From a virus: DNA of 38,082 bases. Below, piece after piece: positions 1 to 38,082 of this stretch. The stretch is taken from positions 1 through 38,082 of the IMG/VR virus record IMGVR_UViG_3300042453_003799; one strand, given 5' to 3'. The position numbers were made by a program, and so were the translations under genes. The notes beneath the pieces are model-generated. The model searched no databases and had not been told where the DNA came from. It worked only from the letters and a program-made list of their open reading frames with translations. Within the stretch, counting starts at the first letter, position 1; the number at the start of each line of letters is the position of its first letter.

Positions 1-59
1 ATATAATACATAACCTATTTTAGGCTATAATATACTAAATAAAAATTAGACAGCCAAAT

Positions 60-665
60 TTAAACATAATACTTTGTAAAGTCGAATTTTAAGTAAGCAT
101 CAAATTGAGGTAGTGATAAATTTTTCATAGTTAATAAAACTATGTTACGATTTACTGTTGCAACTTGGTCTTTAACACCTATTAAGTTCCAAGGAATATC
201 AAATGGTTGATATAATGACCAAAGTATATCTAAAGATTTAGATATTAATTTATCAAATGTTGTTTTATCTATTTCAATATACATAATTTCATTTGTTTTT
301 TTACAAAAATAACGTCTGTATTCTCCTACTTGATAATCTTGTTGAGTTGGGATATTTGGATTAAATACTGGTTTGTATAAAACTGTTGTAGGTTTTGATA
401 CTAGATTATTATATGAATAACCAGTAACAGTTATTACTTCAGGCAGTTTTATTTCATCTGATGTAATTAAAGGATTAACAAATGTTTCTATAGTTGTTTG
501 GGTTAATTCTTCTACTGGTGTATCATTTTGATTTTTACCTGTAAAATATTTACCAGTTGAAGTAATAAAGTAATATCCAGTATAATTTTGGCCTGTAGAT
601 TTGAATTGAAATTCTCCTCCATTAGTGTATTGATTAGGTGTTATTTGAGATAAAGGATAATACAT
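60..665 (-). CDS. Baseplate-region structural protein, uncharacterised
   Basis: A 201-residue protein starting MYYPLSQITP. I do not recognise a named family. It has no signal peptide or membrane segment. It is rich in Tyr, Thr and Asn, as are the neighbouring virion proteins. The middle (about residues 110-135, with YRRYFCKKTNEIMYIEID) looks like a compact beta-rich element. It is the last gene of the tail/baseplate cluster in this window, six bases downstream of the baseplate hub-lysozyme gene, and is probably co-transcribed with it. From position alone I infer a baseplate wedge or hub accessory role. No Shine-Dalgarno sequence precedes the ATG. The 59 bases beyond its stop hold only a weak AT-rich hairpin that I would not call a terminator. 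Confidence 0.6.
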   Translation of the reverse strand: MYYPLSQITPNQYTNGGEFQFKSTGQNYTGYYFITSTGKYFTGKNQNDTPVEELTQTTIETFVNPLITSDEIKLPEVITVTGYSYNNLVSKPTTVLYKPVFNPNIPTQQDYQVGEYRRYFCKKTNEIMYIEIDKTTFDKLISKSLDILWSLYQPFDIPWNLIGVKDQVATVNRNIVLLTMKNLSLPQFDAYLKFDFTKYYV

Positions 666-671
666 TATTTT

Positions 672-3600
672 TTATTTTAATAATTCTTGAATCCAAGCTG
701 TTCTATTAATTGAATTTAAAGCTCTTTGATAATCTAGTATAATAGCACTACTTGCTCCTCTATTTTGAGTTTTAGTTATTGCTGTTGCGTTATTAGTATA
801 ATCAATATCTTTATCTAATTCATTACCAAATATACCCTTATATTTACCTAATACTAGAATTCTAATAGATAGATTTTCATCAAGTACACTATCTGGGTTA
901 TTAACTATATTAATTCTTGCTCCTTCTACGATTAAAAGATTTTGAATTTTTTTATAATTACCTTTAGATGTAATTTGTGTTAATCCTCTACCTCTATATT
1001 TATATCCATCTCCTACTTCATCATTACTTCCTCCGCTATAAACAAAATTTGCTGTAGATTCAGGATTTGAAAATATATTTCTTATTTGTTGATCTGTTTT
1101 TCCTTTTGTTTTTGTTTTAAATATAGATTTAATTCTTGCTAATCCTTCTGGTGTATTTGCATTGTAACGTAAATTTTCTACTTTATTAGGAACTAATCCT
1201 GCTTCAGCTTGTGCTACAGTTAATATAGCTGTTAATTGTGATTTATCTGTTATTCCATAACTAAGAGATGTTTGTATAATTTTTTCTACAATATCTCTAT
1301 ATGATTCAGGTATAGGATCTCCTTCATTAGTAGTGATACCACTCGCGTCATTTATAACATCATTTAAAAGAAATCTTGTTGGTTTATTTGTTGTTTTAGG
1401 TAATGATAAAGAGTCAATAGTTGTATTCCACATATTATTTTCAATAGTGTGGTTTACTCCTTTAATTATAAATACCATTTCTCTATTATAATTAGAAGGT
1501 AAATAATTTGTATCAACTGTAAATTCTTGATAAATTTTCATTCCTGATAGGCCTGCCATAGTTAATGAAATATTAATAGGAATAAATCCAGTTGATGTAG
1601 TAGCTGATCCGGTCTGTTCATACATTAGTTGCTGACCATAAGAAATAAATGTATTTAAAACAGAACTATAAGAACTAAATGCATTTGTATCCCAAACAGG
1701 TAATGCATTATTACCCATATTCATACTTTTAACAAATGTAATATAATCATTTACAGTAGTTTTATATTGATTATCAAGTGATGATGATGGTAAAAGATAA
1801 GGATCACCAATAAACTCAATTAATCTACTATTTAATCCTTTATTTAATCTAGATAATGCAGTAGCATCTTCTCCTACTACTCTTTGACGTGCCGCGGCTC
1901 CAATAGTAATCATACTAGCAAATTGAGGTGTTAACTCAGTTTTCATAGTAAAATCTTTTATAAAACCTGCTGAGCCTGAGCCTTCAGATCTTAATGGATT
2001 ATATCCATATAAATCAAACACAGATGATTCTGTATTTAAGTTACCAAGTCTAGCTAAAGCTAATGTTTCTTCACCAGCTACTCCTAATGGAACTTTTTTA
2101 GCTTCATTTATTTTATTATTAAAATAAGCTATTACTTCATCTTTTTTATATAATTTATTTTGATCTATAAAACGAAGTGTATTTGTATCTTCATCAATCA
2201 CAGGAACTATATTATTAATACTACCTAAACAACTACCAATAGTTTGTCCTAATGATTTAAAAAAATCAACTAATGCTATTTTAGAACTTGGTGCTGTTAT
2301 TAATTCATCTAATTTATCTTTTATAAATTTAAAATTAACATAAACATTCATAAGATTTCCATATGTTTCTTCTTTAATAGATACTTCAAATGGAGAAGCA
2401 GTTGGTATAATTTTAACATCATTAATTCCTACTGTTATGTCTTTTTTTACTAATATTTTACTTGGATCAGTACTTAATTGAAAATCTAAACAATTTATTA
2501 TATTAGTTTCAGAATTATAATCTATATTTAATATTTTATATTTTGAATTTCCTTGGTCAATAGTAGGTATAATACTTTGTTCAATTATTTTTAATAAAGC
2601 TCCTAATCGAATATAATAAGAAGGACTATCTTCAGTAGCACCTGACCAGGTTTGTTTTAACACATCTTGTAATTTGTTATTACTTAATGATGTGGTAATT
2701 GATACACTATTAATATTTTTAGTTCCACTAGTAGCAGCATCCATTAGCCTTTTTAGAGTATCTAATATAGCATGAATATTACTTTTATTACGTTCATTCA
2801 CTATACTAGTAGGACTATAATCATCTCCTGCTGTTGCTGTTTCAATAGATGTTAAAACTTTTGTTGCTACTGTATTTGGGTCAGCTGTTAATATATTTAC
2901 TTTAAGTGATTCAATAATATCTCCTACACTTCTAACTGTTAATACAATATTGTAACTTCCATCAGAATTAAAATTCCAATTAAAATTAACTACTTTACCT
3001 AATATAGCATCATAATTACCATTACTATCATAACGAGCATTAACTATTTGACCTAAAAGTATATCTACATTAGGTGAATCACTAAAAAACTCATTTTGTA
3101 ATGATTTAGGTGTTGTTTGAGGTGTTCCTTTATTATCAAGATAAATAGTATGACCCCACTCTAATAACACATAAAAACCTAAACGTAAATATAATGTATC
3201 AATTATTTCAAATTGAGATTTATCCCAACATTTAATATTAATAGTTGCTGTTTTTAATGAACCTATATTTTCACTTTTAATATTAGCTGATGTTATACCA
3301 GGCATTGGTCTTAAACCAAAACTATTTGAATCTGTTCCCCATCCATAAGAGTAATTATTAAAAACTGATGCTGTTGAAGGTTTTATTTTAGGTATACCTC
3401 CTTTTAAAGATCCTCCTAGTTCAGTTACACCAGCAAATAAAATAGCTTTTTTAGCTAATTCAGCTCCTGTTAAATTTAAAGTACCAATATATGGGTTATT
3501 AAGTTCTGCTGAGTTTTCAATGCTAACAGAAGACATTAATCTTACAAATGATGTAGAGGCATTAATATAATTAACAAATTCTGGTGTTCTAGGGTTGTTA

Positions 3601-3686
3601 GAATTAAAACCAGAAGCTAAAGCTTTTTGACGAACTTTTATTTGATTAGTTATAGTAGGATGAAATCCTTCTCCTAGAATATTCAT
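672..3686 (-). CDS. Baseplate hub protein with C-terminal GH19-like muralytic domain
   Basis: A 1004-residue protein. Residues 1 to about 780 form a large structural part resembling baseplate hub proteins. Residues about 790-1004 resemble the GH19 chitinase/endolysin fold. The helix AQAEAGL places a Glu near residue 828, where GH19 enzymes carry the catalytic acid. It is followed by ENLRYNA, then SNDEVGDGYKYRGRGLTQIT (about 887-906), matching the GH19 pattern of a second acidic residue and the YRGRGL-Q-T signature. By analogy with T4 gp5, the domain would cut peptidoglycan locally when the tail punctures the host. The Glu is preceded by Ala rather than the common His, so the subtype is uncertain. 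The gene begins one base past the stop of the gp53/LysM-like gene. The structural part could also combine hub and spike functions. Confidence 0.75.
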   Translation of the reverse strand: MNILGEGFHPTITNQIKVRQKALASGFNSNNPRTPEFVNYINASTSFVRLMSSVSIENSAELNNPYIGTLNLTGAELAKKAILFAGVTELGGSLKGGIPKIKPSTASVFNNYSYGWGTDSNSFGLRPMPGITSANIKSENIGSLKTATINIKCWDKSQFEIIDTLYLRLGFYVLLEWGHTIYLDNKGTPQTTPKSLQNEFFSDSPNVDILLGQIVNARYDSNGNYDAILGKVVNFNWNFNSDGSYNIVLTVRSVGDIIESLKVNILTADPNTVATKVLTSIETATAGDDYSPTSIVNERNKSNIHAILDTLKRLMDAATSGTKNINSVSITTSLSNNKLQDVLKQTWSGATEDSPSYYIRLGALLKIIEQSIIPTIDQGNSKYKILNIDYNSETNIINCLDFQLSTDPSKILVKKDITVGINDVKIIPTASPFEVSIKEETYGNLMNVYVNFKFIKDKLDELITAPSSKIALVDFFKSLGQTIGSCLGSINNIVPVIDEDTNTLRFIDQNKLYKKDEVIAYFNNKINEAKKVPLGVAGEETLALARLGNLNTESSVFDLYGYNPLRSEGSGSAGFIKDFTMKTELTPQFASMITIGAAARQRVVGEDATALSRLNKGLNSRLIEFIGDPYLLPSSSLDNQYKTTVNDYITFVKSMNMGNNALPVWDTNAFSSYSSVLNTFISYGQQLMYEQTGSATTSTGFIPINISLTMAGLSGMKIYQEFTVDTNYLPSNYNREMVFIIKGVNHTIENNMWNTTIDSLSLPKTTNKPTRFLLNDVINDASGITTNEGDPIPESYRDIVEKIIQTSLSYGITDKSQLTAILTVAQAEAGLVPNKVENLRYNANTPEGLARIKSIFKTKTKGKTDQQIRNIFSNPESTANFVYSGGSNDEVGDGYKYRGRGLTQITSKGNYKKIQNLLIVEGARINIVNNPDSVLDENLSIRILVLGKYKGIFGNELDKDIDYTNNATAITKTQNRGASSAIILDYQRALNSINRTAWIQELLK

Positions 3687-3687
3687 A

Positions 3688-3984
3688 TTAACTATTTATA
3701 ACGTTATAATTATTTAATACATTAGCTGGATAAGCTGGTATTCTTAATTGTACTCCTTCAGGTATGATTAAACTTCCAAGTGTAACTTGTGGATTAGCAG
3801 CCGCTATTATCCACCATAAAGAACTATCTTGAAAATATTGTTGTGCTAATACATCAAACCTATCTCCTTGCTCTGTGTAAACATAAATGTCTTCTGGAGT
3901 TAAGGCAATTTCTGGATAACGAACTGTTTTATAAGCTTGTTTTCCATTTATTTTAGTTAAAGGTATATTGATATATCTATTCAT
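3688..3984 (-). CDS. LysM-like baseplate protein (gp53-like)
   Basis: A small protein of 98 residues. The core from about residue 40 (GDRFDVLAQQYFQDSSLWWIIAAANP, then PEGVQLRIP) matches the short LysM-like module of T4 gp53-type wedge proteins and of small tail proteins of other myophages: the G-D-R-x-D-x-L-A opening, the LWW pair, and a closing P-x-G-x-x-L-R-I-P strand. In baseplates this module joins hub and wedge and may touch peptidoglycan. The gene's ATG shares a base with the stop of the larger upstream structural gene, and its stop is immediately before the hub-lysozyme start, so the three genes are probably translationally coupled. The family assignment rests on the motif and context. 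Confidence 0.75.
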   Translation of the reverse strand: MNRYINIPLTKINGKQAYKTVRYPEIALTPEDIYVYTEQGDRFDVLAQQYFQDSSLWWIIAAANPQVTLGSLIIPEGVQLRIPAYPANVLNNYNVINS

Positions 3985-6029
3985 TAAATGTAATTATTGG
4001 TATCATAATTGTTATGATCACCTGTGTTTAAAGCTATAAATCGTTCTGGGCCAAATGTTGATACTTGGTTACCTCTTAATTGATTTCCATTATTATCACG
4101 ACCAGCTAATATGTTAGTTCCAGCGTAAGTGTTAGTTTGTTTTCTTGGAACAAAGTTATGTATTGGAGTAAAGTTAAATCCTGATACTCTAATTATATGT
4201 GGTAGTTCTTTAACTGAGTTGTCACTTTCTGCGTTTGTATCATTAATTCCTATTTCCCAAGGTGATTCTGATGGTACATCATATGTTAAACTAGTTATAA
4301 ACCCTGGTTGAGAATATAAATATCCTCCTACAGTAAGCCTAACTAAAGATCCTCTCATGTATCCTTCTTCACTATAATCAGGCATTAAATTTGAAGCTAA
4401 AAAATTTAGCTTTTGATACATTGGTATAAGTTCTTGTTTTGATTGAGCCGCTATAGTCCAAGACATATTTATTGTTCTATCAAAAGTATTATATGTGTAG
4501 AATTTTTCACCTCTACCTACATATTGGGCTGATGACCAATCTGCTGTGTAATTATCTGAAAATGAATCTATAAATGCTCTAAAATGTATAAATACTCCTT
4601 CTTCTGGATCTTTATTATTAATAGCTTCAATTCTAAATTTAACTAAATCGTTTGTATCTGTTTCTGCTACAGTACGAGAATTATATAGTTGTTTAGCATT
4701 AATTCTATCTAAAGGACCTAAAATCTTTCCTTCTGAATTTTTTTTACCCTCTGTATAACTAAAAATATTTCCTGCTGAACCAGGATTGCCTAAAAATATT
4801 CGACCTTTACCATCTAATCCTCCATTTATAGTTTGATTTTGTCCAATATCATAAGATGGAGCATTTGATAATACTTGTGATGAAGTAAATGGAGTATTAT
4901 TTATATTTTTTCTTAATTCTGCTCTAAAATCTTGAAATTTAGGAGCTCCATAATTTTGTATATTATTAGAAGCTGATACTATTTGTTCTTGGTTATAAAC
5001 ATTTGTACTATTAGCTGACGCTAAAGGTGAAGGAGCGAATCCTTGACCTGGTTCTGGTTGATATACACTACGTCCTGAATCAAATAAATCAGCACCACCT
5101 GCTGTTAAATTTAATCCACCAATATCTTTACCGCCATTAAATTGTTTAGCTACAGCTGATGGGCTATTACTTAATCCAAATAATAAATCTTTACGCAAAT
5201 CAATTTTAGGACGAGTAAAAGCAGCAAATCTTTTAGCTTCTACAGGAGGAGTTATAAAATCTTGTAAAACAAATCCTTTTGAATTTGATATTAAGGGATT
5301 TATAATATTAAGTCCTAAATTTGGATTTTTTACTCCTGCGTCTCCAAAAAAGTTAAGTAATGCTGGGTTGTTTTTTCCTGTTCTTTGGGTTTCTACATTA
5401 ATAACAGTTTGACCAACACCTAAATCAGCTCCTGGGCCTCCTTGATATGTTAATATATTAGTATCAGATGATTTAACATTTATTAACCTATTAGTTAATT
5501 CTACTAATCTATTTTCTGCTCCACTATCACCGCCTCTAACATAAATTATAGTATCATTATCTCCATACTTAGGTAATCTAAATCCATTTGGAGTTAATCC
5601 TTGCTTATAAAAATGTAAACCGGCAGCACTTACTCCTACTTGAGCTAGTGTGTTAGTAGGAGTATAAGGACCTGCGTTTATTAATATATCAGGATTTGCG
5701 GCTTCATTAGCTTGAGTCCTAACATTTGTTTGTGATAATAAGTTTTGTTTAGCTATAAAAAGTAAACCAGGTGTGGTAGTAAAAAATTTCCCTAGACGAA
5801 TAATGTCTTTACCTGATCTCGATACAATTAGAGCTGCTTCATTTGCTGTTGCATCAATAAGTCCTACACCAGTTGTTGAAAAAGGTGAAGTACCAAAAGG
5901 AGCAGCAGCATCCACAAACTCTTCTTTAGCAACAGGTGTTTTAATAAATGGTTGTTTAGTACCACCTACTTGTCCATTATTACCGTATTTTAGAGATTTA
6001 AATTTAGTTTTTAGAGTTAATAAACCCAT
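3984..6029 (-). CDS. Baseplate / tail-tube initiator-like structural protein
   Basis: A 681-residue virion protein lying between the tape measure and the LysM-like baseplate gene. This is where tail-tube initiator or baseplate cap proteins (T4 gp48/gp54 role) are expected. The N-terminal 450 residues are low in recognisable motifs. The C-terminal domain (about residues 470-640) has the run FIDSFSDNYTADWSSAQYVGRGEKF, then TINMSWTIAAQS and GGYLYSQPGFITSLTYDV. This resembles the beta-barrel tube-like domain found in several baseplate proteins of contractile phages. It shares the N-terminal MGLL with the small gene just upstream and overlaps that gene's stop (TAATG), suggesting coupling. The precise T4 equivalent is not established; virion location is likely. 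Confidence 0.6.
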   Translation of the reverse strand: MGLLTLKTKFKSLKYGNNGQVGGTKQPFIKTPVAKEEFVDAAAPFGTSPFSTTGVGLIDATANEAALIVSRSGKDIIRLGKFFTTTPGLLFIAKQNLLSQTNVRTQANEAANPDILINAGPYTPTNTLAQVGVSAAGLHFYKQGLTPNGFRLPKYGDNDTIIYVRGGDSGAENRLVELTNRLINVKSSDTNILTYQGGPGADLGVGQTVINVETQRTGKNNPALLNFFGDAGVKNPNLGLNIINPLISNSKGFVLQDFITPPVEAKRFAAFTRPKIDLRKDLLFGLSNSPSAVAKQFNGGKDIGGLNLTAGGADLFDSGRSVYQPEPGQGFAPSPLASANSTNVYNQEQIVSASNNIQNYGAPKFQDFRAELRKNINNTPFTSSQVLSNAPSYDIGQNQTINGGLDGKGRIFLGNPGSAGNIFSYTEGKKNSEGKILGPLDRINAKQLYNSRTVAETDTNDLVKFRIEAINNKDPEEGVFIHFRAFIDSFSDNYTADWSSAQYVGRGEKFYTYNTFDRTINMSWTIAAQSKQELIPMYQKLNFLASNLMPDYSEEGYMRGSLVRLTVGGYLYSQPGFITSLTYDVPSESPWEIGINDTNAESDNSVKELPHIIRVSGFNFTPIHNFVPRKQTNTYAGTNILAGRDNNGNQLRGNQVSTFGPERFIALNTGDHNNYDTNNYI

Positions 6030-6307
6030 TAGTCTGCTCTAACTTCGTTGTATTTTACTAATGAATTTGAATTTGTAATATCAAGTTGTGATGGTAATGG
6101 TAATCCATTAATTAAATCTCCATCATCATATGATGTATAAGCATCATTTACTTCTGATTTGTAATCACCGTTAAGTGAATAACCTGGTGTATTACCAAAA
6201 GCATGTAATTTTGATTCTTTTGTAGCACCTACATTTGTTGGAGGAGTAGCACCGTTATATTTACTTTGGTTTGAACCTCCTGTTTTTAGTTTATCTAATA
6301 ATCCCAT
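6029..6307 (-). CDS. Small tail/baseplate protein, uncharacterised
   Basis: A 92-residue polar protein, MGLLDKLKTGGSNQSKYNG, with a short amphipathic start and a mostly disordered Gly/Asn/Ser-rich body. It has no membrane segment. It is the first gene downstream of the tape measure and carries its own copy of the ATATTTATAA motif 21 bases before the ATG. Its stop codon overlaps the start of the next baseplate gene (TAATG). The shared MGLL start with that gene is curious and could be a common N-terminal docking element, but that is speculation. Function unknown; probably a minor tail or baseplate component. Confidence 0.55.
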   Translation of the reverse strand: MGLLDKLKTGGSNQSKYNGATPPTNVGATKESKLHAFGNTPGYSLNGDYKSEVNDAYTSYDDGDLINGLPLPSQLDITNSNSLVKYNEVRAD

Positions 6308-6328
6308 TGTTTTATGTTTTTAAGTTTA

Positions 6329-6338
6329 TTATAAATAT
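6329..6338 (-). promoter_or_regulatory. ATATTTATAA late-type motif
   Basis: Coding-strand ATATTTATAA followed by TAAAC, 21 bases before the ATG of the small gene ending at 6307. Same motif as at 11 other sites. Confidence 0.6.
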
Positions 6339-6343
6339 TAATA

Positions 6344-8863
6344 TTATGTTGTTTTATAAGTACCCATTGAAACTGCTGTACCTAATCTAGTACTGTCTAT
6401 ATATATTACACCTTCTTTATTTAATATGTTGGTTAGTAATTTTTCTACAGCCATCATACGATCTACTAATGGTGTTAAGTTTATTTGAGATGTAGATGAT
6501 GATCTTATATTTTTATCTAAAGGTGATTGGTTATTACCTTCTAAATTAGTGCCAGCTACAATAGTATCATTATCATTAAAAGAGTATGTTCCTTCAGGTG
6601 CTGATAGGACACGCTTACCATATCCTGGCGATACAGCGTCATCAGCTAAATATGATTTACCTATAGCATAAATTGATGCTGCTGCTGCTGCTGCTAATAA
6701 AGCCCCTACAACTGGTATACCTATTACAGTGTTCATAGCTTTTAAAGCTAAAGTTCCTAATACTGATTTACCTTCTTTTTTGGCAAATAATAATTTTATT
6801 TTATCATAAGCGATACTAATTAATGTTTCATTATTTACTTTTTTTATAGCTAAATAAGATAAAGTAAAAGCACCAGCTAATACATAAGCTACATCCTTAG
6901 CTTCAGTTAATAATCCAACTATATAACCTAAACCTTCACCTATTTTACCTAAAGTATATGTCACTGGTGTTAATATAACATTAATTAAAGGTAATATGTT
7001 AGTAACTAAATTCATAAATGGAGATACTATTTGTAGTATAGGCTCGGCTAATGATACAAATAATTCTCTTAATTTTTCTATAGTGTTATTAAAACGCTCG
7101 GCTACTGATTGTTGTTGAAATTGTAATGCTAATTGATCATTACCTAAACGTTTTTTAGCTTCTTCTAAACTAGTTGATTTAACTAATCTATCAAAAGCTT
7201 GTTTTGCTGTTTCTCCTTCTTCAGCTGATAATGCTGCTAATGCTTCTCTATCTATTAATGATTGAGCTAAGTCATCTCTAGTTAATCCAGCAGCATTTGC
7301 AATAGCTTCTTGTTGGATTCTGTTCATATTAGCAAAATCAGCAGATGTACCTACTTGTCTTGCTATTTCAGCGGCGGCTCCAATTGAGTCACCTTGTAAT
7401 GCTAAATATCTAGCTTGTTCAAAATTTAAATCTTTACCAGTTAATAATTCAGCTTCTAATTCATTTGATATTGATTGTTCAAAATTTAATAATCCTGATG
7501 CTATTTTATCAGCTTGTTCTAAATTTAAACCAAATTGTTTTGATTTAACTACAGATTCAGCTAAAGCTGATGCTCCACCTTTTAATGATAATTTAAGGGC
7601 TGCTGATGCTTTACTAACTTCTCGTAAAACATCTTTTTCATTAACTACTAATTTATTTTGAGCTGCATATGCTTCTGCTGCTCCTAATATTTCAGATGTA
7701 TTATCTTCTAATGTTTTACCATTAACTAAAGATATTTTTTGAATACCTATTAATTCATCATTAGTATAACCTGCTTGTTCTCTTAATTTAGTAAAAGTAA
7801 TTAAATCTTTTTCATTTAATACAGCATTAGAACCTAATGATTTACCAACAGCTATTACACTTTCATTTAATCCTCTAGTATTAACAGCGGCGTCAGCGGT
7901 TAAATTTGCTGTTTGAGTTAATTGAGTATTTAATGTTAAAGCTTCTCTATAACTCATATTAAAGGCTTTAGCAGTATCACCTGCTAATTTGTCTGTACCT
8001 TTAAGAGCTTCTACTAACTCTTTTGTTAAAAGTGATAATGGATCTTTAAATGATTCTAATAATTGAGCTCCTGCTTCTTTGATTCCTACTTTTAATACTT
8101 TAAATTTATTAACAAAACTATTAACATATTTAGGATCTTTTTCAAGTTGTTCAGCGAATTCTCGCATTTTTTCATTAACTTTATCTAAACCTAAAGCATT
8201 CGCTAAACCTCCAAGACCTAATTTATCTAAAGCAGTTTGGACACCACTAACAGCAGCGCCTCCTATACCCATTAATTTGCTAATTCTTTCTTCTTGTTTA
8301 ATTCGAATATTAGCTTTATCAATAATAGTGTTTATACTAGAATCTTCATCTTTTAAAAAATTAACAGCTGACTTTTGTGATTCAGTAAGATTTTTAAAAA
8401 TTGATGTTCTTCTATCTATTTTTTCATTGATGCCAGCTTCTTGTAATATTTGAGTAGCTGCTAATTTAGTTTCAGATTGGTATTTTAATATTTTTTCTTT
8501 ATGCTGTTCTAATTGTTTTTTAGATAATTTATTGATGCCTTCTTCTTCATATTTAAGATTTTTAGCTTCTTTAATTATATTTTTAAAACCATTAGAAAAC
8601 TCTTTAGTTGAACTTACAGCTTTTGGATCAATTTCTTTAACTATTGCTTTTAAAGTTGTTGAAAGATCACTAAATGAAGATTTTGTATTTTCTACACGAT
8701 ATTGAACACCTTCTAAAGCTGTTTCTAATTGCTGGATAGTTGTTTCAGCATTTTTAATATTAGTAACATCCCAGTCCTTAAATGGATTTCGGTCGCCTAG
8801 TGCTTTATAAGCTTTCTCTATTCGTCCTAAAAGTTTTTCTATATCTTCTTTACTAGTCGCCAT
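6344..8863 (-). CDS. Tail tape measure protein
   Basis: An 839-residue protein that is helical and coiled-coil-like through residues 1-600. It has several hydrophobic segments near the C-terminus: about residues 605-650 (ILQIVSPFMNLVTNILPLINVIL), a second around 670-685, and an Ala-rich one around 715-735 (GALLAAAAAASIYAIG). This helical build with late hydrophobic segments is the tape measure pattern. It lies directly after the tail tube and the chaperone-like gene, which is the canonical order. Using the known rule of roughly 0.15 nm per residue, it would set a tail of about 125 nm. The ATG was chosen because the ATATTTATAA motif and an A-rich leader lie 12 bases upstream, right after a hairpin ending the previous unit. 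Confidence 0.8.
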   Translation of the reverse strand: MATSKEDIEKLLGRIEKAYKALGDRNPFKDWDVTNIKNAETTIQQLETALEGVQYRVENTKSSFSDLSTTLKAIVKEIDPKAVSSTKEFSNGFKNIIKEAKNLKYEEEGINKLSKKQLEQHKEKILKYQSETKLAATQILQEAGINEKIDRRTSIFKNLTESQKSAVNFLKDEDSSINTIIDKANIRIKQEERISKLMGIGGAAVSGVQTALDKLGLGGLANALGLDKVNEKMREFAEQLEKDPKYVNSFVNKFKVLKVGIKEAGAQLLESFKDPLSLLTKELVEALKGTDKLAGDTAKAFNMSYREALTLNTQLTQTANLTADAAVNTRGLNESVIAVGKSLGSNAVLNEKDLITFTKLREQAGYTNDELIGIQKISLVNGKTLEDNTSEILGAAEAYAAQNKLVVNEKDVLREVSKASAALKLSLKGGASALAESVVKSKQFGLNLEQADKIASGLLNFEQSISNELEAELLTGKDLNFEQARYLALQGDSIGAAAEIARQVGTSADFANMNRIQQEAIANAAGLTRDDLAQSLIDREALAALSAEEGETAKQAFDRLVKSTSLEEAKKRLGNDQLALQFQQQSVAERFNNTIEKLRELFVSLAEPILQIVSPFMNLVTNILPLINVILTPVTYTLGKIGEGLGYIVGLLTEAKDVAYVLAGAFTLSYLAIKKVNNETLISIAYDKIKLLFAKKEGKSVLGTLALKAMNTVIGIPVVGALLAAAAAASIYAIGKSYLADDAVSPGYGKRVLSAPEGTYSFNDNDTIVAGTNLEGNNQSPLDKNIRSSSTSQINLTPLVDRMMAVEKLLTNILNKEGVIYIDSTRLGTAVSMGTYKTT

Positions 8864-8875
8864 TTAAGTATTTTG

Positions 8876-8885
8876 TTATAAATAT
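8876..8885 (-). promoter_or_regulatory. ATATTTATAA late-type motif before tape measure
   Basis: Coding-strand ATATTTATAA followed by CAAAA, 12 bases before the tape measure ATG and just after the hairpin at 8890-8910. Confidence 0.65.
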
Positions 8886-8910
8886 CAAAGGCATCTATTT
8901 TTTAGATGCC
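8886..8910 (-). terminator. Hairpin at end of chaperone extension
   Basis: A perfect 8-bp stem (8890-8897 with 8903-8910) and 5-base loop, followed on the coding strand by TTTGATATTT. The stop codon of the 8895 frame is inside the stem. The weak T tract makes termination efficiency doubtful. Confidence 0.55.
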
Positions 8911-9083
8911 CTTGTATGATAAGTTGGTGTATTTGATTGTTGTAATTTTTGTTTAGCTGATTTAACATCAGCAAAATCTATTTTATTAGGATCTGATTTT
9001 GTAGATTTTGAATATGCTTCTGATTCTTGTTGTTTTTGATCTGCTATAAAATTATATGTAGCCTGTCTTAACCATATTGGCAT
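8895..9083 (-). CDS. C-terminal part of a probable frameshifted tail assembly chaperone
   Basis: Read from its first ATG this is a 62-residue Lys/Gln/Ser-rich polypeptide beginning MPIWLRQATYNFIADQKQQ. The same frame stays open upstream for another 32 codons, into the end of the gp26-like gene, with no ATG, GTG or TTG. That part encodes a protein-like stretch ending GNGGYDHETVYN just before MPIWLR. I therefore read it as the second half of a frameshift product of the upstream gene, equivalent in role to the T part of lambda G/GT. It precedes the tape measure, as chaperones do. Its stop codon lies inside an 8-bp hairpin. It could also be an independent small gene starting at 9083. Confidence 0.6.
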   Translation of the reverse strand: MPIWLRQATYNFIADQKQQESEAYSKSTKSDPNKIDFADVKSAKQKLQQSNTPTYHTRASKK

Positions 9084-9186
9084 ATTATATACAGTTTCAT
9101 GATCATAACCACCATTTCCATAATAACATATATCATGGATGGTTTTAAATAGATATGATCTATAACTCAGAGTCAGGCCAAAAAAA
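9084..9186 (-). other. Candidate +1 ribosomal frameshift region
   Basis: At 9180-9186 the coding strand has seven T residues. The zero frame reads AAC TTT TTT TGG CCT and stops at 9160-9162. A Phe tRNA on the second TTT could slip forward one base and still pair with TTT, after which GGC is read instead of the slow TGG codon. The +1 frame has a TAA just before the T run and is then open to 8895, adding 94 residues for a fusion of about 333 residues. The -1 frame meets TGA within a few codons. Slippage could instead occur later, next to the TTA TAG end. The site is inferred from sequence only. Confidence 0.5.
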
Positions 9187-9897
9187 GTTTAAATTAATTG
9201 GAATAGTGACCTCCGTACCACCATCTAAAACATATTTTAAATCTACGTCAGGTTGAACTTGTTTAATATAATCTCTTAATGATCTAGAATCTCTAGCCAA
9301 TAAATAATTATCTACAAATTCTCTAATTGTTTGTTCTTCTCTATCACCATTAACTGATGTAATAATATATTTTAAACGAGTAGATAATTCAGGTGAATTT
9401 TCTTTGTTAATTTTTTTAAGACCTTCTAATTCTTTATCAATTTTCTTTTCGTCAGCTGATGTTAATATTTTAAATGTAATTTTAGTACCTAAATGAGGTA
9501 AAGTATATGAAAATTCATTAACTCCTTTAGTGATTAAAGATTCATCAAATGGTTTATTATCTAATGATGATAAATCTACAGTATGTGATTGTCCATCATA
9601 TTCAAATGTGTAATTACCTCCGTAACCTAAAATACGAGCAGCTATAAATAAAGCGTTTTTATCACCAATAATTAAATCATCATAATTAATTTTAGTAATA
9701 ATTAATGATTGAAGCATTTTATCTAAAACTGTACCTTGTTTGATATAATTCTGGTTAGTTAAAATATCTTCTTCTTTCGCCGTCATATATTTCATTTCGA
9801 TTTTACCGCTTGATAACGGGTTATCTTCAGAATATAGCAAGCCTTTTGATGGTAGTTCTACCGTTTCTGTTGGGAATTTGTGTTTATTGTCTTCCAT
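9160..9897 (-). CDS. gp26-like baseplate/tail assembly chaperone protein
   Basis: A 245-residue soluble protein. It starts with the pattern FPTETVELPSKGLLYSEDNPLSSGKIEMKYMTAKEEDIL, typical of the T4 gp26-like 'T4 bacteriophage base plate protein' family: a PSKG.Y turn, then an E-x-K-x-x-T-A-K-E-E-D-I-L segment. It ends NFFWPDSEL. It sits between tail tube and tape measure, where other long-tailed phages encode tail assembly chaperones. With the open +1 frame just beyond its end, this suggests that the gp26-like family plays the chaperone role here. A strong terminator and an ATATTTATAA motif precede it, so it probably begins its own transcript. T4 gp26 is usually called a hub assembly protein, so the exact role is open. 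Confidence 0.7.
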   Translation of the reverse strand: MEDNKHKFPTETVELPSKGLLYSEDNPLSSGKIEMKYMTAKEEDILTNQNYIKQGTVLDKMLQSLIITKINYDDLIIGDKNALFIAARILGYGGNYTFEYDGQSHTVDLSSLDNKPFDESLITKGVNEFSYTLPHLGTKITFKILTSADEKKIDKELEGLKKINKENSPELSTRLKYIITSVNGDREEQTIREFVDNYLLARDSRSLRDYIKQVQPDVDLKYVLDGGTEVTIPINLNFFWPDSEL

Positions 9898-9928
9898 AAA
9901 TTTGATTTGTTTATAACTATGTTTATAT

Positions 9929-9938
9929 ATATAAATAT
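9929..9938 (-). promoter_or_regulatory. ATATTTATAT late-type motif before the chaperone gene
   Basis: Coding-strand ATATTTATAT, 31 bases before the ATG at 9897 and directly after the strong terminator at 9944-9972. The last base differs from the consensus. Confidence 0.6.
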
Positions 9939-9943
9939 ATGAG

Positions 9944-9972
9944 AAAAAAAGAAGCTCGCCAAAAGGCGAGCT
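9944..9972 (-). terminator. Strong intrinsic terminator after tail tube
   Basis: A perfect 8-bp GC-rich stem AGCTCGCC / GGCGAGCT (9953-9960, 9965-9972) with a 4-base loop, followed on the coding strand by TC and a run of seven T. It lies after the tube stop. Confidence 0.88.
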
Positions 9973-10003
9973 ATCTTAATCCTGTATTTCGGGGGAGGGG
10001 TTT

Positions 10004-10492
10004 TTAGAAATTTAATACACAATAATCTGGTTGTACTGTCATTGTGATGTTTTGAGCCGCTGACTCATTATCCCAACTGTAATCACCAAAGTTTATGTCT
10101 GTAATTAAAGCACCAACAATGATCCATTCTGAAACGATATCACCTACTGGTCCTAATACGTTTAATGTTAAGTCTTTCTTGTAGAAATCACTGTAACCAT
10201 CTCTACCAGTTACTGATTCGTGATGTAAACGTAGCCATTCCATTACTGCCTGAGCTCCTGAAGGAGTGATTGGATCAAATAATGTCATTTGAATAGCACC
10301 CCATTTAGTTTTACCTTTCACAAAACGTTGAACGTTAATATGATTTAAAACCACTGTATCTTGAGTTAATGACACTGCATTTACGCCTTTTACAATAAAT
10401 GCTGGTATACCAGTCATGCTTAATAAAAAGCGGTTTTGCTGTTTTGGCTCAAATTGGGTGAAAAATATATCGTTTGAATTTACAATTGCCAT
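10004..10492 (-). CDS. Tail tube protein (gp19-like)
   Basis: A 162-residue protein, almost the length of T4 gp19 (163). It has the usual tube features: an N-terminal segment DIFFTQFEPKQQNRFLLSMTGIPAF, the middle KWGAIQMTLFDPITPSGAQAVMEWLRLH, and a C-terminal ADINFGDYSWDNESAAQNITMTVQPD-type strand pair typical of myophage tube subunits. Polymerised rings form the inner tube through which DNA passes. It follows the sheath gene, as in T4. Its own ATATTTATAA motif lies 31 bases upstream and a strong terminator (9944-9972) follows its stop, so it is probably a monocistronic late unit. That fits a protein needed in high copy number. Confidence 0.9.
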   Translation of the reverse strand: MAIVNSNDIFFTQFEPKQQNRFLLSMTGIPAFIVKGVNAVSLTQDTVVLNHINVQRFVKGKTKWGAIQMTLFDPITPSGAQAVMEWLRLHHESVTGRDGYSDFYKKDLTLNVLGPVGDIVSEWIIVGALITDINFGDYSWDNESAAQNITMTVQPDYCVLNF

Positions 10493-10523
10493 GTTTTTAT
10501 TTTGTTATGTTGTTTGTTCTTTA

Positions 10524-10533
10524 TTATAAATAT
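10524..10533 (-). promoter_or_regulatory. ATATTTATAA late-type motif before tail tube
   Basis: Coding-strand ATATTTATAA followed by TAAAG, 31 bases before the tube ATG. The intervening leader is A-rich without a Shine-Dalgarno sequence. Confidence 0.65.
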
Positions 10534-10548
10534 TATCTAATTTAATCC

Positions 10549-12258
10549 TTACGCTGGGAAAGTTGCTCCTGTAGGTAAGATATTGAAATCTAAGTAAATA
10601 AATTCAGCTGTTCTTGTTGGTTGAATATAAATCTGACCAATTAATTGATTTCTGTCAATTACGTCTGCTGTATTATTTGTATCATCCATAATTACTCTAA
10701 ATGCATATAAACCTTGTCTTTGTTGAACTGATGTTAAATATGGATTTACTTGTGATAAGAATGCGTTTCTAGTTGCTAATGTATTTTGTTCAAACACTAA
10801 TGTGTTAGCAATTTGTGAAATGTAGTTCTTAAGAGCAATTAATAATCTTCTAACATTTACTCTATCTAAAGCTGACGCTTGAGTTTGTAATGTTTTCTGA
10901 CCATATACTACTGTACCTGTTCCAGGGAATGTAGCAATAGGATTTACTTTGTTTGTATATAAAGTATCTCTACTTGATTGAGGTAATTTTTGAGCTGCTC
11001 TAATTACTTGTAATCCACCTCTGTTAATACCAGCTGGTGCAAACCAAGGCTCAGAAACTGAATCATTGAATGCGTAAACACCACCTATTACTGTTGAAGC
11101 TGGAACCCAAACATTTTTACCAGTTGATGAGTCAAGTACTTGAACCCAAGGCCAATATGTTGCTGCATATGATGTATTTATTGAGTTAGCTACTGAAGTT
11201 ACAGTTGATAAAGTTTGTGTACTATATCCAACTAAATCTACTACATATAAACTATCACCACGTGTTTGTGTGTTAGTAACAATAGTATTACATTGTGTAG
11301 CATGAAAATCTTTAATCAAACCTGGAGTTAAGATAATATTGAATTTGTAATCATCTTGATTAGCTAATAAGTCAATCATATTATCATAACTAGTTCCTAC
11401 TAATCCTTGAGTATCTGTAGCATCAATTTGATCATAGAATTTAGCTCCGGCTTTAATAGTACCTGTAGCTCCTGTGAATGAACCACTAGCGTTAACTGGG
11501 ATCGATCCTGTAAATTGTGTTTTAGCAACTCCTGTATTATCAAAATAGTTTGGTGTTAAATTATTAACCGCACTTACATATACATAACGTGATCCATTAA
11601 AATATGAACCTGATGTTTCGATTTGATTAGTTGTTGGGTTATAATTTTGTACTTGATCGCCAATTACTCTTGAAATAAAGTTAGATGCAAATGGGTCTAA
11701 TGATAAGTTAGTGAAAGTTTCTAATACAGTTTGATTATTTGTATTATCATTTCCTTGACGAATTAATAAGCTAAATGTACCTGATGATGTATCAGAATTT
11801 AATATTTGCCATCTAACGTTATTTTCTGTACCAGAAGTTAATGAACCGCTTAAATCTAAACTAGATGAGCTATTCATGATAGTACCTTTAGATATTGTAT
11901 TTAATACAATAGTTGCTGAACCTGTAGCTCCGATACTTCCAATAGTTGTACTTGTTGCTACTGACCAATCAGCACTTTTACTTACTACTCTAGCTACTAA
12001 TAATGAAGTACCATTGTTGTTAAAGTAATTAAATGCCGCTTGTGAAGTAAGATAAGCGTAACTATCACTACCACTTTGAAATGCTCCTCCAAATTTATTT
12101 AAATAATCACTATATGAAGTAACAATAGTTGGAATTTCGATAGGACCTAAAACTGTAGGACCTATAATTGCTGCACCTACTGAAACTGGTTGCTGTCTGA
12201 TAAACGATGAATCGTTTTCTCTTGCTAATACACCAGGGGAAATTAATGTTTCTGCCAT
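10549..12258 (-). CDS. Contractile tail sheath protein (gp18-like)
   Basis: A 569-residue protein. The N-terminus, LISPGVLARENDSSFIRQQPVSVGAAIIGPTVLGP, is the classic sheath opening. The C-terminal domain (about 440-569) carries the conserved sheath core: RVNVRRLLIALKNYISQIANTLVFEQNT, then GLYAFRVIMDDTNNTADVIDRNQLIGQIYIQPTRTAEFIYLDFNI. The variable middle (about 95-300) is the surface-exposed insertion. Sheath subunits assemble around the tube and contract to drive it through the envelope. The gene has an ATATTTATAA motif 27 bases upstream and an A-rich leader. It is followed by the tube gene with its own motif. The presence of this gene establishes a contractile-tailed phage. Confidence 0.95.
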   Translation of the reverse strand: MAETLISPGVLARENDSSFIRQQPVSVGAAIIGPTVLGPIEIPTIVTSYSDYLNKFGGAFQSGSDSYAYLTSQAAFNYFNNNGTSLLVARVVSKSADWSVATSTTIGSIGATGSATIVLNTISKGTIMNSSSSLDLSGSLTSGTENNVRWQILNSDTSSGTFSLLIRQGNDNTNNQTVLETFTNLSLDPFASNFISRVIGDQVQNYNPTTNQIETSGSYFNGSRYVYVSAVNNLTPNYFDNTGVAKTQFTGSIPVNASGSFTGATGTIKAGAKFYDQIDATDTQGLVGTSYDNMIDLLANQDDYKFNIILTPGLIKDFHATQCNTIVTNTQTRGDSLYVVDLVGYSTQTLSTVTSVANSINTSYAATYWPWVQVLDSSTGKNVWVPASTVIGGVYAFNDSVSEPWFAPAGINRGGLQVIRAAQKLPQSSRDTLYTNKVNPIATFPGTGTVVYGQKTLQTQASALDRVNVRRLLIALKNYISQIANTLVFEQNTLATRNAFLSQVNPYLTSVQQRQGLYAFRVIMDDTNNTADVIDRNQLIGQIYIQPTRTAEFIYLDFNILPTGATFPA

Positions 12259-12285
12259 GTTATTTGTTAATAAGTTTAATGTTTA

Positions 12286-12295
12286 TTATAAATAT
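12286..12295 (-). promoter_or_regulatory. ATATTTATAA late-type motif before tail sheath
   Basis: Coding-strand ATATTTATAA followed by TAAAC, 27 bases before the sheath ATG. Confidence 0.65.
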
Positions 12296-12312
12296 GTTAA
12301 AGAGTCTTAAAA

Positions 12313-12564
12313 TCATTCATTTCCAATGAATTCTCCACTATCTATATTAATGGTTCCTCTACCATATTTTGATTGAAGTTCTTGACTTAAAGTTATTTCA
12401 TTTGATTTAAGTTCTTTAAGTTCTTCAGTTACTTCTTGCTTTTGTAATTTTAAATCTTGGATCGCCATTTCAATTGATCCATATTTATCAATTAATTCAG
12501 CTCTTAATTTTTGAATTTCTTTTACTGATGAAATTTCTTGTTCTGTTAGTTTTTCTGTTTTCAT
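12313..12564 (-). CDS. Small coiled-coil protein, uncharacterised
   Basis: An 83-residue charged protein, Lys/Glu/Leu-rich, with heptad-like hydrophobic spacing through about residues 10-68 (for example LRAELIDKYGSIEMAIQDLKLQKQEVTEELKELK). It has no membrane segment and no other motif. It lies between the largest fibre gene and the sheath gene, 22 bases downstream of the fibre stop, so it probably shares the fibre transcript. Its length and helix content suit a small chaperone or connector that aids fibre assembly, but I have no family evidence for that. The short AT-rich leader lacks a Shine-Dalgarno sequence. Confidence 0.6.
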   Translation of the reverse strand: MKTEKLTEQEISSVKEIQKLRAELIDKYGSIEMAIQDLKLQKQEVTEELKELKSNEITLSQELQSKYGRGTINIDSGEFIGNE

Positions 12565-12586
12565 AATTTTTATATTATTATTTTAA

Positions 12587-15500
12587 TTATCCTGTAGATA
12601 CATTTACTGTTGTACTAATTGAATATATTATACCTTGTACTTCTGTATTAAACCAAATTGTTTGAGGACTTGTTATGCTTCCATTTATACGTACAGCAAA
12701 GTCACTATTTGCATTTGTTACTGCGTGATTAATTGAACCTGAATTTGATATAGGTACAATATTACTACCTGAAACTATAGTATATGTAGGATTAAAATCT
12801 CCAATACCGCTTAATGTTGATGCTGATCCTGTTTCTGCAAGACTAGTCCACCAATGTATTAATTGTTGTGGTCGTGTTAACGCAGAACCATCTACATCTT
12901 TAAAATCAGCTATAAATGATTTATTATTTCCTGATGAAACTACTGATAAACTACAACTTACAAAATTATATGTTGAAAGTCCTATAATATTTCCTGTTAC
13001 TGTTAATGAACCTGAAACTATTTGACTTCCTGTCACTACTAATGAACCTGTAACTATAGTATTACCATTTACATCTACTGTTGCATTTGGGGTTGCTGTT
13101 TTACCAAATGCTACTTGACTTCCTGTAGCATATAGTTGAACATTACCTAATCCATCTGATAAAACTACTGTAGAGGTTAAAGCAGTTGTTCCAGCATATT
13201 TACCTATAATAGTATTATAATTCCCTGTTGTTATAGATTCTCCAGATCCAGATCCTATAAGAGTATTACTACCACCTGTAGTTAATAAATCACCGGCAAA
13301 AGATCCTACCGCTGTATTGTAAGCTCCGGATGATATTGAATATAATGCTTGGTATCCTATAGCGGTATTTGCATCTCCAGTATTATTAGCAATTGTAAGA
13401 CTACCGTTTAAAGCTTCAACTCCTACAGCTGTATTATTGCTAGATGTCATATTATACATCGATTCAAATCCTATAGAAGTATTATTACTTTTATTTCGTG
13501 AGATAAATAAAGCTCTATGTCCTACTGAAGTGTTATTATCACCATTAATGTTATAAGGTAAAGTTTCATACCCTAAAGCTGTATTATTAACACCTATAGT
13601 ATTATCACGTAAAGTAATAGCTCCTAAAGCTGTATTTCTACTTCCTGTTGTAGTATTTTGTAAAGTAAAAAGTCCTACTGCTGTGTTGAATTGTCCTGTA
13701 GTAATCATATTCATAGAACCACTACCTACCATTGTATTTCCAGGTATATTAGAATTTCCTAAACCTATTTTTATAGTACTAACTGTTAAAATATTACCAT
13801 CAAATATTAAATTAGAATTTCCGGCGGCGATATTAGATGAATTTTTATAAACTACCTGATTTGCTGAACCTGCTACAGGACCTGTTGCCCCTGATAAACC
13901 TGAGGTACCTGATAGACCTGAAGTGCCTGATAAGCCTGAAAGACCTGATGTACCTGATAAACCTGATGTACCTGATGCTCCAGCTTCACCCATAGGTCCA
14001 AAACCTACATTAGTAAATCCTTCATTAGATGTACTATAATCTGAAATGAAATATAATGGATTTCCTATTGATCTAGCTGTTGTATGTCTTAATGTATTAT
14101 TTTGATAATATCTTACATTATAACCATCATAAGTTATATAAAATTTATCACTTAAACTATAGGTTCCAGTATATTGTACATTGGTTAATTCAGTAATAGT
14201 AAATTGATTACCACTTGCTTCAAATTGGAAACTAAAGTCTATTAAAGTCGGATCTTCTGGCGTTCCAGATATGGTTTCTATTAAGCCAAAAACTACAGCT
14301 ATATTGTCATTTGTTGTTTGGGCAGTAGTGTAAACTCCTCTTGCATATCCTTGAGTTGAATATACATAAGCGTCATAACTGCTACCACCTCCACCTGTGT
14401 TTATAAATGTTGATGAATTAGTTCCATAAGAAGTATTTGAAAATACAGGAGTAAAAATTGGAGTTCCTATAAGACCAGATAAACCTGAGGTACCTGATAG
14501 ACCTGATTCACCTGAAAGACCTGATAAACCTGAAGTTCCGCTTAAGCCTGAAAAACCTGACAAACCTGAAGCGCCGCTTAAGCCTGAAAAACCTGACAAA
14601 CCTGATGTACCTGAAAGGCCTGAAGTACCTGAAAGACCTGATGTACCTGATAAACCTGATGTACCGCTTAAGCCTGAAAAACCTGATAAGCCGGATAAAC
14701 CTGAAGTACCTGATAAACCAGATTCACCTGAAAGACCTGATAAACCTGATGTACCGCTTAAACCTGAAAAACCTGACAAACCTGATGTACCTGAAAGACC
14801 AGATTCACCTGAAAGACCACTTGTGCCTGATAAGCCTGATAAACCTGATGTACCTGATAAGCCTGAAAAACCTGATAAGCCAGATAAACCTGATGTACCT
14901 GAAAGGCCTGAAAGACCTGATGTACCTGAAAGTCCTGATAAACCAGAAGCTCCTGATAGGCCTGACGCGCCTGAAAGACCTGATGTGCCTGAGAGACCTG
15001 ATGTGCCTGAGAGACCTGATGTGCCTGATAAACCTGAAAGTCCTGAAGTGCCTGAAAGACCTGATGTGCCACTTAAACCTGAAAGACCAGATGTACCTGA
15101 AAGACCAGATAAACCTGATGCACCCGATAAACCTGAAGTTCCACTTAGGCCGGATAAGCCTGAAGCACCGCTTAAGCCTGATGCGCCTGATAAGCCTGAA
15201 GTTCCGCTTAGGCCTGAAAGGCCTGAAGTGCCACTTAGACCTGAAAGACCTGATGTGCCACTTAAGCCTGAAGTGCCACTTAAGCCTGATAAGCCTGAAG
15301 TTCCGCTTAGGCCTGAAAGGCCTGAAGTGCCACTTAAACCTGATAGACCAGATGTGCCGCTTAGACCTGATGCTCCTGAAAGACCTGATGCTCCTGAAAG
15401 ACCAGATGAGCCTGTTAAACTTAAATCAGTTCTATAGACTATATCTCCTAAATTATTAGAGACTAATATTCTTGTTTCAGTTGTGCCGGCCGCTAAAGTA

Positions 15501-17038
15501 GGTAAAGCTAAACTTCCTAAAAGGGAAGTACTTCCTGTAACTTGAAAACTACCTGATATTTTAGTAGTTCCTATTAATGTTTGAATATCATTAGTAGCAT
15601 CACCAAACTGGTTAGAACCAGATGAATAAATCACAGATGAAGTTTCATATATTGTTGTTAAATATGTTATACTACCTGTTCCGTTAACTGTTAAATTTCC
15701 AGTTACTGATAATGTTGTTCCGTCATAAGTGAAATTAGAAGAACCTGCTGGATTATTAGATCCGTCTTTGTAAACTACTTGATTTGCTGAACCCGCTATA
15801 GGACCTGTTGCTCCTGATAAACCTGAAGTGCCACTTAAGCCTGATGTACCTGAAAGACCTGATAAGCCTGAGGTGCCACTTAAGCCTGATAAACCTGATG
15901 TACCACTTAGGCCTGATAAACCTGAAGTACCACTTAAACCAGATGTGCCACTTAGACCTGAAAGACCTGAAGTGCCACTTAAACCTGAAAGACCTGAAGT
16001 TCCGCTTAGGCCTGAAGTACCGGATAAACCTGATGTTCCATTTAAACCTGAAAGACCTGAAGTTCCGCTTAAACCTGATAGACCTGAAGTTCCGCTTAGG
16101 CCTGAAAGGCCTGAAGTACCACTTAAACCAGATGTACCTGAGAGACCTGAAGTTCCGCTTAAACCTGATAGACCTGAAGTACCTGAAAGACCTGATGCGC
16201 CTGATAAACCTGAGGTGCCACTTATGCCTGATGTACCTGATAAGCCTGATAAGCCTGATGTACCTGATAAGCCTGATAAGCCTGATGTACCTGATAAGCC
16301 TGAGAGACCTGAAGTACCGCTTAAGCCTGATAAGCCTGATGTACCTGAGAGACCTGATGTGCCTGATAAACCTGAAGTGCCATTTAAGCCTGAAAGACCT
16401 GATGTACCGCTTAAACCTGATAGACCTGATGTACCTGAAGTGCCACTTAGACCTGAGAGACCAGATGTACCGCTTAAGCCTGATAAACCTGAGGTGCCGC
16501 TTAAGCCTGACAGACCTGAAGTACCGCTTAAACCTGATGTGCCTGAAAGACCTGATAAGCCTGAGGTACCACTTAAGCCTGAGAGACCTGATGTGCCTGA
16601 AAGACCTGATGTACCACTTAAGCCTGATAAACCTGAAGTGCCACTTAAGCCTGATGTACCTGAAAGACCAGATAAACCAGAAGTACCGCTTAGGCCTGAA
16701 AGACCAGAGGTGCCGCTTAATCCTGAAGCTCCTGAAGCTCCTGAAACTGTAGGTGTAATAGCAAATGAAGCTGTTAATGCATATGAAGCTGATGTAGCTG
16801 TAAGCGCGTAAGAAGCTGTAGTAGATGTAAATGAATTTCCTGCGTAAGATGCAGTACCAGTAAATGAGGGAGCAGTAATATTGCCTGTTACATCTAATGG
16901 ACCAATAACATTTAATGAACCACTTATAGTTATATCATAAGCTGAATTACCTGTTAAGGCATCAATTGATTGAGAAACTTGTTGAGCTTGTACGGTTGCA
17001 CCTGTTGTTATGCCCGCATTAGACAGTACTTGAGCCAT
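12587..17038 (-). CDS. Giant collagen-like tail fibre with lectin-like and YadA-like parts
   Basis: A modular fibre of 1483 residues. Residues 1-100 contain SASYALTA-type repeats. Residues about 100-407 and 543-852 are strict Gly-X-Ser triplets (GLS, GTS, GAS; GFS and GES only in the second block). Between them is a beta-rich cassette ([13 protein letters not shown] to RTDLSLTG) also found in the 27225 gene. Residues about 853-1017 look like a compact jelly-roll or lectin-like domain. A short third triplet block follows, then about 1060-1300 repeat the NTAVG-x-x-x-L pattern of trimeric adhesin heads. The last 180 residues form a globular tip. I infer a trimeric receptor-binding fibre. A motif 13 bases upstream and a terminator before that suggest it starts its own transcript. 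Confidence 0.8.
13890..13980 (-). repeat. Short Gly-X-Ser triplet block
   Basis: About ten Gly-X-Ser triplets in the 12587-17038 fibre, linking the lectin-like domain to the YadA-like head part. It has the same 9-bp unit as the long blocks and looks like a short flexible or triple-helical linker. Confidence 0.8.
14480..15410 (-). repeat. Gly-X-Ser collagen-like repeat block 2 of the 12587 fibre
   Basis: About 100 uninterrupted 9-bp units encoding Gly-X-Ser triplets, mostly GLS and GTS, with some GAS. This is the only long block also carrying GFS and GES, so a few charged or aromatic side chains occur here. Synonymous codons vary from unit to unit. The opposite strand is open over long stretches with Pro-rich translations, which is a shadow of the repeat. 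Confidence 0.9.
15815..16741 (-). repeat. Gly-X-Ser collagen-like repeat block 1 of the 12587 fibre
   Basis: About 100 uninterrupted 9-bp units. Amino-acid order is mostly GLS-GTS-GLS, with rare GAS, GIS and GLN variants. There is no proline and almost no charge. Gly holds every third position and Ser almost always the Y position. It is flanked by the SASYA-rich N-terminus and the shared beta-rich cassette. Confidence 0.9.
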
Positions 17039-17051
17039 TTAATAGTTTTTA

Positions 17052-17061
17052 TTATAAATAT
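17052..17061 (-). promoter_or_regulatory. ATATTTATAA late-type motif before giant fibre
   Basis: Coding-strand ATATTTATAA followed by TAAAA, 13 bases before the ATG at 17038 and just after the terminator at 17070-17098. Confidence 0.65.
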
Positions 17062-17069
17062 GGAAAGAT

Positions 17070-17098
17070 AAAAGAAAAACCGCTATTGCTAGCGGTTT
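17070..17098 (-). terminator. Intrinsic terminator before giant fibre
   Basis: A 9-bp stem (17077-17085 with 17090-17098) and 4-base loop, with core AAACCGCTA / TAGCGGTTT, followed on the coding strand by TTCTTTT. It lies after the 17120 stop. Confidence 0.85.
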
Positions 17099-17119
17099 AG
17101 TATATTATATAATATATAA

Positions 17120-17581
17120 TTAATCTATTTGGATTAATTTATAAAATACAGTATAATTATCTCTATTTTTAACATCATTAAATTCATTTAATTTAAATTC
17201 ATGATGTTCAATTTCTTTTACTTCTTGTAATAAAGTATTAAACTCTTCTTGAAATTGTATAAATAATGGATTCAATTCAGCTGGGTTGATTATATTACCT
17301 GATTCATCTTTTTTTTCATTAATCCACATATTAAGACTAATATTGCCGTTTTCATCTTGTGAGCCATGTTTTATAACTAAATCTTCTTTGAATTGATCAA
17401 TAATAGATTTTTCAGATGATGTTTTTTTAGCTAAATCATTTAACCAGTATTTAGTAGGTAAATGTAAATCTTCACTTAATAAACCTAATGATATTGTTTC
17501 TCCAGTTGCTTGATCTACAAAACCATTAAGTTCTGTATCAAGTTTATAAATTTCATGTAATGTTAATTTAATATGAGCCAT
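17120..17581 (-). CDS. Uncharacterised acidic protein
   Basis: A 153-residue soluble protein beginning MAHIKLTLHEIYKLDTELNGF. It is mostly helical and charged, with a helix-rich C-terminal half (FIQFQEEFNTLLQEVKEIEHHEFKL). I do not recognise a family. Its ATG overlaps the stop of the small membrane-anchored gene (TAATG), so the two are probably translationally coupled and may act together. It is the last gene of its transcript: a strong terminator follows its stop. It lies between the glycosyltransferases and a giant fibre gene. A role in fibre assembly or modification is possible, but nothing in the sequence proves it. Confidence 0.6.
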   Translation of the reverse strand: MAHIKLTLHEIYKLDTELNGFVDQATGETISLGLLSEDLHLPTKYWLNDLAKKTSSEKSIIDQFKEDLVIKHGSQDENGNISLNMWINEKKDESGNIINPAELNPLFIQFQEEFNTLLQEVKEIEHHEFKLNEFNDVKNRDNYTVFYKLIQID

Positions 17582-17847
17582 TATTGATCAGCTTTAACTT
17601 GTTTTGGTTTTTTAGTTGATTTTGTTTTATTACTATAGTAATGTTTTTTCTTTTTCGCTGACTGTGTATGTTCAGTAAATGGTTTTTCTTCTGCTACCGG
17701 AGCGTCTTCAAAGTGAGGATAGTCTTCAACAGGGAATAAAGAATTTGGTTTAGTGTTTGTAGATGTGTTTTCTTTTCCTACAATTACAGATACAAAAATA
17801 ATTGCTGCTAATAGTGCAATTACAATAAAAATTAAAAATGATGACAT
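17581..17847 (-). CDS. Small N-terminally anchored membrane protein
   Basis: An 88-residue protein with a hydrophobic segment at about residues 4-24 (FLIFIVIALLAAIIFVSVIVG), an acidic middle, and a very basic C-terminal tail (KKKKHYYSNKTKSTKKPKQ). There is no lipobox cysteine, and it does not look like a holin with several segments. It probably sits in the inner membrane by its N-terminal anchor; which side the tail faces is unknown. It is preceded by an ATATTTATAA motif at 35 bases and overlaps the start of the downstream gene. Possible roles are lysis accessory, superinfection factor or membrane anchor for the neighbouring soluble proteins. None is proven. Confidence 0.6.
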   Translation of the reverse strand: MSSFLIFIVIALLAAIIFVSVIVGKENTSTNTKPNSLFPVEDYPHFEDAPVAEEKPFTEHTQSAKKKKHYYSNKTKSTKKPKQVKADQ

Positions 17848-17882
17848 AATTTTTTAATGGGGTTTATGGGTTAAGTTTATAT

Positions 17883-17892
17883 ATATAAATAT
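17883..17892 (-). promoter_or_regulatory. ATATTTATAT late-type motif before membrane protein gene
   Basis: Coding-strand ATATTTATAT, 35 bases before the ATG at 17847, the longest spacing of the set. Its flank, TATATATAAAC, matches the copy at 9929. Confidence 0.6.
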
Positions 17893-17916
17893 ACAAGGAT
17901 AATTTAAAAATCCAAA

Positions 17917-18663
17917 TTAAAGTTTACTTTTTCTTAGTTCTTTTAATTCTTCTAAATTATATTCTATAGATTCAATATCTCTATCTATAAAAGTACTATC
18001 TAAACCTTTATGAATTACTCCTCCTGGTAGGCATAGTATAAAAGGATTTTCAGTTAGTTTACCTGGTGATTTTGGATTCCAATGAGTTAATTCCCAATCT
18101 AAACCAGCATTCCATGATGCATTCATGTATGGATAATCATACATTCTATCTAAAGGAATAGGCATCATATTTTTAATATCTTTAACACGCATAACCATAT
18201 GTCCAGCTCTACAAGCTCTTTTTTCACATAAACATCCAAATTTAGTTTTAATCCAACTTAATTCTTCATGTTCTTTACTCATATAACCTGTAGCTACATA
18301 CTTGTTAGGGTATGTATTTAAAATATCACAATATATACTTATTGGATCTTCAAATATATTATCTTGGTCTGTAAATTGAATAAAATCATAATCATCTAAG
18401 TTTATGTTTTCTAACATTTGAAGTAAAGCACCTCGTTGACCTAAATTAAATTCTGAGTTGTAAACTATAAAGTTATTATTAATATTTTTATTAATAATTT
18501 TTAATATTTCCTCTTTATTTTCTTGATCTGAGTTTTCAACTATGTAAATAGTGTTTGTTAATCCAGATTCTTGGATATCTTTTAATGAGTTAATAACATT
18601 TTTAATATGATGAGGTCTATTAAATGATGTTAATAAAGTAATTATTTTATTAGATTTTGACAT
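17917..18663 (-). CDS. GT-A (family 2-like) glycosyltransferase
   Basis: A 248-residue protein with the GT-A fold pattern: start KIITLLTSFNRPHHIKNVINSL (residues 6-27), the acceptor-loop pattern NLGQRGAL (73-80), and a DxD-type metal/nucleotide-sugar site in TDQDN (D99, D101). A late segment, AGLDWELTHW, is where the catalytic base region would lie. It has no membrane segment, so it is probably cytoplasmic and uses a nucleotide-sugar donor. It follows the GT9-like gene by two bases, suggesting coupled expression of two sugar-transfer steps. Being placed among fibre genes favours modification of virion proteins, but host surface glycans are an alternative target. The sugar and acceptor cannot be read from the sequence. 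Confidence 0.8.
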   Translation of the reverse strand: MSKSNKIITLLTSFNRPHHIKNVINSLKDIQESGLTNTIYIVENSDQENKEEILKIINKNINNNFIVYNSEFNLGQRGALLQMLENINLDDYDFIQFTDQDNIFEDPISIYCDILNTYPNKYVATGYMSKEHEELSWIKTKFGCLCEKRACRAGHMVMRVKDIKNMMPIPLDRMYDYPYMNASWNAGLDWELTHWNPKSPGKLTENPFILCLPGGVIHKGLDSTFIDRDIESIEYNLEELKELRKSKL

Positions 18664-18665
18664 TA

Positions 18666-19991
18666 TTATTTATTTAAAACCTTTAATATATCTTTTATTT
18701 GGATTAAATTCATACATTCTTTTCTTTCTGGTTGTTGAGCGTCTAACCACCATCTTCTATCATAGTAATTTTTACCACAATCTTTTTCTATATATTTTAC
18801 TCTATAATGTTTAGCATGATCATTATAAAATGGTGTTAAACAAATACCTACATTAGGTTTAATTGAAGAAGCAAAATGGTGAAAAAATGTATCTACACTT
18901 AACCATAAATCAGATTCTTCAATTAAACCAGCTAATTCAGGAATTGATTTATCTAAAACTTTTTCATCTACTCCGGCTTGACAATAAGGAGAAACAGGTA
19001 ATTTAGTATAATATGAAGGTAATTGGTTATCTTTATGAGAGCCTACTTGAACAACATAATAACCTAATTTTTTTAATTCATATACTAATTTAAACCATTT
19101 AAGTTCTGACCAATCTTTATTAGAATCTTGTCCTCCAACTTTAGCAGCTGTAATACTAATTAAAGCTAATGGTTTGTTTGTGTTATTTGTAATTTTATTT
19201 TTAGGTCCTGTATATTTTAAAATATCATTTATTTCTCGTTTTTCTCCATATAATTCAAAAAATGCATCTATAATTGTAGTTATGTTATTTGTAGACCCAT
19301 AAGTATAAACAAATCGTTTATATCCTCCAAATAATTCATCATCCCAACCAATAAATCCTTTACATTTAATATGTTCTAAAGAAGATGGATATACACAAGA
19401 TATATAACAATCTTTACCTATTTTTTCTAATAAGGGATAAGCCATAACATGATCACCTAATCCACCATCTATATAAATTATTCTGCTGTAGAATAAAGGG
19501 TGTGATCTTTTTTTATCATATCTTTCTGAATCTGAAGATATATCTGGATAGAATGATGCTTTAGTTTTTTGAGTAATTAAATCCGCTATAAACCATATTA
19601 TAGATTGATATTTAGTGTCCCAATTAAGGCGTAATAAATCACTTGTTTTTGCTAATAAATAGGTATTATTAAGTATATCCCAGTCTTTAAAGTCAAAGTG
19701 TGTATTAGACTCATCTATAATTAAACTATATTCAGTTTTAGTTTTAGATATAAGTTCTACAAGAGAAGGTACAGATTGGTTTTCAGTTGGTGATACACTA
19801 TAAAAATAAGCAAGTGATGTTAGCTTATTTAATATATTTGGTTTTGACCAAGGTGTAATATCTTTACAATTAACTTGTAAAGTATGGAATTGAGATTTTA
19901 AAGGATGTTTATGTAATTGATCTAATAAAGTTAATAACTTAGTTTCATTCTCCGTATGAATGATAACAGTTATTTTATCATTTTGGGTCAT
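18666..19991 (-). CDS. GT-B (family 9/heptosyltransferase-like) glycosyltransferase with extra N-terminal domain
   Basis: A 441-residue protein. Residues about 168-441 fit the GT9 GT-B pattern: the Gly-rich loop IIYIDGGLGDHVMAYPLL (171-188), the donor-side strand and NKDWSELKWFKLVYELKKLGYYVVQVGS (291-318), and the signature SIPELAGLIEESDLWLSVDTFFHHFASSIKPN (349-380), which corresponds to the D-T/S-x-x-x-H-x-A motif of heptosyltransferases. Residues 1-150 begin like a GT-A domain (KITVIIHTENETKLLTLLDQL) but contain only IIDESN where a DxD would be expected, so this half may be degenerate. It is adjacent to the GT2-like gene and immediately follows small fibre-associated genes. The acceptor is unknown. 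Confidence 0.78.
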   Translation of the reverse strand: MTQNDKITVIIHTENETKLLTLLDQLHKHPLKSQFHTLQVNCKDITPWSKPNILNKLTSLAYFYSVSPTENQSVPSLVELISKTKTEYSLIIDESNTHFDFKDWDILNNTYLLAKTSDLLRLNWDTKYQSIIWFIADLITQKTKASFYPDISSDSERYDKKRSHPLFYSRIIYIDGGLGDHVMAYPLLEKIGKDCYISCVYPSSLEHIKCKGFIGWDDELFGGYKRFVYTYGSTNNITTIIDAFFELYGEKREINDILKYTGPKNKITNNTNKPLALISITAAKVGGQDSNKDWSELKWFKLVYELKKLGYYVVQVGSHKDNQLPSYYTKLPVSPYCQAGVDEKVLDKSIPELAGLIEESDLWLSVDTFFHHFASSIKPNVGICLTPFYNDHAKHYRVKYIEKDCGKNYYDRRWWLDAQQPERKECMNLIQIKDILKVLNK

Positions 19992-20045
19992 AACTTAATT
20001 GTATATAATAATTATAATGTAATAACTTTAATTTATTAAGCCAAA

Positions 20046-20447
20046 TTATACTACTGATCCTGATAAATCTACTATCTCAAAAGTTACTGATGGATTAAGT
20101 TCAGATAGTTTAGTCACAATAGCTTCATGAGAAGCTAATAGTACATTACCTTGAACATCTGTTTCTACAGTTCCAAAGTTTACAGCGTTAATAAGTATAG
20201 AACCTGTATAAGCAGGAGCAACATAATTTTCAGGAGTAATTACTACAGAAGAATCATAAGAAGGATAATAAGCTGGTTTAAAATTCCATATTTCAATATC
20301 TACTTCTACTGATGTGCCGTTATTAATAGCACATTGGATGTATAAATATGTTCCATTATAATATTGATCAATAGAACCAGAAGTAATTGTACTTTGATTG
20401 CTGTTATATTTCCAAACTGGGTTGAAATTTGATATTTGTATAGCCAT
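20046..20447 (-). CDS. Small fibre-associated structural protein
   Basis: A 133-residue beta-rich protein starting MAIQISNFNPVWKYNSNQSTI. It is rich in Ser, Thr, Asn and Tyr, with a compact core and no membrane segment. I do not recognise a family. It has its own ATATTTATAA motif only seven bases before the ATG, so any mRNA starting there would have almost no leader. It lies between a short fibre-region gene and the glycosyltransferase pair. It is probably a fibre tip, decoration or adaptor protein, judged by context and composition. Confidence 0.55.
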   Translation of the reverse strand: MAIQISNFNPVWKYNSNQSTITSGSIDQYYNGTYLYIQCAINNGTSVEVDIEIWNFKPAYYPSYDSSVVITPENYVAPAYTGSILINAVNFGTVETDVQGNVLLASHEAIVTKLSELNPSVTFEIVDLSGSVV

Positions 20448-20454
20448 AATTTTA

Positions 20455-20464
20455 TTATAAATAT
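20455..20464 (-). promoter_or_regulatory. ATATTTATAA late-type motif
   Basis: Coding-strand ATATTTATAA followed by TAAAATT, seven bases before the ATG at 20447. A transcript starting just beyond it would have almost no leader. Confidence 0.55.
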
Positions 20465-20465
20465 T

Positions 20466-21044
20466 TTAAGGATCAAGATAATTTAAAGTTAAACCTAAAT
20501 GTCTGTAGTAATTACTAGCTGGGCCTATAGATGATCCATTACCTGTATTCTTAGCATTAACTCCACTTACTGAATATAAAGTAGTTCCTGTGTCAACATC
20601 ATATAATAATATATCTACAAGAGTTCCAGCGGAAACGGGGACATTAGAGAAATACACAAATAATCCATCTCCACTCACTGTGGTATCTATATTTGAGTTA
20701 CTAGCATTACTACCCCCGGAACTAAGAGGATCTACATAAGCTACATTATTACCTGTTCCTAAATCAATACTAATGTTATTTATATCAGAAGAAGCATTAT
20801 TAGTAAAATTAAAATCAAATAATATATTAGCCCCTTGGTCTAAATTATAAAATTGACTTATCAAAAAATTATTACCAGGAGATATTGCGTTATTATAAAT
20901 AGCTAAACCAGCGGATGAATTTCTATTAATCACAGCATATGAACCTCTAGATGCACTTGCTAAAGTAATTAAAGTAGTACTTGATCTACCAAGTTCAACA
21001 TTTAACATACTAGAAGAAATAGGGCCTGAAGCTGGTATCGCCAT
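20466..21044 (-). CDS. Tail fibre-associated protein
   Basis: A 192-residue protein. The N-terminus, MAIPASGPISSSMLNVELGRSS, resembles a short conserved opening (PISxSxLNxELG) common in phage tail and fibre-associated proteins. The rest is beta-rich and Ser/Asn/Gly-rich, with NILFDFNFTNNASSDINNISIDLG resembling a small beta-sandwich. There is no membrane segment. It follows the S74-terminated fibre gene by two bases, so it is translated from the same mRNA and may cap or decorate that fibre. Function otherwise unknown. Confidence 0.6.
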   Translation of the reverse strand: MAIPASGPISSSMLNVELGRSSTTLITLASASRGSYAVINRNSSAGLAIYNNAISPGNNFLISQFYNLDQGANILFDFNFTNNASSDINNISIDLGTGNNVAYVDPLSSGGSNASNSNIDTTVSGDGLFVYFSNVPVSAGTLVDILLYDVDTGTTLYSVSGVNAKNTGNGSSIGPASNYYRHLGLTLNYLDP

Positions 21045-21046
21045 AT

Positions 21047-23758
21047 TTATTTAGTTTTAAGTTGTTCTTCTAGATTATTTACTTTATTAGTTAATTCTTT
21101 AATAGCTTCAATTAATAAAGGAACTAGTTTTTCATATTTGACAGCTTTATATCCACTGTCTCTAGTAGTAACTACTTCGGGTAGTATAGATTCAATTTCT
21201 TGAGCTATAATTCCTACATCTTTACCTTCAAAACCATGTAATATAGTTAAATCAGGATCTGGTTTCCAATCAAATGTATTACCAGATATTAAATTTACTT
21301 TATATAAAGCGTTTTCTATAGGTTGTATATTTTCTTTTAAACGAATGTCTGAGGTTGAGAATGCTACTACATCATTTGAAGCATCAAATCTACCTACAGT
21401 TGCACTAGCTCCTATTCCACCAATAGCTAATGAACCCGACATTGTAGTTCTACTTCCAGTAGCGTAAAATTTAATATTTCCTGATCCATCTGTTAAGACT
21501 ACAGTTGATGTTAAACTTAATGATGATGAGAAGCCTCCTATAATTGTATTATTACTACCTACAACATTATAACCTGCGTCTTTTCCTATGAATATATTAT
21601 TAACTCCAGCTATATTATTATACCCTGCTCTGTATCCTATATTTATACTATAATTAGCACTATTTATAGAAAAACCAGCAGTAGTTCCAATAGAAATAGT
21701 ATGAATGCCCGTTTTCATATCATAGGCAGTTTGGTATCCTAGAGCTACATTATTATTAGCTGTGTTAGTAGCAGCACCTGCTGGATTTCCTCTCATTGCT
21801 TGATATCCTAAAGCACAGTTATATTGAGCTGATGTGTTAGTAAAATAATAATGAGAAGTGTATCCAAATCCTAAATTAGCTTGGCCTGATGAAAGTTGCC
21901 CACATTGTGTTCCAAAGTAAGTATTATAGTTAGCAGTAGTGAGGGAGTTTGCACCAGCAGCAAATCCAAAAATAACATTACCTATACCAGAAGTGATAGC
22001 AGCTCCCGCTAAGTTACCGTAAACTGTATTTCTTATAGCTCCCGTAGTTGTAGCTTGTAAGGAACCACTTCCTATAGCAGCTGATGTTGAGTCATTAAGT
22101 AATCCTTTCCATATCCATACTGTATCTATATCTAATCTTTTTCTTAAAGGATTTATGTTTATAGATGCATTATCTAATGGGGCTGTTGCGCCTGTTGAAG
22201 CCGCAGTAAATGTTAAAAATCTATTAGCATCAGTATTATCTACAGCTACTGTTATAGTTGCCGGGGCCGCTCCTGATAAACCTGAGGTGCCTGAAAGTCC
22301 TGAAAGACCAGATGTGCCTGATAAGCCTGATAAGCCTGAGGTACCACTTAGACCTGATGTTCCTGAAAGACCGGATAAACCTGAAGTACCACTTAAGCCT
22401 GAAAGTCCTGAAGTTCCACTTAGACCTGATAAGCCTGAAGTTCCACTTAATCCTGAAAGGCCTGAAGTACCTGAAAGACCTGATAGACCTGAAGTGCCAC
22501 TTAAGCCTGATAAACCGGATGTGCCTGATAAACCAGATAAACCTGATGTACCTGATAAACCTGAAAGACCAGATGTACCACTTAGACCTGAAAGACCAGA
22601 TGTACCTGATAAGCCTGATAAACCTGAAGTACCACTTAGACCTGATGCTCCTGATAGGCCTGATGTACCTGAAAGACCTGATAATCCTGATGCTCCTGAT
22701 AATCCTGATGCTCCTGATAAGCCTGATGTACCTGAAAGACCTGATAATCCTGATGCTCCTGATAAGCCTGATGTACCTGATAAGCCTGATGTACCTGAAA
22801 GACCTGATAATCCTGATGCTCCTGAAAGTCCTGAAGTACCTGATAAGCCTGATGTACCTGAAAGACCTGATAATCCTGATGCTCCTGAAAGTCCTGAAGT
22901 ACCTGAAAGTCCTGATAAACCAGAAGTACCGCTTAGGCCTGAAAGACCAGATGTACCACTTAAGCCTGAAAGTCCTGAAGTACCTGAAAGTCCTGATAAA
23001 CCTGAAGTACCGCTTAGGCCTGAAAGACCAGATGTACCACTTAAGCCTGAAAGTCCTGAAGTACCTGAAAGTCCTGATAAACCTGAAGTTCCACTTAGAC
23101 CTGAAGTACCTGATAAACCAGATGTACCACTTAAACCAGATAGGCCTGATGTACCTGATAAGCCTGAAAGGCCTGAAGTACCGCTTAAACCAGATAAACC
23201 TGATGTACCTGATAAACCTGAAAGTCCTGAAGTGCCACTTAAACCAGATAGACCTGATGTACCTGAAAGTCCTGATAAACCAGAAGTACCACTTAAACCT
23301 GATGCTCCTGAAAGACCAGATGCACCTGACGGTCCAGCTAATGTATTATATCCTAAAGTTTTAGTTGATGTATTATAAGTTACAGCTACTGTATCTGAGG
23401 TAGAAGGCAAAGTAATAGCTTTAATTGATCCACTTAATTGGATTGAGTTATCACTACCTGAAATTACAATAGGTTCTGCTCCGTATTTACCTAAGAAAAC
23501 TGAGTTGTTAGCATTAGCTTGTATCACTGGTAAACCAGCAATTGTATTTACTGAAAATAAAACTCCTGATAAATCATCGTCTACTGAAAATAAAGTACCT
23601 TGGTTACCATTCACAGTAAAGATATTGGTTCTACCTGTAGAACCTGAGCCATATAATACCAATGAACCTGAAGCTCCTTGAGTGATATTTTCAATATATC
23701 CTAATGAGCTTGTAAAGCCCATTATACTCGAGGCTGGTGTTATTCTAATATCTGCCAT
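21047..23758 (-). CDS. Collagen-like tail fibre with YadA-like head and S74 self-cleaving chaperone
   Basis: A 903-residue fibre. Residues 1-140 are a beta-rich attachment part. Residues about 141-495 are Gly-X-Ser triplets. Residues about 540-780 repeat the NxxxGxxAG/AL pattern seen in trimeric adhesin heads. Residues 801-903 match the peptidase S74 intramolecular chaperone: SDIRLKENI gives the catalytic Ser803 and Lys808 dyad with the usual five-residue spacing, followed by DVGIIAQEIESILPEVV, KAVKYEKLVPLLIEAIKEL and a C-terminal coiled coil. In this family the chaperone trimerises, guides folding, then cuts itself off before the Ser. That indicates a trimeric beta-rich fibre and predicts loss of about 101 residues in mature virions. 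Confidence 0.88.
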   Translation of the reverse strand: MADIRITPASSIMGFTSSLGYIENITQGASGSLVLYGSGSTGRTNIFTVNGNQGTLFSVDDDLSGVLFSVNTIAGLPVIQANANNSVFLGKYGAEPIVISGSDNSIQLSGSIKAITLPSTSDTVAVTYNTSTKTLGYNTLAGPSGASGLSGASGLSGTSGLSGLSGTSGLSGLSGTSGLSGLSGTSGLSGLSGTSGLSGLSGTSGLSGLSGTSGLSGTSGLSGTSGLSGLSGTSGLSGLSGTSGLSGLSGTSGLSGLSGTSGLSGLSGTSGLSGLSGTSGLSGLSGTSGLSGASGLSGLSGTSGLSGTSGLSGASGLSGLSGTSGLSGTSGLSGASGLSGLSGTSGLSGASGLSGASGLSGLSGTSGLSGASGLSGTSGLSGLSGTSGLSGLSGTSGLSGLSGTSGLSGLSGTSGLSGLSGTSGLSGLSGTSGLSGLSGTSGLSGLSGTSGLSGLSGTSGLSGLSGTSGLSGTSGLSGLSGTSGLSGLSGTSGLSGAAPATITVAVDNTDANRFLTFTAASTGATAPLDNASININPLRKRLDIDTVWIWKGLLNDSTSAAIGSGSLQATTTGAIRNTVYGNLAGAAITSGIGNVIFGFAAGANSLTTANYNTYFGTQCGQLSSGQANLGFGYTSHYYFTNTSAQYNCALGYQAMRGNPAGAATNTANNNVALGYQTAYDMKTGIHTISIGTTAGFSINSANYSINIGYRAGYNNIAGVNNIFIGKDAGYNVVGSNNTIIGGFSSSLSLTSTVVLTDGSGNIKFYATGSRTTMSGSLAIGGIGASATVGRFDASNDVVAFSTSDIRLKENIQPIENALYKVNLISGNTFDWKPDPDLTILHGFEGKDVGIIAQEIESILPEVVTTRDSGYKAVKYEKLVPLLIEAIKELTNKVNNLEEQLKTK
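22671..22886 (-). repeat. 63-bp tandem repeat within the fibre gene
   Basis: A landmark in the plus-strand sequence, gaaagacctgataatcctga, begins at 22671, 22734, 22797 and 22860, exactly 63 bp apart. Sequence between landmarks is nearly identical, unlike the codon-varied repeats elsewhere, so this looks like recent unequal recombination in 21-residue steps. Confidence 0.85.
22891..23085 (-). repeat. 81-bp tandem repeat within the fibre gene
   Basis: A landmark beginning gtcctgaagtacctgaaagt occurs at 22891, 22972 and 23053, 81 bp apart, with nearly identical sequence between copies. Each step adds 27 residues (nine Gly-X-Ser triplets) and keeps the reading frame. Confidence 0.85.
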
Positions 23759-23767
23759 TTTTTATTT

Positions 23768-24115
23768 TTAAATTTGTGGATCAGGCAAAGGCACTGTCCA
23801 TTCTGGTGTTGCTAATAAATCTAATATAGGTTGATATTTATATTCTGGGTATACAGGGTTATATATAGAAGAAGGACGACCGTATGTTCCTGCTTCTACT
23901 ATATAATATTCAGTTTGTCCTGTAGTAGCATCAGTGTAACTTGATGTATAGCTTGCTGTTACTACAATTACATCATATTTTACAAATGTTTTTTCTTCAT
24001 CAACTGATAATCTTAAAGTAGTAGGATTTGCTTCTAATACTTGAGAAAAATCAATTGAGTTAGTTACATTTGTTGGTATTACTAACCAACGTCTATTTGG
24101 AAATTCATTACTCAT
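23768..24115 (-). CDS. Small fibre-region protein, uncharacterised
   Basis: A 115-residue soluble protein starting MSNEFPNRRWLVIPTNVTNSIDFSQVLE. It has alternating hydrophobic strands (YDVIVVTASYTSSYT) and a Pro/Trp-rich end. I do not recognise a family. It is placed between a lectin-like protein and the S74 fibre, nine bases before the latter. Its ATG lies only three bases beyond an ATATTTATAA motif that also touches the stop codon of the upstream gene. If the motif is a promoter, this gene would be leaderless or read from upstream mRNA. A minor fibre component is the best guess. Confidence 0.55.
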   Translation of the reverse strand: MSNEFPNRRWLVIPTNVTNSIDFSQVLEANPTTLRLSVDEEKTFVKYDVIVVTASYTSSYTDATTGQTEYYIVEAGTYGRPSSIYNPVYPEYKYQPILDLLATPEWTVPLPDPQI

Positions 24116-24118
24116 ATA

Positions 24119-24128
24119 TTATAAATAT
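24119..24128 (-). promoter_or_regulatory. ATATTTATAA motif almost touching a start codon
   Basis: Coding-strand ATATTTATAA three bases before the ATG at 24115. Its first base is part of the stop codon of the upstream gene. Confidence 0.5.
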
Positions 24129-25339
24129 TAACTTAAATTAAAACGTGTCTTATATTTTTGATAATTTTGTTGTACTTCATCTGCTGAAAGAGCTCTGTTG
24201 TATATTTTTGCAACAGGAATAGTTCCTGACCAAGCATAATTTCCTCCAGCTGCCCAGTATCCTATTTTAAAACCATCACTAAAATTTGCAGTTCCTGTTG
24301 AACCTTGAGCTCCTGCGTAATATCCATTTCTCCATACTCTAACATTAGTACCATCATATGTTATAACACAATGGATATATCCTGAAATTGATGGTGAAGT
24401 TGAGTGATAAAATTCACCAAAAACTCCTCCATGAGTATATGCCCAACTATAATCTCCATATTTGTAAAAAGCAGTATTAGTTCTACTAGCTATAGGCATT
24501 TTACCTTCTGCTCCTTTATAAGCTACATATTCTATAGTATATTGAGATACAGTACCAAAATTTGTTGGAATATTAATAACATCATCAGTTCCATCAAAAT
24601 ACATTTGTGCATTTGAAGTGTATGACATGTTAGTTAAATCTATAGTTGGATTATTTACTAAAGGAAGTAAACCTTGAGTTGTTGAACGAGTAGTCCCAGA
24701 AGGAATAATTTGTTGAGGTGGTCTAATAGTATCTCCAGGACATATACTTACCGCAGCTATTGATATTTTATTTGCTACATAATATTGATAATACCATAAT
24801 CCTGTATATCCTAAAGCTGCATTAGCATTTGTTGTAAAAGTATTCCAAGCATGATACCAACCATCTCCTAAAGATTCTACTTTATTTGTATCAAATACTC
24901 CATATTCTGTAATATAAGCACCTGCACTTGTATATTCATAATGATACATAAAATTAGGATGTGTGTATCCTGAAGTACTTTTATATATTATCTGATAAGA
25001 ATAAATTTGTCCTGGTAACCATATATTACTATTAAAACCTCCAGTATATTGAAAAAGATTTGGGCAACATTGTTGTCCTGGTGATGAATTAATTACTTCA
25101 ACACTTTGTACAGTTCTTTGTCCTAAAGTAGGAATATAAGCTGTTTCTGTATAACCATTAGATTCAAAAAATACTCCAGGTGAATATGTAGTTATATTAT
25201 ATCCATTATAATTTCTATTTGCTCCTGTTGTTATATTTGTGCCTGGTTGTCCTATATATGAATTATAAGTATCACCAGTATCATACATAAATACTGATCC
25301 ACTCATTACTACACTTCCATATCCATTTGCTGATGACAT
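24128..25339 (-). CDS. LamG/concanavalin A-like adhesin
   Basis: A 403-residue protein. Residues about 235-403 follow the LamG jelly-roll pattern: a QMYFDGTDDVINIP strand pair, YTIEYVAYKG, a central YIHCVITYDGTNVRVWRNGYYAG, and the closing VAKIYNRALSADEVQQNYQKYKTRF, the usual end of LamG-like domains in phage tail proteins. The N-terminal 230 residues are Tyr/Thr/Ser-rich and contain an adjacent Cys pair (QQCCPN); they may form a second beta-sandwich. It probably binds a carbohydrate or other surface receptor. A terminator (25364-25390) lies upstream, so its transcription may start in the 102-base gap, although no ATATTTATAA motif is visible there. Confidence 0.72.
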   Translation of the reverse strand: MSSANGYGSVVMSGSVFMYDTGDTYNSYIGQPGTNITTGANRNYNGYNITTYSPGVFFESNGYTETAYIPTLGQRTVQSVEVINSSPGQQCCPNLFQYTGGFNSNIWLPGQIYSYQIIYKSTSGYTHPNFMYHYEYTSAGAYITEYGVFDTNKVESLGDGWYHAWNTFTTNANAALGYTGLWYYQYYVANKISIAAVSICPGDTIRPPQQIIPSGTTRSTTQGLLPLVNNPTIDLTNMSYTSNAQMYFDGTDDVINIPTNFGTVSQYTIEYVAYKGAEGKMPIASRTNTAFYKYGDYSWAYTHGGVFGEFYHSTSPSISGYIHCVITYDGTNVRVWRNGYYAGAQGSTGTANFSDGFKIGYWAAGGNYAWSGTIPVAKIYNRALSADEVQQNYQKYKTRFNLS

Positions 25340-25363
25340 ATTTTGTTATTATATTTTAAATTT

Positions 25364-25390
25364 TAAAAAAAGGGGCGCTTTCACGCCCCT
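25364..25390 (-). terminator. Intrinsic terminator after the concanavalin A-like gene
   Basis: A 7-bp GC-rich stem AGGGGCG / CGCCCCT (25371-25377 with 25384-25390) and 6-base loop, followed on the coding strand by a run of T residues. Confidence 0.88.
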
Positions 25391-25394
25391 CTTT

Positions 25395-25435
25395 GCTATG
25401 TAAACATAGCACCACGTGTCCCCCCGCAGAGGGAC
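25395..25435 (-). other. Two extra hairpins upstream of the terminator
   Basis: Between the stop at 25442 and the terminator lie a 6-bp hairpin (gctatg, loop taaa, catagc; 25395-25410) and a 5-bp hairpin (gtccc / gggac; 25418-25435) with a C-rich loop. With the terminator they form a tandem three-hairpin element, markedly more GC-rich than its surroundings. Confidence 0.6.
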
Positions 25436-25441
25436 ATATCT

Positions 25442-26569
25442 TTAACTATATAAACTATTAAATTGAGTATATAGTGATGAATTAAATGTCGTATTATAAA
25501 TATATGTTTGACCAAAATTAATAGATGATCCTACTTGAAAAAAATAACTACCTCCACGTTGTCCTATTTGACTTGGTCCAGAAATACCATTATTATTATT
25601 ATAACTAACTCCTCCAAATTGTAATATAGGAGAATATGATATACAATTTAGTCTAGCTAAATTCATAAAATAATAATATAATATAGATTGTGAACTAGCA
25701 TTTTCTACTGTTCCTCCTGTTGCACAATTATAAAATCCTGGTTGTCCTGCTACAAGTCCTTGTTTTCGTTTTACTTTACTATGTCCTGTACTACCTGATT
25801 TTGTTTTTTGGTTCCATGCTATACCAACGCATTGAGCAATATTTTCTTGAGAATTATTTACAAACATTTTAACATTAATATCCTGTGTAGTAGAAGCAAA
25901 TGATATAGAATTACTTTGTAATTGTATTGTAAGTAAATACCATTCATTTAAATTAAATTTATAATCAGTATAAACACTTGCTTGATATTTAGCACAACAA
26001 ATAGCTGCTCCAAATGATATTGGTGCAAATGTTGATCTATAATTAGTTACACTACTAGCATTTTTATAATAAGGAGCCATAGCTCCAAATTGTATATATC
26101 CATTTTCTTGATTTCCTGTTCCTGAATATGAGTAATCAAATCGAGCTAATCCTGCTCGTTTTGATTTTGTAACAAATCCAGAATCACCGGGATGGTTTGG
26201 GTCTGATTGATGTTTATATGATCTTGTATTACCATATTTAGTAGGAAATTGTACAATTTTAACCCATAATGATATAGTGTATACCCTTGTATTAGCTGTA
26301 TTTAAATTATAAACTGAACTAGCAATATTTTGTAAAGATAATTCAGGAGAAATAACATCTTGGTAACTACCGGATGAATACACATCATCATATGATGAAG
26401 TATATTCAGTGTTTACTCTTCTAGGTCCTGTAATGGCTCCATTTGAAGGAGCAGCTACATCAGGTGCTAGTGAAGATGTAAAATTATTAAATAATGTTGT
26501 TGAACCTGGTTGGAACATAAACATTAAATTTTCTTTATTAGGTAGTATTGGTCCTGCTGAGGTTGGCAT
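25442..26569 (-). CDS. Concanavalin A-like adhesin
   Basis: A 375-residue protein with a likely jelly-roll core: RVYTISLWVKIVQFP (about residues 95-110), then KFNLNEWYLLTIQLQSNSISF (about 205-225), and DINVKMFVNNSQENI. This spacing (LWVK, WYLLTI, a ligand-side NN pair) is the LamG/concanavalin A pattern, although the closing motif of the neighbours is missing. It has several Cys residues, including a CC pair, unusual for a cytoplasmically folded virion protein. It lies between two other lectin-like genes and ends at a GC-rich hairpin cluster. It is probably a receptor-binding or decoration protein. The family call is moderate. Confidence 0.6.
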   Translation of the reverse strand: MPTSAGPILPNKENLMFMFQPGSTTLFNNFTSSLAPDVAAPSNGAITGPRRVNTEYTSSYDDVYSSGSYQDVISPELSLQNIASSVYNLNTANTRVYTISLWVKIVQFPTKYGNTRSYKHQSDPNHPGDSGFVTKSKRAGLARFDYSYSGTGNQENGYIQFGAMAPYYKNASSVTNYRSTFAPISFGAAICCAKYQASVYTDYKFNLNEWYLLTIQLQSNSISFASTTQDINVKMFVNNSQENIAQCVGIAWNQKTKSGSTGHSKVKRKQGLVAGQPGFYNCATGGTVENASSQSILYYYFMNLARLNCISYSPILQFGGVSYNNNNGISGPSQIGQRGGSYFFQVGSSINFGQTYIYNTTFNSSLYTQFNSLYS

Positions 26570-26570
26570 A

Positions 26571-27221
26571 TTATAATCCGAATCTTGATTTTAAAGCGTT
26601 ATAGTTTTGAGTCATTTCTGTTGTTGTGAGTACTCGGTTGTAGACTAATACAAAACTAAATTCGCCTGTACTATATTCTGAATTAGCGTAACCAATTTTA
26701 CCAACAGTAATACCTGCTGGTCCTTGTGATCCACCATTATTAGGACCTCCAGTTAATATATTGTTTGTATATGAAGCATAACTATCTCCACTTACATTTC
26801 CTAGAGCAGTTACTATTCTCCAATTAGTATCATTGGCTCCATTTTGAACAGGTGATACCCATCCTTCAGCGTAATAATTTTCTGTTGAGTTGTTCCAACA
26901 CCCAATTAACCAGTTATTTGATGTAGCATTAATCATTCTACCTCTAGTACCACCACTATATCGAGCAGCACCCATTACTGTATTATTAGTACTTGGTAAA
27001 CTAGGACTATTAGTTCCAACATAATCATCAGCACCATCGAATGTTAATACACCACCATTTGTTTGATTATATCCAACTCCATTATATAAAGTACCATTAT
27101 TACCATTTCCTGATAAATCATAAATTGTAGTACCAGTACCTGGATATGAATTTTTATCAGCTGAGTCCCAGTGTAGTATTAATCCGTTTGTTATTATACT
27201 AGGTCCATAAATTAAAGCCAT
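26571..27221 (-). CDS. LamG-like adhesin
   Basis: A 216-residue protein that is essentially a single LamG jelly roll. It opens GLILHWDSADKNSYPGTGTTIYDLSGNGNNGTLYNG, continues GGVLTFDGADDYVGT, and closes FSFVLVYNRVLTTTEMTQNYNALKSRFGL. This opening and closing pair is frequent in phage tail-associated LamG proteins. The first residues (MALIYGPSIITNGLILHWD) lack a signal peptide, fitting a virion protein. It is separated by only three bases from the large 27225 fibre gene and by one from the next lectin-like gene, so the block is surely co-transcribed. A role in host-glycan binding is likely. Confidence 0.75.
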   Translation of the reverse strand: MALIYGPSIITNGLILHWDSADKNSYPGTGTTIYDLSGNGNNGTLYNGVGYNQTNGGVLTFDGADDYVGTNSPSLPSTNNTVMGAARYSGGTRGRMINATSNNWLIGCWNNSTENYYAEGWVSPVQNGANDTNWRIVTALGNVSGDSYASYTNNILTGGPNNGGSQGPAGITVGKIGYANSEYSTGEFSFVLVYNRVLTTTEMTQNYNALKSRFGL

Positions 27222-27224
27222 AAC

Positions 27225-30200
27225 TTAAATCTCCTTATCAAATTCTGTAACTAATTTATCTATATCTTTTCTTTCTGCAAATATTGAATAGTAGCAATCT
27301 AATGTATCACCTTTATATCCTAAAGTAACTCCATATTCATTAACTTCTTTAATCCAAATTTCTTGGAATTGACCTATAGGCGTTATACTTACTGTTAAAG
27401 TGTCCTTGTGAATTAATGCGTACCAATAGTTAGGTAACGTTATATAATCGGTGTTTATAAGTCTACCACGAATATAAACCGAGTGTTCCGGTCCTTCTAA
27501 AACACCATATTGTAATCTTTTACCTAGTTGGGTAGGGTGATCAATTATGAATGATTTAACAGTTGCTGTTAAGGTTCCATTAACATTTAATGTTGAACCA
27601 TCAAAGGTTAAATTAGCTGAACCTGCGGGATTATTAGATCCGTCTTTGTAAACTACTTGATTTGCTGAACCGGCTACTGGGCCTGTAGCTCCTGATATAC
27701 CTGAAGTTCCTGAAAGACCAGATGTGCCACTTAAACCAGATGTGCCTGATAAACCTGATGTACCGCTTAGGCCTGATGTGCCGGATAAACCTGATAAACC
27801 TGATGTACCACTTAAGCCACTTGTTCCTGATAAACCTGATGTACCGCTTAAACCTGAAAGTCCTGAAGTACCACTTAGACCTGAAAGACCTGAAGTACCA
27901 CTTAGACCTGAGAGACCAGATGTGCCACTTAAGCCTGAAAGTCCTGAAGTACCACTTAGGCCGGATAAACCAGAAGTGCCACTTAAACCTGAAAGTCCTG
28001 AAGTACCTGAAAGTCCTGAAGTTCCACTTAAACCAGATAGACCTGAAGTACCACTTAGGCCTGATAAGCCTGATGTACCGGATAGACCGGATAAACCAGA
28101 AGTGCCGCTTAAACCTGATAAGCCTGATGTACCTGATAAACCTGAAAGACCTGATGTACCTGAAAGGCCGGATAAACCTGATGTACCATTTAAGCCTGAA
28201 AGGCCTGAAGTGCCACTTAAGCCTGATGTACCTGAAAGACCTGATAAGCCTGAGGTACCACTTAAGCCTGATAAACCAGATGTACCTGAAAGACCTGATG
28301 TACCACTTAAGCCTGAAAGGCCTGAAGTGCCACTTAGACCTGAAAGACCAGATGTACCACTTAAGCCTGAAGTACCTGATAAACCTGATGTACCACTTAA
28401 GCCTGAAAGGCCTGAAGTACCGCTTAGACCAGATAAACCTGATGTACCTGAGAGGCCTGAAGCTCCACTTAATCCTGATGCTCCAGATAAACCTGATGAG
28501 CCTGTTAAACTTAAATCAGTTCTATAGACTATATCTCCTAAATTATTAGAGACTAATATTCTTGTTTCTGTTGTTCCTATATTTAAAGCAGGTAGAGCAA
28601 AACTTCCTGAAAGTGAAGTACTTCCTGAAACTTGGAAACTACCAGTAACAGAAGTAGCTGTTCTTAATGACCAAGTACTAGCATCATGTTGTGCTCTAAT
28701 ATTACCTTGACTATCAGCTATAATAACATTATTTGATAAACCTGCGGTTAAACCAATAACATTAGCTCCTAAAATTGTATTATATCGTCCTGTAGTAATA
28801 CCTCTACCTGAATCGTATCCAATAGCTACATTATTATCTCCTGTAGTTACATCACGTAAAGCTTGAGTACCTACTGCAGTATTATTACTTGCTGATGTTT
28901 GGGAAAATAAAGTATCATATCCTACACCAACATTATAACTACCTGATGTACTTGTTAGTAATGCTCTATTACCATTTGCTGTGTTGTAACTACCAATACT
29001 ATTATTACTTAATGATGAATCACCTACTGCGTTATTTCTTGTTCCTGTTGTATTTCTTTGTAAAGCAGAAGCTCCAAGAGCTAAGTTTCTATCTCCAGTA
29101 TTAAAAATAGTTGTAGCACCTTGCATTGCTCCATTACCAATAGCAATATTATATAGTCCTCCTTGTTGATTATATAAAGCACTACCACCTATAGCTATAC
29201 TTCCAGTAACAGCTGATCCTGTTGTTAAATACATAGTAGCATATCCTATTGCTGTTGAATCTCTAACACCAGTAGATAATCCTAAAGCAAAAGCACCCAC
29301 TGCTACTGTATTTCTAGAGGTTCCAATTAATGATGGATATGCACCAGCTCCAAATATTTCATTTGATGTTGCTGCGTTAGGTCCAGGATTTGTTATACTT
29401 CCTGATATAATAACAGAACCTGTTACTTGTAAACTACCTGTTACTTTAGAAGTACCAATTAATAATTGAACATCATCAGTAGCGTCTCCAAACTGGTTAG
29501 AACCAGATGAGTAAATTACAGACGCTGTTTCGTATATTGTATTTAAATAAGTTATACTACCTGTTCCGTTAACCGCTAAGTTACCAATTACAGTTAATGT
29601 AGTTCCATCATAAGTGAAGTTACTTGAACCTGCTGGATTGTTAGAACCATCCTTATAGACTACTTGATTAGCTGAACCTGCTACTGGACCTGTTGCTCCT
29701 GATAAACCTGAAGTTCCTGATAGACCTGAAGTACCACTTAAGCCACTTGTTCCTGAAAGACCAGATGTACCTGATAAACCAGATAAGCCTGAAGTACCGC
29801 TTAAACCTGATAGACCTGAGGCGCCGCTTAGGCCTGAAGTTCCTGAGAGACCCGATGTACCACTTAAACCTGAAAGACCAGATGTGCCACTTAGACCTGA
29901 AAGACCAGATGTACCACTTAAGCCTGAAGTTCCACTTAAGCCTGAAGTACCTGATAAACCAGATGTACCTGAGAGACCTGAAAGACCAGATGTACCACTT
30001 AAGCCTGAAAGTCCTGATGTACCTGATAAACCAGATAAGCCGGATGTACCGCTTAAGCCTGATAATCCTGAAGTGCCACTTAAGCCTGATAAACCTGATG
30101 CTCCTGATAGGCCGGATGCACCTGAGAGACCAGATGTACCGGAAAGTCCGGATGTACCGCTTAGGCCTGATGTACCTGAAAGGCCTGAAAGGCCTGAAGT

Positions 30201-31349
30201 GCCACTTAAGCCTGAAAGTCCTGAAGTACCACTTAGACCTGATGCTCCTGATAAGCCTGATGTACCTGAAAGACCTGATAATCCTGATGCTCCTGATAAG
30301 CCTGATGTACCTGATAAGCCTGATGTACCTGAAAGACCTGATAATCCTGATGCTCCTGATAAGCCTGATGTACCTGATAATCCTGAAGTACCACTTAGAC
30401 CTGAAAGACCAGATGTACCTGAAAGGCCTGATGTACCGCTTAAACCTGAAGTACCTGAGAGACCTGAAGCTCCTGATAAACCAGATGAACCGGTTAAACT
30501 TAAATCGGTTCTATAAACTATATCTCCTAAATTATTAGAGACTAATATTCTAGTTTCTGTTGTGCCGGCCGCTAAAGTAGGTAAAGCAAAACTTCCTGAA
30601 AATGAAGTACTACCAGTTACTTGTAGATTACCACTTGAACTAATATAAAACTTATTATAAGCGTTAAATGTATTACCGTCTTCAAAAAGTGCAGAAGATG
30701 TTAAATGGTCTCCTCCTTGTCCTTTTAATATTGCGTTATTAGTAGTACCTTGTTCGTTTCCTAAACCAATTGTGTTTCTAGGACCTGACATTAATAAACC
30801 ACCGTCATATGTTGATCCTGATGGATTAGCATATATCCAACGATTTTTTTCAGAATCCCAAAGTAATGAACCTGTTGATGAGTTACCAAATGATCCAGAA
30901 TCTATTACTTCAATACCTCCATATCGAACTGAAGGTGCGTCTGTGTTTAATACAATTGTACTATCTCCTACTATGACAACAGAAGATGTTACATTAGTAA
31001 ATGATGCTGTACCTAATACACTTAAATTTCCACTTATAATAGCATTACCACTCACATATAATCCTGATGATGATATAGCTGTTGTAGTAATGTTTCCTTG
31101 TTCTGTTACTTGTTGTAGGGTAGGGATATATGAAGCGCTCGCAGCAATATTAGCATATGAAGCACTTAATGCATTTATAGCATAAGATGCTGTACCAAAT
31201 AATGATCCTGTGAATGAAGGAGCAGTAATAGTTCCTGTTGTACTTATTGAAGCTGAAGAAAAACTAGCAACTTCACTTCCACTAACTGATAATGCTATTA
31301 TACTAGCACTTATCTGATTTAATCCATTTGGAGTTTTACCTGTATACAT
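27225..31349 (-). CDS. Giant collagen-like tail fibre with YadA-like repeats
   Basis: A 1374-residue modular fibre. Residues 1-285 hold SASYA-type repeats and beta-rich modules. Residues about 285-551 and 950-1220 are Gly-X-Ser triplets. Two copies of the [21 protein letters not shown] cassette and two of [17 protein letters not shown] flank them. Residues about 680-866 repeat the NTAVG/NIAIG-x-x-x-L pattern of trimeric adhesin heads. The last 130 residues (from VKSFIIDHPTQLGKRLQYGVLEGPEHSVYIRGRL to YYSIFAERKDIDKLVTEF) resemble a C-terminal domain I associate with T4-like phage tail fibres. I infer a long trimeric receptor-binding or whisker-type fibre. No motif precedes its ATG; it is read from upstream genes. 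Confidence 0.82.
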   Translation of the reverse strand: MYTGKTPNGLNQISASIIALSVSGSEVASFSSASISTTGTITAPSFTGSLFGTASYAINALSASYANIAASASYIPTLQQVTEQGNITTTAISSSGLYVSGNAIISGNLSVLGTASFTNVTSSVVIVGDSTIVLNTDAPSVRYGGIEVIDSGSFGNSSTGSLLWDSEKNRWIYANPSGSTYDGGLLMSGPRNTIGLGNEQGTTNNAILKGQGGDHLTSSALFEDGNTFNAYNKFYISSSGNLQVTGSTSFSGSFALPTLAAGTTETRILVSNNLGDIVYRTDLSLTGSSGLSGASGLSGTSGLSGTSGLSGTSGLSGLSGTSGLSGTSGLSGASGLSGLSGTSGLSGTSGLSGASGLSGLSGTSGLSGASGLSGTSGLSGLSGTSGLSGLSGTSGLSGTSGLSGTSGLSGASGLSGASGLSGLSGTSGLSGLSGTSGLSGLSGTSGLSGLSGTSGLSGLSGTSGLSGTSGLSGTSGLSGTSGLSGLSGTSGLSGLSGTSGLSGTSGLSGASGLSGLSGTSGLSGLSGTSGLSGTSGLSGTSGLSGTSGLSGATGPVAGSANQVVYKDGSNNPAGSSNFTYDGTTLTVIGNLAVNGTGSITYLNTIYETASVIYSSGSNQFGDATDDVQLLIGTSKVTGSLQVTGSVIISGSITNPGPNAATSNEIFGAGAYPSLIGTSRNTVAVGAFALGLSTGVRDSTAIGYATMYLTTGSAVTGSIAIGGSALYNQQGGLYNIAIGNGAMQGATTIFNTGDRNLALGASALQRNTTGTRNNAVGDSSLSNNSIGSYNTANGNRALLTSTSGSYNVGVGYDTLFSQTSASNNTAVGTQALRDVTTGDNNVAIGYDSGRGITTGRYNTILGANVIGLTAGLSNNVIIADSQGNIRAQHDASTWSLRTATSVTGSFQVSGSTSLSGSFALPALNIGTTETRILVSNNLGDIVYRTDLSLTGSSGLSGASGLSGASGLSGTSGLSGLSGTSGLSGLSGTSGLSGTSGLSGTSGLSGLSGTSGLSGLSGTSGLSGTSGLSGLSGTSGLSGLSGTSGLSGTSGLSGLNGTSGLSGLSGTSGLSGLSGTSGLSGLSGTSGLSGLSGTSGLSGLSGTSGLSGLSGTSGLSGTSGLSGLSGTSGLSGLSGTSGLSGLSGTSGLSGLSGTSGLSGLSGTSGLSGLSGTSGLSGTSGLSGTSGLSGLSGTSGLSGTSGLSGTSGLSGTSGLSGTSGISGATGPVAGSANQVVYKDGSNNPAGSANLTFDGSTLNVNGTLTATVKSFIIDHPTQLGKRLQYGVLEGPEHSVYIRGRLINTDYITLPNYWYALIHKDTLTVSITPIGQFQEIWIKEVNEYGVTLGYKGDTLDCYYSIFAERKDIDKLVTEFDKEI
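27690..28500 (-). repeat. Gly-X-Ser collagen-like block 2 of the 27225 fibre
   Basis: About 90 consecutive 9-bp Gly-X-Ser units (GLS, GTS, some GAS, GIS, GLN). It is flanked upstream in the gene by the shared LSLTG cassette and downstream by the [15 protein letters not shown] cassette, the same arrangement as in the 12587 fibre. Confidence 0.9.
29695..30495 (-). repeat. Gly-X-Ser collagen-like block 1 of the 27225 fibre
   Basis: About 89 consecutive 9-bp Gly-X-Ser units. Positions 30238-30359 are identical base for base to 22704-22825 in the S74 fibre gene, in the same orientation, marking recent recombination. Confidence 0.92.
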
Positions 31350-31351
31350 TT

Positions 31352-31684
31352 TTATGATATTTCTAAAACAGATACAATTACATCAGCTGATGTTACTGCT
31401 GATGATGTTACACTCATATAGTCATTAGGTTCTAATACTACTTTTTGATCACCTCCTACTAATACAAGAGCTCCACCAGGTGTAATGATAGCACTTTTTA
31501 TTAAATATACTGTTATTGTTGCTGAGTTGTCTGTAACTTGTACATCTACTGTAATGTTATTTGATGTTGTATTCGCTACATTGACACCAATAACTGTAGT
31601 TGTGGTTGCTGCTGGTGTAGTATAAACAGTTGAAGGTGATGTACCTACATTAGCTGTTAATTTATTTTTAAATGTATTTGCCAT
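31352..31684 (-). CDS. Conserved small phage structural protein
   Basis: A 110-residue protein of the type seen widely in T4-like marine phages: MANTFKNKLTANVGTSPSTVYTTPAATTTTVIGVNVANTT, then ITPGGALVLVGGDQKVVLEPNDYMSVTSS and a final ADVIVSVLEIS. It is a predicted small beta-sandwich. Family members are generally annotated as hypothetical structural proteins encoded near tail fibres. It lies between a short fibre-head gene and the giant fibre gene, with gaps of one and two bases, so it belongs to the fibre operon. A role as adaptor or decoration protein is plausible. I recognise the pattern from memory, not from a search. Confidence 0.68.
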   Translation of the reverse strand: MANTFKNKLTANVGTSPSTVYTTPAATTTTVIGVNVANTTSNNITVDVQVTDNSATITVYLIKSAIITPGGALVLVGGDQKVVLEPNDYMSVTSSAVTSADVIVSVLEIS

Positions 31685-31685
31685 A

Positions 31686-31988
31686 TTATCCTAATGCTAT
31701 TGCGTATGCTAATGAAATGTCTACTAAACTTACTCCGTCTTGATAAAAAGCTCCGTTTGTTAATGATACTGACCCAGATACATTAACTGAACCTGATATA
31801 TTAACAGATCCTGTATTCCAAGCATCTGTTACAACTAATTCTTGAATTGATTCTCCTAAAGATGAAGATTTTTCGAAATATAATTTACCATCATTTGTAT
31901 TGATGGCTAATTCGCCTAATTCTAATTGGGATGTAGTGGGTTTATTACCAGCTACAGAACTTCTGCGTAGTTTTACTTGTTGGGCCAT
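31686..31988 (-). CDS. Short tail-fibre N-terminal-type protein
   Basis: A 100-residue protein whose first 45 residues (VKLRRSSVAGNKPTTSQLELGELAINTNDGKLYFEK) are the typical N-terminal attachment segment of many phage tail fibres: a basic start, then P-T-x-x-Q-L-x-x-G-E-L-A-I-N-x-x-D-G-K-L-Y. Here it is followed by only a short VNISGSVNVSGSV beta stretch, so the shaft and tip of a full fibre are absent. It may be a stand-alone connector that docks other fibres, or a truncated fibre gene. A terminator and a variant ATATTTATAC motif lie between it and the previous gene. Confidence 0.68.
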   Translation of the reverse strand: MAQQVKLRRSSVAGNKPTTSQLELGELAINTNDGKLYFEKSSSLGESIQELVVTDAWNTGSVNISGSVNVSGSVSLTNGAFYQDGVSLVDISLAYAIALG

Positions 31989-32001
31989 ATCTATGGAATA
32001 T

Positions 32002-32024
32002 AAAAAAAGGACCTATATAGGTCC
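32002..32024 (-). terminator. Intrinsic terminator after SASYA fibre
   Basis: A perfect 16-base palindrome, ggacctatataggtcc (32009-32024), followed on the coding strand by seven T residues (32002-32008). It lies after the stop at 32058 and before the ATG at 31988. Confidence 0.82.
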
Positions 32025-32025
32025 T

Positions 32026-32035
32026 GTATAAATAT
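32026..32035 (-). promoter_or_regulatory. Variant ATATTTATAC motif upstream of a terminator
   Basis: Coding-strand ATATTTATAC between the stop at 32058 and the terminator hairpin at 32009-32024. This order (motif, then terminator, then gene) is opposite to the other pairs. Confidence 0.45.
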
Positions 32036-32057
32036 GGGTAAATTCTAGAATAATGCC

Positions 32058-34079
32058 CTAGAATGTACCTCCATCTATAAGATTTGATGCTACCATTATA
32101 CTTCCACTATATTGAATCAAATCACCAGATTGTGAAGGAGAAATATATGCTAAAGTTTTAGCAGCTGACATATAAGTAAATTGAATTAATCCAGCTGATG
32201 AACCATCATATATTCCTAATGAACCTGATAAATAAGGAGCACTTATATTTCCTGTAGATGAAATTGTTCCTGATACAATTAAGTTTTGGAATAATGTATT
32301 AACATATGATGCTGTAGCAGCATTAAGAGCATAAGATGCACTTGTTGCTTGTAAAGCATATGATGATGTTAATGCTTCAGCGGCGTATGATGCTGTTCCT
32401 AACAATGAGCCTGTTACTCCATTAGTGATATTTAATGAACCACTGATTATAACATTTTGGTTGAGAATATTAACATAAGACGCACTTGTAGCATTTAAAG
32501 CATATGAAGCTGTTGTGGCATTAAAAGCATATGACGCACTTAAAGCATAAGATGAACTTAAAGCTTGGGCAGCATAAGATGCAGTTCCTAATAATGAACC
32601 TGTTACACCATTAGTAATATTTAATGAACCAGTAATTGTAACATTTTGGTTAAGAATATTAACATATGATGCACTTGTAGCATTTAAAGCGTAAGATGCA
32701 CTTGTTGCGTTTAAAGCATATGATGATGTTGTAGCATTTAAAGCATATGAGGCGGTAGTTGCATCTAAGGCGTATGATGCACTTGTTGCATTTAAAGCAT
32801 ATGATGCTGAAGTAGCATAATCAGCGTATGATGAAGTTCCTATTAATGAACCTGTAATACCTGCTGATGCAATTAAACTACCTGTAATTTGAGTATTTGA
32901 GTTTATAGATACTAAAGTACCTGTATCTGTAATATTAGTATCAACTACTGTATTATTACCTGTACCTTTAATAACTCGGTTTAAAGAAGGAAATACTTCA
33001 CTACCTTTAGAACCTGAAGGACCAGTTAAAATACCAGCTGATTTTCCTGTTTCTTCTACTGTCATCCAGTAATCATTATTACCGTTCCATTCAAAAGATG
33101 CTGTAGAATTTGATCCAGTATCATAAACCATAATACCAGCGTAAGGAGCTGTAGGTGAATCTGCATTTAATATAATAAATGAGTCACCAATAATTACTGC
33201 TGATCCTGTTACTGTTTTAGTATAACCGAATGAAGCTGTTCCAAGAACTACTAAGTTCTGATTTACTAAAATATTAGAAGCAGTAATATTTAATCCATCT
33301 GCTATAGTTAAAGCAAATCCTGCTGTTGAAGCATATGATGCACTTGTTGCATTTAAAGCATATGATGATGTTGTAGCATTTAAAGCATATGAAGCTGTTG
33401 TAGCATTAAAAGAATAAGATGCACTTAATGCATAAGATGAACTTAAAGCTTGAGCAGCGTAAGATGATGTGCCTAATAATGAAGCAGTAATACCATTTGT
33501 AACACCTAATGAACCAGTAATAGATACTATACCAGTATTAAGAATTTTAAAGAAATTAGAACTACCACTAACTACTTGAAATGTAGTAGGTCCAACATCT
33601 ACTGATGCTGTGACTGATCCTGAATCAATTTGATTTAAGTTTAAACCTACAACACTTGAAGCTGATATATTTGTTAAGCCACTACCATTACCTTGAAATG
33701 ATCCACTAAATGAACCTGAAGCTGTAATATTAGGTAATGTAGAACCACTTAAGTTACCAGCTAAGTTCATTGTAGTATTACCCGCTGAACTTAATATATA
33801 TAAGGTATTGTTTCCTACAGCATAAAATGGAGTACCATCTAATACATTACCGTAAGAAGCTGAAAGAATTGTTGGTACTGTTGATCCTTGATAAATTTTA
33901 GAAGCTGGTTTATAAACACCAGTTAAACCACTATCAGCTTGTGATGGTGAACCGTATAATATAAAAGGACCACTTAAGTCACCAATTGAACCTGAAGCAA
34001 CAAGTATTTCAGCGTTTTGGGTAGTTACGTCCTTTACATTATTTATACTCCCTCTTCTATTTTTTATTATTTGAGCCAT
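32058..34079 (-). CDS. Fibre protein built of nonapeptide SASYALNAT repeats
   Basis: A 673-residue protein. The start, MAQIIKNRRGSINNVKDVTTQNAEILVASG, is a basic fibre-type N-terminus. From about residue 190 there are arrays of a nine-residue unit close to SASYALNAT, interrupted by beta segments. A larger unit (ILNQNV-x-I-x-GSLNITNGVTGSLLGTASYAA plus nonapeptides) appears twice in tandem near the C-terminus, with a diverged third copy in the first half. Regular Tyr, Leu and Ser spacing suggests a repetitive, probably trimeric, fibrous fold. A motif lies 18 bases upstream, and a terminator follows the stop, so it is probably its own late unit. It could be a whisker or long fibre shaft; the T4 equivalent is unknown. 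Confidence 0.7.
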   Translation of the reverse strand: MAQIIKNRRGSINNVKDVTTQNAEILVASGSIGDLSGPFILYGSPSQADSGLTGVYKPASKIYQGSTVPTILSASYGNVLDGTPFYAVGNNTLYILSSAGNTTMNLAGNLSGSTLPNITASGSFSGSFQGNGSGLTNISASSVVGLNLNQIDSGSVTASVDVGPTTFQVVSGSSNFFKILNTGIVSITGSLGVTNGITASLLGTSSYAAQALSSSYALSASYSFNATTASYALNATTSSYALNATSASYASTAGFALTIADGLNITASNILVNQNLVVLGTASFGYTKTVTGSAVIIGDSFIILNADSPTAPYAGIMVYDTGSNSTASFEWNGNNDYWMTVEETGKSAGILTGPSGSKGSEVFPSLNRVIKGTGNNTVVDTNITDTGTLVSINSNTQITGSLIASAGITGSLIGTSSYADYATSASYALNATSASYALDATTASYALNATTSSYALNATSASYALNATSASYVNILNQNVTITGSLNITNGVTGSLLGTASYAAQALSSSYALSASYAFNATTASYALNATSASYVNILNQNVIISGSLNITNGVTGSLLGTASYAAEALTSSYALQATSASYALNAATASYVNTLFQNLIVSGTISSTGNISAPYLSGSLGIYDGSSAGLIQFTYMSAAKTLAYISPSQSGDLIQYSGSIMVASNLIDGGTF
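32280..33450 (-). repeat. SASYALNAT nonapeptide (27-bp) repeat arrays
   Basis: Three arrays of a nine-residue, 27-bp unit near SASYALNAT (about 32290-32590, 32660-32860, 33300-33450) within the 32058 gene. Related short arrays occur at the N-termini of the 12587 and 27225 fibres, linking the three proteins. Confidence 0.8.
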
Positions 34080-34097
34080 TTTTTGATATTATGTTTG

Positions 34098-34107
34098 TTA
34101 TAAATAT
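34098..34107 (-). promoter_or_regulatory. ATATTTATAA late-type motif before SASYA fibre
   Basis: Coding-strand ATATTTATAA followed by CAAAC, 18 bases before the ATG at 34079. It overlaps the stop codon of the preceding gene by one base. Confidence 0.62.
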
Positions 34108-34361
34108 TAAAAGAATCCTCCTAAGTCTATCACATTGTTAGACCCGGTATCTCCAAAAGATCCTAAATTTTGTATTGTTAATTTTGCTTTTTCTACTTCA
34201 GCATTAATTAAAGTTTGTACTATATTCATAGTACCTGATATTATAAGCGCGGAACCTGAGATGTTAGTTTGTGTTAGAGTAGTAGTACCACGTACTGCTA
34301 AACTACCAGTGATATCTAACGATCCTGTTGTATTAATATTTTTAAATCTTATTCTTGACAT
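34107..34361 (-). CDS. Small fibre-like protein
   Basis: An 84-residue protein, MSRIRFKNINTTGSLDITGSLAVRGTTTLTQTNISGSALIISGT, resembling the beta-solenoid or triple-beta stretches (GSLxITGSLxV) present in the larger fibres of this window. It ends with a short helix and DLGGFF. Its ATG overlaps the stop of the upstream virion gene (TAATG-like overlap at 34361), and its stop touches the next ATATTTATAA motif. It may be a fibre attachment collar or a miniature fibre. I do not know the family. Confidence 0.55.
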   Translation of the reverse strand: MSRIRFKNINTTGSLDITGSLAVRGTTTLTQTNISGSALIISGTMNIVQTLINAEVEKAKLTIQNLGSFGDTGSNNVIDLGGFF

Positions 34362-35638
34362 TATGCTACTATGAATTTACCGTTTCCTATTACTTCATCT
34401 CCAGAATCTAAAGGTAATGAAAAATTAGCTAAATGATTATCTACTGTTAATACTACATTACTTCCACTATTAACTACAGATATAATAGATTGTGGTTCTA
34501 AATATAAACCATTTGTATAGAAGTTAAATTTCATCACTCCTGTATCTGTAATATTAGGTGGTACTGATGCTGTGTTAAAGTTATTTATTGTCGCCACTGA
34601 AGTTCCATTTACTGTTCCATCAGGATATGTTGAAGTATAAGAACCAGTAACAGTATTTGCTTTTACTACTGTGTTTAAAGCTAAATAATTAAATATAGCT
34701 AAATCTATAGTTGATGTGTTTCCATCAAATGAAGCTAATGATACTTGATCTAAGAATCTTACATTTGACGATAATATAGGAGCATTAGATTTGACCATGG
34801 CGTCGTTTGATGTTGTTTCTAAATTTATAATAATTTTACTTTTACTTGAAAATTTCTTAATTGAATTAAGATCTTTTTGTAATACTTCTGGAACTATATG
34901 TCCCTGTACTTTAATATTAAATGTACTTCTAACTAATCTTTCAGCATTATTTTGTAATTCTGTTACTGTATTAAACGAATCAATACGAGTTTGGAATTGG
35001 AAATGCTCTGGGTTTCCCCAATATGAATCTGAAGCGTATTCAATTGCTTCTACTATTTTATTTAATTGCGCTACATAGTAAGTAAATACTACACAACTAT
35101 AATTTAATGTTACATAATCTGGTACTACTGAAGCATAATATGTTTCTGTAGGTATTCTATTTGTTAATACTGCAAAATTACTGTATGCATTATTAGGTGA
35201 ATATCTTTTTTGAGTGACACTAACATTATGAGGATTATTAGCATCTAATTTATTAGCCACAGTACGATTTTTTTCTATACTGTCTCTTTTAAACATAATA
35301 AGCGGAGCCATAATAGCACCGTTTACATCTCTATAGTAACCATCCTTTTGATATGATTTCCATTTTTCAGGTGAACCATATATAACAGGAACTTCTATTC
35401 TTTCTTCATTTTGTATTACAAAAGGTCTAATAACATTTTGAAAGTAATACATAATAGCTTGATCAATGTCTTCAATTCCTATACTAAAAGGTTTTACTGG
35501 GTCTCCTTTAAAAGAGGTTTGTGTGCCTCTATTAGGAGTATTAGCCTTATTAGGATTACCCATATTAATATCAAACGGAACTTGTTGATCTACAAGTATT
35601 TGTTTTTGTGTTTTAGGTATAGGTACTCTTCCAGCCAT
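34361..35638 (-). CDS. Virion structural protein near the neck
   Basis: A 425-residue soluble protein. A conserved-looking core at about residues 50-125 reads FSIGIEDIDQAIMYYFQNVIRPFVIQNEERIEVPVIYGSPEKWKSYQKDGYYRDVNGAIMAPLIMFKRDSI. A later segment, LNYSCVVFTYYVAQLNKIVEAIEYASDSYWG, is also well structured. It sits next to two neck-like genes, with overlapping start and stop codons on both sides, so it is surely co-translated with them. The position suits a tail completion, sheath terminator or neck role (T4 gp15/gp3 region), but the length does not match those, and I do not claim a homologue. Confidence 0.6.
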   Translation of the reverse strand: MAGRVPIPKTQKQILVDQQVPFDINMGNPNKANTPNRGTQTSFKGDPVKPFSIGIEDIDQAIMYYFQNVIRPFVIQNEERIEVPVIYGSPEKWKSYQKDGYYRDVNGAIMAPLIMFKRDSIEKNRTVANKLDANNPHNVSVTQKRYSPNNAYSNFAVLTNRIPTETYYASVVPDYVTLNYSCVVFTYYVAQLNKIVEAIEYASDSYWGNPEHFQFQTRIDSFNTVTELQNNAERLVRSTFNIKVQGHIVPEVLQKDLNSIKKFSSKSKIIINLETTSNDAMVKSNAPILSSNVRFLDQVSLASFDGNTSTIDLAIFNYLALNTVVKANTVTGSYTSTYPDGTVNGTSVATINNFNTASVPPNITDTGVMKFNFYTNGLYLEPQSIISVVNSGSNVVLTVDNHLANFSLPLDSGDEVIGNGKFIVA

Positions 35639-36147
35639 TACATTCTTGCTTTAACTAAATTTACTTTATCTTGTGGTACATAATGACATTCACAAATATA
35701 TGATACATTATAACCAAAATTTTGTAATCCTGGGTTTAAAGGATTTACATTGTTTGGATAGTCTGGGTCTTTACCTACAAATAATTGATTATTTATAATA
35801 TTATCTACTTCAAAATATCCCTCATTGTACATTATAACATCTCCTATTTCTGGGACTACATTAGCATCCACTAGATCATCTTTTAAAAATGCTATTTTTA
35901 CACTCCAAGCTAAATCAACACCTAAATCACTTGTAGGGAATGCTTGGTCATTTCTATCAATTAAACAATTTAATAAAACAGGTCCAATATAATATTTACC
36001 CTCAACATTTTCACCATACATATTAACTTTAGTTTGACCTAAGTTATATTTGTAATATCCTACTTGTTGAGTGATAATATCCCAGAGTAATTCTCTGTTA
36101 ACATATCTAAACATTGAGACATCTCTTGAACTTCCAAATAATGCCAT
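35638..36147 (-). CDS. Neck protein (gp14-like, probable)
   Basis: A 169-residue protein. The start, SSRDVSMFRYVNRELLWDIITQQVGYYKYNLGQTKVNMYGE, and the later DLVDANVVPEIGDVIMYNEGYFEVDNIINNQLFVGKDP resemble virus neck proteins of the T4 gp14 type: N-terminal helix with R-E-L, a K-x-N-x-Y-G-E turn, and PEIGD followed by E-V-D-N. It is shorter than T4 gp14 (256). It is read between the gp13-like gene (one base apart) and the 425-residue structural gene (overlap), as in T4 where 13 and 14 are adjacent. Such proteins seal the head and join it to the tail. The assignment is by pattern and context. Confidence 0.62.
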   Translation of the reverse strand: MALFGSSRDVSMFRYVNRELLWDIITQQVGYYKYNLGQTKVNMYGENVEGKYYIGPVLLNCLIDRNDQAFPTSDLGVDLAWSVKIAFLKDDLVDANVVPEIGDVIMYNEGYFEVDNIINNQLFVGKDPDYPNNVNPLNPGLQNFGYNVSYICECHYVPQDKVNLVKARM

Positions 36148-36148
36148 C

Positions 36149-37369
36149 TTATGCTATATAAATTACCATTGGTACTTGATTTATTTCTGTTACACGAGCT
36201 GCTGATTCAGCTGCTCTTCTTTCAAGTAATGATTGACGAGATGTTTGATCAAAATACTCTCTTAATCTTAAAAGTAATGCTTCTTTTGAAGCTGTAGCTG
36301 AAGATAATAAGTCCTGTTGATTTAAAGATATTTCTTGATTAGGAATAGGAACAGTACTATATTTTCCTCTAACATATCCTAATATTTCTTTAGTTAAAGC
36401 TAAAGTGTATTCATATATCCAACTTCTACCTACTGAGTTAAGTTTATTATAATTTGGATTAGTATAAGGTACATTTGATGTATTAGTAATTTTATTTGTA
36501 CCATCATTAAAAGCAGAATCTAATCTTTCTTGTAATACAACATAATCAAAATTTAAATAAATACCGTAATCTAAATTATTATCCATTTCTTCATTAAAGA
36601 AACCAGTTCCAGGAACTGGAAATACTGATATTACATTGTTTGTAATTTCAAAAGTATAATTAGATAATGTTATAGTGTTTTGCATCTCAATAGCTTGAAT
36701 AGTTTGAGCTGTGAAACTTGTAGGCATCATTAAATAATTTGTATAACCCATTCCTAAACCATAAGCACCAGCTGCTGGTACTCCACCTAAACCTCCTGCC
36801 ATTGTTCCTAAAAAAGGAGCAAACATTTGAGATACAGCTGGAGGTGGTTGATAAAATACTCTTTTAATTTCAATTCCACCTACAATACCTTGAGATTCAG
36901 CCCAAGCTTTTAAATCATATCTTTGTACTCCAGGAATCAAAGTTAATCTACCTTTTCTCCAAGTAACATTACCTCCTGAACCTGCTTCTTCTCCATATTG
37001 TTCAGATAATCTAACAATATTAGCCATTGACGGGGTAATTAAAGCATTATCAGCATCAATAGATGTTGAAGCTCCTTCAAATGAAAGATAATTATCTCTA
37101 GTTAAAAAAGCATATAATTCATTTCCGTATGTAGTAACTGCTTCTTCAAAAGCAGCATATATGTTAATATCTTGAAGTTCAACCTCCATAATAGGATAAC
37201 CTAATCTACGAGTAACAAAAACAGCTACGCTGTCCGCATCATTTTGGAATTGAATTTCATTATCATAAAATCCAAAAGGAGTAGGTGACACACCTGATGA
37301 AGTAGGAGCATAATAAGATGCTGATACTTGAGCAAATGAACTAGAGCCGGGCCAAATAGGTACATTCAT
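36149..37369 (-). CDS. Neck / head completion protein (gp13-like, probable)
   Basis: A 406-residue protein, longer than T4 gp13 (309). The N-terminal part has GYPIMEVELQDINIYAAFEEAVTTYGNEL, a pattern common to neck proteins. The C-terminal helical part, WIYEYTLALTKEILGYVRGKYSTVPIPNQEISLNQQDLLSSATASKEALLLRLREYFDQTS, matches the K-E-x-L-G-x-x-R-x-K-Y-S-x-x-P-I-P signature I associate with gp13-like proteins of marine T4-like phages. A Gly/Ala-rich insertion lies at about residues 190-220 (FLGTMAGGLGGVPAAGAYGLGMGY). It would bind the portal side of the head-tail joint. It is immediately upstream of the gp14-like gene. Confidence 0.65.
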   Translation of the reverse strand: MNVPIWPGSSSFAQVSASYYAPTSSGVSPTPFGFYDNEIQFQNDADSVAVFVTRRLGYPIMEVELQDINIYAAFEEAVTTYGNELYAFLTRDNYLSFEGASTSIDADNALITPSMANIVRLSEQYGEEAGSGGNVTWRKGRLTLIPGVQRYDLKAWAESQGIVGGIEIKRVFYQPPPAVSQMFAPFLGTMAGGLGGVPAAGAYGLGMGYTNYLMMPTSFTAQTIQAIEMQNTITLSNYTFEITNNVISVFPVPGTGFFNEEMDNNLDYGIYLNFDYVVLQERLDSAFNDGTNKITNTSNVPYTNPNYNKLNSVGRSWIYEYTLALTKEILGYVRGKYSTVPIPNQEISLNQQDLLSSATASKEALLLRLREYFDQTSRQSLLERRAAESAARVTEINQVPMVIYIA

Positions 37370-37378
37370 ATTATTTTA

Positions 37379-37804
37379 TTAAGTTGTTGCTATGTAATAT
37401 TCTACAGTGGCTGCGCTTCCTGATGCTTGTAATTTTACTGCTCTAATATCACTAAAATCTAATCCACTCACACTACCTGTCATTTTACTTGTTGACAACA
37501 TATATGAACTACCAGTAGCAATTAAATAACTCATAGCTTCTGTTGAAGAAGATACAATTAATTTAATAGGAGCATTTACTACAGATAAATTAGTTACTCT
37601 AATATATTTTATACTGCTAGATACAAAAGTACCAGCGCCAGGAACAGAATCCATTAAAAATAATGAGGTTACTGAGTCTGTAGGTACACTAAGAATTCTG
37701 TTATCTACAAAATTAATATCGTTAATTGTGTTAGTAACAGACGATCCTACATTATCTCCATTTAAAGTTAAAATTTCAAATATTTGAGAAGTAAAAGTTG
37801 CCAT
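37379..37804 (-). CDS. Small virion structural protein, uncharacterised
   Basis: A 141-residue beta-rich protein, MATFTSQIFEILTLNGDNVGSSVTNTIND, with strands such as SIKYIRVTNLSVVNAPIKLIVSS and a C-terminal VKLQASGSAATVEYYIATT. The composition (Ser, Thr, Val) resembles small decoration or fibre proteins. It has its own ATATTTATAA motif nine bases upstream and an A-rich leader. It is the first gene after the PhoH-like gene and the start of the structural module. I do not recognise a family. Confidence 0.6.
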   Translation of the reverse strand: MATFTSQIFEILTLNGDNVGSSVTNTINDINFVDNRILSVPTDSVTSLFLMDSVPGAGTFVSSSIKYIRVTNLSVVNAPIKLIVSSSTEAMSYLIATGSSYMLSTSKMTGSVSGLDFSDIRAVKLQASGSAATVEYYIATT

Positions 37805-37813
37805 GCGTTTTAA

Positions 37814-37823
37814 TTATAAATAT
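37814..37823 (-). promoter_or_regulatory. ATATTTATAA late-type motif at start of structural module
   Basis: Coding-strand ATATTTATAA followed by TTAAAA, nine bases before the ATG at 37804. Confidence 0.62.
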
Positions 37824-37840
37824 CAAAAAAATATGGTTTC

Positions 37841-38082
37841 TTATTTAATTTTAACATTAGTCATGCCTCTCTCGTAAGCATCGTTATATAATTCAATTAA
37901 ATCTTCAACTATTGGATTTCTATGATTAGTAGTTAATTTAATTCCAATCAAGTTTTTAATTTTTGACGCCGCTGTGTATAAAAATTTAAATCCAGAGTCA
38001 CGTTTATTTTTTAAATCTACTTGATTATCATCACCACATACTATCATTTTAGAATCAATACCAATACGAGTAACAATCATTT
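37841..38082 (-). CDS. PhoH-like protein, 3' part (gene runs off the window)
   Basis: The last 79-80 residues of a longer protein. IVTRIGIDSKMIVCGDDNQVDLKNKRDSGFKF matches the C-terminal half of the PhoH family P-loop ATPase: the T/S-R-I-G-x-x-S-K-x-V-V-x-G-D-x-x-Q-x-D-L sequence including the Walker B-like and sensor region, followed by a helix and a DLI ending. PhoH-like genes are frequent in T4-like marine phages, where their function (possibly RNA metabolism or phosphate response) is unsettled. The window edge cuts the gene, so the visible Met is probably internal and the true start lies beyond 38082. Confidence 0.8.
   Translation of the reverse strand, partial: MIVTRIGIDSKMIVCGDDNQVDLKNKRDSGFKFLYTAASKIKNLIGIKLTTNHRNPIVEDLIELYNDAYERGMTNVKIK

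Follow-up and report, generated by a model that had tools for sequence, protein, structure and literature searches.

How do two different fiber genes of one phage come to hold a long stretch of DNA that is identical even at silent positions? The question is raised by a 38,082-base viral record that holds tail genes (IMG/VR record IMGVR_UViG_3300042453_003799; the whole stretch is called the window below). The nearest isolated relative that we found is Flavobacterium phage vB_FspM_immuto, with 69% DNA identity over the sheath and neighboring tail genes; the source is an uncultured phage with Flavobacterium phages as its relatives. The fiber genes with collagen-like arrays are here called A, B and C:

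12587-17038, minus strand: gene A, 1483 aa, a third fiber gene with an array of the same type as in B and C (PF01391, 2e-96)
21047-23758, minus strand: gene B, 903 aa, an N-terminal part, 118 Gly-X-Ser triplets (array 22268-23329; PF01391, 6.4e-54) and a C-terminal S74 chaperone domain (PF13884, 6.2e-15)
27225-31349, minus strand: gene C, 1374 aa, with collagen-like arrays at 29694-30485, 28191-28496 and 27687-28181 (PF01391, 1.1e-79)

The collagen-like assignment is based on PF01391 matches far above the cutoff in all three genes and on arrays of 10-118 uninterrupted triplets. A tail or fiber context is indicated by matches to PHROG tail fiber families, though these are repeat-driven, by the S74 domain in gene B, and by the location of the genes among sheath and other tail genes. 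Genes B and C thus encode putative tail fibers with collagen-like Gly-X-Ser arrays as shafts. Outside the arrays the two genes differ, their non-repeat parts being unrelated, and in gene C other domains lie between the array at 29694-30485 and the remaining two. Between genes A and B (17917-19991) lie two genes that, read by eye, may encode glycosyltransferases.

The shared sequence and its surroundings comprise the following features:

22704-22825, minus strand: gene B copy of a 122-bp tract, exactly identical to 30238-30359
30238-30359, minus strand: gene C copy of the tract, exactly identical to 22704-22825
30220-30386, minus strand: full shared patch in gene C, 167 nt with 5 mismatches to gene B and about 70% identity beyond
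22586-22916, minus strand: 63-bp tandem array of gene B, which includes the tract and probably supplied it (Tandem Repeats Finder, 5.3 copies, 89% matches; the EILBA word pattern, see below, is repeated)
22923-23089, minus strand: 81-bp tandem duplication inside gene B, 86 bp of it exact (exact-repeat comparison)

A preliminary description of this DNA had claimed that the two copies of the tract agree base for base while silent sites vary elsewhere in the repeats, and had proposed a recent copy or gene conversion. Comparison within the window bears this out: 122 of 122 bases are equal at an offset of 7534, making the tract the longest exact direct repeat in the window (runners-up, 86, 74, 71 and 71 bases), and both copies are also present in a second assembly. 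Silent variation elsewhere is extensive, with 68 different 9-base words used among 511 triplets. At DNA level, 336 pairs of 117-base windows encode equal protein in B and C; their mean nucleotide identity is 0.769 (sd 0.052), and the tract pair is the only one to reach 100%. At 76.9% identity about 27 differences would be expected per 117 bases, and the tract has 0. Its silent-site identity is thus well above that of the rest of the homologous region (100% versus a mean of 77%).

The shared tract exceeds 122 bases if the alignment may contain a 63-base gap or 3% divergence. Positions 30220-30386 of gene C align to 22623-22852 of gene B with one 63-nt gap, and likewise to 22623-22789 without a gap, each time with 5 differences in 167; the two alignments are indistinguishable because gene B is tandem in this region. 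At both edges of the patch, identity drops abruptly to the background of roughly 70% (about 30% differences). The two arrays thus share a sharply bounded patch, at least 122 bases long and about 167 in its full extent, that is far more alike than the rest and lies in genes otherwise unrelated.

In the notation of 9-base words, the order in gene B is ...EILBAJD EILBABA EILBAEI EILBNEFM..., a tandem of slightly differing 63-base units, and gene C reads ...IBA EILBABA EILBAE FM.... Gene B has three copies of the 45-bp EILBA motif and gene C two, and a scan of the viral collection returned it from no further contig. The 63-base units of gene B are unlike one another, with neighboring registers at 97% and 95%. 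Gene B has undergone two young tandem expansions, of 81 bases (22923-23089) and 63 bases (22586-22916), each in whole Gly-X-Ser triplets. Elsewhere in the window, 74 bases of gene A (15405-15478) are identical to 28495-28568 in gene C; most of this match falls in a cassette without repeats, upstream of the arrays, and it is a candidate for another recent exchange. In contig 3300042889_002979 the gene A base at 15479 is T, as at the matching gene C sites (28569 and 30558), which would extend the 74-base match.

Several simple origins were rejected. Whole-gene duplication does not fit, as B and C have only the array in common and array windows elsewhere average 77% identity. Independent slippage would have to create one repeat twice, and the tract preserves a non-periodic order of silent variants. 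A diversity-generating retroelement was set aside, as it would leave A-specific changes rather than an exact copy.

The combination of silent-site identity far beyond codon bias, sharp edges, and unrelated non-repeat parts in B and C very probably reflects recent conversion-like copying from one array to the other without crossover, probably from B to C, by a phage recombination system such as relatives encode. The patch would have been copied by homologous recombination between the arrays with no crossing over. We infer the non-crossover outcome because a crossover between direct repeats would delete or duplicate the intervening 7.4 kb; this segment is intact in two assemblies, and the flanking genes and their order have not been exchanged. 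During replication, a phage system of the RecA/UvsX type would likely have acted through strand invasion or through template switching, and both copies may have been in one genome or in two phages that shared a cell. The source is probably gene B, with its 63-base tandem of about five units, and the recipient gene C, which has the motif solely inside the patch. Transfer from B to C is the simpler course on grounds of parsimony, though the motif may instead have passed from C to B and expanded there afterwards. The gene B units differ mutually and yet one stretch equals gene C exactly, so the copying probably took place after these units had diverged. For the fiber, the exchange may have been silent, or it may have changed shaft length and triplet order by whole triplets.

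Machinery for such an event is present in relatives. A RecA-like protein is encoded by immuto and, with a match just below the family cutoff, by the 89-kb relative G007. In Immutovirus, genes for SSB, a RecA/RadA recombinase and a 5'-3' exonuclease adjoin, followed by a gene for a Holliday junction resolvase-like endonuclease. The window shows no recombinase gene, and the genome part where relatives carry it was not recovered; by analogy with these relatives, this phage presumably has the recombination machinery as well.

In a variant of this explanation, a co-infecting phage, rather than the other gene of the same genome, supplied the patch to one gene or to both. Fiber genes are modular, and the cassettes around the arrays are common to many phages, but the collection-wide scan returned the 45-base motif from this phage only and gene B itself carries a tandem source. 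We give this variant a small chance.

An assembly artifact, in which reads from one array were placed in the other and the real loci differ, is an unlikely origin of the tract, and judging from the contigs at hand we consider its chance slim. Contig 3300042445_002511, from another metagenome and with different contig ends, overlaps the window over 35,381 bases with 0 mismatches and holds both 122-base copies. Genes B and C keep open frames and a coherent domain order, and 122 bases is less than the 150 bases of a typical short read. Against this, the two records both were assembled from metagenomes, repeat arrays are difficult for assemblers, and similar programs may make the same mistakes, so that agreeing assemblies weigh less than long reads would. 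Among 33 related loci with a contig end at most 10 kb upstream of a shared cassette, 12 stop inside a collagen-like array by our reading of the printed ends, and 6 of the 33 do so by a stricter script score. Two more assemblies of the same phage (5 mismatches in 17.7 kb and 2 in 19.5 kb) do not extend as far as gene B. Besides the window, one contig only holds both genes B and C, and it is identical.

Chance under biased codon use is a third explanation, as a small Gly-X-Ser vocabulary might yield long matches without any copying. The vocabulary is small indeed, at 68 word types and 4.9 bits each. Because arrays built from few words are expected to share long stretches, we compared the longest exact match between the gene B and gene C arrays with four null models, each simulated 1,000 times. 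Shuffling codons within residue class gave a mean of 33 and a maximum of 61 bases; shuffling 9-base words within amino-acid class, 36 and 56; shuffling all words, 33 and 54; and a first-order word Markov model, which keeps word-to-word context, 48 and 88. Matches of 30-50 bases are thus expected by chance, but the observed 122 was attained 0 times under any model, and we reject this explanation as very improbable. No more credible is a DNA-level constraint, such as a signal or antisense gene within the tract that fixes its silent sites: antisense open frames do cross both arrays (22155-23378 and 29693-30538), yet they follow from the repeat codons themselves and span the whole arrays, where silent sites beyond the patch vary as much as the background does, and the tract motif is confined to this phage in the scanned collection.

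The preferred reading, a conversion-like copy between arrays, can be set against other phages that carry two array genes. For 21 array-gene pairs in the fetched loci, we compared exact sharing with 60 codon shuffles, and seven pairs share an exact stretch longer than in any shuffle. Two of the seven are from this phage, which is extreme among the pairs tested, and loci L113 and L118 look like near-copies of each other, so the independent cases are fewer. In the other phages the excess sharing amounts to 71 bp in L113 and L118, 54-56 bp in L117 and 38 bp in L157. The nearest other relatives gave no clear tract: in G007, 6 of 200 shuffles reach the 39-base match between its A and BC arrays, and in G008, 121 of 200 reach the 24-base array match. 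The event is not datable on a tree, because neither relative has a tract beyond what shuffles give or nearly give.

The tracts seen here probably represent the short end of a distribution, because assemblies would be expected to break at identical tracts of greater length. Short-read collections probably hide such longer tracts, since contigs of relatives often end in arrays. The array-ending contigs of other phages, in which the array precedes the shared cassette, are L108-L111, L123, L128, L136, L142, L149, L160, L164 and L170. A broader proposal, which we advance only tentatively and regard as doubtful, is that the collagen-like arrays of several fiber genes in this phage group form one recombining pool, in which copying is frequent enough to homogenize the arrays and adjust shaft length, and goes mostly unseen in short-read collections as longer identical tracts break contigs.

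Recombination in collagen-like phage fibers is already known, and this tract is a well-preserved new instance. The collagens of E. coli prophages have Gly-X-Y shafts between non-collagen domains in fiber-type proteins, with array lengths that vary by whole triplets and with combinations of domains that fit recombination (PMC3368898, which also cites 'Bacteriophage collagen', Smith et al. 1998). Like these and other collagen-like phage tail fiber proteins (PF01391), genes B and C place Gly-X-Y shafts between non-collagen domains; here, however, Ser fixes Y, X is nearly always Leu, Thr or Ala, and no proline occurs inside the arrays. In contrast to the prophage collagens, the exchange described here is between different genes of one genome and is seen at silent-site resolution. 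The antireceptor genes of Streptococcus thermophilus phages likewise use collagen-like repeats as domain separators, in a host-recognition protein with variable regions, as summarized in PMC5601072 (citing Duplessis and Moineau 2001); those genes were compared between phages, whereas here the two genes belong to the same phage. Immuto resembles this phage in its sheath and neighboring tail genes and encodes a RecA/RadA recombinase, but no Gly-X-Ser array of at least 8 triplets was found in its fetched structural region (L009). Searches of the open-licence literature gave no report of gene conversion among the collagen-like fiber genes of a single phage.

The repetitive shafts of different fiber genes in one phage would thus exchange DNA, which offers a route by which fibers can alter shaft length or swap parts. 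Such exchanges may be under-represented in short-read viral collections, because contigs tend to stop at arrays. Repeats of another kind also occur among the fiber genes of this phage: a further fiber-like gene at 32058-34079 is built on a different repeat (TASYALNATTSSYALNAT) with 27-base spacing, and has internal exact repeats of 41 and 34 bases.
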